Shown: positions 1 to 64,000 of the stretch, in pieces
Numbering within the stretch: position 1 is the stretch's first letter
Layout: each line of letters opens with the position of its first letter
NCBI RefSeq assembly: GCF_031583575.1
Contig: NZ_CP134146.1
Coordinates: 3,410,001-3,474,000, forward strand
From: Thalassotalea nanhaiensis
GTDB taxonomy: Bacteria; Pseudomonadota; Gammaproteobacteria; Enterobacterales; Alteromonadaceae
Length of the DNA: 64,000 bases
Direction of reading: 5' to 3'
Notes under the pieces: generated by a model
What the model was told of the DNA's origin: nothing
Database searches by the model: none
The model's input: the letters and a program-made list of their open reading frames with translations, nothing else
Position numbers and translations under genes: made by a program

Positions 1-1564
1 GAAAACCAAGTGGACAGAGAATGGTGAAGACAAGTCAGTTACTGCACCTATGTCTCTAGTAATTACCGCTTTTGGTCGTGTAGAAGATATTCGTAAAACT
101 GTTACTCCACAGCTACGCACTGACAAAGGCGATAGCCGCATTGTTGCCATTGACCTTTCTAAAGGCAAAAATCGCCTAGGTGGTTCATGTATCGCTCAGG
201 TTTATAAGCAACTAGGTCAAAATACACCAGACGTAGATAGCCCAGAAACATTGAAGAACTTCTTTATTGCAATGCAACGTTTAGTACGTGAAGAAAAACT
301 TCTTGCTTATCATGATCGCTCTGACGGTGGTTTATTTACTACCGTTGCTGAAATGGCATTTGCCGGTCACACTGGTGTTGATATCGACATTTCAAAACTT
401 GCGGGTGATGATTTAAGCGTATTATTTAATGAAGAGCTTGGTGCTGTAATTCAAATTCGTGAAGACGACGTTGATGCTGTTCATGCACTAATTGATGAAC
501 TTGGTATTACTGATTGCTTCACTGATATTGGCCGAATTAACAATGAAGACGTTATTCGTTTCAGCCGTGATGGTGAAGAAGTACTAGCAAATTCTCGTAC
601 CTACTACCGTACGGTTTGGGCTGAAACTACGTTTAAGATGCAGTCTTTACGTGATAACCCAGATTGTGCAGAGCAAGAGCATGCGCTTAAGTTCGACACT
701 GAAGATCCTGGTTTAAACACTGAACTAACATTTGATCTTAACGAAGACATAGTTAGCGATCTTATTGCTAAAGATGCAGTAGATGAAACGAACCCTAAAG
801 TTGCAATTTTACGTGAGCAAGGTGTTAACTCTCATGTTGAGATGGCAGCAGCATTTGACCGCGCTGGTTTCTTAACTATTGATGTACACATGTCTGACAT
901 TTTAGGCGGCCGTGTTGATTTAGCCGACTTTAAAGGCTTGGTTGCTTGTGGTGGTTTCTCTTACGGTGACGTACTAGGTGCTGGCGAAGGTTGGGCTAAG
1001 TCAATCTTGTTCCACGACGATGTTCGTGAAATGTTCCGCACATTCTTCCACCGTGAAGATACGTTCTCACTAGGTGTATGTAATGGTTGTCAGATGCTTT
1101 CTAACTTAAAAGAAATCATCCCTGGCAGTGAATTATGGCCACACTTTGTACAGAACAAATCAGAGCGTTTTGAAGCACGTTTCTCATTAGTTGAAATTCA
1201 AGAATCACCATCTATCTTCTTTAAAGGTATGGAAGGTTCACGTATGCCAATTGCTGTGTCTCACGGTGAAGGTCATGCAGAATTTAAATCTGAAGAAGCG
1301 ATTGGCGCAGCTAACGATTCAGGCACAGTATCAGCACGTTATGTTGACAACTATGGTCAAGTTACTGAAACATACCCATCAAACCCTAACGGTTCACCAG
1401 ATGGTATTACTTCACTAACTACTACCGACGGTCGTGTAACAATTATGATGCCACATCCTGAACGTGTATTTAGAACGGTTGCTAACTCTTGGCACCCGGA
1501 TGAGTGGTTAGAAGATTCTCCATGGGTGAGAATGTTCCGTAACGCACGTAAATTTGTTGGTTAA
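1..1564 (+). CDS. purL: Phosphoribosylformylglycinamidine synthase, C-terminal part (5' end outside window)
   Basis: This is the C-terminal two-fifths of PurL (FGAM synthase), which makes FGAM from FGAR, glutamine and ATP in purine synthesis. The reading frame is open from base 2, upstream of the first internal ATG at 50, so the gene is cut by the window edge and is not short in itself. The last ~260 residues are the class I glutamine amidotransferase domain. The nucleophile cysteine lies in GVCNGCQ (about base 1074), and the downstream His/Glu pair is in PHPERV close to the end. The preceding part is the second AIRS-like ATP-binding half. A strong terminator follows 32 bases after the stop. 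The assignment is certain; only the missing N-terminus cannot be assessed. Confidence 0.97.
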
Positions 1565-1595
1565 GCAATAAGTCGACAATCCATCATCCTGATGT

Positions 1596-1623
1596 AAAAA
1601 AGGCGCCGATTGGCGCCTTTTTT
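1596..1623. terminator. Rho-independent terminator after purL
   Basis: A perfect 12-bp stem closes a GATT loop, with the GC core GGCGCC on each arm and A6/T6 tails. It sits 32 bases after the purL stop. The T tract on the + strand fits purL termination, and the A tract means it could also work on the other strand. Confidence 0.9.
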
Positions 1624-1719
1624 GATGCTAAAATACCCGAGTTAACCATTCATATTGTTGGATGAAAGTGTATTTTTCTTAAATTGAGTAGAACTGCAAT
1701 TCGCTCTTTTTGCTTTTGC

Positions 1720-1803
1720 TTACTTTTTCTTTTTAGATGCTTTTGATGCAACAAAGATAACTATCATCACTACAACTATTACACCGAACGTTGACCATGT
1801 CAT
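1720..1803 (-). CDS. Putative 27-residue single-pass membrane peptide
   Basis: This is a short leftward reading frame of 27 codons. The peptide starts MTWSTFG, continues with a run of about 12 hydrophobic residues (I, V, M, F), and ends in a strongly basic tail (SKASKKKK). That is the layout of a tiny inner-membrane protein with its C-terminus in the cytoplasm. A clear ribosome site (GAGGT) lies 9 bases upstream of the ATG on the minus strand. No family is recognised. It lies alone between purL and a rightward sugar dehydrogenase gene. The ribosome site and the non-random composition support a real gene, but it is short enough that chance cannot be excluded. Confidence 0.5.
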   Translation of the reverse strand: MTWSTFGVIVVVMIVIFVASKASKKKK

Positions 1804-1989
1804 AACATATACCTCAAAATTAACTTCCGCTTACCGCTGTTTGCTGCCGCTAGGCTTTACTTAAATTACGTTATTTTCCTTACCAACACAAACCTATAAA
1901 TAGCTGAGTTAATTTAACTGAGTTTAGTTTTCAATTACGACGGAATTGACTATTATGGTCAAGGTCTACTCTATAAATAAAGAAACACT

Positions 1990-3126
1990 ATGTCACTGAT
2001 ACGAAAAACTCTTTTACCTTTAATCGCTTGCTTTGCATTTACTCCATTTTTGGCAAACTCTTTTGATAAGAGTGAAATACAAATGAGTAAATCAAGTCAA
2101 AAGTTTAATGCGCAGCTATACATCGAAGATTCTGGGATACCTTGGGGAATGGCTTGGTTACCCAATGGCGACTTGTTAATTACTATGCGCGGTGGTGAGT
2201 TAAAAGTAGTTAAGCAAGGAAAACTCAAAGCTGAAGAAATTGCCGGCTTGCCAGATATCGAAGTAGGCAGTCAAGGCGGTTTGCTTGATATAGTTTTACA
2301 TCCTGACTATGCCAACAATGGCTGGATTTATATGTCTTATGCCAAAGCTGACGGTAAAGGAAATAAGAGCACCGCCATCATGCGCGCTAAATTAAAAGGT
2401 ATGGCGTTAACACAGCAAGAACATATCTATGTTGCTAACGCCTACAGCGATAAAGGTGTTCACTTTGGCAGTCGGTTAGCATTTGATAATCAGGGCTTTT
2501 TGTATTTCTCTATTGGTGACAGAGGGCAAAGAGATGTTAATCCGCAAGATATTAGTCGTGATGCCGGTAAAGTATATCGATTGCATGCGGATGGCCGCAT
2601 TCCTGCTGACAACCCATTTGTTGACAATAACCTTTCTAAAAAAGCTATTTACTCCTATGGACACAGAAACCCTCAAGGTATGGCAAAACATCCTGTCACA
2701 GGTGAAATTTGGACTCATGAACACGGACCTCGCGGCGGCGATGAAGTTAATATCATTGGCAAAAGTAAAAATTATGGCTGGCCAGAAATTAGCTACGGTA
2801 TTAACTACTCAGGCACATCATTTACCGACTTAACCGAAAAGGAAGGCATGGAGCAGCCGTTGTGGTACTGGGACCCATCAATAGCGCCATCGGGCATGGT
2901 GTTTGTTACCAGTGATAAATACCCTCAATGGCAGGGGAATGTGCTTATAGGCTCATTGAAGTTTGGTTATGTGGTGATGTTAACGTTGGATGGCAATAAC
3001 GTTGTGAAACAAGAGATAGTTAAAGATAAGCTTACTCGTGTTAGGAACATTAAACAGGGTCCAGATGGTTACATTTACGTTGCTGTTGATGGGCAAGGAA
3101 TTTATAAATTAGTACCTGAAACGTAA
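1990..3126 (+). CDS. PQQ-dependent aldose/glucose dehydrogenase-like beta-propeller protein, exported
   Basis: A 378-residue protein of the soluble glucose/sorbosone dehydrogenase family (GSDH; the E. coli homologue is the aldose dehydrogenase YliI, about 370 residues). Residues 1-24 form a Sec signal peptide ending near LANS, so it should act in the periplasm. Family signatures visible are GVHFGSRLAFD (about residue 155), the PQQ-contact segment GHRNPQGMA (about 225) and HEHGPRGGDEVN (about 244). In this family the enzyme oxidises aldose sugars at C1 with PQQ as cofactor. No PQQ synthesis genes lie in the window, so the cofactor may be made elsewhere or scavenged. It stands alone, with a terminator after it. 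Substrate is unknown. Confidence 0.85.
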   Translation: MSLIRKTLLPLIACFAFTPFLANSFDKSEIQMSKSSQKFNAQLYIEDSGIPWGMAWLPNGDLLITMRGGELKVVKQGKLKAEEIAGLPDIEVGSQGGLLDIVLHPDYANNGWIYMSYAKADGKGNKSTAIMRAKLKGMALTQQEHIYVANAYSDKGVHFGSRLAFDNQGFLYFSIGDRGQRDVNPQDISRDAGKVYRLHADGRIPADNPFVDNNLSKKAIYSYGHRNPQGMAKHPVTGEIWTHEHGPRGGDEVNIIGKSKNYGWPEISYGINYSGTSFTDLTEKEGMEQPLWYWDPSIAPSGMVFVTSDKYPQWQGNVLIGSLKFGYVVMLTLDGNNVVKQEIVKDKLTRVRNIKQGPDGYIYVAVDGQGIYKLVPET

Positions 3127-3201
3127 TTTCTTTGATAAGGGAAACCTACCGAATTATTTAAGTCGTTTTAGCGCTGTTAAATAAGCTAAATATTAGGCAT
3201 A

Positions 3202-3227
3202 AAAAAACCACCCATAGGTGGTTTTTT
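3202..3227. terminator. Bidirectional terminator between sugar dehydrogenase and lysS
   Basis: Stem AAAAAACCACC / GGTGGTTTTTT with a CATA loop lies between two convergent genes. Both strands have a T run after the stem, so it can end the rightward dehydrogenase transcript and the leftward dsbC-recJ-prfB-lysS transcript. Confidence 0.85.
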
Positions 3228-3247
3228 CAATTTACTGTCATCACAAT

Positions 3248-4786
3248 TTATTCAGCAACAGGACGCATGTGCGGGAACAAGATCACGTCTTTAATTGTTG
3301 GTGAGTCAGTAAATAACATCACTAAACGGTCAATACCAATGCCTTCACCAGCTGTCGGTGGTAAACCATACTCTAGAGCTGTGATGTAATCTTCATCAAA
3401 GTGCATTGCTTCATCATCGCCAGCATCTTTTTCTTCAACTTGCTTTTTAAAGCGAGCAGCTTGATCTTCAGCGTCGTTAAGCTCAGAGAAACCATTTGCT
3501 AGTTCACGGCCACCAACGAAGAATTCGAAACGGTCAGTGATAAATGAATTTTCATCGTTACGACGAGCAAGTGGTGATACTTCCCATGGGTATTCTGTAA
3601 TGAATGTAGGTTGGTCAAGCATATGTTCAGCAACTTCTTCGAAGATTTCACATAAGTACTTACCAGGGCCCCAAACGTTTTTACCTTCAGGCTCTTTAAC
3701 GCCAACTTGTTTAGCAATCGCTTTAAGCTCTTCGAATCGACCTTCAGGATCTTTAATCACAGCCGCATCTAAATGAGGACCATGTTTGATGATGGCATCC
3801 ATCATTGATAAACGCTCAAACGGTTGACCAAAATCGTAGAACTTCTCTTCAGTTACTTCACCTTCAGCATTTTTCACTGTGTTACGAATAACAGGGTTAC
3901 CCATAACGTTTTCAGCAAGAGTACGAAGCATGTCTTCGGTAAGATTCATTAAGTCGTTGTAATCTGCATACGCTTGGTAGAATTCAATCATTGTGAATTC
4001 TGGATTATGACGAGTTGATAAACCCTCATTACGGAAGTTACGGTTAATTTCGAATACTTTTTCAAAACCACCAACCACTAAACGCTTAAGGTAAAGTTCT
4101 GGTGCAATACGCAAGAACATATCAATGTCTAATGCATTGTGAAATGTTTCAAATGGCTTAGCTGTAGCACCGCCAGGGATAACTTGCAGCATTGGCGTTT
4201 CAACTTCCATGAAACCACGTTCGGTCAAGAAGTTACGAATGCCACTAACAATTTGTGAACGCACTTGGAATGTATCGCGAGTTTTCTCGTTTATGATCAA
4301 ATCAACGTAACGTTGACGGTACTTCATTTCTTGATCTGATAAACCGTGGAATTTTTCAGGTAGTGGACGTAATGATTTCGTTAATAAAGAATACTCTTCC
4401 ATATTCACGTATAAATCGCCTTTACCTGATTTATGCAATACACCTTTAACACCGATGATGTCACCGATATCTAATAAGCCCCAACGTGCTTTAATATCTT
4501 TTTGTACGGCTTTTTCAGCATAGGCTTGAATACGACCAGACATATCTTGTAAAACTAAGAAAGGACCACGTTTAGCCATAACACGACCAGCAACAGCATA
4601 AGTTACTTGTAATTCTTCCAGCTCTTCTTTGGTTTTCTCACCATGTTCAGCTTGAATATCGGCAGCGTAATGCTCACGATTAAAGTCATTAGGGTGGCCA
4701 TTAGCTGGGCAGTTTTCACGAATGTTATCTAATTTACCGCGACGTTCAGCGATTAATTTGTTTTCGTCTTTAGCTTGTTCTGTCAT
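3248..4786 (-). CDS. lysS: Lysyl-tRNA synthetase, class II
   Basis: A 512-residue class II lysyl-tRNA synthetase, close to the usual ~505. It charges tRNA-Lys in the cytoplasm. The N-terminal third is the OB-fold anticodon-binding domain. The catalytic core shows motif 2 ([14 protein letters not shown], about residue 265) and motif 3 ([11 protein letters not shown], about residue 487). It lies 24 bases downstream of prfB on the same strand, the conserved prfB-lysS pair of gammaproteobacteria, and is the last gene before the terminator at 3202-3227. Nothing unusual was seen. Confidence 0.97.
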
Positions 4787-4810
4787 TTTAATTTCTCAGT
4801 ATTAAATATC

Positions 4811-5909
4811 TTAAAGGCCAAACTTTAAGCTGGCTTCAATAAATTGGTCTAAACTGCCGTCAAGTACCGATTGCGTGTTACGCGACTCAACCCCAGTTCT
4901 TAAATCTTTAATGCGACTATCGTCAAGTACGTATGAACGAATTTGACTGCCCCAACCGATATCAGACTTGCCATCTTCAAGGGCTTGTTTATCGGCATTT
5001 TGTTTTTGCATTTCTAGCTCAAACAATTTCGCTTTTAATAGCTTCATTGCCGTTGCTCTATTCTTATGTTGCGAGCGATCCGCCTGACAACTCACCACCG
5101 CATTAGTCGGAACATGAGTAATACGAATTGCCGAGTCTGTTTTGTTAACATGCTGACCACCAGCACCTGATGCTCTGAATGTATCAATACGCAAATCTGC
5201 TGGATTGATATCAATTTCAATATCATCATCAATTTCAGGATAAACAAATGCAGAAGCAAATGATGTATGACGTTTACCACTTGAATCAAAAGGTGATTTA
5301 CGAACTAAGCGATGAACACCAGTTTCTGTACGTAACCAACCGTAGGCATATTCACCTGAAAACTTAATGGTACAGCCTTTAATACCAGCCACATCACCAT
5401 CAGTTTCTTCTAATACTTCAACTTTAAAGCCATGAGAGTCACCCCAACGTAAAAACATACGCTGGATCATTTGTGCCCAATCTTGTGCTTCAGTGCCGCC
5501 ACTACCCGACTGAATATCAAGATAACAATTATTGCTATCTTGCTCACCAGAAAACATGCGACGAAATTCAAGTTTCGCTAACTGAGCTTCTAAACCGGCA
5601 ATTTCTTCAGTTGCATCAGTTAATGTTTCTTCATCTTCTTCTTCAACAGCAAGTTCAATTAACTCAAGTGCGTCTTCACAACCACTATCCATATCATCGA
5701 TAGTTTTTACAATAAGCTCTAATGATGAACGCTCTTTACCCAAAGCTTGTGCTCGCTCAGGTTCGTTCCATACATCAGGAAGTTCTAATTCACGATTAAC
5801 TTCGGTTAAACGCTCTGCTTTTTGGTCATAGTCAAAGGTACCCCCGAAGCACATCGGTGCGTTCGCGAATGTCTTTGATTTGGTTATGTAAAGGATTGAC
5901 TTCAAACAT
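4811..5909 (-). CDS. prfB: Peptide chain release factor 2, made by programmed +1 frameshift
   Basis: RF2 recognises UAA and UGA stop codons. The product is 365 residues if translation starts at the ATG at 5909 and shifts +1 at codon 25, exactly the E. coli layout. The zero frame begins MFEVNP and meets an in-frame UGA as codon 26; the main frame continues [10 protein letters not shown] reading that begins at the TTG at 5905 gives an open frame but a nonsense N-terminus, so it is not the real start. The SPF tripeptide (about residue 205) that reads the stop codon and the GGQ motif that triggers hydrolysis (about residue 250) are both present. It lies between recJ and lysS as in E. coli. It is autoregulated: low RF2 favours the frameshift. 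Confidence 0.96.
5831..5845 (-). promoter_or_regulatory. prfB: prfB +1 programmed frameshift signal
   Basis: Read on the minus strand, the site is GGGGG TAC CTT TGA C. It has an internal Shine-Dalgarno-like G run three bases before the CUU slippery codon, then the UGA stop with the poor context C. Spacing and codon number (CUU is codon 25) match the classic RF2 recoding site. Confidence 0.95.
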
Positions 5910-6007
5910 CAATAAAAACTTAGCTCAAAAACTTAGAAAAATAGTCGCGCATTGTAGCGTAATAACGCCTTACATAAAAGAGCTGAGCGTTATTTAATAC
6001 AGTACAT

Positions 6008-7729
6008 TTATACAGCCTCAATGTGATCAACCAAAAGCTGTACGGTTTGTTTACCCCTAAATTCGTTAATATCAAGTTTATAGGCTAAATGCACCCATTC
6101 ACATTGGTGGTTTGGCCAACACTTGATATCAACATTAAACGCAATAGCATCGATGGCCAAATCATCTATTTGCACCATAAGCTTTAAGTGTTTTTCACCA
6201 ACAATACGCTGTTGAATAACTTTAAACTGATTATCAAAAACGGGTTCAGGAAAGTTTTGCCCCCATGGGCCAGACTCTCGTAATAAGCTGGCAAACTCCA
6301 GGTTGAATGCATCTTTAGCGAGTTCTCCGTCAGATAATATTTTACCTTGCAGCATATCTGCGCTCAGCCATTTTTGCGCATAGTCATTAAGTAACTGTTG
6401 AAATTGACCAAAGTTGGCTTTGTTAATCGACAGCCCCGCGGCCATTGCATGGCCACCAAATTTTAAAATTAAGTTGGGGTGTTGCGAGTCAATATGCTCG
6501 AGTAAATCACGTATATGCAAACCAGGAATTGAGCGTGCTGAGCCCTTTATTTCATCATCGCTTCCACTGGCAAAGACAACAGTTGGCCGATGAAACTTTT
6601 CTTTTAATCTCCCCGCTACAATACCAATAACACCTTGATGCCAATCATCCTGAAATAAGGCTAACGCAGAGGGTAAATTATCTTCTTCTAAATTAAGTTT
6701 CTTGAGTACGTTTTCAGCTTCAAGCTGCATGCCATGTTCAATTTCTCGACGAGTTTTATTCAAATCATCAAGATCTTTGGCCATAACCCTAGCGTTATTT
6801 AAATCAGTTTCTAGCAAACATTGAATTCCCAGTCCCATATCATCTAAACGGCCCGCCGCATTTAGCCGCGGTCCTAAGCCAAAACCAAAATCACTGGCAA
6901 CCATTTTTTGCTGATTTTTACCGGCGATTTCAATCAACGCTTGAATACCAGGACGGGTTGCCCCTGCTCGTATACGCTTTAACCCCTGTGCAACTAAAAT
7001 TCGGTTATTTTGATCCAAACTAACCACATCAGCAACGGTCCCTAAGGCAACTAAGTCAAGGAGTTGTGCCAAATTTGGTTCAGGTATTTGCTTCTCAGTA
7101 AACCAGTCATTATTGCGCATGGTTTGACGCAGTGCGGCCATTAAATAAAAGGCGACACCTACACCAGCAAGCGCTTTACTTGGAAAAGTACAGCCATGTT
7201 GATTCGGATTAACAATGGCGTCTGCATTGGGTAATTCATTACCCGGCAAATGGTGATCAGTAACAATTACCGTACAACCGAACTCTTTCGCTTTTGCCAC
7301 ACCGGCTATACAACTAATGCCGTTATCGACAGTAACAATTACTTGCGCTCCCTTAGCTACGGCTATTTCACTAATTTCAGGGGTTAAACCATAGCCATAT
7401 TCAAAGCGATTGGGCACAATAAAATCATGGTTAGTCGAGCCAAGCAACCTTAAACCATCCATCATCAACGCCGTAGATGTGGCACCATCGGCATCAAAAT
7501 CACCCACTACGATAATGCGTTTATTATCTTTAACTGCGCTAAACAGCAATTCACAAGCACTGTCTAACCCCAGTAATTGTGACGGCTTGAGCATACTTGC
7601 TGCCCCCTGTTCCAATTCATTGGGCAGGGTAATACCACGAGAGGCATATATTTGCTTTAGTACAGGGTGTAGGTGTGCTGGTAATGCCGACGTGTCGCAA
7701 TGTTCTCTACGACTTATTTGCTTGTCCAT
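6008..7729 (-). CDS. recJ: Single-stranded-DNA-specific 5'-3' exonuclease RecJ
   Basis: A 573-residue protein matching RecJ (E. coli 577), which degrades 5'-ended single strands in RecFOR recombination, mismatch repair and base excision. DHH-phosphoesterase motifs are visible: the metal-binding segment GDFDADGATS (about residue 76), the VTDHHLPG motif (about residue 157), and the DHHA1 glycine motif KFGGHAMAAGL (about residue 425). It lies in the dsbC-recJ-prfB-lysS order known from enterobacteria. A terminator-like hairpin separates it from dsbC, so it probably has its own promoter or depends on read-through. The ribosome site before the chosen ATG is weak. Confidence 0.95.
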   Translation of the reverse strand: MDKQISRREHCDTSALPAHLHPVLKQIYASRGITLPNELEQGAASMLKPSQLLGLDSACELLFSAVKDNKRIIVVGDFDADGATSTALMMDGLRLLGSTNHDFIVPNRFEYGYGLTPEISEIAVAKGAQVIVTVDNGISCIAGVAKAKEFGCTVIVTDHHLPGNELPNADAIVNPNQHGCTFPSKALAGVGVAFYLMAALRQTMRNNDWFTEKQIPEPNLAQLLDLVALGTVADVVSLDQNNRILVAQGLKRIRAGATRPGIQALIEIAGKNQQKMVASDFGFGLGPRLNAAGRLDDMGLGIQCLLETDLNNARVMAKDLDDLNKTRREIEHGMQLEAENVLKKLNLEEDNLPSALALFQDDWHQGVIGIVAGRLKEKFHRPTVVFASGSDDEIKGSARSIPGLHIRDLLEHIDSQHPNLILKFGGHAMAAGLSINKANFGQFQQLLNDYAQKWLSADMLQGKILSDGELAKDAFNLEFASLLRESGPWGQNFPEPVFDNQFKVIQQRIVGEKHLKLMVQIDDLAIDAIAFNVDIKCWPNHQCEWVHLAYKLDINEFRGKQTVQLLVDHIEAV

Positions 7730-7843
7730 AAAGGGATCTTTTTAGAGTGGAATTGGTAATAGACTACCGTATTTGCTGCTTGAATTAAATGAGATTAAAT
7801 TGGAGTTTAAAATCGAATATACCTGCTATTAACTCGAAACAAT

Positions 7844-7873
7844 AAAAAAGGCGCCCAAATGGCGCCTATTTTA
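7844..7873 (-). terminator. Terminator between dsbC and recJ
   Basis: GGCGCC arms (7850-7855 and 7861-7866) with a 5-base loop are followed on the minus strand by a run of six T. It should end most dsbC transcripts before recJ, and it shares its GC core with the purL terminator. Confidence 0.8.
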
Positions 7874-7888
7874 AAAGCCAGTTAGATA

Positions 7889-8623
7889 CTAACCGGCTTT
7901 CTTCACTGAATAACTTTGAAAAATTTGCTGCATTTGCTCAGGCGTTTTATACCCTGGTAGCATCATGCCATCATCTAGCATAATTGCAGGCGTGCCCGAA
8001 ACACCAATTTTACGTCCAAAATCATATTGCTCAGCAACTGGTAATGCACACACCTTTTGCGCTACTTGTGCACCGCCTTTGGCGTTGGTCATTGCAGTTT
8101 GTTGATCGTCACTACACCATACGCTACGGATATCAGTGTATGATTGGCTTTGTATACCGCCACGAGGGAACGCTAAATAACGTACCGTAATACCTAAGTC
8201 GTTATAGCTACCCATTTGGTTGTGCAGTTTACGACAGTAACCACAGGTTAAGTCAGTGAAAACGGTCATTTGATATTTTTCATTTTTAGCAGGGAAAACA
8301 ATCATCGAACCTTCAAATTTTTCCATGCCATCAATGCGTACTTTAGCCAAACTTTCTTCAGTTAAGCTACTGATGCCGTCAGCAGAAATTTCGTACACTT
8401 TACCTTGAATTAAAAACTTACCATCAGCACTTGTATAAAACATGCCTTGGTTTGTAAATGCTTCGTATAAGTTTTCCATTTTAGAAGGGGCAACAGATTC
8501 AACTTGCAACCCTAATTTGGCTAAACTAGCTTTAATTTTTTCTTCGTTGTTTTCAACTGCTAGACTAGGCATTGCAACCAACATAAATGATGTTGTAACA
8601 ATGGCAATTAATTTTTTTAACAT
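7889..8623 (-). CDS. dsbC: Thiol:disulfide interchange protein DsbC (periplasmic disulfide isomerase)
   Basis: A 244-residue precursor starting MLKKLIAIV at 8623. An upstream in-frame start at 8704 would add 27 residues before the signal peptide, while the 8623 ATG has a GGAA ribosome site and gives a standard signal peptide ending near PSLA. The N-terminal DsbC dimerisation domain is followed by a thioredoxin fold. The active site is CGYC (about residue 120), and the cis-proline loop is SGTP near the C-terminus. It reshuffles wrong disulfides in the periplasm and is kept reduced by DsbD, which is not in this window. Its neighbours recJ and fldB are the usual ones, although xerD, present here in E. 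coli, is missing. Confidence 0.94.
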   Translation of the reverse strand: MLKKLIAIVTTSFMLVAMPSLAVENNEEKIKASLAKLGLQVESVAPSKMENLYEAFTNQGMFYTSADGKFLIQGKVYEISADGISSLTEESLAKVRIDGMEKFEGSMIVFPAKNEKYQMTVFTDLTCGYCRKLHNQMGSYNDLGITVRYLAFPRGGIQSQSYTDIRSVWCSDDQQTAMTNAKGGAQVAQKVCALPVAEQYDFGRKIGVSGTPAIMLDDGMMLPGYKTPEQMQQIFQSYSVKKAG

Positions 8624-8856
8624 AACTTCAGTTCCTAATATGCTTTCCGCGATAACTGTATTTATTGGCACTCTTGTGTAAATTGCAAGAGCATTGATAA
8701 ACAAGACCGGATTAAGGCGAGTAAAATTACTGGCTTATGCCATCAAATGCAAGGCAAACACATACTTTTGATAACTCTTTTGCCTAATTTTCCCAATATT
8801 GACATTTTATTTACTTATTATAGTTCATTTATCGTGATATTTAGCCGCATTACTAT

Positions 8857-8885
8857 TTAGCATCCGCTAAATTTTCTGTTAGAAT
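8857..8885 (+). promoter_or_regulatory. Candidate sigma-70 promoter for fldB
   Basis: TTAGCA (8857-8862), a 17-base spacer, and TAGAAT (8880-8885) stand 34 bases before the fldB ATG. Four and five of six positions match the sigma-70 consensus. The rest of the 296-base divergent dsbC-fldB gap shows no gene. Confidence 0.4.
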
Positions 8886-8919
8886 CGCGGGCAAATAAAG
8901 TACTGGAAATATCAACATA

Positions 8920-9444
8920 ATGAAAATCGGTTTGTTCTATGGTTCAACAACTTGCTATACCGAAATGGCGGCTGAAAAAATTCAGGCGGCTATGGGTGAA
9001 GATCTCGTTGAAATATTTAACATTAAAGATGTGTCATTAAGTGACTGTTTGCAATACGACATTATTATTTTTGGTATTTCTACTTGGGATTTTGGTGAAT
9101 TACAAGAAGATTGGGAATCAAGTTGGGATGATATTGCCAACTTGAATTTACAAGATAAAATTGTGGCTTTATTTGGTTTAGGCGACCAAGTTGGTTATGG
9201 GCAATGGTTTCAAGATGCGTTAGGCATGCTCCATGATCAAATCATTCCACAAGGCGCCAACGTTATTGGTTATTGGCCTAACCAAGGCTATGAATTTGAA
9301 GAGTCAAAAGCATTGACTGCCGATCAAGAGTATTTTGTAGGCTTGTCTATTGATGATGAAACTCAATATGAATTAACCGATGAACGCATTGACCAATGGT
9401 GCGAACAAATTCTTGAAGAAATTTCAGCGTTACTCTCTGACTAA
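8920..9444 (+). CDS. fldB: Flavodoxin FldB-like
   Basis: A 174-residue long-chain flavodoxin, an FMN electron carrier of the cytoplasm. The FMN phosphate-binding loop GLFYGSTTCYTE lies at residues 4-15. Aromatic flavin-stacking loops follow, STWDFGELQEDW (about residue 55) and GLGDQVGYGQWF (about residue 88). The STTCYTE form and the position beside dsbC-recJ favour FldB over FldA; in E. coli fldB lies next to xerD-dsbC-recJ. It is transcribed away from dsbC. Flavodoxins of this type can replace ferredoxin under iron limitation or oxidative stress. Confidence 0.88.
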   Translation: MKIGLFYGSTTCYTEMAAEKIQAAMGEDLVEIFNIKDVSLSDCLQYDIIIFGISTWDFGELQEDWESSWDDIANLNLQDKIVALFGLGDQVGYGQWFQDALGMLHDQIIPQGANVIGYWPNQGYEFEESKALTADQEYFVGLSIDDETQYELTDERIDQWCEQILEEISALLSD

Positions 9445-9567
9445 CTGCTATTACTGTAAAAAAGCGTAATAATTCAACTTGTTTGAAAAATATACGATAT
9501 AATTACGAAACAAATACGTACAAAGCGCGATAGCGCACTAACAAAAAACCTAAGGTAAATATAATCC

Positions 9568-10842
9568 ATGTTTAAACAGTTTGATCTTGATGATGAACTT
9601 GTTGCCGGCACCGTAAAAGCTGGTTTTAAAAAACCAACATCTATCCAAAATTTAGTCTTGCCAGAAGCAATGGCAGGTAAAGATGTATTAGCATCTGCAC
9701 CTACTGGTACAGGAAAAACAGCCGCGTTTATTTTACCTTGTGCTCAACACTTATTAGATTACCCAAGAACCAAACCGGGCTTTCCAAGAGTATTAATTCT
9801 TGCGCCTACGCGCGAATTAGCTACGCAGATTTTTCAACAAGCTGAGTTATTAACCGAGTTCACCGACATCAAAATTGGATTAATTACCGGTGGTGTAAAT
9901 TACGGTTCGCACAAAGAAATCCTTACACAAACAACCGATATGCTTATCGCCACCCCTGGTCGTTTAATGGATTATATTGATAACGAACAATTCGATGCCA
10001 GAGATATTGAAATATTGGTATTGGACGAAGCTGATCGCATGTTGGATATGGGTTTTTCTGACAGCATTAACCGAATTGCCGGTGAAGCTCGCTGGCGCAA
10101 GCAAACATTATTACTGTCAGCTACGTTAGCTGGAGCTGGTATTATTCGTTTTTCTAAAGACTTATTAAACGAACCTGTATTTGTAGAGTCAGATCCTTCT
10201 CGGAAAGAAAAAGCTAAAACTCATCAGTGGTTGCATTTAGCTGATAGTAAAGAGCATAAATTAAAACTGCTGTGTCATATTCTTAAACAAAAAGATGTGA
10301 AACGCGCAGTAGTTTTTGCCAATAAACGTGAAACCGTACAAATGCTTGCCGGTGTTTTACAAGGTGAAGACTTAAGCAATGCCTGGCTTGAAGGTGAAAT
10401 GCCACAAGACAAGCGCAATAATGCTGTATCACGAGTAAAAGATGGCAAGGTAAATATTTTAATTGCTACCGATGTCGCCGCGCGTGGGCTAGATATTGAT
10501 GACATTACGCATGTTATTAACTTTGATATGCCACGTAAGGCAGATATTTATGTACACCGTATAGGCCGAACTGGTCGTGCTGGTAAAAAAGGTACCGCTA
10601 TTTCACTGGTTGAAGCACATGACATGCTATCCGTTGGAAAAATTGAACGCTTTACTGAAGAGATTTTACGCCGCCGTGTTATTGATGAACTTCGCCCAGC
10701 CTATAAAGAAGCTCGCATTCCAGTCAAAAAAAATAAGACTAAAAAAGTAGTTAAGAAAAATGCCGGGTTAACACGAAAAGCGAAAGCCGCTAAAAAAGCC
10801 AAAAAAGCGAAAAAGGCAAAGAAAAAGTCAGCCGCTAAATAA
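9568..10842 (+). CDS. srmB: DEAD-box RNA helicase SrmB
   Basis: A 424-residue ATP-dependent RNA helicase closely resembling SrmB, which helps assemble the 50S ribosomal subunit. All core motifs are visible in order: Q motif around residue 22, Walker A APTGTGKT (about 44), PTRELA (about 80), DEAD in LVLDEADRMLDMGF (about 152), SAT (about 185), and HRIGRTGRAG (about 331). The segment AGEARWRKQTLLLSATL is SrmB-like. The C-terminal tail after residue 390 is a repetitive lysine/alanine stretch (KKAKKAKKAK), expected to bind RNA electrostatically. It is a single gene with an inverted repeat after the stop. Confidence 0.93.
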   Translation: MFKQFDLDDELVAGTVKAGFKKPTSIQNLVLPEAMAGKDVLASAPTGTGKTAAFILPCAQHLLDYPRTKPGFPRVLILAPTRELATQIFQQAELLTEFTDIKIGLITGGVNYGSHKEILTQTTDMLIATPGRLMDYIDNEQFDARDIEILVLDEADRMLDMGFSDSINRIAGEARWRKQTLLLSATLAGAGIIRFSKDLLNEPVFVESDPSRKEKAKTHQWLHLADSKEHKLKLLCHILKQKDVKRAVVFANKRETVQMLAGVLQGEDLSNAWLEGEMPQDKRNNAVSRVKDGKVNILIATDVAARGLDIDDITHVINFDMPRKADIYVHRIGRTGRAGKKGTAISLVEAHDMLSVGKIERFTEEILRRRVIDELRPAYKEARIPVKKNKTKKVVKKNAGLTRKAKAAKKAKKAKKAKKKSAAK

Positions 10843-10859
10843 CCATTATCCTTCTTAAA

Positions 10860-10893
10860 TTTCAGACGTTAAGAGTCACCTTAACGTCTGAAA
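10860..10893. other. Perfect 14-bp inverted repeat after srmB
   Basis: Arms TTTCAGACGTTAAG and CTTAACGTCTGAAA enclose a 6-base loop 18 bases after the srmB stop. No T run follows, so it is not a textbook terminator. It may stabilise the mRNA 3' end or be a protein-binding palindrome. Confidence 0.7.
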
Positions 10894-11009
10894 CTACGTT
10901 AATTCCTTCAGTACAAGCCACCTCTCCAGTTAATAAAATGTTAAATATCGCTTTCATTTATTAGCAAACTGGGTACACTCCAATTTAAAGTCCCTAAATT
11001 GGAAAACAT

Positions 11010-12038
11010 ATGTTTCGTATTTTATGTGCATGTCTTATTGCCACCTTTTCATTATCTGCACTAGCAGATGACTCAGTTAAACAACTTTTCAAAAAGGTTA
11101 ACGATGGCGTTGTAGAGCTCCACGTAACCTCTATTGCCAACCCAAAACCTGGACAAGTAAGTTATAAAGCAACATCGAGTAAGTCTTTAGGCTCGGGCGC
11201 GTTAATCAGTCCTGAAGGCAACATTCTAACGGCTGCTCATGTTGTAGGTAGAGCAACTGACATTGAAGTTATTTTTACCGACGGCAGCAAAACCTCAGGC
11301 CACGTTCTTTGGGTTGATAATTTAATCGATCTTGCAATGATACGTGCCAGAAAAGTACCTGATGACATTAAGCCGCTCAAACTTGCTAAAGATGGTGGCT
11401 ACACTATTGGCGAACAAGTGATTGCCATTGGCGCCCCTTATGGCGTTAGTCACAGTTTATCTGTTGGCTATTTAAGTGGTGTACGCGACAGAGAAACCAT
11501 TCCTGGTACGAACATAACGCCACGATTATTGCAAACCGACGCATCTATCAACCAAGGTAACTCTGGCGGTCCATTATTTAACCTGGATGGCGATATTATA
11601 GGCATCGTAAGCCACATCCTTTCAAAGTCTGGTGGCAGTAATGGTTTAGGCTTTGTGGTGTCGGTAGATACCATAAAAGAAGTTATCGCTTCAGAGCCAA
11701 GTGCATTTGTTGGACTTATTCCACACCTATTAAATGAAATGCAATCCAGAGCAATAAACAACCAGTACGGTTACGGTATGTTAATTCAACATGTAGTACC
11801 CGCAACATTGGCTGACAAACTTGGTTTCCAAGGCGGTTATCTGAATGTCACCATAGGCCGAACTCCGGTGTTATTAGGTGGCGACATTATTATAGAAGTA
11901 GATGGTATTAAACTGAAAAAATTAGAAAATGCGCTAGCACTTAGAGATCGTTTTTCTCATTATAAAAAAGGCGACAAAGTTAAATTTATATACCTTCGAA
12001 ATGGCGTGAAAAAAGAAGTAACTTGGACTGTTGATTAG
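11010..12038 (+). CDS. Exported HtrA-like serine protease with one PDZ domain
   Basis: A 342-residue S1C-type protease. Residues 1-19 are a signal peptide ending SALA, placing it in the periplasm. The catalytic triad is visible: His in ILTAAHVVG (about residue 76), Asp in DNLIDLAMI (about 111), and Ser in QGNSGGPLF (about 190). Residues ~240-340 form a single PDZ domain, which is shorter than DegP or DegQ (two PDZ domains) and closer in size to DegS. Unlike DegS it has a cleavable signal peptide and no obvious membrane anchor. It stands alone between srmB and a convergent gene. Likely roles are periplasmic protein quality control or processing; the substrate is unknown. Confidence 0.85.
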   Translation: MFRILCACLIATFSLSALADDSVKQLFKKVNDGVVELHVTSIANPKPGQVSYKATSSKSLGSGALISPEGNILTAAHVVGRATDIEVIFTDGSKTSGHVLWVDNLIDLAMIRARKVPDDIKPLKLAKDGGYTIGEQVIAIGAPYGVSHSLSVGYLSGVRDRETIPGTNITPRLLQTDASINQGNSGGPLFNLDGDIIGIVSHILSKSGGSNGLGFVVSVDTIKEVIASEPSAFVGLIPHLLNEMQSRAINNQYGYGMLIQHVVPATLADKLGFQGGYLNVTIGRTPVLLGGDIIIEVDGIKLKKLENALALRDRFSHYKKGDKVKFIYLRNGVKKEVTWTVD

Positions 12039-12089
12039 TCTGATATCAAGATAATTTAGATTGAGTAGATACTCCTTTTACTTGAATTA

Positions 12090-12116
12090 AAAATGGCGCT
12101 TAACTAGCGCCATTTT
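12090..12116. terminator. Bidirectional terminator between HtrA-like gene and TIGR03545 gene
   Basis: An 11-bp perfect stem (AAAATGGCGCT / AGCGCCATTTT) with a TAACT loop lies between two convergent genes. It has a short T run on both strands. Confidence 0.8.
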
Positions 12117-12124
12117 ATTATTAA

Positions 12125-13924
12125 TTATCCGAACAGCTTATCGAGCTTATCTTTTAGTTTATCTTTAGCTTTGTTTTCTAATTCTTTTTTCTTTTTCTTA
12201 ACCACGTCCGACTTCAGAAGATTATCAAGTGATTTATCAGTGTTATTAAGTAGTGTGTCTACATCTGCAAACTCTGCGGCATCACTCTCGCTGACTTTGA
12301 GAGTCTGAGCTACTTTCTGATTTAAGCCCGATTTTAGCTGTTTTTGAAAAGTTGCAAGTTTAGCCTTGAGCTGATTAGCAATCGCCTTGGTGATTATATT
12401 ATCTAAATCAGATTTAATGCCATAATTTGGCGAGCTTAACTCACCTTCAATATCAACATTCAACGAGAATTTATTCACACTATCAATTGCTGACAATAAT
12501 GATCGGCCAACACTTGATGTTGATGCACCAGTAAATCTTGTGTCACTAACTTGGAATTTATTAATACTGTTTAAAGAAGTATCCACCAAATTAAATTGCC
12601 CAACCCCAGCAAGGTTCGCTGATTGCAATGCTAAAGAAAAATTGCCTTTATCGCGCAGTTTTGCATCATCAATGGGTACTTGAGAAAATTGCCAGTCACC
12701 TTTGGTAGTCGTAGTGATGTTGTCATTAAATATTTGTGTATTTATCAGTGCATCACCACCTTTTAATAAGTTTTTGCTACTAACAACGATGTTTGTTGGT
12801 ATGTTTCGATGCCAATGCTCTGCGGTCAATTCAGTAATTTCAAAGTTAAAACTGCCTTGTGGTAGTTCAACTTGAAATAATGCGGTTTTAATGAGCCAAG
12901 GCGGTAGCGGGTTTTCATCGACAAAATGAATAAAGCGACCGTACGCTAGACTTTTCTCTAATTCAGCTTGTTCAGCTGATTTAGCGGCTTTATTTGAATC
13001 TAAAAAGGGCTTTATACGAACGTATAACTGCTCTGCTGTCTCATAATACCCTCGAGCTTGTTCACCAAACAAAATATGGGCAAAATCGGCGTTATCGATT
13101 TTATCTAATTGGTACTGGCTTTTTAATTGACGCCAGTCGGCATCTGGGGCTGCTTTTACATCTTTTAATGCGTTAGCAAGAACATTTTTACTTTGTTCGA
13201 GCTGCTGCTTAGATTTTTTTACCAAAGCTTTATCTTGTTTGAATTGCTTTTTAAGGACATCAAAATCGCTTTTAAGTTTATTAAAATCTTCAATAGATTT
13301 TACTTTCGTTTTCGATAATTGTTTCACCTTTGCTTCATAAGATTTTAAAACATCTTTGGATGGTAAGTTAGCTTCCAGTTGTTTTAGTTTCTGTTTTTCA
13401 GCGTTATAAGTTTGCTCTAATTGTTTACCGGCTTTAACCGTTAATAAATTACTGTCATTAAGAATATCTTTTATATCAGGTAATTGGTCTTCAATTGCTG
13501 GCATTTGTTTTTCAATGCTTTCGCCTGTTGCCTGCACCAATGACGTGTCGGCATCTCTAAATACCTCTCCGGTTTTGGCCCGTTCAACATCAAAGGATAA
13601 CCCCGTAATAGACAGCTCTTCGATAAGCACTGTACCAAATAAGTATTGCCACACATCTACGCCAGCACTGGCGGATTTGAATGCAACAATGTTATGAGTC
13701 GGCTTTTCGTTGTCGGTTGCTTGCAGTTCGTTAACCGTAATAAATAACGGAGAATAATCAATATCGACACTATTAACATTAACCTCTGCACCTATATACC
13801 AACCACCTCCTTTTTCAAGGCTTAACTTTACAATTGATGGCGCAAGCATGAATAATATTGAAAATACAATTGCACACGTTGCGATAAACCCTAGGATCCC
13901 TTGCCATCGAAAATATTTACTCAT
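12125..13924 (-). CDS. TIGR03545-family membrane-anchored protein of unknown function
   Basis: A 599-residue protein matching the TIGR03545 family, conserved in marine gammaproteobacteria with no known role. One N-terminal membrane segment (about residues 10-32) is followed by a large, probably periplasmic part. The first ~120 residues after the membrane (VNVNSVDIDYSPLFITVNEL) resemble AsmA-like repeat edges. Residues ~160-260 are lysine/glutamine/leucine rich and should form coiled coil, and the last 30 residues are very lysine rich. It overlaps by one base (TAATG) with the TIGR03546 gene upstream, so the two are co-translated. The AsmA resemblance hints at envelope lipid or outer-membrane work, but that is inference. 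Confidence 0.75.
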   Translation of the reverse strand: MSKYFRWQGILGFIATCAIVFSILFMLAPSIVKLSLEKGGGWYIGAEVNVNSVDIDYSPLFITVNELQATDNEKPTHNIVAFKSASAGVDVWQYLFGTVLIEELSITGLSFDVERAKTGEVFRDADTSLVQATGESIEKQMPAIEDQLPDIKDILNDSNLLTVKAGKQLEQTYNAEKQKLKQLEANLPSKDVLKSYEAKVKQLSKTKVKSIEDFNKLKSDFDVLKKQFKQDKALVKKSKQQLEQSKNVLANALKDVKAAPDADWRQLKSQYQLDKIDNADFAHILFGEQARGYYETAEQLYVRIKPFLDSNKAAKSAEQAELEKSLAYGRFIHFVDENPLPPWLIKTALFQVELPQGSFNFEITELTAEHWHRNIPTNIVVSSKNLLKGGDALINTQIFNDNITTTTKGDWQFSQVPIDDAKLRDKGNFSLALQSANLAGVGQFNLVDTSLNSINKFQVSDTRFTGASTSSVGRSLLSAIDSVNKFSLNVDIEGELSSPNYGIKSDLDNIITKAIANQLKAKLATFQKQLKSGLNQKVAQTLKVSESDAAEFADVDTLLNNTDKSLDNLLKSDVVKKKKKELENKAKDKLKDKLDKLFG

Positions 13925-14442
13925 TAGGCAGCTCCAGTGTTAGTTATGCTTAAATAAATACGATAAAAACGTGAGCCTTTTAATGCCTGAATGATTTTGA
14001 ACTTCTCAATAAACGCTTTTACATGGTGGCGATAACGTACAATCAGATACTGACTAATTAACGCCAAAGGGATAAATAAAATTAGGGCGCTAACGAGAGA
14101 GCCTAAGGTTAAGGTATTATGGAAATGGGCTAATTTAAGCACATTAGACTGGTAAAAACTCTGCCATAAATCAGCTAAACTTGCACTGGCAAGTAAGCTC
14201 TCCCCTACACTGGCAAACAAGGGAGATAAACCTAAAGACAACAAGCTAAAACCTGCAATTGCGACAAAAAATGCACTTAAATTTACTCGCACAATAAACG
14301 CAATAAACAGCACCACAAGGTTATGCAAGCTTACAGTTGGTGTTAAGCCAATGATCATTCCCAGTGCTATTGCCAAGGCAATTTGCCTGGGAGAGCTTTC
14401 AGAATTTAGTGCTTTGAATAGTTTTGCCAGTAGAGTTAACAC
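13924..14442 (-). CDS. TIGR03546-family (DUF2062-like) inner-membrane protein
   Basis: A 172-residue integral membrane protein of the TIGR03546 family, related to DUF2062. Three to four hydrophobic segments are visible (about residues 20-55, 58-80 and 108-132), with the conserved start SPRQIALAIALGMIIGLTP. The stop codon shares one base with the start of the TIGR03545 gene, so the pair is translationally coupled and very probably forms a complex: a small membrane partner plus a large anchored partner. Function is unknown for both families. The assignment to family is confident; the complex is inference. Confidence 0.8.
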   Translation of the reverse strand: MLTLLAKLFKALNSESSPRQIALAIALGMIIGLTPTVSLHNLVVLFIAFIVRVNLSAFFVAIAGFSLLSLGLSPLFASVGESLLASASLADLWQSFYQSNVLKLAHFHNTLTLGSLVSALILFIPLALISQYLIVRYRHHVKAFIEKFKIIQALKGSRFYRIYLSITNTGAA

Positions 14443-14517
14443 ATTTGCTCCTTGCAGTAATCGTCTCTTAAATATTGTTGTTTAGTCTCTTAATAAAGCA
14501 TATACCAAATTTAAGGG

Positions 14518-15291
14518 TTACACCTGCTTACGAGTAAATACCGGTACGCTATCAGTAGATAACGCTTCGTTGTAACCATAGCCAGCCACATCAAACGATT
14601 TAAGCTGCTCTACGTCGGTAATTTGATTTTCAATGATATAACGAGCCATAAAGCCACGAGCTTTTTTGGCAAAAAAACTGATCATTTTATATTGACCATT
14701 TTTCCAATCTTTAAATGCCGGGGTGATAACTGTTGCATTTAGCTCTTTCTTTTTAACCGATTTAAAGTATTCAGTAGACGCAAGATTTATTAAAACATCA
14801 TCACCTTGCTCTTTTAATGCAGCATTAATATTGTCGGTAACAACGCTACCCCAAAATTGATATAAATTGCTGCCACGAGAGTTATCTAATTTAGTCCCCA
14901 TCTCAAGGCGGTATGCCTGCATTAGATCAAGCGGTTTTAACACACCATATAAACCAGATAAAATTCTCAAATGTTGCTGAGCAAATGTAAAGTCTGCTGC
15001 AGTAAATGTCTTTGCATCTAAACCGGTATATACATCACCATTAAACGCCAACACTGCAGGTCGAGCATTTTCAGGAGTAAAAGGCGTTTTCCATTGGGTA
15101 AACCTTGCGACATTCAAACCAGCCAATTTGTCACTGATGCCCATTAATGACGAAAGATCTGCTGGCGTTAAAGTTACACAGCGCTTAATGAGCTCGACAC
15201 TGTGGTCTAATAATTCAGGTTGGCTATACTCACTGATAGGCAGTTCAGATTCAAAATCTAGATTTTTTGCAGGCGATACAACTAATAACAT
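14518..15291 (-). CDS. yaaA: Peroxide stress protein YaaA (UPF0246)
   Basis: A 257-residue protein that matches YaaA along its length. It starts with the conserved [14 protein letters not shown], and carries [23 protein letters not shown] near residue 115 and [21 protein letters not shown] near residue 190. In E. coli YaaA is induced by OxyR during peroxide stress and lowers free intracellular iron; its structure resembles DNA-binding proteins. It stands alone upstream of the coupled TIGR pair, with a 75-base gap, so it could share a transcript with them. No OxyR site was identified. Confidence 0.92.
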
Positions 15292-15552
15292 AATAATTCA
15301 CAAGTTTTATTTAATTAACGGCTAAAACTATATCATGTATATGGCGTTCATTTTAACTATCAAAAATAACTTTTTTTCATCCATTTTCTAGATATATTGG
15401 ATTATTTACTCTAAAAAGCAATTTAGCTCTTGCCAAATCTGGTAATTTTGTTACAAATAGGCAGGTAGAATCGCAATTTTTCGTCTTATCTCGGCGCAAG
15501 CCTTGGCTTTTATGAAATTTTATTACAACTTAACTCTTATTAGGTGGCAACC

Positions 15553-16506
15553 ATGACCTCTCAATTATCTCAACTTAAAGCCATGACAACAGTCGTTGCC
15601 GACACCGGTGATGTAGATGCAATTGCTCAATATCAGCCTGAAGATGCAACCACAAATCCATCACTATTATTAAAAGCAGCAAGTCTTGAAAATTATCAAC
15701 CATTACTTGCCCAAGCGGTTACCTGGGCAAAAGCCCAATCTGATGATAAAAACCAGCAAATCATTGATGCAGGCGATAAATTATCAGTATTAATTGGGTT
15801 AGAAATTTTAAAAGTGATCCCTGGACGTATTTCAACTGAAGTGGACTCCCGTTTATCTTTTGATATAGACGCTACCGTAGCAAAAGCTGAAAAGTTAATT
15901 GCCCTATACAATGAAGCGGGCATTGCGACAGATCGAATATTGATCAAGATGGCTTCTACTTGGGAAGGCATAAAAGCAGCGGAGATACTCGAAAGTAAAG
16001 GGATTAACTGTAATCTAACGTTATTATTCAGTTTCTGCCAAGCACAAGCTTGTGCTGAAGCCGGCGTGTTTTTGATTTCTCCTTTTGTAGGTAGAATTCT
16101 TGACTGGTATAAAAAAAGCACAGGCAAGGATAGCTACCCTGCCGCAGAAGACCCTGGTGTTGTTTCTGTAACAAGCATCTTCAACTATTACAAGAAATTC
16201 GACTATAAAACCATTGTAATGGGTGCAAGTTTTAGAAATAAAGAAGAAATTTTAGAGCTTGCTGGTTGTGACCGTTTAACGATAAGCCCGCAATTATTAG
16301 CCGAGTTAGAGCAAAACAATGCCCTTGTTGCACAAAAGCTTATCGCTGGAGAAGTGTCAACCGAACGTCCGCAAGCATTAAACGAGCAAACATTCCGCTG
16401 GCAGATGAACGAAGATGCCATGGCGACTGAAAAACTTGCTGAAGGTATTCGAGGCTTTACCGCTGATCAAATTAAACTTGAAGATAAACTCGCCAGTTTG
16501 TTTTAA
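15553..16506 (+). CDS. tal: Transaldolase
   Basis: A 317-residue transaldolase, the same length as E. coli TalB. It moves a dihydroxyacetone unit between sedoheptulose-7-phosphate and glyceraldehyde-3-phosphate in the pentose phosphate pathway. The Schiff-base lysine is in [11 protein letters not shown] (about residue 131), and the family motif [14 protein letters not shown] lies near residue 90. The ATG at 15553 is preferred over the in-frame GTG at 15544, because AGGTGG just before it is a good ribosome site that overlaps the GTG. It is a single gene with two hairpins after it. Confidence 0.96.
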
Positions 16507-16520
16507 TTTAATTCATTATT

Positions 16521-16582
16521 TGTTGTTTTTATCTTCAAAAAACAACATCTGATTAAAAAGTCGCCAAGTGCGACTTTTTTAT
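16521..16582 (+). terminator. Tandem hairpins terminating tal
   Basis: A first hairpin with arms TGTTGTTTTT / AAAAACAACA (16521-16547) is followed by a stronger one with arms AAAAAGTCGC / GCGACTTTTT (16555-16579) and a T run. The second is a standard intrinsic terminator. Confidence 0.85.
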
Positions 16583-16674
16583 TATTATTTTGTAACTAAA
16601 GTGTTTCATTTTTGAATTTGCTGTGTTATTAAAAAGAGGCGTTTTAAAAATAATAAAAAATAAGGAGCTTTAAT

Positions 16675-16842
16675 ATGGACCCAGTTGATAGTTTAATACA
16701 GTTAATTGAAGGTAAATCGAAACCCAAAGCAAAAGCAAAATGTAAATGGCGTGAGATTGAGCAACTTAAAGAAAAATTAGAACTAGAAAAGCAAATTGAA
16801 TTTTATGACGGCTCTCTAGAGCATCTTCTAGAAGAGTATTAA
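16675..16842 (+). CDS. Small DUF3545-family protein
   Basis: A 55-residue protein starting MDPVDSLIQLIEGKSK. A basic stretch follows, then KWREIEQLKEKLELEKQIE, the hallmark of DUF3545, small gammaproteobacterial proteins of unknown function. The second half is predicted to be a charged helix and the end is acidic. A strong ribosome site (AGGAG, 7 bases before ATG) and a strong terminator directly after the stop show a real one-gene unit. The basic-acidic pattern could suit nucleic-acid or ribosome contact, but nothing proves this. Confidence 0.8.
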   Translation: MDPVDSLIQLIEGKSKPKAKAKCKWREIEQLKEKLELEKQIEFYDGSLEHLLEEY

Positions 16843-16864
16843 TTCGCACTATTTGTTTATAATT

Positions 16865-16892
16865 AAAAACCCCGTTATTACGGGGTTTTTTA
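16865..16892 (+). terminator. Terminator after DUF3545 gene
   Basis: A perfect 10-bp stem AAAAACCCCG / CGGGGTTTTT with a 6-base loop and a T run sits 23 bases after the stop codon. Confidence 0.92.
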
Positions 16893-17062
16893 ATTCAGGG
16901 AAGAATTAACTTAGAATTGCCAGGGATGGTTTGAATTCTGTTAATTCAGGGATGAATTAACTTAGAATTACCAGGGACCGTTCCTACGCATCCTCGGCAA
17001 TTGCTCCATGCATTGCTCTAATATACAACGTCCATGTTGAAAACGGTTTGAATTCTGTTAAT
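16890..17062. repeat. Short direct repeats with internal palindromes (dispersed-repeat-like)
   Basis: A 37-base unit occurs twice, at 16890-16926 and 16941-16977, with two differences and a period of 51. Each unit holds the inverted pair TTAATTC / GAATTAA around an AGGGA core. An 18-base segment (GGTTTGAATTCTGTTAAT) at 16928-16945 recurs exactly at 17045-17062. The stretch between 16978 and 17044 has no reading frame. It looks like a fragment of an intergenic repeat family that may exist elsewhere in the genome. Confidence 0.65.
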
Positions 17063-17362
17063 GCATAAAATTAATATTTACTTATTTAATAACCAACAAA
17101 TTGAGCGTACACCTGTACACCTACAATAATTGGAATATACTAAAATTCAATATTTTCACGTAGACAAAACCTCGTAAAACATAATCACAAAAACCTAACA
17201 CACTGACAAATAAGAACTTTTAAACATCCAAACATTTAAACTGACTACTATCACTTTTCAGTGTACACTTGTTTTACATTTATTTGATTGAATTATAAAC
17301 ACCAACTGGTCATACTAGTTCATCAAAAATGAGCAAACCCAACAAAATAGAACACACGCACT
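17063..17362. other. AT-rich non-coding stretch upstream of trhA
   Basis: No gene, RNA or clear terminator was seen. It should hold the trhA promoter, but no convincing -35/-10 pair could be chosen. Confidence 0.4.
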
Positions 17363-18016
17363 ATGGCTACACAAGTTATTAAACAGAAGATTTCACAAGG
17401 TTATTCTTTCATGGAAGAACTACTAAATTCGATCACCCATGGGGTGGGAGCGCTGTTAAGCGTCGCCGCATTAACCTTGATGATTATTGTTGCTAACGAT
17501 GCCTTTGAACTTACCAGTGCGATTGTTTACGGCTCAAGTATGGTTATCTTGTTTTTAGCCTCTACGCTTTATCATAGTGTGACCAACGCATCGGCTAAAA
17601 AAGTTCTTAAACTTTTAGACCATTGCGCTATTTATTTATTGATTGCCGGCACCTACACGCCATTTATGCTAATAAGTATTAAAGGTGCATGGGGATATTC
17701 GATTTTATCTGTCGTGTGGACTATGGCAATTGTAGGGATCTATTTCAAAATTGTGTATAAACAACGCTTTCCAAAAGTGTCGCTGTTTACTTATTTAGCA
17801 ATGGGTTGGCTGATCATTATCGCTGCACCGCAAATGATCGCAAATGTAGCTACCGGTGGCTTAATTCTTCTTGCCTCTGGCGGCGCGGCCTACAGTTTAG
17901 GCGCCGTATTTTACGCCATTAAGAAAATTCCATTCAATCACGCCATATGGCACGTCTTTGTTTTAGCTGGCAGCATCTGTCATTTTTTAGCTATCTACCT
18001 CTATGTCATCGAATAG
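17363..18016 (+). CDS. trhA: TrhA / hemolysin III (PAQR) family seven-helix membrane protein
   Basis: A 217-residue integral membrane protein of the hemolysin III/YqfA family with seven predicted helices. Conserved elements are NSITHGVGALLS near residue 22 (family E..N..THG motif), STLYHSV around residue 71, LDHCAIYLLIAGTYTPFM around residue 94, and the C-terminal HAIWHVFVLAGSICHF. The His, Ser and Asp residues are those expected to form the metal site of PAQR proteins. E. coli YqfA has been linked to membrane energetics homeostasis; the hemolysin name is historical. It is a monocistronic gene. The ribosome site is poor. Confidence 0.9.
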   Translation: MATQVIKQKISQGYSFMEELLNSITHGVGALLSVAALTLMIIVANDAFELTSAIVYGSSMVILFLASTLYHSVTNASAKKVLKLLDHCAIYLLIAGTYTPFMLISIKGAWGYSILSVVWTMAIVGIYFKIVYKQRFPKVSLFTYLAMGWLIIIAAPQMIANVATGGLILLASGGAAYSLGAVFYAIKKIPFNHAIWHVFVLAGSICHFLAIYLYVIE

Positions 18017-18159
18017 CTCGCAAGAGTTAATTAGGCTGCTATTTGATAAAAACCATGAATAAATTTACCAGCTAAGGTAAAGTTAGTTAATTAAACACCT
18101 GTTTAAAATTGATCAATAACTCTTAGCAGGTGAACGACAAACCGTTATCAGGATTAATT

Positions 18160-19236
18160 ATGCAATATGCCGATATTACTGGCTGGGGAAAATATACTCC
18201 GCCAGCCAAACTTAGCAATGAAGATTTAGCTACCTTTATGGATACCAGCGATGAGTGGATTTCATCTCGCACCGGTATCAAAGAGCGCCGTATATCTCAT
18301 ATTAACACTGCTCATATGGCAGCACTTGCCGGCAAACAAGCTCTTGCTAGAGCAGGTGTAGAAGCTGATGATATAGACCTGATCATTGTAGCAACTTGTA
18401 CCCCTGATACATTAGTGCCCAATACAGCATCAAAAGTGCAAAATTTATTAGGCACCAACAATAGTGCCTGTGTTGATTTAAGTTCAGCTTGTACTGGCTT
18501 TCTTTATGCTTTGCAAAATGCAACCGCACAAATTCGCGCCGGAATGATCAATAAAGCATTGGTTATTGGCGCGGAAAGAATGAGCTGGTTTGTAAACTGG
18601 GGCGTGCGTGATACCGCGGTATTATTTGGTGATGGTGCGGGGGCAATGGTGCTTGAGGCAGCCGATAATAAATGCGGTTTGTTGGAAGCCAAATTGGGTT
18701 GTGACTCATCAGCACGAGATATCTTAAATATCACCAACTTTGGTACCGATATGGATCGCTATGAAAATCCGCCGGGGCCATTGCAAATAGACTTTTTAGG
18801 ACCTGAAATTTTTAAACGTGCCGTCCGTGGAATGGGTAAAGCTACCGAAACAGTTATGAGTAATGCAAACCTCAAAGCTGAAGATATTGACTTGCTTGTA
18901 CCACATCAAGCCAATTTAAGGATCATTGAGACATTACAGAGCAAGTTAAAATTAAAAGACGAGCAATGTATGGTCAATATCCAAAAATATGGTAATACCT
19001 CTGCAGCAACAGTTCCAATTGCTCTTTGTGAAGCAGTTGAGCAGGGCAAAGTAAAAGCGGGTGATACCATCATGTCTGCTGCATTTGGTGCAGGTCTCAC
19101 TTGGGGCGCAGGTTATATAAAATGGGGTGACAATGTCTCGCCGAAAAACGACTATGTACAAGAAGAGCAGGATTGTAATAAAACAGCAAAAGAGCTACTT
19201 GCAGTAGCGATTAAGCATTGTACAGAGAATAACTAA
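18160..19236 (+). CDS. FabH-like beta-ketoacyl-ACP synthase III
   Basis: A 358-residue thiolase-fold condensing enzyme. The active-site Cys is in [11 protein letters not shown] (about residue 112), the His in [10 protein letters not shown] (about 250) and the Asn in [13 protein letters not shown] (about 287). The ATG at 18160 has an AGGA ribosome site; the GTG at 18130 would add ten residues and has a poorly placed one. It is about 40 residues longer than housekeeping FabH, mostly in a C-terminal extension after the core. It is not near other fatty-acid genes, so it is probably a second, specialised KAS III rather than the main FabH. Substrate chain is unknown. Confidence 0.85.
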
Positions 19237-19257
19237 CATCTACTTTTGCTACTAAAT

Positions 19258-19297
19258 AAAAACGAGCTAATGCATTTACTGATTAAGCTCGTTTTTT
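19258..19297. terminator. Terminator after FabH-like gene
   Basis: Arms AAAAACGAGCT and AGCTCGTTTTT surround a 17-base loop, followed by more T. It lies between convergent genes and could serve the leftward ABC transporter operon as well. Confidence 0.8.
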
Positions 19298-19325
19298 TAT
19301 ACCTTTCTACCAATTCAAAACGTAT

Positions 19326-20345
19326 TTATCTATCACCATCCCAACTGAATAACTTGGCGCTTAGTATTAAGCAAATAGCGGTCATCGACAATAAAACCGC
19401 GAATTGATAACTCACGTCCTGCAGGGTCGCCCCTTCTGTTATTATGCTGCGCGCTGCACTTACCAAGTGAGTTAATGGAAACACTTCGGCAATATTTTGC
19501 ACAAATTGTGGTGCACCTTCCAATGAAAACCATACCCCTGACAATAACATCATCGGCCAAGTTGCCATATTTAATAAGCCACCTACCAGCTCTTGTGATT
19601 TACTGCGGGTAGATATTAATAAACCAAGACTAATTAAACTCATAGCCCCGACAATAGCAATTAAGAATAAATTTAAGTAGCTGCCATGCATAATAAAATC
19701 AAAGAAAAAATTACAACCTATATAAACCACTGACACCATAAATAATACGATAAACAAACGTGACAATAACTGCGCAGAAATAAACTCTAATGCTGATAAA
19801 GGTGTCGCTTTTAATCGTTTAAGTACCGAGTTTTTTCTATAGCGAACAATGACATAACCAACACCAAACAAGCAGCTAAACATCATATTCATACCAAAAA
19901 TACCAGGTAATACCCAATCAATATAACGAATTGGTTCGCCAGTAGTTACCATACGATTTAAGCCATCAGCATCATGAACAAATATTTTTTCAACCATATA
20001 ACTTTTTGGCGATTGTTCATTAACCCAATATTGCTTAGCTGCTGAATCTATGATCATATCAATGCCATGTTGATCTAATTTAAGCATTGCTTTATCAAGT
20101 TGTTCATAATGGACAAAATCGATGTACTTAGTTTGCATGAACGGATGAACGTTTTCTGAACTTTCAGCCATTGCTGTAATCACCCCTACTTTGTATACCC
20201 CTCTACCCTCACCTGAAAAAGCAAAGGAAAAAATAACGAGTAACAGCACAGGAAATAAAATATTCCACGCCAATGATGATTTATCTCGAAAAAACTCCAA
20301 ATTACGGGCTTTAACAACAGCAGCAAATCTTGAGAATTTAAACAT
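19326..20345 (-). CDS. ABC-2 type transporter permease
   Basis: A 339-residue membrane protein of the ABC-2 family. One N-terminal membrane helix (about residues 27-45) is followed by a soluble extracytoplasmic region (about 50-170), then five hydrophobic helices in the C-terminal half. A conserved GLLNMATWPMMLLSGVWFS segment lies near residue 263, typical of drug or polysaccharide exporters of the YhhJ/NatB kind. It overlaps the ATPase gene by 8 bases, so the two are coupled and work as one exporter. The cargo cannot be told from sequence. Confidence 0.85.
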   Translation of the reverse strand: MFKFSRFAAVVKARNLEFFRDKSSLAWNILFPVLLLVIFSFAFSGEGRGVYKVGVITAMAESSENVHPFMQTKYIDFVHYEQLDKAMLKLDQHGIDMIIDSAAKQYWVNEQSPKSYMVEKIFVHDADGLNRMVTTGEPIRYIDWVLPGIFGMNMMFSCLFGVGYVIVRYRKNSVLKRLKATPLSALEFISAQLLSRLFIVLFMVSVVYIGCNFFFDFIMHGSYLNLFLIAIVGAMSLISLGLLISTRSKSQELVGGLLNMATWPMMLLSGVWFSLEGAPQFVQNIAEVFPLTHLVSAARSIITEGATLQDVSYQFAVLLSMTAICLILSAKLFSWDGDR

Positions 20346-21225
20346 GTGAAGTGCCTCCCAGCGTGTGTCCGGTGAGTTTCAAAAATAGATCGTCTAAATT
20401 GGCCGATTTAATGTGTAACCCCGTTAACGGCACAGCAAGTTCAATTAATTCATTGACGGTTTTTTCAACATTACTGGTCTTAATTTCAACCAGGCTTTCT
20501 TCAACATTCCATTGCTGATTTTGAATAAGCTCTTGATTAACATTTTCTATAGGAAGATAAATAAATACCTGTTTAAAATGGCGAGTAAGCAGCTGTTTAG
20601 GTGAGCCTTGCTCTATAATTTTACCATTATCCATGATGACTATATTGTCACAAAGCTGCTCTGCTTCATCCATATAGTGCGTGGTTAAAATCACCGTTTT
20701 TCCTTGCGCTTTAATATTTTTAATCAACTGCCAAAAGTGTCTTCTTGACTGTGGATCTAACCCCGTTGTAGGCTCATCCAAAAACACTATTTCAGGATCA
20801 TTGATTAACGCCAGCGCCAGTAATAGGCGTTGTTTTTGACCACCTGACAATAAGCCATTATCGCGGTCAACAAACTCGCCTAAATCACAAAGCTCTATCA
20901 AGGTTTCATTTGATAAGGTTTTTTCATAAAAAGAGGAAAATAAATTAAGTGTTTCAGTAACGGTTAAAAAGTCTTGCAGTGCGGTACTTTGAAATTGAAT
21001 ACCGATTAACTGACTGACGTCACCACCGGTTTCAGTATTATAGTTAACCGTTCCTGAGGTCTTATTAATTATCCCTTCCATAATTTCAATGGTAGTGGTT
21101 TTACCCGCACCATTTGGCCCTAATAAACCAAAACAATGCCCCTTGATAATATCGAAGCTAACATCATCTACGGCCTTTACATCTTTATAGTGTTTCGTTA
21201 AATTTTCTACCGTAATGATTTTCAT
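20338..21225 (-). CDS. ABC-2 exporter ATP-binding subunit
   Basis: A 295-residue ABC ATPase. Visible motifs are Walker A GPNGAGKTT (about residue 37), Q loop (IGIQFQST, about 75), signature LSGGQKQRL (about 122), Walker B VFLDEPTTGLD (about 143) and the switch His TTHYMDEAEQ (about 180). The C-terminal ~80 residues are a DrrA/CcmA-like extension. It starts 15 bases after tmcA on the same strand and overlaps the permease gene, so tmcA, ATPase and permease look like one leftward transcript. Confidence 0.9.
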   Translation of the reverse strand: MKIITVENLTKHYKDVKAVDDVSFDIIKGHCFGLLGPNGAGKTTTIEIMEGIINKTSGTVNYNTETGGDVSQLIGIQFQSTALQDFLTVTETLNLFSSFYEKTLSNETLIELCDLGEFVDRDNGLLSGGQKQRLLLALALINDPEIVFLDEPTTGLDPQSRRHFWQLIKNIKAQGKTVILTTHYMDEAEQLCDNIVIMDNGKIIEQGSPKQLLTRHFKQVFIYLPIENVNQELIQNQQWNVEESLVEIKTSNVEKTVNELIELAVPLTGLHIKSANLDDLFLKLTGHTLGGTSHV

Positions 21226-21240
21226 AAGTTACTCAATTAA

Positions 21241-23352
21241 TTATTTGAAGGTTAACAGGTGAGCGCAAAACTCTTTCAACGTTTTCAATAATTCTTTTTT
21301 GCCGGTTAATTTAAACTCTTCGCACACTTCAGCATAGTTCTGTTGCTGAATGACTTTACGCAGTGTAACTGCTGCCCCCAATCTATCTGCTTGCACCTTA
21401 TCGGCATTTTCAGCTAGATAACTAGTCAAACAGCGATTAATTGCTGGAGCACAGCATGAGAAAACTCTATGACCTTGAACAAAGTCAGCAAGGGTTTGTA
21501 GATCTCGCTCAGCAGGTAAGCTTAGGTTATCAGCATGAGCGAATATTTCAGACATTAATTGTGTATCTAAATATTTGTATTCATCACTCGCGTAATACCT
21601 TAAATCTCGATAAAACTGCTGTGTGATTTGTTTGCTTAATTGTTCAGCCTGCTCTGTAAGTGGTTTTAATACCAATGCAGAATGTTCTCCACTTGCAGCA
21701 TCTTTACTAAAACCAATTCGAGCAAGATTAAACTGGCAGGTAAACCAATAGGAAAGTAGTTGTTGGTTCGCGCCAAAACTTGAGCCGATAAAGTCAAAGC
21801 CCCTGTCTTTACCTGCACTGGCACAGTAATTTAAAAGTTGTGAGCCTAACCCTTTCCCTTGCAACTCAGGATGTACAGCAATTCGAACGACGCGCAAATA
21901 TCGATAATTGAATGTGTCTTCGATGCCGCAATGCACTAACAATGACTGCGGAATAAAGTGGCCTTTAAGCCGCCTTTGCGAACGCTTTATTTTGATCGCT
22001 AAATCACTCTCGACGTTACCTTCAGCAAGTAATAAAGCAACGGCTAAAATATGGTCATGTTGCTGCTGTATAATCACACTCACATTAGGATCATCAAGTA
22101 GAAGCTTTAAATCACTGGGCTTTGTTTGATAGTGGGCAGTTACCAACAATGAGAATACGTTATTTAAAAGAATTTCATCTTTGCTTAAATCTTTACTAGT
22201 AATTACCTTGTGTTGAACGGCCTTATCAGCACAATACAGAGCATTGGACAGCTCGCTGTTTAATAACAAACTGGCAAAGGTAAATTGTTCTAACGGATCA
22301 TTGATTGCCCAGCGAATGGGCTCTTTCATATGAAAATATTGTCCACTTGGGCGTGACTGTTTTAACTGTTTTAAAAACTTTCCACTAAAGCCTCTACCAG
22401 CCCCCTCATAACCGTGTATTGTCGAAACAAACACTTGCCGATGATAGTTATCAGACAATGACTTTAGCATTGGCAAAGGAATACCAGCAGCTTCATCTAC
22501 AAGTAGCAGATGGCAACTTGGCTGTTGTTTAATGATTACATCCAGCGGAACAAATTTAACAGTAGACGTTTGATAATTAACAACTTTTCCGCTTTGCACA
22601 GCTTTGGGTAAACTTATTAGCAGTTGTTTGAAAAATATATTAACCGCATCAGGGTGTGGCGCAGTAATAATAATAGTTTTGTTGTTTTGTTTTAATATTT
22701 CACTTGCAGCAATAGCCAAAGCACTAGACTTCCCTCTGCCTCGGTCTGCGGTAATAACCAGCGGTCTATCGCGATGACCATGAACAACATTGATAATTTT
22801 ATCTACCGCGACTTCTTGTTCTTTGGTAATACAAGAAAATTTAAATTCGGTTTCAACAATAGGATGATCTTCTAGCTCACCTGAAGTAGCGTTTGGTAAT
22901 AAGGGAAGAGTCTCATTTTTTTGTTCAACTCGGTATATCTGCTCAAACTTATCAGTAAACGATAATAGCCTTTGGCTAAAAGGGCTGCTTTCAAGAAGTG
23001 GTACAGACAATAACAGCACACATTGACCACCCGCAATTAATGTACCCGACAACGCAGCAAAAGCATCGACATTAAAACTATCTGTTACGGCAAAAATAAT
23101 GTGTTTTTGCTCTGTGCCTAAATACTGGCGGTAGGTTTTATTATTTACATAAATAATATCGGTACGCGCATCTTTAACAGGCTCAAATGAAAAAAATAAT
23201 GCCCCCGACAATGACTCGTTAATAATTGTATTATTTTGTTGTTCAAGCCATTGCTTTTCACCTACAAAAACAAACAAACTGCGTGTTTGTTTCAGTAAAG
23301 AAAACTGCTGAATTTGAGTAAATAACCGCCGATATTTGATTTGACTAACCAT
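21241..23352 (-). CDS. tmcA: tRNA(Met) cytidine acetyltransferase TmcA
   Basis: A 703-residue enzyme that makes N4-acetylcytidine at the wobble position of elongator tRNA-Met using acetyl-CoA and ATP. The N-terminal DUF1726 domain (about 1-150) is followed by an RNA-helicase-like ATPase with Walker A TADRGRGKSSA (about residue 200) and LLVDEAAGIP (about 285). Next come a GNAT acetyltransferase domain with the acetyl-CoA loop VHPELQGKGLGSQLL (about 492-506) and a C-terminal tRNA-binding part. Length fits the family (about 670-700). It diverges from the nap operon and seems to head an operon with an ABC exporter. Confidence 0.94.
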   Translation of the reverse strand: MVSQIKYRRLFTQIQQFSLLKQTRSLFVFVGEKQWLEQQNNTIINESLSGALFFSFEPVKDARTDIIYVNNKTYRQYLGTEQKHIIFAVTDSFNVDAFAALSGTLIAGGQCVLLLSVPLLESSPFSQRLLSFTDKFEQIYRVEQKNETLPLLPNATSGELEDHPIVETEFKFSCITKEQEVAVDKIINVVHGHRDRPLVITADRGRGKSSALAIAASEILKQNNKTIIITAPHPDAVNIFFKQLLISLPKAVQSGKVVNYQTSTVKFVPLDVIIKQQPSCHLLLVDEAAGIPLPMLKSLSDNYHRQVFVSTIHGYEGAGRGFSGKFLKQLKQSRPSGQYFHMKEPIRWAINDPLEQFTFASLLLNSELSNALYCADKAVQHKVITSKDLSKDEILLNNVFSLLVTAHYQTKPSDLKLLLDDPNVSVIIQQQHDHILAVALLLAEGNVESDLAIKIKRSQRRLKGHFIPQSLLVHCGIEDTFNYRYLRVVRIAVHPELQGKGLGSQLLNYCASAGKDRGFDFIGSSFGANQQLLSYWFTCQFNLARIGFSKDAASGEHSALVLKPLTEQAEQLSKQITQQFYRDLRYYASDEYKYLDTQLMSEIFAHADNLSLPAERDLQTLADFVQGHRVFSCCAPAINRCLTSYLAENADKVQADRLGAAVTLRKVIQQQNYAEVCEEFKLTGKKELLKTLKEFCAHLLTFK

Positions 23353-23474
23353 TTAATATTTCTAACTATTTTTATCAGTTTAACAGGTAATCGTAAAAAA
23401 ATTATATCCCGTATGAGAAATTATCCGTTAGTTGACAATAAACACAGCAATTTATTCACAAAAAATTACAAAAA

Positions 23475-23488
23475 TTGACCCAAATCAA
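23475..23488 (+). promoter_or_regulatory. FNR-type box of the nap promoter
   Basis: TTGAC-CCAA-ATCAA differs from the FNR consensus (TTGAT-N4-ATCAA) at one position. Its centre (23481.5) is about 40.5 bases before the start point predicted from the -10 box at 23510-23515. This is the class II FNR activator position, matching oxygen-limited induction of periplasmic nitrate reductase. Confidence 0.75.
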
Positions 23489-23509
23489 CAACATTTTTTC
23501 AATACCATC

Positions 23510-23515
23510 TATACT
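23510..23515 (+). promoter_or_regulatory. Predicted -10 box of the nap promoter
   Basis: TATACT (5 of 6 with the consensus) implies a start near 23522, 26 bases before the napE ATG. No good -35 is present, as usual when FNR fills that role. Confidence 0.6.
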
Positions 23516-23547
23516 AATTTGTAAGTCCACAAAACATTAGAATTATC

Positions 23548-23709
23548 ATGAATGAAATAGCCGGTTCAGAGCAACAAAAAAAAGATGAACGTAATACCTT
23601 TTTATTCCTTACAGTTTTCCTAGCTCCCATCCTAGCAGTTGCTATTGTTGGTGGTTTAGGTTTTGCTATTTGGATTAGTCAACTGATATTAGGTCCTCCA
23701 GGAGTTTAA
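23548..23709 (+). CDS. napE: NapE, small membrane subunit of periplasmic nitrate reductase
   Basis: A 53-residue protein with a polar N-terminus (QQKKDERNTFLFLTVF) followed by one long hydrophobic segment (about residues 18-47). This matches NapE, the small single-pass protein that opens many nap operons. The role of NapE is not well established. It is the first gene after the FNR promoter, and napF begins 9 bases after its stop. Position, size and sequence make the call good although the gene is very short. Confidence 0.85.
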   Translation: MNEIAGSEQQKKDERNTFLFLTVFLAPILAVAIVGGLGFAIWISQLILGPPGV

Positions 23710-23718
23710 GTAACTTTT

Positions 23719-24225
23719 ATGACCGTAAACGTCGACCAATCACGCCGTAATTTTTTAAGAGGCAGAAAACCAACTATCGCTCCAGCATTCAGGCTACCTT
23801 GGATCACGAGTGAGCATGCATTTATTAACGACTGTACACAGTGTAATGACTGTATAACAGCCTGTGGCGAAAACATCATAGTTAAAGGAGACGACGGCTA
23901 TCCTAGAATTGATTTTGAGCAAGGTGAATGTACTTTCTGTGAGGATTGCATCACAAGTTGCAACCAGTCTTTTTTTCTAGAAGATAAAACAGGACAAGCC
24001 TGGCCGAGTAAATTTAACATTAAAGACAATTGTTTAGCCAAAAACGATGTGTTTTGTCAAAGCTGTAAAGATGCTTGTGAAAGCCGTGCAATTAGCTTTA
24101 CTTATGTTGACAGCGCAATTCCACAACCCCAAATAACTCAAGATCTATGTACCGGGTGTGGTGCATGCATCAAACCTTGCCCAACAGATTCAACTGAATT
24201 ACTCCTGTTTAAGGAATTAACATAA
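23719..24225 (+). CDS. napF: Ferredoxin-type protein NapF
   Basis: A 168-residue cytoplasmic iron-sulfur protein involved in maturing NapA before export. Several cysteine clusters for [4Fe-4S] centres are visible: CTQCNDCITAC (about residue 38), CTFCEDCITSC (about 74), a CQSCKDAC group (about 114) and CTGCGACIKPC (about 145). The N-terminal SRRNFLRG stretch resembles a twin-arginine motif, which is common in NapF, yet the protein is known to be cytoplasmic. The stop overlaps the napD start by one base, so the two are coupled. Confidence 0.93.
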   Translation: MTVNVDQSRRNFLRGRKPTIAPAFRLPWITSEHAFINDCTQCNDCITACGENIIVKGDDGYPRIDFEQGECTFCEDCITSCNQSFFLEDKTGQAWPSKFNIKDNCLAKNDVFCQSCKDACESRAISFTYVDSAIPQPQITQDLCTGCGACIKPCPTDSTELLLFKELT

Positions 24226-24476
24226 TGACCGAAACAACTGAATATCATGTGGCAAGTTTTATTGCTCAAATTGATGTTAGTAAAAAAGATGCGGTAATAA
24301 AAAGCATCGAAGCAACACCTGGCGCAGAAATTCATGCCAGCAACGACACAGGAAAAATAGTATTTACCATAGAAGCTGATAATCAACGCATTATTGGCAA
24401 CTATGCTGACCAAATCAAAGATCAATCGGGCATCTTTACCCTTGCTCCGGTTTACCACCAATATTTAGAAGAATAG
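24225..24476 (+). CDS. napD: NapD, chaperone for NapA Tat signal
   Basis: An 83-residue NapD-family chaperone that binds the twin-arginine signal of NapA and holds back export until the cofactor is in place. It starts with a typical [22 protein letters not shown] ferredoxin-fold strand-helix. It overlaps napF by one base (TAATG) and ends 11 bases before napA. Confidence 0.92.
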
Positions 24477-24487
24477 TAGGAAAAGCT

Positions 24488-26986
24488 ATGAAACTTAACC
24501 GCAGAGAATTTATAAAAGCGAATGCCGTTGCCGTAGCAGCAACAGCCGCAGGGGTTGCAATACCAGCAACAGCATCAAACTTAATCACCAGTAGCGAAAT
24601 GACCAAATTAAAATGGGACAAAGCTCCTTGTCGTTTTTGTGGTACTGGTTGTAGTGTTAATGTAGCCACCATGGACAACAAAGTTGTTGCAACCCACGGT
24701 GATATTAACTCCCCTGTTAATAAAGGCCTCAACTGTATTAAGGGCTACTTTTTATCAAAAATTATGTATGGTAAAGACCGCTTAACCAAGCCTTTACTTA
24801 GAATGAAAGATGGCAAATTTGATAAGAATGGTGACTTTACTCCAATCACTTGGGACGCCGCTTTTGACATCATGGCCGAAAAAGCTAAAAAAACTCTAAA
24901 AGAAAAAGGTCCTACTGCTGTCGGTATGTTTGGCTCTGGTCAATGGACAGTGCAAGAAGGCTACGCTGCAGTTAAATTAATGAAAGCAGGCTTTAGAACC
25001 AACAATATTGATCCTAATGCCCGTCACTGTATGGCATCTGCGGTTGGTGGCTTTATGCGTACCTTTGGTATCGATGAGCCAATGGGTTGTTACGATGATT
25101 TTGAACATGCTGATGCCTTCGTATTATGGGGCTCAAACATGGCAGAAATGCACCCTATTTTATGGACGCGCATTACTGATCGTCGTTTAAGTGCACCACA
25201 TGTAAAAGTTGCGGTGTTATCAACATTTGAACATCGCAGTTTTGATCTTGCCGACAACGGCATGATCTTTACCCCACAAACCGATTTAGCAATTTTAAAC
25301 TTTATTGCTAACTACATTATTAAAACAGACAGGGTTAACAAAGACTTCATTACCAAACACACTAATTTCCGCTTAGGTAACACAGATATTGGTTATGGCT
25401 TACGTCCAGAACACCCACTAGAGAAAAATGCCAAGAACAGTGGCTCTACCGCAGGTGGCTCTAAAGCAATTAACTTTGAAGAATATGCAAAGTTTGTAAG
25501 CACTTATACAGCTGAATATGTATCAGAACTATCAACAGTTCCTGTTGATAAACTAAACGCTTTAGCCGAGCTATATGCTGATCCAAACACGAAAGTAACG
25601 TCACTTTGGACTATGGGCTTTAACCAACATACTCGCGGCGTTTGGGCAAATAACTTAGTTTATAATATTCATTTGCTAACCGGTAAGATTTCAACGCCAG
25701 GTAACAGCCCGTTTTCATTAACAGGTCAGCCATCTGCTTGTGGTACAGCACGTGAAGTTGGTACATTCTCTCATCGTTTACCTGCAGACATGGTTGTAAA
25801 TAACCCTAAACACAGGGCAATAGCTGAGAAAATCTGGAAATTACCTGAAGGCACTATTCCGCCAAAACCTGGTTACCATGCCGTTTTACAAAACCGTAAG
25901 CTTAAAGACGGTGAACTAAATTTCTACTGGGTGCAATGTAATAACAACATGCAAGCTGCGGCAAATATTAACGAAGAAGGTTTACCTGGTTACCGTAACC
26001 CGAAAAACTTCATCGTTGTATCAGACCCATACCCAACAGTAACTGCACAAGCTGCTGACTTGATTTTACCAACAGCAATGTGGGTAGAAAAAGAAGGTGT
26101 ATACGGTAATGCTGAGCGTCGTACCCAATCTTGGTACCAGCAAGTTAATGCACCAGAAGGGGCATTATCAGATATGTGGCAATTAGTTGAATTCTCTAAG
26201 CGTTTCCAAATTGAAGACGTTTGGCCAGAAGAGTTAATTGCAAAAATGCCAGAGTATCGTGGCAAATCATTATTCAACGTTTTATATGAAAACGGCCAAG
26301 TAAATAAATATCCGTTATCAGAAATTCCTGATGATAGATTAAACCAAGAATCACGTGATTTTGGTTTCTACATTCAAAAAGGCTTATTTGAAGAGTACGC
26401 AGAATTTGGTCGTGGCCATGCCCATGATTTAGCACCATATGATCGCTACCATCAAGAGCGCGGATTGCGCTGGCCAGTGGTTGATGGCAAAGAAACACTG
26501 TGGCGCTTTAAAGAAGGCTCTGATCCTTATGTTAAGCCTGGTTCAGATTTCGACTTTTATGGTAAACCAGACGGTAAAGCAGTTATTTTTGCCTTACCTT
26601 ATGAGCCAGCAGCGGAATTCCCGGATGCTGAATACGACTTATGGTTATCAACCGGCCGTGTATTAGAACACTGGCATTCTGGCTCTATGACCCAACGTGT
26701 GCCTGAGCTTTATAAAGCAATGCCAGATGCGGTTGTTTACATGAACCCAGATGATGCTAAAAAGCGCGGTTTACGCCGAGGCGATCTAGTTAAGTTAATT
26801 TCTCGTCGTGGTGAAGTTGAAACCCGCGTTGAAACACGTGGTCGTAATAAGCCACCAAGAGGCCTAGTATTTATGCCTTGGTTTGATGCCAGCCGTTTAG
26901 TAAATAAAGTCACATTAGATGCAACCGACCCGCTTTCAAAAGAAACGGATTTCAAAAAATGTGCCATTAAAATAGTTAAAGCGTAA
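24488..26986 (+). CDS. napA: Periplasmic nitrate reductase catalytic subunit NapA
   Basis: An 832-residue molybdoenzyme that reduces nitrate to nitrite in the periplasm. The Tat signal has the motif NRREFIK (residues 4-10) and a cleavage site near PATA. The [4Fe-4S] ligands are the cysteines of CRFCGTGC (about 47-54) and C in GLNCIKGYF (about 82), with the conserved Lys between cluster and cofactor. The molybdenum-ligand Cys is in ARHCMASAV (about residue 180). It needs the bis-MGD cofactor that the moa/mob/moe genes 6-12 kb downstream provide. Length is normal (about 830) and the sequence is complete. Confidence 0.97.
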
Positions 26987-26997
26987 GGAGAATAACA

Positions 26998-27477
26998 ATG
27001 AAAAAATCAATTATGGCCTTATTCTCAGCAAGTGTATTACTATCGTCTATTGCAGCGTTCAGCCATGCAGCTGAAGTAGCAACGCTTAGAGATGACACAA
27101 GTATTGAAACGCAAAAGCAACCAAAGTCTATGCCAAATGTTGTAAATACCGACATCAAGCAAAAGCGTAACTACCCTATGCAGCCGCCGATCATTCCACA
27201 TAAAGTGAGAAACTACCAAGTAGATTTAAAAGTGAATAAGTGTATGTCTTGTCACTCGCGAAATCGCACCGAAGAGTCTCAAGCTCCTATGGTAAGTGTG
27301 ACCCACTATATGGATAGAGATGGTAACTTTTTAGCGGAAGTGTCTCCTCGCAGATATTTTTGTAGTCAATGTCATGTACCACAACTAGATACAGATCCAT
27401 TAGTGGACAATACATTTGAAGATATGAATACTCTGATGAAAGAAAAAGCTCAAAAAGCCAAAGCTGAAAAAGAGTAG
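26998..27477 (+). CDS. napB: Periplasmic nitrate reductase di-heme cytochrome NapB
   Basis: A 159-residue electron-transfer subunit that passes electrons from NapC to NapA. Residues 1-24 are a Sec signal peptide ending SHAA. Two c-type heme sites are visible, CMSCH (about residue 82) and CSQCH (about 122). It lies 11 bases after napA and 5 bases before napC. Confidence 0.95.
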
Positions 27478-27482
27478 GTACA

Positions 27483-28073
27483 GTGATGAAAAATTTAATA
27501 GTAAGAATTTGGAATACCCTACGCAAACCCAGCGTGCACTATAGTTTAGGCTTTTTAGTTATCGGTGGTTTCGTCGCAGGGATTATCTTCTGGGGTGGTT
27601 TTAACACCGCACTAGAAATAACCAATACCGAAGAGTTTTGTATTTCTTGTCATGAAATGGAAGATAACCCTTATGAAGAGTTAAAAACAACGATTCATTT
27701 CTCAAACCGATCTGGTGTTCGTGCTACATGTCCTGATTGTCATGTGCCACACAAATGGACCGATAAAATTGCTCGTAAAATGCAAGCATCGAAAGAAGTT
27801 TGGGGTAAAATTTTCGGCACCATTAATACTAGAGAGAAATTCGAAGGAAAGCGTCGTCACTTAGCTGAAAACGAATGGACTCGATTAAAAGCCAATGACT
27901 CACTTGAATGTCGAAACTGTCATAACTTTGACTACATGGACTTTACGGCCCAAAGTACTCGAGCAGAAGAGCAACACTCTACTTCATTAGCCACTGGTGA
28001 AAAAACCTGTATTGACTGTCATAAAGGCATCGCTCATGAGTTACCAGATATGGAAGGTGTTGAAGGCTGGTAG
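27483..28073 (+). CDS. napC: NapC tetraheme quinol dehydrogenase
   Basis: A 196-residue membrane-anchored tetraheme cytochrome of the NapC/NirT family. It oxidises quinol and feeds NapB. A membrane anchor lies at about residues 19-40, followed by four heme sites: CISCH, CPDCH, CRNCH and CIDCH. The operon has no napG or napH, so NapC is the only visible quinol route. A heptamer repeat and a terminator follow directly. Confidence 0.95.
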
Positions 28074-28080
28074 GAACAGG

Positions 28081-28127
28081 AACTAGAAACTAGAAACTAG
28101 AAACTAGAAACTAGAAACTAGAAACTA
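28081..28127. repeat. Heptamer tandem repeat (AACTAGA, about 6.7 copies)
   Basis: Six exact copies of AACTAGA plus a partial one start 8 bases after the napC stop codon. They lie before the terminator and outside any reading frame. The array is a simple-sequence repeat that could change length by slippage. Confidence 0.95.
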
Positions 28128-28136
28128 CATAAATTT

Positions 28137-28171
28137 AAAAGGGTTAACTTAATAGTTAACCCTTTTTTTTT
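28137..28171 (+). terminator. Terminator of the nap operon
   Basis: A perfect 13-bp stem AAAAGGGTTAACT / AGTTAACCCTTTT with a TAAT loop is followed by an uninterrupted run of T. Confidence 0.92.
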
Positions 28172-28257
28172 GCACATGGATGGGGGAAAATGAGGGCTTA
28201 CTTCAAGGATGAAGGAATGCAAATTGCCACGATTTGAGGAGAGCTAATGCTAAGTAG

Positions 28258-28917
28258 TTAACACCAACTAGCTTCATTACTTGGTCGTTTAAGGCGCTCT
28301 TCAACATTGGCCAACAATACTCGATAACCAACATTACCAAATAATGTCTGTCTGCCATTGTCGATAATATAAGATGGGCTGCCCTGTAATGACAATTGCT
28401 TTGCCACTTGGTAGTTATTCATTAACGCTGCTAAAGCACGACCATCAGCGATAGTTTTGTTTACTATGCCAATATCCAGCCCAGCTTGTTCTATTAGCGT
28501 ATTAAGAACGTTAACATCTGAAATATCCAGCGCATCAATAAAAAACGCCTGTCTGAACTTTAACGCCATATCGATGCTTTTATTGGCATCATAGGCCAGT
28601 TCGACGGCTTTAAGGTATTGATGAGAAGTTGCTGAAGTTGTAGGCTTTGAACTCTTCCAAATATCAGCATTTACCGGTGCATTTTCATAATCACTGGCAG
28701 CCTTTAGAACATGCTTGGCAAACCCTTCGAACTTACCTTTTTGTTGCCATTGAGTATTGATCTTATTATGTACGTCACCAAAAATATCCATGTAGTGATA
28801 ACGAATTTCAATGTTTTCACCAAGCTGGTGATTTAATTCATCAACACGACGTTGAGCTATCCATGCCCACACGCACAATACATCAGTGTAGTAATCAATA
28901 ATCAAAGGGGATTTCAT
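28258..28917 (-). CDS. DsbA-family (FrnE-like) thioredoxin-fold protein without CXXC
   Basis: A 219-residue protein of the DsbA/2-hydroxychromene-isomerase superfamily. It has no signal peptide, so it is cytoplasmic. The N-terminal strand IDYYTDVLCVWAWIAQRR places CVWAW where FrnE-type oxidoreductases have CPWC: one Cys is kept and the second is lost, so dithiol chemistry is unlikely. The cis-proline loop GSPSYIID (about residue 180) is intact. It points leftward between the nap operon and a secreted protein gene. It may be a glutathione-S-transferase kappa-like or isomerase-like enzyme; function is unknown. Confidence 0.75.
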   Translation of the reverse strand: MKSPLIIDYYTDVLCVWAWIAQRRVDELNHQLGENIEIRYHYMDIFGDVHNKINTQWQQKGKFEGFAKHVLKAASDYENAPVNADIWKSSKPTTSATSHQYLKAVELAYDANKSIDMALKFRQAFFIDALDISDVNVLNTLIEQAGLDIGIVNKTIADGRALAALMNNYQVAKQLSLQGSPSYIIDNGRQTLFGNVGYRVLLANVEERLKRPSNEASWC

Positions 28918-28956
28918 TTCAGTTTGCCTACTAATTTATCAAAATAAAACGGCTTT

Positions 28957-29502
28957 TTATTTAAATTTTACCGTTTTTGTACTGGGTGAATAAGTTCTTA
29001 TTTCGGGTTCAGTCCACTTATCATTTTTCAAATACGCTGTGGAGACCTCAATATTGCCATTTACTAACGTGCTGGTAGATTTAACTTTGGTGATACCATC
29101 GTCTGAGCCACTCACATCTTCATAGGCAATAAAGCTATTTTCATTAACTACTTCAATAGTCCCTTTGGTATAAAATTCAGCAGTAGTAAAATAATAAAAA
29201 ACTAATGTATTTAACTCTTTATCCCAGAACATCAACATTTCGCCGCCATACATACCATCATTAATGGAATGTAATGATCTAATTGCTTTACCGTTTAACG
29301 CTCTTTCCCAAACCGCTACATCAACTACATGAGGGTTGCCATCCATCATTTTGAAATTGGATTCCCAAGTACCGATAAACTTACTAAACATTCTTAACGG
29401 TTCAGCTAAAGTGGTATCTTGCTCATTAGCAAGGGAAACGTTAGGTATTGATATAAGTAAAAAAACGAAAAGTGCACGAAATTTTAATAACGATAAGTTC
29501 AT
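28957..29502 (-). CDS. Exported protein of unknown function (beta-barrel-like small domain)
   Basis: A 181-residue precursor starting MNLSLLKF at 29502. An in-frame TTG at 29514 is less likely, since a GGAA ribosome site lies 7 bases before the ATG. The signal peptide ends near SLAN. The mature part has FIGTWESNFKM, VWERALNG and a series of alternating strand-like segments, recalling DUF1579-type or other lipocalin-like proteins that describe total binding-barrel domains. No catalytic motif is evident. It is 39 bases upstream of the DsbA-like gene on the same strand, so they may be co-transcribed. Confidence 0.6.
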   Translation of the reverse strand: MNLSLLKFRALFVFLLISIPNVSLANEQDTTLAEPLRMFSKFIGTWESNFKMMDGNPHVVDVAVWERALNGKAIRSLHSINDGMYGGEMLMFWDKELNTLVFYYFTTAEFYTKGTIEVVNENSFIAYEDVSGSDDGITKVKSTSTLVNGNIEVSTAYLKNDKWTEPEIRTYSPSTKTVKFK

Positions 29503-29600
29503 CAAGGGTTCCAAATATGATTAAGCCAAACTGATACTATTAGTTTGGCTAAAAAACACTAAACTTGCAAAGTTGCAAAGAGTTATGGCAATCCCATTAG

Positions 29601-30845
29601 TTATTGAAATGCAAAAGCAAATGGTTCAACAAATACTTTCTCACCTTCAGCTACACTGCCCTGTTCTGAATCTAACACAATAAAACAGTTTGCTTTTCCT
29701 AAGCTGGTTAACACACCTGAGCCTTGGGTTCCTGTTGAAGTAACCCGAGCAACACCTTGCTCATCGTAACTGACAACAGCTCGTTGAAAGTCCATGCGTC
29801 CTGGCGATTTCTTCAGTTTAGTCGTACTAATGGCTGAAAATTTAGCCGCAGGTTTAAATGGCATACCTTGCATTTTTTCAATACCAGGTATGGCCAATTT
29901 ATAAAAGGTAACCAATGCAGAAACTGGATTGCCCGGCAAACCAAAGAATATACTGTTCGGAAGTTTACCAAAGGCAAATGGCTTGCCTGGTTTCATTGCT
30001 ATTTTCCAGAAACCTATTTCACCAAGTTCGGTTAAAATATCTTTGGTGTAATCAGCTTCACCTACTGAAACACCGCCACTTGAAATGACCACATCAGCTT
30101 CTTTATCCGCTCTGATAAATGCCTCCCGAATGGCTTGTTTATCGTCGCGAATAATTCCTAAATCAATAACATTAACATTCAATCGTTGTAATAATGCGTT
30201 TAGAGCAAATCGATTACTTTCAAAAATATCGCCGTCACCTAAACGCTCTCCAGGGGTTCGAAGTTCATCTCCTGTTGATAACAACGCAACGGTCACCGGT
30301 GCATACACTTCTACATTTGCTACACCCAAAGAAGCTAATAAGCCGATATCTATGGCTGCCAGTTTGTGCCCTTGCTTAAACACTGTTTGGCCGCAGCTAA
30401 TATCTTCACCCTTGTTACGTACATTACTGAAACGCTCTGTTGGTAACTTGGTAAAGGTGAGCTTACCATCAACCACCTTGGTATTTTCTTGCATAACCAC
30501 AGTATCGCAACAATCCGGCATTTTGGCGCCGGTCATTATACGAATACATTGACCTAGTTCAGTTTTGCCAGTAAAGGGTTCTCCGGCAAATGACCTGCCT
30601 ACAATGTCTAATGCAATATTTTCGGTGTCATTAATTGAGGCGAAAGAAAATGCGTAACCATCCATTGCGGAATTATCATTTGGCGGTACAAAAATTGGCG
30701 AAACAATAGCGCTGGCCAATACACGATCCAAACAATCTTCGATAGCAATTAATTGAATTTTTTTCGGTGCTTGCACGTTTGCAAGCAACTGATTTAAGGC
30801 AGTTTCAAAAGGCATTAACCCAGGGGCAGAGCAACAATCAGACAT
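29601..30845 (-). CDS. moeA: Molybdopterin molybdenumtransferase MoeA
   Basis: A 414-residue MoeA, which inserts molybdate into adenylylated molybdopterin. It has the N-terminal NDNSAMDGYAF motif (about residue 58), the MoCF-binding core with LLSTGDEL (about 190) and SSGGVSVGEADYTKD (about 255), and GLPGNPVSALVTF (about 305). The C-terminal domain IV is complete. It is transcribed leftward and diverges from the porin gene, away from the main moa operon. An FNR-like box sits in the shared upstream region. Confidence 0.95.
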   Translation of the reverse strand: MSDCCSAPGLMPFETALNQLLANVQAPKKIQLIAIEDCLDRVLASAIVSPIFVPPNDNSAMDGYAFSFASINDTENIALDIVGRSFAGEPFTGKTELGQCIRIMTGAKMPDCCDTVVMQENTKVVDGKLTFTKLPTERFSNVRNKGEDISCGQTVFKQGHKLAAIDIGLLASLGVANVEVYAPVTVALLSTGDELRTPGERLGDGDIFESNRFALNALLQRLNVNVIDLGIIRDDKQAIREAFIRADKEADVVISSGGVSVGEADYTKDILTELGEIGFWKIAMKPGKPFAFGKLPNSIFFGLPGNPVSALVTFYKLAIPGIEKMQGMPFKPAAKFSAISTTKLKKSPGRMDFQRAVVSYDEQGVARVTSTGTQGSGVLTSLGKANCFIVLDSEQGSVAEGEKVFVEPFAFAFQ

Positions 30846-30943
30846 ATATATAAGGCCCAGTTAAAGTATTTACGTTAATCCTAAGCTATCCTTATAAAAT
30901 TCAAAACATTTTTTCATCAAATGTTAACAAAAAATCACAAACT

Positions 30944-30957
30944 ATGATTTCAATCAA
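30944..30957. promoter_or_regulatory. FNR-like box between moeA and the porin gene
   Basis: ATGAT-TTCA-ATCAA, read on the minus strand as TTGAT-TGAA-ATCAT, has one mismatch to the FNR consensus. A CATAGT -10-like box at 30983-30988 would place it near -44 for the porin. It could act on either divergent gene. Confidence 0.5.
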
Positions 30958-31074
30958 TGTTTTTCGCTAATTTTTAGCCGATCATAGTCACAACAAAATA
31001 AAACTCAATATTAGTCAATGTGACATTAAATCTGGGCATTACTCCATAGAAAGTAAGCTCATAAGGATAATGAA

Positions 31075-32307
31075 ATGAACAAGCAAACTATTAACAAAAA
31101 TTTATCTCACGCACTGAAATTTAGCACTTTATCATTAGCTATAGCATGTAGCTTTAATGTATCGGCAAATATTGGTGAAGATGTGTCTAAGGCAGTTAAA
31201 GACTCAAAAGTTGATGTGTCTTTACGCTATCGTGTAGAAACAGTTGATCAAGATGGTGCTAGCGAAGATGCTATGGCATCCACACTTAAAAGTCGTTTAA
31301 CTGTAACTACCGGTAAAGTTTCAAACTTCAGTGCGAAAGTAGAAGTTGATGATGTTACTGCGATTGGTAATGACAGCTATAACTCAACCGTTAATGGTAA
31401 AACAGATTACCCAGTAGTTGCCGATCCTGAAGGTAGTGAAGTTAACCAGGCTTATCTGCAATACTCAGGTGACATGTTTACTGCAACCGCTGGCCGTCAA
31501 CGCATTGTATTAGATGACCAACGCTTTGTTGGTGGTGTTGCATGGCGCCAAAATGAACAGACTTACGATGGCTATCGTTTACAAGTTAAACCTGTAGATA
31601 AATTGACACTAGATGCCAGCTATGTATATAACGTTAACCGTATCTTTGGTGAAGATAGTGGTAAGTCAGACTTACACGGTGATGTTATTTTATTAAATGC
31701 TAAATATAAATTTAATAAACAACATGCATTGACTGTATTCAACTACAGTCTTGAATTTGACGGCGCTGCAGCAGGTACTTCTAGCAACACAATGGGTGCT
31801 ACTTATAACGGTAACTTTGATTTAGGCGGAACTGGTCTAGCGGTTAAAGCTGGTTTTGCTAACCAAGAAGATGCCGGTGACAACCCAACATCGTTTGAAG
31901 CAAGCTACATGGTGTTAGAAGCAATGGCGAAATTCGATAGCTTTAGCGTAGGTGGTGGTTATGAAGTGTTAGGCAGTGATGATGGCAATATTGCTTTCTC
32001 TACTCCTTTAGCAACATTACACAAATTCCAAGGTTTCGCAGATAAATTTTTGAATACTCCAGCAGACGGCATTGTTGATACTTATGTAAAAGCTGCCACT
32101 AAAGTTGGCCCAGTTGGACTATCAGCTGCATACCATATTTATGAAGCTGATGAAGGTAATGACGAATACGGTAACGAATTCAATATTGCTGCTGGGTATA
32201 AATTTAACAAGCAGGTATCTGGTTTATTAAAAGCGGCAAGTTACTCATCTGACGACTATGCTACCGACACCACTAAAATTTGGTTTATGGTAACAGCTAA
32301 TTTTTAA
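31075..32307 (+). CDS. Outer-membrane porin-like beta-barrel protein
   Basis: A 410-residue precursor. The long signal peptide (about residues 1-32) ends at NVSA. The mature part alternates polar and hydrophobic residues as in beta strands, has few cysteines, and ends in aromatic ...WFMVTANF, the C-terminal phenylalanine signature of outer-membrane barrels. VDVSLRYRVETVDQD and NQAYLQYSG...TATAGRQRIVLDDQRFVG resemble alginate-export/OprD-like porins of marine bacteria. It sits between moeA and the Moco operon with an FNR-like site upstream, so it may admit nitrate or another anion during oxygen-limited respiration. That is inference from context. Confidence 0.75.
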   Translation: MNKQTINKNLSHALKFSTLSLAIACSFNVSANIGEDVSKAVKDSKVDVSLRYRVETVDQDGASEDAMASTLKSRLTVTTGKVSNFSAKVEVDDVTAIGNDSYNSTVNGKTDYPVVADPEGSEVNQAYLQYSGDMFTATAGRQRIVLDDQRFVGGVAWRQNEQTYDGYRLQVKPVDKLTLDASYVYNVNRIFGEDSGKSDLHGDVILLNAKYKFNKQHALTVFNYSLEFDGAAAGTSSNTMGATYNGNFDLGGTGLAVKAGFANQEDAGDNPTSFEASYMVLEAMAKFDSFSVGGGYEVLGSDDGNIAFSTPLATLHKFQGFADKFLNTPADGIVDTYVKAATKVGPVGLSAAYHIYEADEGNDEYGNEFNIAAGYKFNKQVSGLLKAASYSSDDYATDTTKIWFMVTANF

Positions 32308-32418
32308 TAAATAGCCGATAATTGAGCTGATATTTCAAATAGTGGAATTGTTTTTTTGGAAGATCAGCTCAATAAATGCTATCTTTACCGTAGTTAATAT
32401 CGATCTATATATTGATAT

Positions 32419-32545
32419 TTCTCGCCGAGCTCAATGTTCTGCCCATGCACTACATGAATGAACATTGAGCCGTGGCACAAATGCAATTAGGTATTTGCCA
32501 CCAGGGTTAGCAAGGAAACTTTCTGGCCTCCCGACATTGGAAAGG
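32419..32545 (+). ncRNA. Moco (molybdenum cofactor) riboswitch
   Basis: The leader of moaA carries the Moco RNA motif. An 11-bp stem pairs 32429-32439 with 32460-32470, followed by CCGTGGC. A second hairpin runs 32472-32502, with GTGG/CCAC and CAAAT/ATTTG pairs. Then come the conserved CCAGGG...GGAAAC...CTGGCCTCCCGAC block and AAGGTG, which doubles as the moaA ribosome site just before the ATG. These blocks and their order match the family found upstream of moaA in E. coli. It is expected to block moa translation when the cofactor is plentiful. Confidence 0.88.
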
Positions 32546-32550
32546 TGAAC

Positions 32551-33522
32551 ATGTTACAAGACAACTTTGGTCGTAGGTTTTATTACCTGCGACTATCTAT
32601 TACTGACGTATGCAACTTTCGTTGCAACTATTGCTTACCCGATGGTTATGAATGCGATCACAATCGCGATTTTCTGTCGCTTGCAGAAATTAAACGTTTA
32701 GCGACGGGTTTTGCCAGCATGGGTACAGAAAAAATCCGCATTACCGGCGGAGAGCCATCGCTACGCAAAGACTTACCTGAAATTATACAAGCATGTAAAC
32801 AAACTAATGGAATTAATACCGTTGCTATCACTTCGAATGGGTTTAAATTAGTTGAGCATTTACCTACCTGGATAGACTCAGGCCTTGATGCATTAAACAT
32901 CAGTATTGATTCTTTCGACCCGCGCCAGTTTCAAGCAATTACTGGTAAAGACAAGCTCGATGAAGTGTTATCTGGTATTGATAATGGTTTGAGCGCTGGC
33001 TTTACTAACATAAAAATCAATACGGTATTAATGCGCGAATATAACGCACATGATCTCAATACCTTTTTCAATTATGTAAAAGACAAGCCAGTAAGCCTAC
33101 GCTTTATCGAATTGATGCAAACGGGTGATAATAAAGACTTTTACCAACAGCAGCACGTAAGTGGACAGCACATTAAAAATCAATTGCTGGCAAATGGCTG
33201 GCTGCCAACAATTCGCAATAAAACTGCCGGACCGGCTGAAGTTTATGCGCACCCTGATTACCAAGGTACCATTGGTTTAATCATGCCTTACTCAAAAGAT
33301 TTTTGTAATACCTGTAATCGTTTACGCGTCAGCTCGTTAGGCAAACTACATTTATGTTTGTTCGCTGATGAAGGGCTTTCATTGAAAGAGCAATTACAGA
33401 TTGACGATCCGCAGCCATTACAAAGCCGGATCATGAGTTTACTCAATGACAAACAAGCGACTCACTTCTTAAAAGACGGCTTCACTGGAGCAACCAAGCA
33501 TTTATCAATGTTAGGCGGATAA
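32551..33522 (+). CDS. moaA: GTP 3',8-cyclase MoaA (radical SAM)
   Basis: A 323-residue radical SAM enzyme that starts cofactor synthesis by converting GTP to 3',8-cyclo-GTP. The N-terminal cluster is CNFRCNYC (about residues 20-27). The C-terminal cluster has CNTCNRLRVSSLGKLHLC (about 252-269). The product ends in GG, as needed for activation. The ATG at 32551 sits ideally behind the AAGGTG of the riboswitch, so it is preferred to the GTG at 32545. It is the first gene of a ten-gene operon. Confidence 0.95.
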   Translation: MLQDNFGRRFYYLRLSITDVCNFRCNYCLPDGYECDHNRDFLSLAEIKRLATGFASMGTEKIRITGGEPSLRKDLPEIIQACKQTNGINTVAITSNGFKLVEHLPTWIDSGLDALNISIDSFDPRQFQAITGKDKLDEVLSGIDNGLSAGFTNIKINTVLMREYNAHDLNTFFNYVKDKPVSLRFIELMQTGDNKDFYQQQHVSGQHIKNQLLANGWLPTIRNKTAGPAEVYAHPDYQGTIGLIMPYSKDFCNTCNRLRVSSLGKLHLCLFADEGLSLKEQLQIDDPQPLQSRIMSLLNDKQATHFLKDGFTGATKHLSMLGG

Positions 33523-33532
33523 AGGAACTATC

Positions 33533-34126
33533 ATGGATTGTTTAGGGATTATCTTAGCCGGTGGTCAATCAAGTAGAATGGGCGAAAACAAAGCGTTTTT
33601 AACCTTAAAAAATGACACCATGCTAAGTCATTGCCAATCACTTTTGCAGCAATGTAATTTAGAAAAAATTGAAATTTCAGGCAGTAACAGTGGCGGTGTT
33701 GCCGACTTAGTTATGCAAGGTGGTCCTTTAGCCGGAATACATGCACTAATCAAAAAATACCAGCCTCGCTCTGTCCTTGTAATGCCTATAGATATGCCAT
33801 TTATTACACCTAAGCATTTACAAGAACTCAAACTAAAAGGCTCATTAGCCAATAGGGCTTGCCATTATGAAAAATGCTCATTACCGGCTTTTATTCCAGT
33901 AAACGCCCTACTTTGTCAGTTTCTCGATGAAGAATTTACCAGCCCTCGTTTTTTAGCAAGCGGCAAAGGCCCGTCCTTTAAACAAGTATTTAAGTTAGCC
34001 AATGCCATAAGTATCGAACAAAATGATCGTCAAGTGTTGGTTAACACCAATACCCCGGATGAATGGCAACAAGCTAAAAAACTTATTAACGACAATATCA
34101 ATAAAAAATTAACCAGCAGGATCTAA
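33533..34126 (+). CDS. mobA: Molybdenum cofactor guanylyltransferase MobA
   Basis: A 197-residue nucleotidyltransferase that attaches GMP to Mo-molybdopterin to make MGD, the form NapA uses. The N-terminal LAGGQSSRMGENKAFL (residues 8-23) is the nucleotide-binding signature, and the metal-binding Asp is in MPIDMPF (about residue 86). It follows moaA by 10 bases and precedes moaB by 2. Confidence 0.95.
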   Translation: MDCLGIILAGGQSSRMGENKAFLTLKNDTMLSHCQSLLQQCNLEKIEISGSNSGGVADLVMQGGPLAGIHALIKKYQPRSVLVMPIDMPFITPKHLQELKLKGSLANRACHYEKCSLPAFIPVNALLCQFLDEEFTSPRFLASGKGPSFKQVFKLANAISIEQNDRQVLVNTNTPDEWQQAKKLINDNINKKLTSRI

Positions 34127-34128
34127 CC

Positions 34129-34668
34129 ATGTCAAAACACGGTGGAGCAGAATTTGTTCCGTTAAACATAGCAGTATTAACCGTTTCCGATACCCGTACT
34201 GAAGAAAATGACACATCTGGTCAAGCGTTAGTCGAGCGTTTGATTGACTCTGGTCACAACCTGGCCGATAAAGCGATAGTGATTGATGATGTTTATCAAC
34301 TAAGAGCTATCATGTCGAAATGGATTGCCGACGAACGCATTCACGCCGTTATATCGACAGGTGGTACAGGGTTTACCGCCAGAGATAATACTCCCGAAGC
34401 TATCATGCCACTTTTTGATAAGCAGGTTGAAGGCTTTGGCGAAGTATTTCGTAGCGTCTCTTATGATGAAATAGGCACTTCAACGATACAATCTCGCGCC
34501 TTTGCCGGCATGGCGAATAGAACAGTGATCTGTTGTGTGCCGGGTTCTACTAATGCTTGTAAAACAGCTTGGGACAAAGTCATCAAAGAACAACTTGATG
34601 CCAGCCATAGACCGTGTAACTTTGTTCCGCATTTGAACTTAGCTGAAACTTGCGAAACACGAGGCTAG
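34129..34668 (+). CDS. moaB: Molybdopterin adenylyltransferase-family protein MoaB
   Basis: A 179-residue MoaB/Mog-family protein. VLTVSDTRTEENDTSG (about residues 17-32), VISTGGTGFTARDNTPEA (about 74-91) and the GSTNACKTAW stretch match MoaB. Mog-type proteins adenylylate molybdopterin before MoeA inserts the metal. No separate mog lies in the window, so this gene may do that job. It lies inside the moa operon with gaps of 2-3 bases. Confidence 0.9.
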   Translation: MSKHGGAEFVPLNIAVLTVSDTRTEENDTSGQALVERLIDSGHNLADKAIVIDDVYQLRAIMSKWIADERIHAVISTGGTGFTARDNTPEAIMPLFDKQVEGFGEVFRSVSYDEIGTSTIQSRAFAGMANRTVICCVPGSTNACKTAWDKVIKEQLDASHRPCNFVPHLNLAETCETRG

Positions 34669-34671
34669 ATT

Positions 34672-35145
34672 ATGAATGATTTAACCCACTTAAATGCCCA
34701 AGGCGAAGCCAATATGGTCGATGTTAGTGCCAAAGCCGCAACTGTTAGAGTTGCAACAGCACAGGGTTTTGTCACTATGAATGCGAATACATTAGAGTTA
34801 ATTTCTACAGGCAAACACGCAAAAGGCGATGTATTTGCTGTTGCACGTATTGCAGGTATCCAAGCAGCAAAAAAGTGCAGTGACTTAATACCTCTTTGTC
34901 ACCCATTAATGTTGTCAAAAGTACAGGTAGACTTTGAAGTTTTAGCCAGCACTAACCAAGTAAAAGTTACCAGCATGTGTAAACTTACAGGCCAAACTGG
35001 CGTAGAAATGGAAGCATTAACCGCAGTAAGTGTCGCAGCATTAACCTTGTTTGATATGTGTAAAGCTGTTGATCCTGGTATGATCATTTCTGATATACAA
35101 GTATTAGAAAAGCAAGGTGGAAAAACCGGTCATTGGACGGCATAG
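34672..35145 (+). CDS. moaC: Cyclic pyranopterin monophosphate synthase MoaC
   Basis: A 157-residue MoaC, the enzyme that turns the MoaA product into cyclic pyranopterin monophosphate. Family signatures are [17 protein letters not shown] (about residues 64-80) and [19 protein letters not shown] (about 104-122), which contain the active-site Lys, His and Asp/Glu residues. Normal length. It lies 3 bases after moaB. Confidence 0.96.
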
Positions 35146-35153
35146 GATAAATT

Positions 35154-35408
35154 ATGAATATTAATATTATATTTTTTGCGGCAATTAGAGAGCAACTTGA
35201 TTGTGGTGAATTAACATTAAACCTGCCTGATAAAGCTCATAAAGTTAGTGATATAAAAATGTCGCTCATGGCAAAAGGTGAGCAATGGAAAACTGTATTT
35301 AGCTCATCAACGTTACTAACAGCACTAAACCAACAAATGGTAAATGATGACGCTACTATTGATAACAATGATACAGTGGCATTTTTTCCTCCGGTAACGG
35401 GTGGTTAA
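35154..35408 (+). CDS. moaD: Molybdopterin synthase sulfur carrier subunit MoaD
   Basis: An 84-residue ubiquitin-fold sulfur carrier. It ends in FFPPVTGG, the C-terminal Gly-Gly that MoeB adenylylates and that then carries the thiocarboxylate. Its stop lies 1 base before the moaE ATG, so MoaD and MoaE are made together for the MPT synthase complex. Confidence 0.94.
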   Translation: MNINIIFFAAIREQLDCGELTLNLPDKAHKVSDIKMSLMAKGEQWKTVFSSSTLLTALNQQMVNDDATIDNNDTVAFFPPVTGG

Positions 35409-35409
35409 A

Positions 35410-35865
35410 ATGATTATTAACAGTATCAAAGTACAACAACAAGACTTTGATTTTGCTGCAGAAGTTGATACCTTAGAGGCCGACAACGTTACTGATGGTG
35501 CCGTGGTTACTTTTGTCGGTAGAGTGCGCAATCAAAATGACGGTTGCCAGGTAGAACATTTATACCTGGAGCATTACCCAGGTATGACCGAAAACTGCTT
35601 GGAAGATATCTCTCAACAAGCGAGAAAACGCTGGCAGCTTGGTAATATCAGTATCATCCACCGCTATGGACAATTAGCCTTAGGTGAAAAAATTGTATTT
35701 GTTGGGGTTACCAGCAAGCATCGTAAAGACGCATTTATGGCAGCTGAATTTATTATGGATTATTTAAAAGTAAGCGCTCCATTTTGGAAAAAAGAGCTCA
35801 CCGAACAGGGAGAACGTTGGGTTGATGCAAAAACTAATGATCAAAAAGAGGCAGATAAGTGGTAA
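35410..35865 (+). CDS. moaE: Molybdopterin synthase catalytic subunit MoaE
   Basis: A 151-residue large subunit of molybdopterin synthase. The ATG at 35410 directly follows the moaD stop; a GTG at 35401 would overlap moaD and add three residues. Catalytic features are GRVRNQNDG (about residues 36-44), the RHYGQLA-like segment HRYGQLALGE (about 80) and the lysines in HRKDAFMAAEFIMDYLK and FWKKE. The stop overlaps the modA start region. Confidence 0.94.
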   Translation: MIINSIKVQQQDFDFAAEVDTLEADNVTDGAVVTFVGRVRNQNDGCQVEHLYLEHYPGMTENCLEDISQQARKRWQLGNISIIHRYGQLALGEKIVFVGVTSKHRKDAFMAAEFIMDYLKVSAPFWKKELTEQGERWVDAKTNDQKEADKW

Positions 35866-36677
35866 CAACTCGGGTCCTTCTTTCCTGCATAATACTATGT
35901 TTTGCATCGTTTAACGCGCATGCTGAAAAACTAAAAATCGCAGTATCTGCAAACTTTGCGACTTCTATCAAAGCTTTAGTAAACGAATTTAAAAAAACTC
36001 ATCCTTTTACCGAACAAATCTCGGTTGCTTCTACAGGAGTTTTATACCAACAAATTCGTCATGGCGCACCATTTGACATATTTTTAGCCGCAGATCTTCG
36101 TCGGCCTCAACTGTTGGAAGAACAAGGGCTCATTCACGAAAAGTACCGTAAAACTTACGCTATTGGTCAATTAGCTTTATGGTCAGCAACAAGTGATGAG
36201 GCGATCAAACTTGATGACTTAAAAACCTATAAAGGACGTATTGCCGCTGCCGGACCACATATTGCTCCCTATGGTTTAGCCGCCAAAGAAACATTAATGT
36301 CACTCAATTTATGGACCAAATATCATCAGCAATTAATTGTTGGTAATAACATTAACCAAACTTACCAACAAATATTAAGTGGTGCGGTCAAGTACGGTTT
36401 TATTTCATACAGCCAGTTATTAAACTCTAAAGTTGGTCAGGGCGTACTTATCGACACCTCTTTACATCATACGTTAGAGCAGCAAATGGTTGTGTTAAAG
36501 CATGCTGAAAATATTAATTTAGCAGCACAGTTTTTTGAATTTTTATTATCAAATACAGCGCAAAAAATTATTACTGAAACAGGCTATTTACCGGCAATTA
36601 CGATCCCTGAATCACAAAAGCCTGAATCAAATAATGACAAGGCTAGCCCTCCTGAAACTGCCATAGCGAGCAGTTAA
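35859..36677 (+). CDS. modA: Molybdate ABC transporter substrate-binding protein ModA
   Basis: A 272-residue periplasmic binding protein. It starts with GTG at 35859, overlapping the end of moaE; the AGAGG 7 bases before it supports this start. The signal peptide ends FNAHA (about residue 22). The mature part AVSANFATSIKALVNEF and FDIFLAADLRRPQLLE is typical of ModA, whose oxyanion site uses Ser, Ala and Tyr. The C-terminal 20 residues (PESQKPESNNDKASPPET) are a polar tail not usual in the family. Confidence 0.93.
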   Translation: MVTTRVLLSCIILCFASFNAHAEKLKIAVSANFATSIKALVNEFKKTHPFTEQISVASTGVLYQQIRHGAPFDIFLAADLRRPQLLEEQGLIHEKYRKTYAIGQLALWSATSDEAIKLDDLKTYKGRIAAAGPHIAPYGLAAKETLMSLNLWTKYHQQLIVGNNINQTYQQILSGAVKYGFISYSQLLNSKVGQGVLIDTSLHHTLEQQMVVLKHAENINLAAQFFEFLLSNTAQKIITETGYLPAITIPESQKPESNNDKASPPETAIASS

Positions 36678-36678
36678 C

Positions 36679-37374
36679 ATGGATAATCAGAATGAATGGC
36701 TGGCACTTGCCACCACGTTAAAACTCGCTGGCATAACCACATTAATACTGTTAATTATTGGCACACCTCTAGCTTGGTATTTAAGTAAACTTAACACTCG
36801 CTTTAAAGTTATTATCGAAGCGTTAGTCGCTTTACCGTTAGTACTGCCTCCAACGGTACTTGGTTTTTATCTTTTATTGTTACTATCGCCGACCAGTGGA
36901 CCTGGTAAGTTTATTCACGACCTTACCGGCACTTCTCTTGCTTTCAGTTTTACCGGCATATTAATTGGCTCTGTAATTTACTCTCTTCCGTTCGTTGTAC
37001 AGCCATTACAAAAAGCATTTGAGCAACTTGGCGATAATCTAAATGAAGCAGGCGCTATGCTCAGCGCAGGGCCTATTGACCGATTCTTCAATATAACTTT
37101 ACCAATGACCAAAGCAAGCTTTATCACAGCCGCAAGTTTAGGCTTTGCCCATACTGTTGGTGAGTTTGGCGTCGTATTAATGATCGGTGGTAATATCCCT
37201 GGAGAAACACGAGTATTGTCTATCGCTTTATTTGATCAGGTTGAAGCAATGAACTACAGCACGGCACACTGGTTAGCAGCAAGTCTGTTAATTGGCTCTA
37301 TTGTAATGCTAACGTTGGTATATTTACTCAATTTCAAATCTGAGAAAACGATAATAGTAAGGAGCATTTCATGA
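36679..37374 (+). CDS. modB: Molybdate ABC transporter permease ModB
   Basis: A 231-residue inner-membrane permease with about five helices. The ATPase-contact loop EAGAMLSAGPIDRFFNITLP (about residue 136) fits the EAA motif. It starts 1 base after modA and overlaps modC by four bases (ATGA), so all three subunits are coupled. Confidence 0.94.
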   Translation: MDNQNEWLALATTLKLAGITTLILLIIGTPLAWYLSKLNTRFKVIIEALVALPLVLPPTVLGFYLLLLLSPTSGPGKFIHDLTGTSLAFSFTGILIGSVIYSLPFVVQPLQKAFEQLGDNLNEAGAMLSAGPIDRFFNITLPMTKASFITAASLGFAHTVGEFGVVLMIGGNIPGETRVLSIALFDQVEAMNYSTAHWLAASLLIGSIVMLTLVYLLNFKSEKTIIVRSIS

Positions 37375-38456
37375 CGATTGCCCTGAATATTCGCTTAGAT
37401 TACGATAATTTCAACTTGGTTAGTCAGGAGCAAATTCCACTCAAAGGCATAACCGGAATTTTAGGTCACTCAGGCTCAGGAAAAACCAGCTTATTACGCA
37501 TTATTGCAGGTTTAAATGCCAATGCCTCTGGCACGGTAAAATTTGCTGACACCACGTTACAAAACACCGATAAAAACATATTCATTAAAAGTGAACGCCG
37601 AAATATTGGCTTTGTTTTTCAGGATGCCAGGCTTTTTCCTCATTTAGATGTTTGGGGTAATTTACAATTCGCCGCAAAACGCTGCCAATCTAGCCGTATA
37701 ACTATTGATGAAGTTATAAGTTTAACTCAAATAGAACATTTGCAAAGCCGGCATATCGGGCGGCTTTCTGCAGGTGAAAAACAACGGGTTGCTCTTGCTC
37801 GGGCAATTTTAGCAGAGCCAAAACTATTATTATTAGATGAACCGTTAAGCGCCCTAGATAACAAAGCTAGGAGCAAGATGGTCGAACTGCTCCGTAATAT
37901 TAATCTTCGTTTAGATTTACCAATGCTTTATGTAAGTCACTCGGTGGTTGAGATCCAGCAGTTAGCAGATAATGTACTGGTTATGGAAAATGGCAAAGTG
38001 ATCCAACGCGGCCATGTACATCAGGTCATTAACCAATTGCATGAAAGCGTAACCAGCAGTCAAACAATTCAAACGTCTCTGAGTTTAAAAATACAACAGC
38101 ACTTGCCTAATTTTGGCTTAACTCAGCTAGGCTTTATCAACGCCCAGCCAGGCAACCCTCGCCTCTATGCCAATGTGGTTAATAAAGATATTAACAGTCA
38201 CTTGCGTTGTTATATTTTGGCTACTGATATCAGTATTGTCCTACAAAAACCTGAAGAAACGTCGGTGATAAATAATTTGCACGGTGTGATCAACAACATT
38301 CAGCGCCTAAGTCGCAATTCGGCTCAAATAACAGTTAATGCCTGTGAGCAAGACTTTTTGGTTAAGTTAACTCGCTACTCTGTAGAAAAGTTAAAGCTAG
38401 ATATTGGCAAATCAGTTTTTATCCAATTTAAAGCCAATGCAATTCGTAGCTACTAA
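37371..38456 (+). CDS. modC: Molybdate ABC transporter ATPase ModC
   Basis: A 361-residue ATPase. Walker A GHSGSGKTS (about residue 32), signature LSAGEKQRVALARAI (about 133) and Walker B LLLDEPLSALD (about 154) are present. Residues ~290-355 form a molybdate-binding (TOBE/Mop) domain, seen as VNNIQRLSRNSAQITVNA, which lets ModC sense molybdate. It completes a full ModABC importer inside the cofactor operon. Confidence 0.94.
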   Translation: MTIALNIRLDYDNFNLVSQEQIPLKGITGILGHSGSGKTSLLRIIAGLNANASGTVKFADTTLQNTDKNIFIKSERRNIGFVFQDARLFPHLDVWGNLQFAAKRCQSSRITIDEVISLTQIEHLQSRHIGRLSAGEKQRVALARAILAEPKLLLLDEPLSALDNKARSKMVELLRNINLRLDLPMLYVSHSVVEIQQLADNVLVMENGKVIQRGHVHQVINQLHESVTSSQTIQTSLSLKIQQHLPNFGLTQLGFINAQPGNPRLYANVVNKDINSHLRCYILATDISIVLQKPEETSVINNLHGVINNIQRLSRNSAQITVNACEQDFLVKLTRYSVEKLKLDIGKSVFIQFKANAIRSY

Positions 38457-38473
38457 TCAATCGGACATCAGTT

Positions 38474-39217
38474 ATGTTATCTAATCAAGAACAACTAAGA
38501 TATTCACGTCAACTGCTACTAAATGGGTTTGACGAACAGCAGCAGTTAGCTTTAAAAAACTCTAGTGTTTTAATCATTGGAGCAGGTGGTTTAGGTAACC
38601 CTGCTGCACTATATCTGGCAGGGGCGGGAGTTGGTAAAATAATTATTGCTGATGGAGATTGCATAGACGTAAGTAATCTACAACGGCAAGTAATTTACCA
38701 GCACACTAATGTTGGTGATAATAAAGCAGAAATAACTTGCGAGCATTTGCGCGGATTGAACCAAGAAATTGATATTGAAGCTATTGATGAAATGATTGAT
38801 AGTGAAAGCCTCGATTATTATTTACCTGAAATCGATTTAGTTCTCGACTGTAGTGATAACCTTAGTACCCGTTATTTAATTAATGAAAAGTGTATTGAAT
38901 ATAAAACCCCGTTATTAAGCGCCGCGGCAATTCGCTTTGAAGGCCAATTGATGTTTATTAACCCCTTAGCCAGCGACTATTGTTGTTATGAGTGTTTTTA
39001 CCCTAAAAATAAAGGCGAGCCTAGCTTAAATTGTTCAACCGCAGGGGTGCTAGGACCTATTCTTGGCATTATTGGCAGCATGCAAGCATTGCAAGCGGTT
39101 AAATATTTGATTGGGAAAAGCGTTAACAGTAATCAAGTAATGCTTTTTGATGGGCTAGCTATGCAGTGGCAAACGTTTAATATTACAAAAAACACAAATT
39201 GTAGCTGCTCTCATTAG
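38474..39217 (+). CDS. moeB: Molybdopterin-synthase adenylyltransferase MoeB
   Basis: A 247-residue E1-like enzyme that adenylylates the C-terminus of MoaD. The nucleotide-binding IIGAGGLGNPAALYLAGAG (about residues 33-51) and the zinc cysteines CCYECF (about 170) and CSCSH at the end are present. The family cysteine in LNCSTAGVLGP is also there. It is the last gene of the riboswitch-controlled operon. ThiF, a relative, is possible in principle but context and sequence favour MoeB. Confidence 0.92.
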   Translation: MLSNQEQLRYSRQLLLNGFDEQQQLALKNSSVLIIGAGGLGNPAALYLAGAGVGKIIIADGDCIDVSNLQRQVIYQHTNVGDNKAEITCEHLRGLNQEIDIEAIDEMIDSESLDYYLPEIDLVLDCSDNLSTRYLINEKCIEYKTPLLSAAAIRFEGQLMFINPLASDYCCYECFYPKNKGEPSLNCSTAGVLGPILGIIGSMQALQAVKYLIGKSVNSNQVMLFDGLAMQWQTFNITKNTNCSCSH

Positions 39218-39256
39218 TATTAACGTTCAGGTTGAATAAATATTCACTTAAAACGG

Positions 39257-39294
39257 TAAACGCCCGTTATTTATAAATAAATAACGGGCGTTTA
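39257..39294. terminator. Long hairpin terminator after moeB
   Basis: A perfect 17-bp stem with GC core CGCCCG/CGGGCG and a TAAA loop ends in a short T/A tail. It lies between moeB and the convergent rmf gene and can serve both. Confidence 0.85.
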
Positions 39295-39331
39295 TCTCTT
39301 TGATATTTTTGAATGGATTAAATTAAAATTA

Positions 39332-39505
39332 TTACTTAAATAGTCCGGTGTTTCTGTCGGTCATTGCCTCTCGCCAACCGCCAAGCCATTCAGACTTTGC
39401 GTCAAGATTTTGATATGGACAATTTTCTTTATTTTTACCGCTTAAACCGGCCTGATACCCATTATTATGCGCTCTTCCTAAACGATCGCGTTTTTGTCTT
39501 TTCAT
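39332..39505 (-). CDS. rmf: Ribosome modulation factor
   Basis: A 57-residue protein starting MKRQKRDRLGRAHNNGYQAG. It is near-identical in pattern to E. coli RMF, with CPYQNLDAKSEWLGGWREAM in the second half. RMF pairs 70S ribosomes into inactive 100S dimers in stationary phase. The ATG at 39505 has a GAGGAG ribosome site on the minus strand; the longer frame from 39553 adds 16 residues that no RMF has. It is a monocistronic gene. Confidence 0.95.
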   Translation of the reverse strand: MKRQKRDRLGRAHNNGYQAGLSGKNKENCPYQNLDAKSEWLGGWREAMTDRNTGLFK

Positions 39506-39901
39506 AGATAGTGACTCCTCTTGATTATTATAAATGATAAGCGTAGAGCTCATCAGTGAGGTGGTCGAGAAACTTCATGTCGACAATTAATTTAAGATCA
39601 ATTTAGGCTTGCTTGCAACTGCTTTTTTGTAACTTAAGCAAGCAACCCTTCGAATAAAACTAAAATAACTAGTTATGCAAATCGCTAAATAAAACAACAT
39701 TTATTCTGTTCGTTTTTTACACTAACGTTCGATTTAAATAAATTATAATAAAAACATAACGTTAATTTTCAGCAAGAACACATTCCTTTTTTGTAGGTGA
39801 AAATAGCGATTATTTTTTAATCAAAAAATAAAATTAAGAATATATAAATTAATCGAAAAAAAGATTATTAAACCATCTTAAACGAAAATGAGAATAATTT
39901 A
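39506..39901. other. AT-rich non-coding stretch
   Basis: This is the upstream region of rmf and the downstream region of the DUF3820 gene. It is very AT-rich, with no reading frame, hairpin or repeat that stands out. The rmf promoter must lie within its first part. Confidence 0.5.
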
Positions 39902-40114
39902 TCAATCTCTTATCAGTGGCATAAGCATCGATTCTAATCCGTTAAGCTTAACCTCATAAATCAATGCCAACTGTTCCCCTAATTTTCCTTGCGGAAATCC
40001 CTTAGAGTGAAACCAGACTAGATAAGGCTCGGGTAGCAGCAGTAATTTTCTACCGGCATATTTACCAAAAGGCATGATTTGATTGATGGCATCGAGTAAG
40101 GCTTTTTGATCCAT
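39902..40114 (-). CDS. DUF3820-family protein
   Basis: A 70-residue protein with the DUF3820 signature: MPFGKYAGRKL (about residues 14-24), LPEPYLVWFHSKGFPQGKLG (about 27-46) and VKLNGLE (about 54). Members are common small cytoplasmic proteins in gammaproteobacteria, sometimes labelled quorum-sensing-regulated virulence factor. The function is not settled. It is a single leftward gene, diverging from msrA. Confidence 0.85.
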   Translation of the reverse strand: MDQKALLDAINQIMPFGKYAGRKLLLLPEPYLVWFHSKGFPQGKLGEQLALIYEVKLNGLESMLMPLIRD

Positions 40115-40226
40115 AAGTTAACTAGGCTAAGGTCTTTATTATATTTGTAAGTCGTAAATCTTAGCTTGTATGGTTGACGAAATAAACCTAATCTTAAAAT
40201 AGATTTAAACTAAGATTTAGCTTTCT

Positions 40227-40772
40227 ATGAACGATAAAAAAAGCTTACAGCAAGCAATTGTTGCTGGTGGTTGTTTTTGGTGTATTGAGGCACCAATGCA
40301 GAGGTTAAAAGGTGTTACGTCAGCCGTATCAGGGTATATGGGTGGAAAAGTAAAGAACCCGAGTTACCAGCAAATATGCAGTGGAACCAGCGGTCACGCT
40401 GAGGTAGTTGTTATAACATTTGATCAAAATACAATTAGTTATACACAGATTTTACAGGTATTTTTTGCCTTGCATGATCCAACCATGTTGAATCAGCAAG
40501 GTAATGATAGAGGTACTCAGTATCGTTCTGCTATTTTTTATCAAAACGAGCAACAGCTAAAAGACGCTAAACAAGAAATACAATCATTAACCGACAGCGG
40601 CGAGTATAATTCGGCTATTGTGACTACGTTAGAGCCAGAACAAAAATTTTATATTGCTGATGAAGGCCACCAGCAATACTACGATAAAAACCCTTACCAA
40701 CCCTATTGTCAAATAATGATCGCACCTAAGTTGGCTAAACTGGAGTACTTATTTGCTGATAAGCTCAGGTAG
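40227..40772 (+). CDS. msrA: Peptide-methionine (S)-S-oxide reductase MsrA
   Basis: A 181-residue MsrA that repairs oxidised methionine. The catalytic motif GGCFWCIEAP lies at residues 14-23, with the catalytic Cys first. The family stretch GTSGHAEVVVITFD (about 53) and YHDPTMLNQQGND-like segment HDPTMLNQQGNDRGTQYRS (about 82-100) are present. No signal peptide was seen, so it is cytoplasmic. It is a single gene, facing the co-chaperone gene. Confidence 0.95.
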   Translation: MNDKKSLQQAIVAGGCFWCIEAPMQRLKGVTSAVSGYMGGKVKNPSYQQICSGTSGHAEVVVITFDQNTISYTQILQVFFALHDPTMLNQQGNDRGTQYRSAIFYQNEQQLKDAKQEIQSLTDSGEYNSAIVTTLEPEQKFYIADEGHQQYYDKNPYQPYCQIMIAPKLAKLEYLFADKLR

Positions 40773-40799
40773 TTAGCCAAACCTCAAGCTTGCTAGTTT

Positions 40800-41648
40800 C
40801 TAATACATCATTGCAAAAAGTTTACGACGATATTGCGCGGCGAGTTTATCGCCATCAGGTAAGGCTGAAAGTATATCGAGAAGCAATTTTTTGCTTTCAC
40901 TATCGCCAGCATCTTTGACTAACAGCTTATAAAGTAAATTTAATGCTTCTTCATGACGGTTAACTTGACTGTATTGCACTGCTAGCTGGCGACTTAACTC
41001 GATATCATCGGGATTGGCTGCTAACTGCTGCTCTAATGCTTGTATTTCAGGTGAGTTACTCGCTTCCTGAGCCAACTCTAATTTGGCGATTAACGATTGG
41101 TAATAAGAGTCTTGCTCAACCATTAAAATTGTTGATAGCAATTCTTCGGCTTCTGCTATTTTACCAAGGTGTAAGTAAACATCAGCAAGCGCTTTTTTAA
41201 TATCCGCACGTTCACTGTCAATTGCAAAAGCTTGCTGTAGTGGTGACAAGGCGTCATTCACTTGCTGTTGCTGTAATAAATCTAATCCTTGTGCCAACAG
41301 TGAATCTTCAGGTTTAGGTAAATATTTACCTAAAAATTCATCAATAGCTTGATCTGGTTGAGGTCCAGAAATTCCGTCAATTGGTTGACCATCTTTAACA
41401 ATGACTGACGTAGGCAATGCTTGGATACCGAATTGTTGTGCGATAGCTTGTTGTGCAGCACAATCTACCGTAGCTAAGGTCATGAACTTTTCTGCACCAA
41501 CCACCCGGCCAGCCAGCTTGTCTCTTAATTCGACACTTTCAGGAATTTGGTCGGCCCAAAAGTGCACTAAAATAAGCTTAGTTTTTGACTCTTCTAAAAT
41601 AACTTGTTGGAAGTTTTCAGGGCTAATAGCAATGGTATTGTCTGACAT
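40800..41648 (-). CDS. cnoX: CnoX/YbbN-like co-chaperone (thioredoxin fold + TPR)
   Basis: A 282-residue protein with an N-terminal thioredoxin-like domain (residues 1-110) and C-terminal TPR repeats (about 115-280). This is the CnoX (YbbN) layout; CnoX protects proteins under hypochlorite stress and passes them to DnaK and GroEL. The active-site position reads HFWADQIPESVEL, with no cysteine at all, whereas E. coli has SXXC. It is thus a holdase without redox chemistry. The neighbour msrA also deals with oxidation damage. Confidence 0.85.
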   Translation of the reverse strand: MSDNTIAISPENFQQVILEESKTKLILVHFWADQIPESVELRDKLAGRVVGAEKFMTLATVDCAAQQAIAQQFGIQALPTSVIVKDGQPIDGISGPQPDQAIDEFLGKYLPKPEDSLLAQGLDLLQQQQVNDALSPLQQAFAIDSERADIKKALADVYLHLGKIAEAEELLSTILMVEQDSYYQSLIAKLELAQEASNSPEIQALEQQLAANPDDIELSRQLAVQYSQVNRHEEALNLLYKLLVKDAGDSESKKLLLDILSALPDGDKLAAQYRRKLFAMMY

Positions 41649-41757
41649 CGGAACACTGTCCTAAATAAAATATTTTGTTATGACTAGGTTATATGGGTAA
41701 TAGGCCAGAATTCAAGGCATACCAAACTAAATACTATCTTTCATTAGCTAGAATTTT

Positions 41758-42252
41758 TTATGACGAGTTATTATCGCTACCATGATGTACGGCATCAATA
41801 ACAATCAATATACACAGAGCCAGCTCATTTAACTCATCCGCGTCAACATTAAGCCCGTATGTATCGCTGAATGAAAACCATTTTTTGCTTACTTCAGCCA
41901 CTTGAACTTCAGCTTCAGTAAATTGATATTCATGAGATAAAAAATTCCCGGTTGCAATAATTTCACGTTGCCCAAAAGTGATCACAAAGCGGCTTTTAAA
42001 GAGTGGTAAAAATGTTTTAACCACTTTTGCTTTTTGGCCGTTTTTAAAATTAATATAAAATGTCGGCCGAAGACTAAGCACTTTCTGTTTTATTTCAGCA
42101 AGCTCTGTTGCATTTGAATCTTTTAAATGAAAGGTTTTACCAATACTAAAAAACTTACCATCAACAAAATAAACGATTTCTTCTTGTTCATTTTTTATTT
42201 CAAACTTTTCAGACAACGATAAAAACCGTTGTTTTAATTGAAATTTTGCCAT
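41758..42252 (-). CDS. LURP-one-related (YxjI-like) family protein
   Basis: A 164-residue protein of the LURP-one/scramblase-like fold family. The repeat of short strands MAKFQLKQRFLSLSEKFEIKNEQ and VYFVDGKFFSIGKTFHLKD is typical. The end carries a hydrophobic stretch (ALCILIVIDAVHHG) that corresponds to the buried C-terminal helix of this fold. No enzyme motif is visible and the role is unknown. It starts 7 bases after the lipoprotein gene on the same strand, so the two form an operon. Confidence 0.75.
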   Translation of the reverse strand: MAKFQLKQRFLSLSEKFEIKNEQEEIVYFVDGKFFSIGKTFHLKDSNATELAEIKQKVLSLRPTFYINFKNGQKAKVVKTFLPLFKSRFVITFGQREIIATGNFLSHEYQFTEAEVQVAEVSKKWFSFSDTYGLNVDADELNELALCILIVIDAVHHGSDNNSS

Positions 42253-42259
42253 TTAAAGC

Positions 42260-42586
42260 CTAACCCTGTCCTGTTGTTTTTATTTTTTCATCGACATAGT
42301 CACACCAAGCTGCACTATTTCGATCAGGAACTTCAGCGTTCCCTCTTACATTTAATTTAAATTCTATAACTGACTTCCACTCATCTGAGCCGATGTCAGG
42401 ACCGTGCCCTTGCCCATCAGAGGAAACTAATCGGTCTTCAACAAAAACCATCCAAGCCTTCGAGCATGGTTTTAACTCGTTAGTTGCTTTTAATTCTGCC
42501 ATTTCTATATCGGGATCAGAGGCAGACGTGTCCATACAGCCAGGGATTAAAATAACAGAAAATAAAATAGCTATAGTCTTATTCAT
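42260..42586 (-). CDS. Small putative lipoprotein
   Basis: A 108-residue protein with a lipobox LIPGC (Cys at about residue 17), so it should be a lipid-anchored envelope protein. The mature part has two further Cys (KPCSKAW, AAWCDYV) that could form a disulfide, and short conserved-looking motifs WMVFVEDRLVSSDGQGHGPD. No family was recognised. It precedes the LURP-one-like gene in a two-gene operon. Confidence 0.65.
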   Translation of the reverse strand: MNKTIAILFSVILIPGCMDTSASDPDIEMAELKATNELKPCSKAWMVFVEDRLVSSDGQGHGPDIGSDEWKSVIEFKLNVRGNAEVPDRNSAAWCDYVDEKIKTTGQG

Positions 42587-42741
42587 TTTAGTACTTAATG
42601 TTTAACGTCATGATTTAACTGTAGCAACTCACTCGAGCTAGTAAAGGAAAACCGCTAAATATTCCTTATCCTAATTTAAAAACAAATCTTTAGCATTTTA
42701 AGGTAAAATAATACCATTGCAGTGTTCAACTAGGATTTAAG

Positions 42742-43092
42742 ATGACTAACAACTCACAAAACTTTTCAACATTTGTTGATACCGTTAATGAAGAAGAGCA
42801 ATTATTTGCCTTACAAAACGAAGCTGGTGATTGGGTCGTTTGCGACTCAAGCGACTTTGAAAATAGCGATGTTATGCCGGTTTGGGCAAATAGTGAAACT
42901 GCTCAGCAATTTTGTTGTGACGAATGGAAAGATTATAAAGTAGCAAGCATTCATTTAGAGCAATTTTTAGAAGAATGGGTAAGCGACCTTAATGAAGATG
43001 GTGTTTTAGTAGGTGTTGATTGGCAAATAGATGCGGAAGGTGCAGAACTTGATGCGATAGAATTTGCCAAGTTATTAGTCAAGGCCCTTTAA
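42742..43092 (+). CDS. DUF2750-family protein
   Basis: A 116-residue acidic cytoplasmic protein with the DUF2750 pattern: FVDTVNEEEQLFALQNEAGDW, then VMPVWANSETAQQFC and the C-terminal EEWVSDLNEDGVLVGVDW. DUF2750 proteins are of unknown function and are common in marine gammaproteobacteria. A second, distant copy occurs in the cassette array at 61632. It stands alone, with a hairpin after its stop. Confidence 0.85.
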   Translation: MTNNSQNFSTFVDTVNEEEQLFALQNEAGDWVVCDSSDFENSDVMPVWANSETAQQFCCDEWKDYKVASIHLEQFLEEWVSDLNEDGVLVGVDWQIDAEGAELDAIEFAKLLVKAL

Positions 43093-43103
43093 ACTAAAAC
43101 CAA

Positions 43104-43142
43104 AAGATGGTGGTTGGTGTTCATACTGCACCACCCCATCTT
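43104..43142 (+). terminator. Hairpin after DUF2750 gene
   Basis: Imperfect arms around AAGATGGTGGTTGGTG and CACCACCCCATCTT lie 12 bases after the stop. The T run is short, so it is a weak terminator candidate. Confidence 0.4.
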
Positions 43143-43270
43143 CTAATAACGTTAATCTAAATCAAATATTAGTTCATTTTATTTGTTTGGTTACAGATGA
43201 TCACAATTACTCCCCCCGAGCGGCGTTAAAATAAATCAATTTACTTTTCTGATTTATAAACGGGCCAGCG

Positions 43271-44221
43271 ATGACAAAACTACCACTTAATAAACCCAAT
43301 TTATCAACTAAAATTGCTGATGTTAACTTCGATAGTTATATCCTTAACGCCTCTGGCCCACGTTGTACAACAGAAACAGAGTTACACAACTTAGGGCAAT
43401 CTGATTCAGCGGCAATTATGACAAAGTCTTGCACATTAGTCGCTCGTGAAGGGAATCCTGAGCCTCGTTATAAAGCTTTACCGCAAGGCTCAATTCAGTC
43501 TATGGGTTTACCAAATTTAGGTTATAAAGCTTATCTTGAAATATTGCCCCGACTCACTCAATACAACAAACCTATAATTGCCAGCATTTCAGGCTTATCA
43601 ATAAATGATAATGTAGAAATGGTTCGTGCATTTCAACAGTCTGCTGCGGACTTATTAGAAGTAAACTTTTCCTGCCCTAATGTTCCAGGCAAGCCTCAGT
43701 TGGGTTATGACTTTGAGCAAACAGACAAGGCACTGGCGGCAATTACTAAACTCGGCGATAAACCGCTTGGCATAAAACTTCCGGCTTATTTTGACTTTAA
43801 CCATTTTGAAACAGTCGCCAATATATTAAAAAAATACCCGGTTAAATTTATCAGTTCGATTAATTCAATAGGCAATACCTTAGTGATTGACCCTGAAACA
43901 CAGAGCCCGGTGATCAAGCCTAAAGCTGGATTTGGCGGTTTATGCGGTAGCTATATAAAACCAATAGGATTAGCCAACGTAAATGCATTTAGAGAACTAC
44001 TACCCAAAGAGATAAGCATTTTTGGTGTAGGTGGCGTTTACACTGGCACTGATGCATTTGAGTATTTATTAGCAGGAGCTGACGCAGTACAAGTGGCAAC
44101 GTGTTATCAAGAACAGGATGTTAATTGCTTTACCCGAATTAAAAATGAATTAGCACAACTACTCGCCAGCAAAAATTACCAGAATATTGATGCCGCTAAA
44201 GGTCAATTGCAACTGCTCTAG
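43271..44221 (+). CDS. pyrD: Dihydroorotate dehydrogenase, class 1A type
   Basis: A 316-residue TIM-barrel flavoprotein. It resembles the soluble class 1A enzyme, which uses fumarate as acceptor, rather than the membrane class 2 enzyme of E. coli. The catalytic base Cys lies in VNFSCPNVPGKPQ (about residue 134), and the N-terminal ILNASGPRCTTETEL and FMN-site FGVGGVYTGTDAFEYLLAGADAVQVAT (about 256-280) fit. Length (class 1A about 311) agrees. It stands alone, so the other pyrimidine genes are elsewhere. Confidence 0.85.
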   Translation: MTKLPLNKPNLSTKIADVNFDSYILNASGPRCTTETELHNLGQSDSAAIMTKSCTLVAREGNPEPRYKALPQGSIQSMGLPNLGYKAYLEILPRLTQYNKPIIASISGLSINDNVEMVRAFQQSAADLLEVNFSCPNVPGKPQLGYDFEQTDKALAAITKLGDKPLGIKLPAYFDFNHFETVANILKKYPVKFISSINSIGNTLVIDPETQSPVIKPKAGFGGLCGSYIKPIGLANVNAFRELLPKEISIFGVGGVYTGTDAFEYLLAGADAVQVATCYQEQDVNCFTRIKNELAQLLASKNYQNIDAAKGQLQLL

Positions 44222-44236
44222 TAGCACTCTTAAATA

Positions 44237-44267
44237 ATGCATGGTCGATTACTTATCAACCATGCAT
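44237..44267. other. Palindromic hairpin between convergent pyrD and GH3 gene
   Basis: Perfect 9-bp arms ATGCATGGT / ACCATGCAT with a 13-base loop lie between convergent genes. There is no T run on either strand, so it is only a possible factor-dependent end. Confidence 0.55.
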
Positions 44268-44276
44268 ACGTTCGAG

Positions 44277-46844
44277 TTACTGCTGGTATTGGAAAGACTT
44301 ACGTAAACGAACATCTGCAACAGAAGCACCTACAAGCACTTCAAATTCGCCTTGTTCAACAAGCCAATCATTAGTTTCAACATCCCAAAACGCCAAGTCT
44401 CGATTTACCAATTCCATTGTTACGGTTTTAGCTTCACCAGGTTTTAGAAATACCTTGGCAAAATCTTTCAACTCTTTAGCAGGTCTTGCAACCGACGCTT
44501 CTTTGTCTGACAAATAAAGCTGGACGATTTCTGCACCGGCTGTCGTTGATGTATTTTTGACAGTGGCAGTTACCGTTAACACGTCAGTTGAATTGATTGT
44601 TTCATTACTCAGTTTAATATCAGAATATTCAAAACTGCTATAGGAAATACCATGACCAAATGGAAATAGCGGCTTTATATTTTGCTGTTCAAACCATCGA
44701 TAACCAATAAACACACCTTCGCTGTATAGAGACTCTTTTTCATTATAATCCTGCAAAGCGATAGGAGCAGTATCAGCAAGCTTAACTGGCAAGGTAATTG
44801 GTAATTTACCACTTGGGTTTACCACGCCAGTTAATACATTCATAAATGCATTACCGGCTTCCATACCACCATACCAACCCCAAACTATTGTACTTGCTTG
44901 TTCTACCCATGGCATTTCAACAGCTGAGCCAGCCACTAAAAAAACCACAGTGTTTTCATTTGCAGCTAAAAGCTTTGATATCACCTCATCTTGATTACCT
45001 GGTAGTTTCATATCGAGTCGATCAATAGATTCACGATCGTCCGCATGTGATAAACCACCAAAATAAATGACTGCATCAGCCGCCTTGGCAGCTGCAAGGT
45101 ATTCACTCTCATCAGTAAATAAATCCCCAGGGGCATCCCAACCTAAGGTAAAGTTATTTTGGCCATCATAGTTAATTTCAAACTGATATTCTTGCTTTGC
45201 TGTTAACTGTATTGCTTGTTCAGTTACCTTGTCATTAACACCGTTTAATTGGATAACTTCTTTACCATCAATTAATAATGAAAACTGACCTTGCGCGGCA
45301 ATTTTTAAATTATGCGTTCCTGTTTTCAACGGCTTTATCTTTGCTTTCATTGTGATGTACTGTTTTGCACTGCTCTTTGCATCAAATTTAGAATCAACGA
45401 TCCACGATTCACTGATAAGCTTTTCTCGATTAATATCTTCAAATGAAGAGATATTCCAAGCCGGTGTTCCTGTCCAATGTCTACTTGCTACGTAATCACT
45501 AGCAATTGGCGATAGTGAACTACTTTTAGCCCGCATAACCTGAATATTAACATTTTCACCCAGTGCCGCTTGTAGTCCAGCCAACGGGGTAATTTCATAT
45601 AATGATTTAACTTCTGAAGAGCCTCCACCCTGTCCATGCTTTTTATTTGCATTTGGGCCAAGAACCAGAACATTTTTTAATGTAGACTTTTCAAGCGGCA
45701 ACACATTTAAGTCATTTTTTAATAAGATCACGCCCTCTTCAGCGATTTTAAGCGCAGCATTTTGATGAGATTCGGTATTACGCTCTCCTTCTGCACGATT
45801 TTCATCATACATTCCTATAGAGAACTGTAACCTTAATACTCGCCTTACCTTGTCATCAAGAACGGCCATGGGAACCTTGCCAGATTCAATCATTTTCTCT
45901 AAAGGTTTCGCTAAAAAATAGTCATCGTAACTATCAACATCAGTGCCCATTTCAAGGTCAAGACCATTCATAGCAGCATCGAAAGTGTTAATGTCGACAT
46001 TCCAATCGGTAAGTAAAACGCCATTAAAGCCCCACTCGCCTTTAAGAATATCCATAACTAAATGCTTACTTTGGTTGGCATTTGTGCCGTAATATTCGTT
46101 ATAAGCGCCCATAAAAGAATATACATTTGCTTCTTTCACCGCATATTCAAAGGCAGGTAAATATACTTCTCGCAGAGTGCGTTCATCAGGTTTAGCATTT
46201 ACACCTATGCGGTTTAACTCTTGTGTATTTAGGGCATAGTGTTTAATAGTGGCGGCAACATCATGCTGCTGAATTGCTTTTATTTGTGGAACAACAAGTT
46301 TCGCAGCCAACATTGGATCTTCGCCCATGTATTCAAAGTTACGACCATATAATGGCAAGCGAGCAAGGTTTACTCCTGGCCCTAGGATCAAATCTTTCTC
46401 TCTATGTCTGGCTTCGCTGCCCAATACGTTGCCATGTAAAGCTGCGATATTTCGATCCCAACTTGCGGCAACCGAAGTAAGGTGCGGAAGGTACGTTGCA
46501 TGATCATCTGTCCAGCCAGCTGAGCTCCATGAATCCCGTTGTATTTGATGTCTTACACCATGTGGCCCGTCAGAAAGCCACATTTCTTTAATCCCAACTC
46601 GGTCAATTGCATTGACATGGAATTTACCACTGGCATGGATTAGAGATATTTTTTCTTGGAGTGTTAGCTGGGTAAGCACTTCCTCTACATCTTGTTCAAC
46701 AGAAGCTAATCTTGTTGCTTTTGATGTGTCAGCAGCTTGCAAGCTTGTGAGTTCTTCCGAGTTATCTTTAGACTTTTGTACATCAGCTTCACAAGCTAAT
46801 AGCAACACTGTAGCCAATGACAGCGCAATATTTTTTACGATCAT
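44277..46844 (-). CDS. Glycoside hydrolase family 3 lipoprotein with PA14 domain (beta-glucosidase-like)
   Basis: An 855-residue GH3 enzyme. The lipobox LLLAC (Cys at 18) anchors it in the envelope. The N-terminal TIM barrel (about 55-340) has WLSDGPHGVR, the KHY motif IKHYALN (about residue 200) and the nucleophile Asp in VLLTDWN (about residue 280). The second (alpha/beta) domain is interrupted by a PA14 carbohydrate-binding insertion (about 430-580). The C-terminal fibronectin-III-like domain carries the usual VEVTVKNT-type stretch. It probably cleaves terminal beta-linked glucose or similar units from oligosaccharides. It diverges from the TonB receptor across three LacI-type operators. 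Confidence 0.9.
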   Translation of the reverse strand: MIVKNIALSLATVLLLACEADVQKSKDNSEELTSLQAADTSKATRLASVEQDVEEVLTQLTLQEKISLIHASGKFHVNAIDRVGIKEMWLSDGPHGVRHQIQRDSWSSAGWTDDHATYLPHLTSVAASWDRNIAALHGNVLGSEARHREKDLILGPGVNLARLPLYGRNFEYMGEDPMLAAKLVVPQIKAIQQHDVAATIKHYALNTQELNRIGVNAKPDERTLREVYLPAFEYAVKEANVYSFMGAYNEYYGTNANQSKHLVMDILKGEWGFNGVLLTDWNVDINTFDAAMNGLDLEMGTDVDSYDDYFLAKPLEKMIESGKVPMAVLDDKVRRVLRLQFSIGMYDENRAEGERNTESHQNAALKIAEEGVILLKNDLNVLPLEKSTLKNVLVLGPNANKKHGQGGGSSEVKSLYEITPLAGLQAALGENVNIQVMRAKSSSLSPIASDYVASRHWTGTPAWNISSFEDINREKLISESWIVDSKFDAKSSAKQYITMKAKIKPLKTGTHNLKIAAQGQFSLLIDGKEVIQLNGVNDKVTEQAIQLTAKQEYQFEINYDGQNNFTLGWDAPGDLFTDESEYLAAAKAADAVIYFGGLSHADDRESIDRLDMKLPGNQDEVISKLLAANENTVVFLVAGSAVEMPWVEQASTIVWGWYGGMEAGNAFMNVLTGVVNPSGKLPITLPVKLADTAPIALQDYNEKESLYSEGVFIGYRWFEQQNIKPLFPFGHGISYSSFEYSDIKLSNETINSTDVLTVTATVKNTSTTAGAEIVQLYLSDKEASVARPAKELKDFAKVFLKPGEAKTVTMELVNRDLAFWDVETNDWLVEQGEFEVLVGASVADVRLRKSFQYQQ

Positions 46845-46965
46845 AGAAGTAGCCTTTGAATACCTTATATTAAGGTACGTTATTCTAATTTGATTAATTC
46901 ATTTACACGGTAATAGTTGCCGTTGAATTTAATAAAAAGTATTTTTAAATTTTGCATTACGACAA

Positions 46966-46979
46966 TGTAAGCGCTTACA
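46966..46979. promoter_or_regulatory. LacI-type operator 1 (GH3 side)
   Basis: A perfect 14-bp palindrome TGTAAGCGCTTACA with the central CG typical of LacI-family repressor sites, 122 bases upstream of the GH3 start. It is one of three identical copies in this gap. Confidence 0.8.
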
Positions 46980-47260
46980 CAATATGAATGAATTGAATTT
47001 AAAACTCAATATTTTATTAAAAAATATTTCAGTTTTATCACTCAAGTAAAAAAATGCACAAGAAATAAATATGGCTATCAGCAAACCAATCATCCCGCGC
47101 AAAATAAACACGTGACTAACAAAACCGTAACAAAATAACAGTTATCTATGTTTTAAGGTGCGCCCTACAACCTAGCTGCAACACCATGATTTATCTAAGT
47201 TTACTTGCAAGACACCATAATTAACACCAAACAATAAAGTAAAATAATTGTTAAAAGCTG

Positions 47261-47289
47261 TTGACGGAATGAAAATATTAAATTAGTTT
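47261..47289 (+). promoter_or_regulatory. Candidate promoter of the TonB receptor gene
   Basis: TTGACG (47261-47266), a 17-base spacer, and TAGTTT (47284-47289). The predicted start point falls inside operator 2, so binding there should block transcription. The -10 is weak. Confidence 0.4.
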
Positions 47290-47290
47290 A

Positions 47291-47304
47291 TGTAAGCGCT
47301 TACA
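47291..47304. promoter_or_regulatory. LacI-type operator 2
   Basis: A second exact copy of TGTAAGCGCTTACA, directly after the predicted -10 box of the receptor gene, 54 bp centre to centre from operator 3. Confidence 0.8.
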
Positions 47305-47344
47305 AAAAATTACAAATTGTTAAGCTTGTTTTTTTAAACAGAAA

Positions 47345-47358
47345 TGTAAGCGCTTACA
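47345..47358. promoter_or_regulatory. LacI-type operator 3
   Basis: A third exact copy of TGTAAGCGCTTACA, in the leader of the TonB receptor gene, 57 bases before its start codon. The spacing of five helical turns from operator 2 would suit co-operative binding. Confidence 0.8.
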
Positions 47359-47414
47359 AATTTAGTTACACAGAAATTCACTAAAAATAAAATAAGCACT
47401 CTGGGGAGAGTAAA

Positions 47415-50396
47415 GTGAAAACAAGAACATTTAACAAAACTAAACTAGCAACGAGTTTGTCGTTAATATTAGGAGCTTCCGTTATTAATACCACTTATGC
47501 GGCTGAAGAAGTTACCGCTGGTGATGATGTAGAAATAATTGAAGTTACCGGTATTCGCGGCAGTTTGACGAAGTCGGTTGACATTAAACGCTCTTCAAGA
47601 GGTGTTGTAGATGCAATTTCAGCAGAAGATATAGGTAAGTTTCCAGATACTAACTTAGCCGAATCTCTGCAACGTATTTCAGGTGTATCAATTGACCGTG
47701 ATAATGGTGAAGGTAGCAAAGTAACCGTTCGTGGTTTTGGTCCTGACTATAACTTGGTAACGCTAAATGGCCGTCAAATGCCAACCGCGAACATCAATGA
47801 TACTAGTGCTTCTGATTCTCGTTCATTCGACTTTGGTAACTTAGCATCTGAAGGTGTGAGCGCTGTTGAAGTATATAAAACAGGCCGAGCAGACGTTGCA
47901 ACAGGTGGTATCGGTTCTACGATTAACTTGGTAACAATAAAGCCATTAAATGCTGGTAAACAAGCAGCAGTTAGCGTTAAAGGTGTGCATGATACATCAA
48001 GTGAAGATGGTGATAGCTTAACTCCTGAATTATCAGGTTTATATAGTGACACATTTGCAGATGGTAAATTTGGTGTTGCAATTACAGGTTCATACCAAAA
48101 CCGCCAAAGTGGTTCAGCACGTGCTGGTGTTGATAACGGCTGGCGCCCACAAACAGGTGGCGTTGGTGACTGGGGTTCAGTTGGTGAAGGCCCAAATAAC
48201 GTTAATGTACCAGCTGATGGCGTAACATACGCTGTTCCTCATAACGTATTATATGGTTTCAGTGAAGTAGACCGTACACGTACCAATGGTCAATTAACCT
48301 TTCAATATCGCCCTGTTGAAAACTTAACAGCAACACTTGATTATACCTACTCAAAATTAGAAGAAGAGTTAAATCAAAACATTCACTCTGTGTGGATGAG
48401 CTTAAACTATGCTGGCGGTTCAGAGTGGACTGATCCAGATGGCGATAACGTTTCTGCACCTATGATGATCCATGATATTGATGGCCCTTCAGATTTAGTA
48501 AGCCAAGTAGAGCAAAGTGCAAAAGTTAATGAAAATGATTCTATAGGTTTAAATTTAGAATACTTGGTAAATGACAACTTATCTTTTGCCCTTGATTTTC
48601 ATAGTTCATCAGCAGAAGCAAAGCCTGACAGTATTTATGGTAACAGTAATACTATTCAAATGGCGACTTGGACTCGTGCAGAAACAAAAGTAGATTTCAC
48701 TTCAGATTTCCCTGTTGTAGAAGTTGTATTCCCTGACGGTGTAAACGGTTTAACGCCAGATGACGTTAGAACTACCGGTACAAGTTTCAGAAACAGCTAC
48801 ATGAAATCAGAAATTGAACAAGTTCAATTAGATGGTACGTATGTATTTGATGATGGCATTGTTGAAAGTATCGACTTTGGTGTTGGCTTTAACAAAGTAG
48901 AGAACCGCAACGCATTCGCTAATGCAGAACGTCCTAACTGGGGTGGTACTGGTTCGGCAGACGATATTGACGATCAAATGTTACTTGATAGCAAAGATAC
49001 AATGAAAGATCGCTTTGATAACATGCCAGGTGATAAATCAAATATGATCAATGAGTTTTGGGCTGTTGATTTTAAAACGATTGCTGATTTAGTTGGTGAT
49101 TTATATTCAGATCCAAACGATCCACAAGCATGGCCATGTGGTTCAACCATTTGTGCTCCAACTGAATATACAACTGACAGACGTACAGAAGAAGAATCAA
49201 CAAGCGCATATTTACAAGCTAATTTAGCGTTTGAAATTGGTGAAATGCCTGCGGCATTAACCATAGGTATTCGTTATGAGCAAACTGATGTTACTTCAAC
49301 CACTCTTTTACCAGATGTAATTAACTTAGGTTGGGTATCTACTAACGAGTTTGAAATTGTACGTGCAGATAATGCAGTATTCTTTACTGGCGAAGGCGAT
49401 TACGACTATGTTCTTCCTAACATAGATTTTAACATTGAGCCTTTAGAAGACGTTATTGTAAGAGCTTCATACAGTGAAACAATTACTCGTCCTGCGTACG
49501 GTAATTTAACTGCGGGTAGCCGTTTAAATGAAGTTCGAAATGGTGGTGCTACGGGTTCTCGTGGTAATCCAGGATTACTACCTGTTGAATCAGAGAATAT
49601 CGACCTTTCACTTGAATACTACTACGGTGAAGCTAGTTATGTATCTTTAGGTTACTTCCAAAAAGATGTTGACCAAGTTGTTGGTAATAAAATAATCAAT
49701 GAGTCACCTTATAATGTAACTGACCCGGCCTCAGGTGCGCGTTTTGATGCTGCTGTTGCTGCTACAGGTGGTGATCCATCTAATAGTGAAGCAATTCGTG
49801 AGAATATAGAAGCGTCAAACCCAGGTGATCAGTACATCATTCCAGCTGCAGGTGGAGCAATGACTCAAATTTGGGGTCATCCAACAGAAAACGGCATCTT
49901 AGATGTTGATTTTACTCAGCCGGTTAACCAAGGTAGCAATAAAGTAGACGGTTTCGAGTTTGCTATACAGCATTTCTTTGGTGATACAGGTTTTGGTGCT
50001 ATGGCCAACCTTACCGTTGTAGATAGTGATATAGAATATGATGATGGTGATTTCTCAGGAAATCAAGTTACGCCGTTACTTGGCGTAAGTGATTCATACA
50101 ATATTGTTGCCTTCTATGAAAAATATGGTTTCCAAGTTCGTGTTGCTTACAACTGGCGCGATGACTTCCTACAAGGAACTCATGATGGTCAAGGTCTAAA
50201 CCCTGTGTATGTAGAAGATTACGGTCAACTAGATGCAAACATTAGCTACGAATTTAACGAAAACCTTGCTGTATTTGCTGAAGGTATTAACTTAACAGAT
50301 GAGATCACTCGCAGTTATGGTCGCCATCAGTTAATGGTTAAGAACATCGAGCAATCAGGACCTCGTTATAATATTGGTATGCGATATAAGTTTTAA
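47415..50396 (+). CDS. TonB-dependent receptor (TIGR01782-type, carbohydrate uptake)
   Basis: A 993-residue outer-membrane receptor. The signal peptide ends near TYAA. An N-terminal plug follows (about 40-190), with IEVTGIRGSLTKSVDIKRSS, the TonB-box-like start, and the family core FPDTNLAESLQRISGVSIDRDNGEGSKVTVRGFGPDYN, quoted here only as positions 77-113. The C-terminal barrel ends ...YNIGMRYKF with the usual terminal Phe. This subfamily is typical of sugar-scavenging marine and plant-associated proteobacteria. It should import an oligosaccharide released near the cell, judged from the GH3 enzyme on the other side of the operators. Exact substrate is unknown. Confidence 0.92.
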   Translation: MKTRTFNKTKLATSLSLILGASVINTTYAAEEVTAGDDVEIIEVTGIRGSLTKSVDIKRSSRGVVDAISAEDIGKFPDTNLAESLQRISGVSIDRDNGEGSKVTVRGFGPDYNLVTLNGRQMPTANINDTSASDSRSFDFGNLASEGVSAVEVYKTGRADVATGGIGSTINLVTIKPLNAGKQAAVSVKGVHDTSSEDGDSLTPELSGLYSDTFADGKFGVAITGSYQNRQSGSARAGVDNGWRPQTGGVGDWGSVGEGPNNVNVPADGVTYAVPHNVLYGFSEVDRTRTNGQLTFQYRPVENLTATLDYTYSKLEEELNQNIHSVWMSLNYAGGSEWTDPDGDNVSAPMMIHDIDGPSDLVSQVEQSAKVNENDSIGLNLEYLVNDNLSFALDFHSSSAEAKPDSIYGNSNTIQMATWTRAETKVDFTSDFPVVEVVFPDGVNGLTPDDVRTTGTSFRNSYMKSEIEQVQLDGTYVFDDGIVESIDFGVGFNKVENRNAFANAERPNWGGTGSADDIDDQMLLDSKDTMKDRFDNMPGDKSNMINEFWAVDFKTIADLVGDLYSDPNDPQAWPCGSTICAPTEYTTDRRTEEESTSAYLQANLAFEIGEMPAALTIGIRYEQTDVTSTTLLPDVINLGWVSTNEFEIVRADNAVFFTGEGDYDYVLPNIDFNIEPLEDVIVRASYSETITRPAYGNLTAGSRLNEVRNGGATGSRGNPGLLPVESENIDLSLEYYYGEASYVSLGYFQKDVDQVVGNKIINESPYNVTDPASGARFDAAVAATGGDPSNSEAIRENIEASNPGDQYIIPAAGGAMTQIWGHPTENGILDVDFTQPVNQGSNKVDGFEFAIQHFFGDTGFGAMANLTVVDSDIEYDDGDFSGNQVTPLLGVSDSYNIVAFYEKYGFQVRVAYNWRDDFLQGTHDGQGLNPVYVEDYGQLDANISYEFNENLAVFAEGINLTDEITRSYGRHQLMVKNIEQSGPRYNIGMRYKF

Positions 50397-50418
50397 TATT
50401 TAACATATATCAACTAAC

Positions 50419-50445
50419 AAAGCCGCTGCTTGCAGCGGCTTTTAT
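50419..50445 (+). terminator. Terminator after TonB receptor gene
   Basis: A perfect 11-bp stem AAAGCCGCTGC / GCAGCGGCTTT with a 2-base apex, followed by T. It separates the receptor from the halogenase operon, perhaps incompletely. Confidence 0.85.
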
Positions 50446-50600
50446 ACTCATATGAATAGCTATTTTTTCTAATAAATATTTATTCACATTAGTATTATCT
50501 TTACTTACAAGCTCAACTAAAAGATAGTAGTTAATATCTAGAAAGTTATAAATAAAAACAAAACGTTAATTAAGTTTTTGGTCTAATTAATGGTATTGAT

Positions 50601-52166
50601 ATGAACAACCCCCTTAAAAAAGTTGTAATTGTTGGTGGTGGAACTGCTGGTTGGTTAACAGCAGGCATAATTGCTGCTGAGCACAATGCACATCGCGATG
50701 ATGGTTTAGATATCACCTTGATCGAATCACCTGATCTTAAACCTATCGGAGTTGGAGAAGGTACCTGGCCAACAATGAGAGATACCATCCAATCTATCGG
50801 TATTTCTGAAAATGATTTTATCAGCTGTTGCGACGTGTCCTTTAAACAAGGCTCACAATTTGTTGGCTGGTGTGACGATACATCTGCTAATAGTTATTAT
50901 CATCCATTTTTAGCACCACACGGTTTTGGTCAATCAAACTTAACCAAACATTGGCAACAATCAAAAACCTCAACTTCTTTTGCTCATACGGTTAGCTTTC
51001 AACCGCATTTATGTGACTATGGCTGTGCACCTAAGCAAAAACAAACACCTGAATTTGCCGCGGTTGCTAATTATGCTTATCACCTAAATGCTGCAAAATT
51101 TGCACAACTGCTGCAAAAACACTGTACTGAAAAACTCAAAGTGAAGCATATCAAGGACCATGTTACTGGCGTGAATGGCAACATTGATGACAATATCCAG
51201 TCTATTAGCACCAAACAACATGGCAATTTAAGTGCTGAGTTATTTGTTGATTGCTCAGGAAGCTCGGCTATTTTATTAGCGCAACATTACAAAATACCTT
51301 TTATCAACAAAAAAGACGTGCTGTTTAATGACACCGCACTAGCTGTACAAGTCCCCTATGCTAATGCGAATGAGAAAATTGCATCACATACTATTTCTAC
51401 AGCGCACGATGCTGGCTGGATTTGGGATATAGGCCTGCCAACTCGTCGTGGTGTAGGCTGTGTTTATGCCAGTGACTATATGACTGATGACGGTGCAGAA
51501 GCACAGCTTCGTGCTTATTTATCTAACACACTGCCACAAAATATAATAAAAGAAGCAAATATTAGAAAGCTGTCTTTTATCCCTGGTTATAGAGAGAAGT
51601 TTTGGCACAAAAACTGTGTGGCTGTTGGCATGGCATCAGGCTTTCTTGAGCCACTGGAAGCATCTGCACTGGCATTGGTAGAATTATCCGCCAAAATGAT
51701 TGCAAAAGAGCTGCCCGCAGAGCAATCAATCATGCCAATTACTGCCGAGCGATTTAATCGTCGTTTTCATTATCGCTGGCAACGTATCATTGAATTTTTA
51801 AAGCTGCATTATGTGCTTAGCAATCGCAGCGCAAAATACTGGCAAGACAACAAAGCTACAAACACCATACCTGATCGTTTACAGCAACTGTTGGCTTTAT
51901 GGCAATACCAAGAGCCAACGTATAATGACTTTACCGAAATTGAAGAAATCTTTCCGGCTGCCAGCTATCAATACATCCTTTATGGTATGGGATTTAAAAC
52001 CCAAGTTAGAGCAACATCAAGGCGAATTGATAACCAATTGCTTAGTGAAAAACTTATCACTGAAAACCAACAGTTATGCCAAAAGTATTTGGCAGGCTTA
52101 CCGACAAATCGTGAATTAATTGACCATATTATTCATCAACAAATGAATAAAAAGTGTGCTAATTAA
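50601..52166 (+). CDS. Flavin-dependent tryptophan-halogenase family protein (copy 1)
   Basis: A 521-residue FAD-binding protein of the tryptophan halogenase family. The Rossmann GGGTAGW motif is at about residues 12-18 and the flavin segment GVGEGTWP at about 51. The lysine that makes chloramine in true halogenases is kept in SFKQGSQF (about residue 84). The second motif reads GWIWDIGLP in place of the canonical GWxWxIP, a change common in this TonB-linked clade. It begins an apparent operon with sapC, cupin and a second halogenase gene. Halogenation of a small molecule is possible but substrate and activity are unknown. Confidence 0.85.
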   Translation: MNNPLKKVVIVGGGTAGWLTAGIIAAEHNAHRDDGLDITLIESPDLKPIGVGEGTWPTMRDTIQSIGISENDFISCCDVSFKQGSQFVGWCDDTSANSYYHPFLAPHGFGQSNLTKHWQQSKTSTSFAHTVSFQPHLCDYGCAPKQKQTPEFAAVANYAYHLNAAKFAQLLQKHCTEKLKVKHIKDHVTGVNGNIDDNIQSISTKQHGNLSAELFVDCSGSSAILLAQHYKIPFINKKDVLFNDTALAVQVPYANANEKIASHTISTAHDAGWIWDIGLPTRRGVGCVYASDYMTDDGAEAQLRAYLSNTLPQNIIKEANIRKLSFIPGYREKFWHKNCVAVGMASGFLEPLEASALALVELSAKMIAKELPAEQSIMPITAERFNRRFHYRWQRIIEFLKLHYVLSNRSAKYWQDNKATNTIPDRLQQLLALWQYQEPTYNDFTEIEEIFPAASYQYILYGMGFKTQVRATSRRIDNQLLSEKLITENQQLCQKYLAGLPTNRELIDHIIHQQMNKKCAN

Positions 52167-52189
52167 AATTATAAAAAACAGGAGTTCCC

Positions 52190-52921
52190 ATGGCAAATCA
52201 CGTGTTATTAAATAATATAGATCACCAAGATCTAAAAATTATTACCGAGAAATCAGAGCTGTACGGCAATAATAAAATGTACTCAGCTATATACCCATTT
52301 GAGTTTAAACATGCACAAGCTGATTACCCTATTTTTTTCTATAAAGATCAATCTACAAATGTTTATACCGCATTGGCGTTATTTGGGTTTGAAGACAAAG
52401 AGAACCTTTATCTTGAAGAAAACAAATGGAATGCCAGCTATATTCCATTAATGATCGAAAGGGAGCCTTTTTTAATCGGTAAACAAACCGTCGTTGAAAA
52501 TGGCGAAAGCACAGAAAACCCTGTCATTCATATTGACCTGGATAGCCCAAGAGTAAGTAAAGACCAGGGTGAGGAAATTTTCTTATCGCATGGCGGTAAT
52601 AGTGAATACATCAATAAAATAAGTACTACCCTGAAAGCACTGCATGACAGTAAAGAGTCTACCGACTTGTTTTTCAATACCCTTTCAGAGCTAGACCTTA
52701 TTGAACCTTTTAATTTAGATATTCAATTACAAGATGGCTCAAATCATCGTTTAGCAGGCTTTCATACCATCAATGAAGAAAAACTAACCGGACTATCTGG
52801 TGAACAGCTTGAAAAATTAAACAAGTCTGGATTATTGATGCTTATTTACATGGTCATAGCCTCTCAGTCTAATATCGGCGGATTAATCCAAAAGAAACAA
52901 GACAAAGTACAAGCAAAGTAA
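52190..52921 (+). CDS. SapC-family protein
   Basis: A 243-residue cytoplasmic protein of the SapC family (PF07277). The start NHVLLNNIDHQDLKI and the segment YPIFFYKDQSTNVYTALALFGFEDKENLYL are characteristic. The C-terminal portion ends in a hydrophobic helix and a lysine-rich tail. Despite the name it is not a peptide ABC permease subunit. In marine and Caulobacter/Xanthomonas genomes it keeps company with TonB receptors and tryptophan-halogenase genes, as here. Its reading frame stays open after the stop into the cupin gene. Confidence 0.85.
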   Translation: MANHVLLNNIDHQDLKIITEKSELYGNNKMYSAIYPFEFKHAQADYPIFFYKDQSTNVYTALALFGFEDKENLYLEENKWNASYIPLMIEREPFLIGKQTVVENGESTENPVIHIDLDSPRVSKDQGEEIFLSHGGNSEYINKISTTLKALHDSKESTDLFFNTLSELDLIEPFNLDIQLQDGSNHRLAGFHTINEEKLTGLSGEQLEKLNKSGLLMLIYMVIASQSNIGGLIQKKQDKVQAK

Positions 52922-53050
52922 ACAGTAACTTTTGATGAGGCAGTTGTTATCAGCGATATATTTAGTCAGATAAAACCAGTTGAGCAGGTATCAAGCTGTA
53001 GTGCTGATAACATTCCTGCCAGCATTTTATCATCAACACAACCTATTATT

Positions 53051-53971
53051 TTGAAAGGACTGGTAAAGCACTGGCCAATTGTTTGCGCTGCGAATGAATC
53101 AAACGAATCAGCAGTGAATTACTTACAACAGTTTTACCAAGGGATGCCGGTAGGAGCAGGTTTTGGTGAAAGTAAGGATAATGGCCGTTTATTTTACAAT
53201 GATGATTTATCAGGTTTTAATTTTGACCGCAAAACCATTGCCTTGGATACTTTCTTAACCGAACTGCTACAACCTGTGCAGCAGCCAACCGCAGCAAAAT
53301 ATGTTGGCTCTACTGACATCAATAAGTTGTTGCCAAGTTTTCGAGAGCACAATGACTTATCGGCGTTAAGTGAATTTAAGCCATTAGCGAGCATTTGGTT
53401 AAGTAATCGCTCTCGCATTGCTGCTCATCATGATACGCCTAATAACATTGCCTGCTGTGTAGCTGGCAAAAGACGCTTTACCTTATTTCCTCCAGAGGAA
53501 GTTAAAAATTTATATATTGGTCCGCTAGACCATACACCTGCGGGGCAAGCGATTAGCTTAGTAGATTTTTATGAACCTGACTTTGAACGTTTCCCAAAAT
53601 TTGAACAGGCATTGGCAAATGCGCAAGTGGCTGAATTAGAACCAGGCGACTGTTTGTTTTTACCCAGTATGTGGTGGCACCATGTTGAAGGCCTAGATAA
53701 TTTTAATATATTAATAAATTATTGGTGGCAAACAACCAATTTACAGATGGGTGCAGGTATGGATGCGCTTTATCATGCTTTGCTCAACATTAAAGATTTA
53801 CCTGAGCAACAAAAACTTGCCTGGCAGGCAATGTTTGAACATTATATTTTTAACGTTGATGAAAATACCTTAGATCATATCCCTGAAGATAAACTTGGTA
53901 TTCTTGATTCAAATTCAGATATGGCTGCTAGAAAAATACGAGCCATGCTATTAAACAAACTTAATCGTTAA
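53051..53971 (+). CDS. Cupin-like (JmjC/cupin_8) protein, start codon unclear
   Basis: A 306-residue-plus cupin_8 (PF13621) protein. The metal triad is visible as H and D in AAHHDTPNN (about residue 126) and H in MWWHHVEGL (about 203), as in 2-oxoglutarate/Fe(II) oxygenases of the JmjC type. The frame starts at TTG 53051 only by default: no ribosome site precedes it, and the open frame upstream to the sapC stop codes ISDIFSQIKP...QPIILKGL, which is family-like. No ATG or GTG lies in that frame. An ATG at 52935 is one base out of frame, so a lost base or a rare start (ATC at 52949) is likely. It works with the flanking halogenase genes by context. Confidence 0.8.
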   Translation: MKGLVKHWPIVCAANESNESAVNYLQQFYQGMPVGAGFGESKDNGRLFYNDDLSGFNFDRKTIALDTFLTELLQPVQQPTAAKYVGSTDINKLLPSFREHNDLSALSEFKPLASIWLSNRSRIAAHHDTPNNIACCVAGKRRFTLFPPEEVKNLYIGPLDHTPAGQAISLVDFYEPDFERFPKFEQALANAQVAELEPGDCLFLPSMWWHHVEGLDNFNILINYWWQTTNLQMGAGMDALYHALLNIKDLPEQQKLAWQAMFEHYIFNVDENTLDHIPEDKLGILDSNSDMAARKIRAMLLNKLNR

Positions 53972-53997
53972 TCACAACAGTAAACATAGGTGATACA

Positions 53998-55482
53998 GTG
54001 CAAGATAAAAGAATTAAAAAAGTTGTCATTGCTGGTGGTGGAACTGCTGGTTGGATGGCCGCAGCAGCATTATCAAAGCTACTGGGCAAGAACCTTGATA
54101 TTACCCTGGTAGAATCTGATGAAATCGCAACCGTAGGTGTTGGGGAAGCAACGATACCAACGCTGCAATATTTTCATAAATTATTAAACATTAATGAAGC
54201 CGAGTTTTTAAAAGAAACTCATGGCACGTTTAAGTTAGGTATTAAGTTTGAAAATTGGCGCACTAAAAATGAAGATTATTTGCACGCCTTTGGTGTAACC
54301 GGTCAAGATTGTTGGGCTGCTGGCTTTCAGCATTTTTGGCTAAAAGGTCGCCAGCAAGGTATCGCCAGTGATTTTGGTGATTACTGCTTGGAGCAAGTAA
54401 GCGCGGTAAGCGAAAAATTTGCACACTTACCAAATAACGGCCTTAACTATGCCTATCACATTGATGCTACACGATATGGACAATATCTTAGAAAAATGAG
54501 CGAAGCTCATGGCGTTACGCGTGTTGAAGGAAAAATAGAACAAGTAAAACAAAATCATGAAACAGGCTTTATTGAGTCCTTAAGCCTAGCTAATGGCAAA
54601 GTAGTTGAAGGTGATTTATTTATCGACTGTACCGGTCAGCGCGCATTGTTAATTGAAGGGGCATTACACACTGGTTTTGAAGACTGGTCGCATTGGCTAC
54701 CTTGTGACTCTGCCATTGCAGTGCAAACTAAGTCGGTTGCTGAACCAATTCCATATACCCGCTCTATTGCTCATGACTTTGGTTGGCAGTGGCGCATCCC
54801 ATTACAGCACCGAGTTGGTAATGGTATGGTGTATTGCAGTAAATTTGTCAGCGATGAACAAGCCAAAGCTGTTCTTGAAGAAAACCTGGTCGGTGAAAAA
54901 ATTACCGAGCCACGAGTAATTAAGTATCGAACTGGTACAAGGCGTAAACATTGGAACAAAAACTGTGTTGCGGTTGGCCTTTCAAGTGGATTTTTAGAGC
55001 CTCTAGAGTCCACCAGCATTCACCTTATTCAACAATCAATTGTACGTTTAATGCGGATGTTTCCTCACACTGGAATTAAGCAAACTGATATTGATGAATT
55101 TAATTTGCAAACCAAGTTTGATACCGAAACAACCAGAGACTTTATCATTTTACATTATTGCCAGCACAATCGAAGCGATACAGAATTTTGGCGTCATTGT
55201 CGCAATATGCCGATCCCTGAGCGATTATCTCATCGTATTGAACTGTTTAAAGAAACAGGGCGAGTATTTCGTAAAAACAATGAATTGTTTGATGATTCAT
55301 GGATGCAGGTGATGATTGGTCAAGGTTTAATACCTGAAAGTTACCACCCTATTGTAGATAATATGAGTGATGATGAATTAGTTCGCTTTTTAGATCATAT
55401 AAAAACCAACATTAAAGGTACTGTAGGTCAGTTGCCAAATCATCAAGCTTTTATTAAGCAGTATTGCAATTCTGGCGATTAA
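53998..55482 (+). CDS. Flavin-dependent tryptophan-halogenase family protein (copy 2)
   Basis: A 494-residue relative of tryptophan halogenase. The start is GTG at 53998 behind an AGGTGA ribosome site. GGGTAGWMA is at residues 13-21, VGVGEATIPTLQ near 46, the catalytic-type lysine in GTFKLGIKFENW near 78, and the canonical WxWxIP motif in GWQWRIPLQHR near 262. All landmark residues of active flavin-dependent halogenases are therefore present, unlike copy 1. It is about 25% alike to copy 1 by eye, so the two are old paralogues rather than a recent duplication. It needs reduced FAD from a partner reductase that is not in this window. Confidence 0.88.
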   Translation: MQDKRIKKVVIAGGGTAGWMAAAALSKLLGKNLDITLVESDEIATVGVGEATIPTLQYFHKLLNINEAEFLKETHGTFKLGIKFENWRTKNEDYLHAFGVTGQDCWAAGFQHFWLKGRQQGIASDFGDYCLEQVSAVSEKFAHLPNNGLNYAYHIDATRYGQYLRKMSEAHGVTRVEGKIEQVKQNHETGFIESLSLANGKVVEGDLFIDCTGQRALLIEGALHTGFEDWSHWLPCDSAIAVQTKSVAEPIPYTRSIAHDFGWQWRIPLQHRVGNGMVYCSKFVSDEQAKAVLEENLVGEKITEPRVIKYRTGTRRKHWNKNCVAVGLSSGFLEPLESTSIHLIQQSIVRLMRMFPHTGIKQTDIDEFNLQTKFDTETTRDFIILHYCQHNRSDTEFWRHCRNMPIPERLSHRIELFKETGRVFRKNNELFDDSWMQVMIGQGLIPESYHPIVDNMSDDELVRFLDHIKTNIKGTVGQLPNHQAFIKQYCNSGD

Positions 55483-55488
55483 ATTTAA

Positions 55489-56319
55489 ATGATGCCAATA
55501 AATAGCTCTAAGTTGTGGGTTTTAATGTTTGTTGCTTCTGCAATGGCATTACCCACATTGGCTACGGAGCAATTTATTTGGCCTAACAATGCCAAAGCAG
55601 CCATAAGCCTTTCTTATGATGATGCCTTAAACAGCCAATTAGATAATGCGCTTCCTGCGCTTAATCGCTTGAACTTAAAAGGCTCATTTTATTTAACCCT
55701 TAACTCACCTGCAGTCGATGAACGATTAGAAGAATGGCGAAATGCTGCCCAGCAAGGACACGAACTCGGTAATCATTCAATTAATCATGCCTGTAGTGGC
55801 TCGTTACCTGGCAGAGATTGGGTGTCTGTTCACAACGACCTTGATAACAAAACCTATGAAGAGATAATCCAAGAAATTAAAACAGCTAATAGCTTTTTAA
55901 AGGCCATTGATGGGGAAACTATCAGAACGTTTACTGTACCCTGTACAGATCAGCTGGTAGAACATAAAAATTACGTGCACGCACTGAGAAATATTTTTGT
56001 TGGTATTAAATCTCAGGTTGGTAACGTCCCTGAGAATATCAATGCATTTGATGTCATGGATGCGCCGGTATGGGCACCTAACGGCAATTCAGGAGCCGAA
56101 CTTATTGCTTATGCAAAGCAAGCTGCCAAACACGGCACAATTGCAAATTTTACCTTCCACGGAATTGGTGGCGATCACTTATCTGTTTCGACAAAAGCCC
56201 ATCAAGAACTATTAGGTTATCTAGCCAAGAATAAAGATATTTACTGGGTGGATACCTATCGAAATATTAGTTTATACATGAAAAAACATCATCCGCAAAA
56301 GCAATCAAAGAATCCATAG
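55489..56319 (+). CDS. Polysaccharide deacetylase (NodB-like, CE4) family protein, exported
   Basis: A 276-residue precursor. The signal peptide (about residues 1-25) ends LATE. The NodB fold shows LSYDDALNSQ (about residue 42), which carries the metal Asp pair, and GHELGNHSINHAC (about 89), which holds the two metal His residues. FHGIGGDHLSVS near residue 222 supplies the base His. In this family the enzyme removes N- or O-acetyl groups from sugars. It starts 7 bases after copy 2 of the halogenase gene, so it ends the same operon and fits the glycan-use theme. Confidence 0.85.
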   Translation: MMPINSSKLWVLMFVASAMALPTLATEQFIWPNNAKAAISLSYDDALNSQLDNALPALNRLNLKGSFYLTLNSPAVDERLEEWRNAAQQGHELGNHSINHACSGSLPGRDWVSVHNDLDNKTYEEIIQEIKTANSFLKAIDGETIRTFTVPCTDQLVEHKNYVHALRNIFVGIKSQVGNVPENINAFDVMDAPVWAPNGNSGAELIAYAKQAAKHGTIANFTFHGIGGDHLSVSTKAHQELLGYLAKNKDIYWVDTYRNISLYMKKHHPQKQSKNP

Positions 56320-56345
56320 TGTAGCCAAAGTTCAGTTAAACATTC

Positions 56346-56381
56346 GCAGGGCATACTTGTTAGTTCAGATCATGCCCCTGC
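56346..56381. terminator. Weak hairpin after deacetylase gene
   Basis: Arms GCAGGGCAT and ATGCCCCTGC pair with one bulge around a 17-base loop between convergent genes. T runs are absent, so it is a weak terminator candidate. Confidence 0.35.
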
Positions 56382-56426
56382 TTCAAACGAAAAACTCGCT
56401 CAATATACAATTAACTTGGGAGAGGA

Positions 56427-59246
56427 TTAGTGACGTAATAAATGGTCTATTTTTTCCCATTCTCCATCAGTGTATTTGATTTCATAAAATGGCCAGTAAT
56501 TATTATCAACTCGCAAGGTAATTACCTTAGAATTATTTTTAAAGTCTAACGTTTTAACTAAGACTGAAGACTGGTGTTTTTTTCCTTTTACTGCCTCTAC
56601 AAAATCATCTGTTGTTTCGATTGATTTTCCGTCAATTTCTACAATACGCTGCATAGCGTATAGCCCATAACGTGTCGCTGGTGAACCGTAACTATAGCTG
56701 GCTACATATACACCGTCGTCACTAACATTACCTTGTTGCTGCGCGGCACGATGTGGTGCGTGAAGATATAAACCTGACCAATAAAACACTTGCTCTATAT
56801 CTTGGCCATTTAACAACGTTGTTGTTAATCTCTTAGAATGAATTTTACCTTCACTTAAATAAGTTACCTCTACTTCAGGTGATTGCGTTAATAATTCTAC
56901 TTGTCTAAAAGAAGATACAGGGGTGTCATTAATAGCTAATAAAAGATCCCCTCGTTTAAATAATTCAGCACTCTTTGAACTTTCTGCCACATTGTAAACG
57001 GCAAGTAATTTATCTGTTTGTGGGTTTTGGTGCGCAATTTTATTTAACCATTCCTCTGGTAACCCCATTTGCAATGCGTTAACGGGGGCAATTTTCGTTA
57101 AGTTTAAATCAATAGAATAAATTGGTTTTCGCCCCTCATTCAATAGCATTATCTCTTCAATATACTCAGCAGAAATTCCAGTCAAAATTGTATTAACATC
57201 ATTGCCGTTACTTTCTTCAAAGATAGTCCATAACGCAACCACTTCTTCAGCTTCGTTAATTAAAATTCCGTCTATTGAATAGTTAGGATTAACAAGATTA
57301 ATTGTATCTATATTTTTTTCAATAAACTGTGGCACGTTAAACTGCTTAAGCCAAAGTTCATCATTAGTATCAACATTGGTATCACGATATTCGATTACGC
57401 CTTCATAATTCAGACCTATCTGTCTTATTGGGTCTCCCGGTTTAATTGCCTGTTTACTTAAGATTATTTCAGCAACCGCTAGATGAGAAACCGATGAAGG
57501 TGCATATGAGACTAAAGATAAATTATGCAACGGATGTATATATTCAACTTTGCCTTTAACTTCTATACGGTTATTAAATATTAATTTAACGTCTCCTAAC
57601 GAGCTAAACACTACACTTCGAGGGACGACAACCCAGCCTTTTTCTCTATCAACAATAACGCCTGTACCACTTGCTGAATTCTTTCCACTTCGACCTTGAA
57701 TAGAATAAGGACTGGAAAAGTTCACTTCAACTAACGCATGTTCTGGTTTAGTGCTTATAACCATTGAATCATGATTTATACTCTCGTCAAGCTCTACCGC
57801 CTCTGGTATCTTTGACGATTGACTACATGGCCAGTAACCTAAAAGAGGATCTTTATGACAATAGCTATGTTCAAACCATGTTCTATTAATTTCAACTAGA
57901 GCATAATTGCTAGTATTGGGATCGTTAAGGCTAAAGTATCGAAGGTGAACCTTAGTTCCATTTATAATGCGGCTTAGTTGTTTGTCAAACTCTTCTACTG
58001 TATCAACGTGTACGCCATTAAATTCGGTTATTAAACTTTTATTAGGTACGCCTGCATTCGAGAAACTCCCCGCTGAAACCGCAACGTAAACTCCTTTTAT
58101 TGGTTTGTTAAAATGCCTAGCTTGCTGATATGACAAATTATGAAAAATTCCGCCGTCAAATTTTAAAAATGATAAAGGCATCATCATATCTAAATCATCA
58201 ACAATTATCGAAGTTGATAATACTTCTCCGCGCCTTAAAACAGACAGGTTAATAGTCTTATTTACATGGCTATTTAAGCTGTTTTCGAGTGCTGAAAAAT
58301 CGGCAAGAGATTGCTCATTGATAGATAATAAAATATCGCCTACTTCAAGAGAGCTTGCTGCAGAGCTTTCAGGGATTATTGATTTAACGACTAATAGACC
58401 CGGTAATTCTGGAAATTGATTGCGATACTTTGCTTCTAAATCATCACCTAACCCTAGCCTTTTTAATTCAGCATATGGCTTAGCGTGAAAGGTTGTTTGT
58501 ATAGAGCCTCGAGAAATTATTTCGTTAGTCTGTAATTTTTTTAATGCTATTTTGACTTTTTCTAAAGGTAGATAAAAGGCATGAGCTGATTTGGTTTGAC
58601 TGCCAGCGTTGAGGGCAACAACTTCACCATGTATATTGATGACAGGAGAGCCTGAAGAACCACCAGTTGAAGCCGTAGCTGCTTGAATATAGAAAGTATT
58701 AAAATCGTTATACCTTCCAAGACCGTACACTGGTGCGTCACGATCAAGTCTAGCAATAGTACCATCTAAAATAGATATTTTTTGTCCTGCGTCATTGCCA
58801 ATAATGCGAATTTCTTGACCAATTTTTGGATTACTATTACTTAGCTTAAATTGATGTGGTTGTAGGTGTTTTATTTGGCTAGGATCATAACTAAAGAAGC
58901 CAAAATCATGAACAGGATCAATATATAAAGGTGTTAAATCAATTTCTTCATTATTAATTAATATTGCTTTCGCAGTAACCGGCCCTGGTGTCACTATATG
59001 TCGATTGGTTAAAATAATTCCTCGTGCAGCATCGACAATAAAGCCGGTGCCATAACCACTACTATTCCACTTCCCATCGAAACTTACAGGTACGTCAGTT
59101 TGAATACTGACTACGCCACTAGAAACTAACGTAACAGTGTCATTCCAACTTTTTTTGCTTGTTAATGGCGATGAACAACTGGTTAAAAAAATAAATGAAA
59201 ACAATATTACTAAAGTGTGTGTTATGTTTTTGTTTTTATTGAACAT
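56427..59246 (-). CDS. Duplicated trypsin-PDZ lipoprotein, second protease half dead (Nma111-like layout)
   Basis: A 939-residue lipoprotein (lipobox LTSC, Cys at about 24). The first half is an HtrA-type protease with His in LTNRHIVTP (about residue 82), Asp in DPVHDFGFF (about 114), and Ser in STGGSSGSPV (about 198), followed by PDZ domains (about 265-360 and 370-450). The second half repeats the layout but has lost the triad: VPRSVVFS replaces the His site, HNLSLVSY the Asp and NYSIDGILI the Ser. PDZ domains follow (about 730-935). This double HtrA arrangement recalls the yeast protein Nma111. The role in bacteria is unknown. Confidence 0.75.
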   Translation of the reverse strand: MFNKNKNITHTLVILFSFIFLTSCSSPLTSKKSWNDTVTLVSSGVVSIQTDVPVSFDGKWNSSGYGTGFIVDAARGIILTNRHIVTPGPVTAKAILINNEEIDLTPLYIDPVHDFGFFSYDPSQIKHLQPHQFKLSNSNPKIGQEIRIIGNDAGQKISILDGTIARLDRDAPVYGLGRYNDFNTFYIQAATASTGGSSGSPVINIHGEVVALNAGSQTKSAHAFYLPLEKVKIALKKLQTNEIISRGSIQTTFHAKPYAELKRLGLGDDLEAKYRNQFPELPGLLVVKSIIPESSAASSLEVGDILLSINEQSLADFSALENSLNSHVNKTINLSVLRRGEVLSTSIIVDDLDMMMPLSFLKFDGGIFHNLSYQQARHFNKPIKGVYVAVSAGSFSNAGVPNKSLITEFNGVHVDTVEEFDKQLSRIINGTKVHLRYFSLNDPNTSNYALVEINRTWFEHSYCHKDPLLGYWPCSQSSKIPEAVELDESINHDSMVISTKPEHALVEVNFSSPYSIQGRSGKNSASGTGVIVDREKGWVVVPRSVVFSSLGDVKLIFNNRIEVKGKVEYIHPLHNLSLVSYAPSSVSHLAVAEIILSKQAIKPGDPIRQIGLNYEGVIEYRDTNVDTNDELWLKQFNVPQFIEKNIDTINLVNPNYSIDGILINEAEEVVALWTIFEESNGNDVNTILTGISAEYIEEIMLLNEGRKPIYSIDLNLTKIAPVNALQMGLPEEWLNKIAHQNPQTDKLLAVYNVAESSKSAELFKRGDLLLAINDTPVSSFRQVELLTQSPEVEVTYLSEGKIHSKRLTTTLLNGQDIEQVFYWSGLYLHAPHRAAQQQGNVSDDGVYVASYSYGSPATRYGLYAMQRIVEIDGKSIETTDDFVEAVKGKKHQSSVLVKTLDFKNNSKVITLRVDNNYWPFYEIKYTDGEWEKIDHLLRH

Positions 59247-59622
59247 CCCTATTGACCTTATCCTTAGGTTTATATGTATCGATTGTGATATACAGAAATT
59301 TTTAAAGAGCTTAACTATCTACTTAAAAATGAATATTGTAAAGTCCAATAGCATGAATGATTACTACCAAATGTTAGCAGTAATGGTATCTGAATTGATT
59401 GCAAAACAATTTAAGTACTGTTTGTCTCTGACGAGTAAATAATATCTGTATTGAAAACCCATATTAACACTAAGCGATGGTCGAACCCGCTCAAGCAGTA
59501 TCAATTTATTATCGTTTTTTCATCAATTACTTAACATTCTAAACCTTTAGTATTGCTATAGATTTAACACAGTGTATGTTATTCACTTAACAGAACTTTT
59601 AATTATTTTTGGGTTAATCCAA
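59247..59622. other. Non-coding left flank of the cassette array
   Basis: No integrase gene or remnant is visible, and no attI-like site could be identified. An element CGCTCAAGCAG around 59490 is shared with the attC at 60944 and may be a decayed attC piece. The remainder is AT-rich. Confidence 0.5.
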
Positions 59623-60297
59623 ATGCTAAATTACGAGCCAGATTTTTCTACGTATTCTTACGAAGAGTTATTAGATGCCAAAAGAAATATTGATAAAGAA
59701 AGCTATCCTCAAAGATATGAAACGATTGTTCAGCTATTGAGCGACCCTACTCGTGAACTTAACGCGAAAACCCAAGCTATAGAAGAGGTTGAAGTTAATA
59801 AATACTCAACTTTCTGGCCTCGTTTTTGGGCGGCTATAATCGACGGAATTGTATTTGCAATCATATTATATATTGAGTGTTTGGTCTTTGGAGTTGAATA
59901 CAGCACTCAAGATAAATTCCTTCAAGCCTTGAATGGCGTTCAATTTGCTATTTATGCCATTTTTATGCACGGCTATTTCGGTCAAACTCTTGGGAAAATG
60001 TTGATGAATGTTAAAGTACTTAATCATGACACAGAGTCTGAAATCGGTGTTAAACAGGCACTTCGCAGGGAATCAGTTAATTTAGCGATCAATATTTCTT
60101 GGGTGGTAATTATTATGATAGTCGCTACTTCATTAGAAATGTCTGGGACCATTTCAGAAAGCCTATCTTACACTGTCTTGGGATTTGGTATCTTAGCTAT
60201 GATTTGGGGTATATCTGAGTTTGTTACCATGTTATTTAATGATAAACGCAGAGCCCTACACGATTATATTGGAAAGACAGTGGTAGTACGTACATAA
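59623..60297 (+). CDS. RDD-family membrane protein (first gene of the cassette region)
   Basis: A 224-residue protein. It starts MLNYEPDFSTYSYEELLDAKRNID at 59623, a soluble N-terminal stretch typical of one RDD subgroup; an in-frame GTG at 59572 would add an extra hydrophobic run without a ribosome site. The RDD domain (about residues 75-220) has FWPRFWAAIIDGIVFAII, GQTLGKMLMNVKVL, and DKRRALHDYIGKTVVV, with four hydrophobic segments. Function of RDD proteins is mostly unknown; some transport ions or small solutes. A degenerate attC-like site follows at about 60292-60409. Confidence 0.75.
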   Translation: MLNYEPDFSTYSYEELLDAKRNIDKESYPQRYETIVQLLSDPTRELNAKTQAIEEVEVNKYSTFWPRFWAAIIDGIVFAIILYIECLVFGVEYSTQDKFLQALNGVQFAIYAIFMHGYFGQTLGKMLMNVKVLNHDTESEIGVKQALRRESVNLAINISWVVIIMIVATSLEMSGTISESLSYTVLGFGILAMIWGISEFVTMLFNDKRRALHDYIGKTVVVRT

Positions 60298-60409
60298 GTG
60301 ATTAAAGAATCAATACTTATAGCAGTAATAAGCGAGCAAGAGACATTCAATATCAAATTAAAAAGAGTAGGCGTTATTACTGAGATGTCTACTTAATAAA
60401 CTGTTATAC
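60292..60409 (+). other. Degenerate attC-like site after the RDD gene
   Basis: The right core GTTATAC (60403-60409) is the exact reverse complement of the left core of the next attC (GTATAAC, 60944), as expected for a cassette border. The left part (AAGTGATTAAAG) and the end (CTTAATAAACTGTTA) resemble the attC family but the stem is poor. A 9-bp inverted pair CAGTAATAA / TTATTACTG spans 60323-60382. Confidence 0.45.
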
Positions 60410-60433
60410 GTATCTCAAGTTAAGGAGAACAAT

Positions 60434-60949
60434 TTGAAATTCAAGGTAGAAATATCAAAAGCTGATTATGATGCATTTAATGCATACGCTTCATCCAAGT
60501 TATTAAAATCTCACTATTGGTTGGCAGTGATAAAAAACGTGATTCTTTGGTTAGTCTTAGGTGCAATATTTATGTCCTTTTTTCAATTCCTATCCGGAGG
60601 CATTGAGAGTAAATATTTTTACACCATTTTAGCGATATCAACTCCATTATTAATTTATATAGTTCTTGGGAAATTGGAGGAACATAAACTAGTCAAAAGT
60701 TTCACTCCAAATCAAAATGGAATTATGATTGGCTCTAAAGAATTCGAAATAAATTCAGATGGCATAAAGGAGACTCACCTTTTTGGTCATAACTTTTATA
60801 AATGGAACGTGGTTGAGAATATAGAAGAAGCAAATGGCTCTGTTTACGTTTTTGTTGATAAGGTTCTTGCTTTGATATTTACATCTGAGTCTTTTGAGTC
60901 AAAAGAAATTAAAGATGAGTTTCTATCTAAAGTGCAAAAATACGTATAA
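60434..60949 (+). CDS. YcxB-like membrane protein in cassette
   Basis: A 171-residue protein. It starts with TTG at 60434 behind AAGGAG, a proper ribosome site, so the unusual start is credible. Two hydrophobic segments lie at about 30-52 and 60-78. The C-terminal half (FEINSDGIKETHLFGHNFYKWNVVENIEEANGSVYVFVDKVLALI) matches the YcxB-like domain (PF14317), a cytoplasmic domain of unknown function. It fills one cassette: core GTTATAC before, attC with the stop codon inside its left core after. Confidence 0.75.
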   Translation: MKFKVEISKADYDAFNAYASSKLLKSHYWLAVIKNVILWLVLGAIFMSFFQFLSGGIESKYFYTILAISTPLLIYIVLGKLEEHKLVKSFTPNQNGIMIGSKEFEINSDGIKETHLFGHNFYKWNVVENIEEANGSVYVFVDKVLALIFTSESFESKEIKDEFLSKVQKYV

Positions 60950-61043
60950 CAAGGCGCTCAAGCAGGATGCAAAACAATTGGCTCGCGTTCGTGCCTCACT
61001 AATTTTAGCCAACTATTATTTACCCCTTAAATGGGCGTTTGGT
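60944..61043 (+). other. attC site A (100 bp)
   Basis: The left core is GTATAAC (60944-60950) followed by AAGGCGCTCAAGC. Inner arms AATTGGCT and AGCCAACT form the stem. The right end is CCCCTTAAATGGGC with core GTTTGGT (61037-61043). The stop codon of the YcxB-like gene is inside the left core. Confidence 0.75.
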
Positions 61044-61075
61044 ATTTAATAATACACATCAAAAATGGAGATAAA

Positions 61076-61567
61076 ATGAGTATTAATGAAATGGAAACAT
61101 TTGAATCACAACAAGAGTATGTTGGTTTTTGGGCTCGATTTGGGGCAACTATTATTGACTCTTTAATATTAATCGCAATTACTTTTCCTCTTTTACATTC
61201 AATCTATGGTAGCCAATATTGGGAAGCTGAAGAAATGATTGTAGGACTTCCTGATTTTTTAATTAGCTGGGTATTTCCCTTAGTGGCTACAATCCTGTTT
61301 TGGGTTTATAAATCAGCAACACCAGGGAAAATGGCTCTTAAAGTAAAAATTGTTGATGCTAAAACGGGAAATGCCCCCACGACTCAGCAATCTATAATTC
61401 GCTATGTTGGCTACTATATTTCTGCAATACCTCTTTGCCTAGGTTTTCTTTGGGTTGGCTGGGATTCAAAAAAGCAAGGGTGGCATGACAAGCTTGCGGG
61501 CACCGTAGTAATTGCTCCAAAAAATAAAGGCGTAGAAAACGTTTCTTTTTCAGAAAACAATACCTAA
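61076..61567 (+). CDS. RDD-family membrane protein in cassette
   Basis: A 163-residue RDD protein starting MSINEMETFE at 61076, with GGAG 5 bases before the ATG. A start at 61031 would lie inside attC A and is rejected. The RDD core has VGFWARFGATIIDSLILIAI (about residue 16), TPGKMALKVKIVDAKTG near 85 and DKLAGTVVIAP near 145. Three hydrophobic segments are visible. It is a different subtype from the 59623 gene, without the long N-terminal soluble stretch. Its stop TAA is part of the left core of the next attC. Confidence 0.8.
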   Translation: MSINEMETFESQQEYVGFWARFGATIIDSLILIAITFPLLHSIYGSQYWEAEEMIVGLPDFLISWVFPLVATILFWVYKSATPGKMALKVKIVDAKTGNAPTTQQSIIRYVGYYISAIPLCLGFLWVGWDSKKQGWHDKLAGTVVIAPKNKGVENVSFSENNT

Positions 61568-61624
61568 CAAGAGTTTAAAGTGGAACTGAGCAAACTGTTA
61601 ACGACCCTTTAATGGGCATTAGGA
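61562..61624 (+). other. Short attC site B (63 bp, left inner arm missing)
   Basis: The left core ACCTAAC (61562-61568) fits RYYYAAC exactly. The site runs AAGAGTTTAAAGTGGAACTG, then the right inner arm AGCAAACT and CCCTTTAATGGGC with ATTAGGA (61618-61624) instead of GTTAGGA. The left copy of the inner arm and the loop, found in the ~100-bp sites, are absent. Confidence 0.65.
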
Positions 61625-61631
61625 ATACCAA

Positions 61632-61988
61632 ATGAGTAGTGGAAGCTCTCAAGCAAATGCATTCTATGAAGAAGTTTCAGAAAACCAAAGGTTATGGTTT
61701 GCGGAAACTGAAAGTGGCGACGCTTTAGAATTTGATATCGACAATGATCAGGTATCCTTTCCTCTTTGGTCTTCTAAATCAAGAATTATAAGGTTAAAAA
61801 AACTTAATCCTGATTTGTTGGCTGAGTACTTACCGAGAGAGATCTCTTGGTTATTCTTCAAGGAAGTTTTAGCGCCTATGCTAATGGAGAATAAACGACT
61901 GATTGGTGTTAATCTCAATGGTCAAAACCTGACGGGTATTGATTTACCTGTAGAGTCTCTAATTAAACAAATAGAGGCTTTTGCGTAG
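61632..61988 (+). CDS. DUF2750-family protein in cassette
   Basis: A 118-residue cytoplasmic protein with the DUF2750 pattern: ANAFYEEVSENQRLWFAETESGDALEF, VSFPLWSSKSRIIR, then FFKEVLAPMLMENKRLIGVNLNGQ. It is distantly related to the chromosomal DUF2750 gene at 42742, not a recent copy. It is the single gene of a cassette of about 470 bp, between attC B and attC C. Function unknown. Confidence 0.8.
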   Translation: MSSGSSQANAFYEEVSENQRLWFAETESGDALEFDIDNDQVSFPLWSSKSRIIRLKKLNPDLLAEYLPREISWLFFKEVLAPMLMENKRLIGVNLNGQNLTGIDLPVESLIKQIEAFA

Positions 61989-61994
61989 GGTGTT

Positions 61995-62095
61995 TCCTAA
62001 CAAGCAGTTAAAGCGGGACTTATTACAGTTTGCTCGGCTCCGCTTCGCTTAACATTTTAGCAAACTATTATCAGCCCCTTAAATGGGCGTTAGTT
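61995..62095 (+). other. attC site C (101 bp)
   Basis: Left core TCCTAAC (61995-62001), then AAGCAGTTAAAGCGGGACT. Inner arms AGTTTGCT and AGCAAACT pair perfectly, and the right end CAGCCCCTTAAATGGGC leads to core GTTAGTT (62089-62095). TCCTAAC is the reverse complement of GTTAGGA, and the cassette's own 5' end reads TTAGGA. Confidence 0.9.
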
Positions 62096-62156
62096 GCTCT
62101 AAAAGGTTTGGAGCACAATCAACATAAATTATAACTACAACAATAAGGAAATAATA

Positions 62157-63020
62157 ATGCGTTTAGGACTACTATATTTTTTTGTCATGTTTTTCTCCGC
62201 CTCTGTTTACTCTCAAGATGATGAATATTTAACCCAAGTACAACAGCTTGATTGGAAAGGTGCTGCTGAAGGTTATGAAATCCCTTCAAATGATGCAAAA
62301 ATTTCAGTCAGTGAAAATGAATACTTAGTTTTAGGAAAAGATGCTCATAAATTCATGCTTCTGACAGAAGGTCATGACGGGTTTAAGCCAGATGCAGTTA
62401 AACTAAAAATCCATGCTGATGAATCTGAATCTACAGCAATCTATCAACGTAATGATATAGGTTTCGTTAAAACTGACGATTGGGAAGAAAACATTGATGC
62501 TGATGATATGCTGTCACAAATTACTGAAGGAACAGAAGAAGCAAATAAAATAAGAGCCGAAGGTCATCCAAAATTATATATTGATGGGTGGGCACAGCCT
62601 CCATTCTTAGATAAAGATAATTCTATTATTTATTGGGCTATCAACGGCCATACAAGTGACAATAGAAAATTTATTAATGCTAAAGCACTGAAATTAGGTC
62701 GAAAAGGTTATACCGATGTGATTTGGACTGGTTTACCAGAGCAATTTACAAATGCGGAAACTGTATTGGAGCCAGTTTTGGCAAGTTACTCATATAATGA
62801 AGGATTTCAATATGATGATTTTATGCCTGAAACAGATACTGTTGCTGCAATGGGAGCTGGAGCATTAGTTTATAAATTAGCTACAGGAAAAGCAGCTGTT
62901 AAAGCTGGTTTTATCGCTGCAGCAGCAATTTTTGCTAAAAAGTTTTGGTTTATTATATTTCTACCATTCGTTTATGGTTGGAAATGGATTAAGAACAAAT
63001 TTTCCAATAAATCAGAATGA
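62157..63020 (+). CDS. DUF2167-family exported membrane protein in cassette
   Basis: A 287-residue precursor. The signal peptide (about residues 1-19) ends VYSQ. The extracytoplasmic part follows, with LDWKGAAEGYEIP near residue 31 and the family stretch YIDGWAQPPFLDKDNSIIYWAI near residue 139. Near the C-terminus (ALVYKLATGKAAVKAGFIAAAAIFAKKFWFIIFLPFV) lies a membrane anchor. This fits DUF2167, predicted membrane-anchored proteins of unknown role. A ribosome site AAGGAA lies before the ATG. It is the largest cassette in view. Confidence 0.8.
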   Translation: MRLGLLYFFVMFFSASVYSQDDEYLTQVQQLDWKGAAEGYEIPSNDAKISVSENEYLVLGKDAHKFMLLTEGHDGFKPDAVKLKIHADESESTAIYQRNDIGFVKTDDWEENIDADDMLSQITEGTEEANKIRAEGHPKLYIDGWAQPPFLDKDNSIIYWAINGHTSDNRKFINAKALKLGRKGYTDVIWTGLPEQFTNAETVLEPVLASYSYNEGFQYDDFMPETDTVAAMGAGALVYKLATGKAAVKAGFIAAAAIFAKKFWFIIFLPFVYGWKWIKNKFSNKSE

Positions 63021-63022
63021 GC

Positions 63023-63120
63023 AACTAACAAGCTGTTCAAGCGGGACTAATTACAGTTGGCTGTTTCGCTCCGCTCACATTATAGCCAACTATTATCAGC
63101 CCCTTATTGGGGCGTTATGT
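63023..63120 (+). other. attC site D (98 bp)
   Basis: Left core AACTAAC (63023-63029), AAGCTGTTCAAGCGGGACT, then inner arms AGTTGGCT and AGCCAACT, right end CAGCCCCTTATTGGGGC and core GTTATGT (63114-63120). AACTAAC is the exact reverse complement of the GTTAGTT that opens this cassette at 62089. Confidence 0.9.
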
Positions 63121-63136
63121 ATTCAAGGAAGGTTTA

Positions 63137-63634
63137 GTGAATAATTCAAATAAAATAATAATAAGTTTACTTGTTGCTAATTTAGCTGCAACTGTATGGT
63201 TTGGTACTAACACTACAGCAGTAGTATCAAGTCAAAAACCTTATGAGAAAGCGTCTCAGCATCAATTACCAGATTTAATCAATAGTTCTGTAAAGTCTGA
63301 AATTCTAAACACATTTATTAAACATTTTAATTCCAAGAATTATGATGCTTTATACGATATGTTTGGTCCAGTAGCTAAAGCTCAAATTCCAAGAAAAGAC
63401 ATGGATGTAGAGTTTGGTAAATTAACCAAATACTTTCATAGCGTTGAGAGCGGTAGTTTCAGTTTTGCGGAATTTTCCGGGCAGCAAGGCAGCTCAACAG
63501 TGTATGTACTCAATTACACAGTAAATCTTTCTGAAAAAAGTGATTTTGGAGAAATTGGCACTTTAAAGATTACTATTGCAATTGATGGTAATGAGTATCA
63601 AATTTACGGTATTCGATTAAACGGTGAAACGTAG
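63137..63634 (+). CDS. Small anchored protein, DUF3887-like, in cassette
   Basis: A 165-residue protein starting at GTG 63137, behind AAGGAAGG; a TTG at 63107 would lie inside attC D. The N-terminus has one hydrophobic segment (about residues 6-24) that could be a signal or anchor. The rest, ILNTFIKHFNSKNYDALYDMFGPVAKAQIP and the strand-rich end, looks like an NTF2/DUF3887-type domain. The family call is tentative. Function unknown. Confidence 0.65.
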   Translation: MNNSNKIIISLLVANLAATVWFGTNTTAVVSSQKPYEKASQHQLPDLINSSVKSEILNTFIKHFNSKNYDALYDMFGPVAKAQIPRKDMDVEFGKLTKYFHSVESGSFSFAEFSGQQGSSTVYVLNYTVNLSEKSDFGEIGTLKITIAIDGNEYQIYGIRLNGET

Positions 63635-63641
63635 TAAGAAT

Positions 63642-63743
63642 ATATAACTAGCCAATTAAAACGGGACTGCTAACAGCTTGCTCAGTTCCGCTTCGCTACA
63701 CAAGTTTAGCAAGCTATTATAAGCCCATCATTAGGGGTTATAT
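63642..63743 (+). other. attC site E (102 bp)
   Basis: Left core ATATAAC (63642-63648), AATTAAAACGGGACTGC, inner arms AGCTTGCT and AGCAAGCT, and right core GTTATAT (63737-63743). The left and right cores are perfect reverse complements. The inner arms differ from sites C and D but still pair. Confidence 0.88.
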
Positions 63744-63768
63744 GCCTAAAAGGAGAAAAGTGTAAATT

Positions 63769-64000
63769 ATGGATAATACAGAAATCATTATATTAGTTGT
63801 ATTTGGAGCTTTGTTTCTATTCGAACTATGGGCTGTTATCCAGTCCATATTGGCTAAGAGTTGGAGTACAACTAAAGGTGAAGTATTAGAATCTGATTTA
63901 GATGTTGATCATCGAGGTGGAGCAACAGTTGCTATTAAATATTCTTATTCAGTTAATGGCAAAGAGTACACATCCTCTAACTCTGTATTTGGTTATGTTG
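63769..64000 (+). CDS. DUF3592-like membrane protein, 5' part (runs off window)
   Basis: The first 77 codons of a gene cut by the window end. The peptide starts MDNTEIIILVVFGALFLFELW, a membrane segment. It goes on to SWSTTKGEVLESDLDVDHRGGATVAIKYSYSVNGKEY, which is the pattern of DUF3592 domain proteins (a beta-rich domain between membrane helices). AGGAG lies about 14 bases before the ATG. It is the first gene after attC E, so it probably fills the next cassette. Confidence 0.65.
   Translation, partial: MDNTEIIILVVFGALFLFELWAVIQSILAKSWSTTKGEVLESDLDVDHRGGATVAIKYSYSVNGKEYTSSNSVFGYV

Follow-up and report, generated by a model that had tools for sequence, protein, structure and literature searches.

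The array at the right edge of the window (64,000 nucleotides of the Thalassotalea nanhaiensis chromosome, contig NZ_CP134146.1, positions 3,410,001 to 3,474,000) is probably an integron that has lost its integrase and kept the rest: an attI of the IntI-B type, six gene cassettes and a defined right border. Four attC sites lie inside the window, a fifth starts 177 bp beyond it, and one has decayed. The array has attC sites, cassette boundaries and an attI, no integrase adjoins it, the genome contains no IntI-B, and both borders are common to a relative, here called G010 (G000 being this genome).

The attC sites were located with R1, a covariance model trained on 41 attC sites from the same genome's main array (superintegron); 13 of its 20 consensus pairs had changes on both sides. 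On the plus strand, R1 matched the attC sites of cassette 1 (60944–61043, 65.0 bits), cassette 3 (61995–62095, 97.5 bits), cassette 4 (63023–63120, 90.2 bits) and cassette 5 (63642–63743, 76.8 bits), and, outside the window, that of cassette 6 (64177–64274, or 6177–6274 of L012, 66.9 bits). The attC of cassette 2 (61562–61624) has lost its middle and scored 19.1 bits. The preliminary description had recognized attC sites of the VCR kind between the genes, and the model bore this out. With E up to 10, the sole match in the 64 kb outside the array was at 12998–13097 (16.8 bits, E = 0.15). Weak minus-strand matches (17–21 bits) fell on three of the array's own attC sites, as expected, since attC sites are near-palindromes. 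On the attC sites of the array, no match to an Rfam family attained the gathering score of that family.

The cassettes, all on the plus strand, were delimited by complementarity between their starts and ends, and their genes were assigned with Pfam. Cassette 1 (60404–61037) carries a YcxB-like ORF (60434–60949), cassette 2 (61038–61618) an ORF of the RDD family (61076–61567), cassette 3 (61619–62089) a DUF2750 ORF (61632–61988), cassette 4 (62090–63114) a DUF2167 ORF (62157–63020), cassette 5 (63115–63737) an ORF (63137–63634) with a DUF3887 match below the Pfam cut-off, and cassette 6 (63738–64268, past the window end at 64000) a DUF3592 ORF (63769–64182). Of 66 positions compared between the six starts and the six ends, 58 are complementary, a value reached by only one of the 720 possible start–end pairings, which is the observed one. 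The array had been described as a run of genes from 59623, all of unknown function. The six cassettes stand, while the first gene (RDD family by Pfam, 59623–60297, plus strand) lies to the left of the array, flanking the attI, and was not shown to be a cassette; R1 found no attC after it (7.6 bits, E = 9.5). Six of the seven genes (RDD, YcxB, RDD, DUF2750, DUF2167 and DUF3592) pass the Pfam cut-off, although most of these families are themselves of unknown function. A search for anti-phage systems gave a single match at noise level (E = 0.0024). The suggestion that the array continues to the right did not hold, since the last attC stops 274 bp beyond the window.

The left border was identified in two ways. 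A matrix trained on three attI sites that adjoin intI-B in three other species scored 32.5 bits at 60368–60408 (plus strand, crossover 60403/60404). Among the stretches of this genome examined, five distinct places scored 27.9–35.7 bits and the next, a non-attI place, 14.3; four of the five are left borders of cassette clusters, including this one. The covariance model R2 gave 42.9 bits (E = 1.4e-11), the site itself being among the eight members of that model. The start/end complement of cassette 1 (11 nt) places the border on the same base as the attI crossover, and is independent of the attI model, since it uses no knowledge of attI. As judged from its sequence, the left border is thus an attI, and not that of the resident integrase but one of the IntI-B type. 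A decayed attC separating the RDD gene from cassette 1 was also considered for the stretch 60301–60409; R1 gave this stretch only 7.6 bits, and it resembles attI. That L012 6434 holds another copy of the attI end found no support (9–11 matches of 27–30 positions to type B sites). A LexA box in the palindromes that precede attI-B was rejected, the spacing being wrong by eye. No promoter-like signal (cassette promoter Pc) in the heads rose above shuffled sequences.

A single integron integrase in the genome, IntI-A, scores above the family cut-off; it is encoded at chromosome positions 54185–55132 on the minus strand (452.6 bits), about 0.9 Mb from the array, and tblastn gave no intI match in the array region better than E = 0.3. 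The array has an attI at its head with no intI adjoining attI and cassettes, and is therefore a CALIN in IntegronFinder terms, with four strong attC sites in the window and one just past it. The absence of an integrase on the left side and the CALIN option had both been proposed from the letters alone, and both stand. The proposed genome search for an intI beside an attI found that one distant integrase; the attI at the array itself, of the other type, had been missed.

IntI-B adjoins such an attI in three relatives. In G009, an attI of this kind is accompanied by intI-B and a full array. In G010, at 1057 kb, a single cassette lies between a counterpart of our attI stretch (85% over 86 bp, 60324–60408) and a right end matching ours (90% over 49 bp), likewise with no integrase. 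The stretch upstream of the crossover that is common to both (60299–60403, plus strand) is 78% identical over 105 nt, and the neighborhoods differ beyond about −105 and +50. At 2202 kb in G004, a broken intI sits next to attI and attC, which we read as an integrase caught while decaying. These comparisons suggest a sequence of events in which an IntI-B integrase most likely assembled the array at its cognate attI; the gene for this integrase would have been present here and lost before G000 and G010 split, while attI and cassettes remained. Since the attC sites of these cassettes come from the same stock as those of the main array, the resident IntI-A may still excise or add cassettes in trans.

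Three observations sit uneasily with loss of the integrase. Repeated simple loss might leave more stumps than were seen: the 1.5 kb upstream of this head and of 18 others contained none, and the broken intI in G004 was the only one among 20 heads. Moreover, loss alone does not explain the different neighborhoods in G000 and G010. In the resident superintegron, too, a gene sits between intI and attI, so the upstream edge of an attI can change without loss of the integrase. The first two observations would fit satellite integrons, that is, attI (with roughly 100–270 nt upstream) and cassettes copied or moved to new chromosomal places without an integrase and served in trans by any IntI present, in the way that non-autonomous transposons rely on a full-length partner. 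All four attI-B-headed clusters of this genome lack an integrase. Integrase-less arrays in G001 (2670k) and G009 (3906k) carry relatives of the attI that belongs to the resident integrase (67% over 180 nt in G001, 68% over 164 nt in G009). Two heads of this genome (1647k and 3076k) are identical at 45 of 46 positions in the core and at 37 of 54 upstream (p = 1e-4), as if the core had been kept in the absence of IntI-B; however, it may have been conserved while the integrase was still there. Service in trans would depend on a putative activity of IntI on a foreign attI, and G014 has four such heads, yet no IntI was found in it at all. This analysis found no mechanism that copies attI, and we know of none. 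An empty site with clean junctions was not obtained among the relatives compared: these have purL and an MFS gene side by side, and the left flank of the array in G000 is a rearranged block, which precludes a clean comparison. The purL–MFS place, exactly where G009 has its complete IntI-B integron, is a candidate ancestral location that the right end does not favor, since it matches the 1057-kb locus of G010 instead. We therefore regard a satellite origin of this array as a serious but rather unlikely alternative, and the extension of that idea, that many integrase-less arrays in the genus are non-autonomous satellites, dispersed over the chromosome with no integrase and sustained in trans, as slightly less likely again.

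The third possibility is that the resident integrase inserted cassettes at chance genomic sites (attG), and that the left border is merely attI-like. Work cited in PMC12444791 and PMC12901181 describes such insertion, which provides a precedent. In all, 24 attC clusters, chosen among the matches listed, were examined. Seven were selected by an R2 match (three in G014, G002_533k, G009_3538k, G010_2749k and G012_C21), and G004_2201k, with the broken integrase, was counted apart from the other 16, which were taken by attC alone. Among these 16, nine heads outscored each of the 3,760 background G|TT sites, two were marginal (G010_1159k, p = 0.009; G010_1935k, p = 0.017), one was unconvincing (G004_314k, p = 0.097), and four had no trusted left border (G000_3868k, G005_4369k, G005_3672k and G006_C43). 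A set of 19 heads omits G004_2201k, those four, and the likewise unplaced G010_2749k and G012_C21 (each with an R2 site in or before the cluster), and adds G000_1681k and G010_1057k. In this set, 15 heads outscored every background site (G010_1057k, for example, with 15.6 against a background maximum of 10.0). For G008_996k, which had two equally long border candidates, the attI-like one was used. Scoring was gapless, and the Proteus attI, one base shorter, received −10.8 even though R2 detects it. On the upstream side of the crossover, the similarity of heads to integrase-linked attI extends for about 38 to 242 nt, a longer stretch than one would expect a target motif to require. Some left borders in the genus, those with p of 0.009 to 0.097, bear little resemblance to attI, in keeping with chance insertion; the left border of this array is not such a site, and we consider insertion there highly improbable. 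About as improbable is the earlier suggestion that the array was displaced from the resident superintegron: its attC sites do share the stock of the main array (92% over 95 nt in the best match) and the neighborhood is rearranged, but the array is bounded on both sides, with an attI of another integrase type and its own right border, and a DNA search of the genome with this stretch gave only attC-sized matches, with no cassette gene in common.

An integron minus its integrase thus remains our preferred description, and it differs from known systems in several respects. CALINs, attC arrays without a nearby integrase, have been proposed to be degraded integrons; this one has an identifiable attI and both borders. 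The sedentary chromosomal integron of this genome (54–78 kb) likewise has an attI, co-oriented cassettes and attC sites of the same stock, whereas this array has no integrase, an attI of another type and six cassettes. The same kind of attI lies between an IntI-B-like integrase and dfrA1 in Proteus mirabilis NZ_OL790812 (R2, 28.9 bits), an integron that we take to be the class 4 / IntI9 integron of SXT-type elements; its integrase shares 74.5% identity with IntI-B of G009. That integron keeps its integrase, while the present array is chromosomal and has none. In the Delta-attI-type cassettes of mobile integrons, as presented in PMC12901181, attI likewise lies away from the integrase and directly downstream of an ORF (here, the RDD gene); in those cassettes the piece of attI takes the place of an attC within the mobile integron, whereas here attI heads a chromosomal array.

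In one survey, CALINs were about as common as complete integrons (2,961 versus 2,760; figures from PMC9024848). Decay, dispersal and insertion at chance sites are the candidate origins of such arrays. To our knowledge, attI has not been looked for outside class 1, and with a search so limited the telling part of an array can be overlooked. Nothing need be known of attI beforehand to place a border by cassette start/end complementarity, and the origin of CALINs can therefore be tested in any genome. Several arrays of this genome probably come from a second type of integrase that the genome lacks, and the recurrence of similar integrase-less arrays among related bacteria gives a hint of where such cassette clusters originate.

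The T. nanhaiensis chromosome is a single contig of 4.31 Mb, in which the window occupies bases 3,410,001–3,474,000. For one gene of the neighborhood, the closest named matches are in Thalassotalea genomes (86% amino acid identity). Searched as DNA against its own genome, the reported stretch matched 45 places. One is the stretch itself, and the other 44 are short matches of attC size, located in the main array at 56–78 kb, in a group at 268–276 kb, and at 1647, 3076 and 3869 kb. Alignment of 41 attC sites from the main array gave a consensus fold of 20 pairs, 13 of them with changes on both sides, and a covariance model (R1) was built from it. Run over the whole replicon, as the preliminary description had proposed, R1 identified 66 attC sites at E < 0.001, in six places and all on the plus strand. 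Four strong sites and one decayed site fall in the window, all of them within the reported interval, bearing out the attC sites that had been described from the bare sequence. Elsewhere in the window there was a single match, of 16.8 bits. When cassette starts are compared with cassette ends, 58 of 66 positions are complementary, a value that the observed pairing alone reaches among 720. The array comprises six cassettes and extends from 60404 rather than 59623, leaving the RDD gene (59623–60297) outside. It also ends at 64268 (6268 in locus L012, which runs past the window), with one more strong attC directly beyond the window, instead of continuing to the right as had been thought possible. 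The decayed attC (61562–61624) has lost its middle, and its inner arm, 91% complementary to the one in the site at 63642, looks as if turned round.

Integrases above the cut-off for the integron family were found in 14 of the 15 genomes of the genus. The search of the T. nanhaiensis genome, likewise suggested earlier, yielded only one, on the minus strand at 54,185–55,132, ahead of the main array (IntI-A); two weak matches at 1678 kb are part of a recombinase frame of 216 aa. If the chromosome is circular, the reported array lies ≈0.9 Mb from the integrase gene; it had been correctly described as having no integrase at its left. Between intI and attI of the resident integron is a gene (genome 55.2–55.8 kb; L014 5200–5780) that was named acetyltransferase-like by eye.

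A second integrase type, IntI-B, is present in three relatives (G009, G002 and G012); the G009 protein shares 42% identity with IntI-A. The attI sites adjoining these intI-B genes have a common motif, and an attI-B matrix trained on the three sites, with no T. nanhaiensis site included, was applied to 505,216 positions in stretches of the T. nanhaiensis genome. Five distinct places scored 27.9–35.7 bits, the next best reaching 14.3. Four of them are the left borders of the clusters at 268, 1647 and 3076 kb and of the reported array, while the fifth, at 1681 kb (L018 8952–9720), heads a gene that appears by eye to be followed by another attC type, where R1 had no match. A whole-genome pattern scan gave the five at 0 mismatches, no site with one or two mismatches and six with three, compared to 14 for a reversed control pattern; since the pattern was derived from the five sites themselves, the absence of further copies alone is informative. 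The 11-nt complement between cassette start and end independently agreed with the matrix, to the base, on where cassette 1 begins, and the border is 82% identical over 51 nt to the intI-B-linked attI of G012. Judged by its sequence, the left border of the reported array is an attI.

The best match to IntI-B in a plasmid collection was a 74.5% identical integrase adjoining dfrA1 in a Proteus mirabilis record, which we take to be the class 4/IntI9 integron of SXT-type elements. An attI model (R2) built from eight attI-B sites found a site of 28.9 bits between this integrase and dfrA1, placing the motif at the expected attI position in an unrelated host. The top R2 match ahead of the integrase in an Alteromonas record was weak (13.8 bits), and there was none ahead of that in a Pseudoalteromonas record. 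An attI-B-like site also precedes a hypothetical ORF on the Klebsiella michiganensis plasmid NZ_CP058119 (L213 4001–4035), with an IS3-like element on its other side and no integrase annotated within the 8 kb covered by an incomplete gene table.

Over the 15 genomes, R2 identified 17 sites at E ≤ 1.3e-5, including the eight from which the model was built; three adjoin intI-B and 14 have no integrase beside them. Fifteen of the 17 are followed, on their own strand, by an attC that R1 recognizes, weakly in one case (21 bits), the exceptions being the 1681 kb site and one at 1057 kb in G010, where the last attC appears by eye to have collapsed. Nine of the 15 genomes had no R2 site at E < 0.01. 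In G014, nothing matched the integron integrase family, although the genome contains four attI-B sites and nine R1 attC sites (E ≤ 0.001, among the matches listed). We examined 24 clusters among the matches listed, of which 16 were chosen by attC alone and had no broken integrase. The heads (attI-like left borders) of nine of these 16 outscored each of 3,760 G|TT sites taken as background; two were marginal, one was unconvincing and four could not be placed. In a wider set of 19 heads, found partly via R2, 15 exceeded all background. Two integrase-less arrays, in G001 (2670 kb) and G009 (3906 kb), are headed instead by a sequence related to the attI of the resident integrase.

Integrase-less attC clusters (CALINs), decay as their proposed origin, and delta-attI cassettes are described in the available portions of PMC9024848, PMC12444791, PMC12901181 and PMC9229058, which contain no description of an attI at the head of CALINs. 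Titles and abstract openings in the open-licence literature likewise contained no such report, and no title on integrons of Thalassotalea occurred among open-licence papers containing both words.

For integrase-linked attI regions, 11 pairwise alignments were reported: eight extend through the integrase gene past −1,150 (nt upstream of the crossover), and the other three end between −86 and −125. Two of the shorter ones include the T. nanhaiensis resident integron, with its gene between intI and attI. Heads of integrase-less arrays align with integrase-linked regions until between about −38 and −242, and with each other as far as −267. A tblastn search of the 1.5 kb upstream of 20 heads found integrase sequence at one, a broken copy in G004, and no remnants at the other 19, including that of the reported array. 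Upstream of 16 of 19 heads, the closest ORF of 60 aa or more is directed toward attI. The 46-nt core is more conserved than the preceding stretch in four pairs of heads (p = 1e-4 to 0.03), which may date from a period when an integrase was present. The Vibrio cholerae cassette promoter starts 65 bp upstream of attI, according to the available part of PMC3948777, so the stretch kept upstream of attI here could hold a promoter; a search of this stretch gave no sign of a promoter signal. The lack of integrase stumps, together with the attI relatives heading the G001 and G009 arrays, might suggest integrase-free spread of attI-plus-cassette units. However, a mechanism is wanting and no clean empty site was obtained, and we consider such spread rather unlikely.

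The purL and MFS genes are 0.1–8 kb apart in the 12 relatives in which both were seen on one stretch, and 66 kb apart in T. nanhaiensis. Most of this interval (window about 1831–56289) is a chromosomal gene block that is collinear elsewhere in G005 and G010, as judged from a search of its two ends. The window also contains an interspersed repeat (16882–17043), which occurs tens of times in related genomes, and a Molybdenum cofactor riboswitch (32409–32563; 86.6 bits). In G009, a complete second integron with IntI-B, attI and many attC (2749–2759 kb; L118 5874–6833 and L034 10776–15379) occupies exactly the space between purL and the MFS gene, its relative orientation matching that of the reported array; a common origin of the two could not be established. 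An IS3-family element lies to the right of the array (L012 6833–8042), its ends placed by eye and no target duplication evident.

At 1,057 kb, G010, one of the two genomes nearest to T. nanhaiensis by MFS protein (96% amino acid identity), shares with the reported array the attI stretch (85% over 86 bp) and the right end (90% over 49 bp), with one cassette between them and a different neighborhood. The presence of both in the two genomes defines an array with two ends, which has no integrase beside it in either. The earlier suggestion of a displaced piece of the resident superintegron fits poorly with these ends and the attI-B head, and cassette insertion at chance sites also fits poorly. Most likely, an IntI-B integrase would have built the reported array at the array's own attI, and the array would since have lost that integrase.
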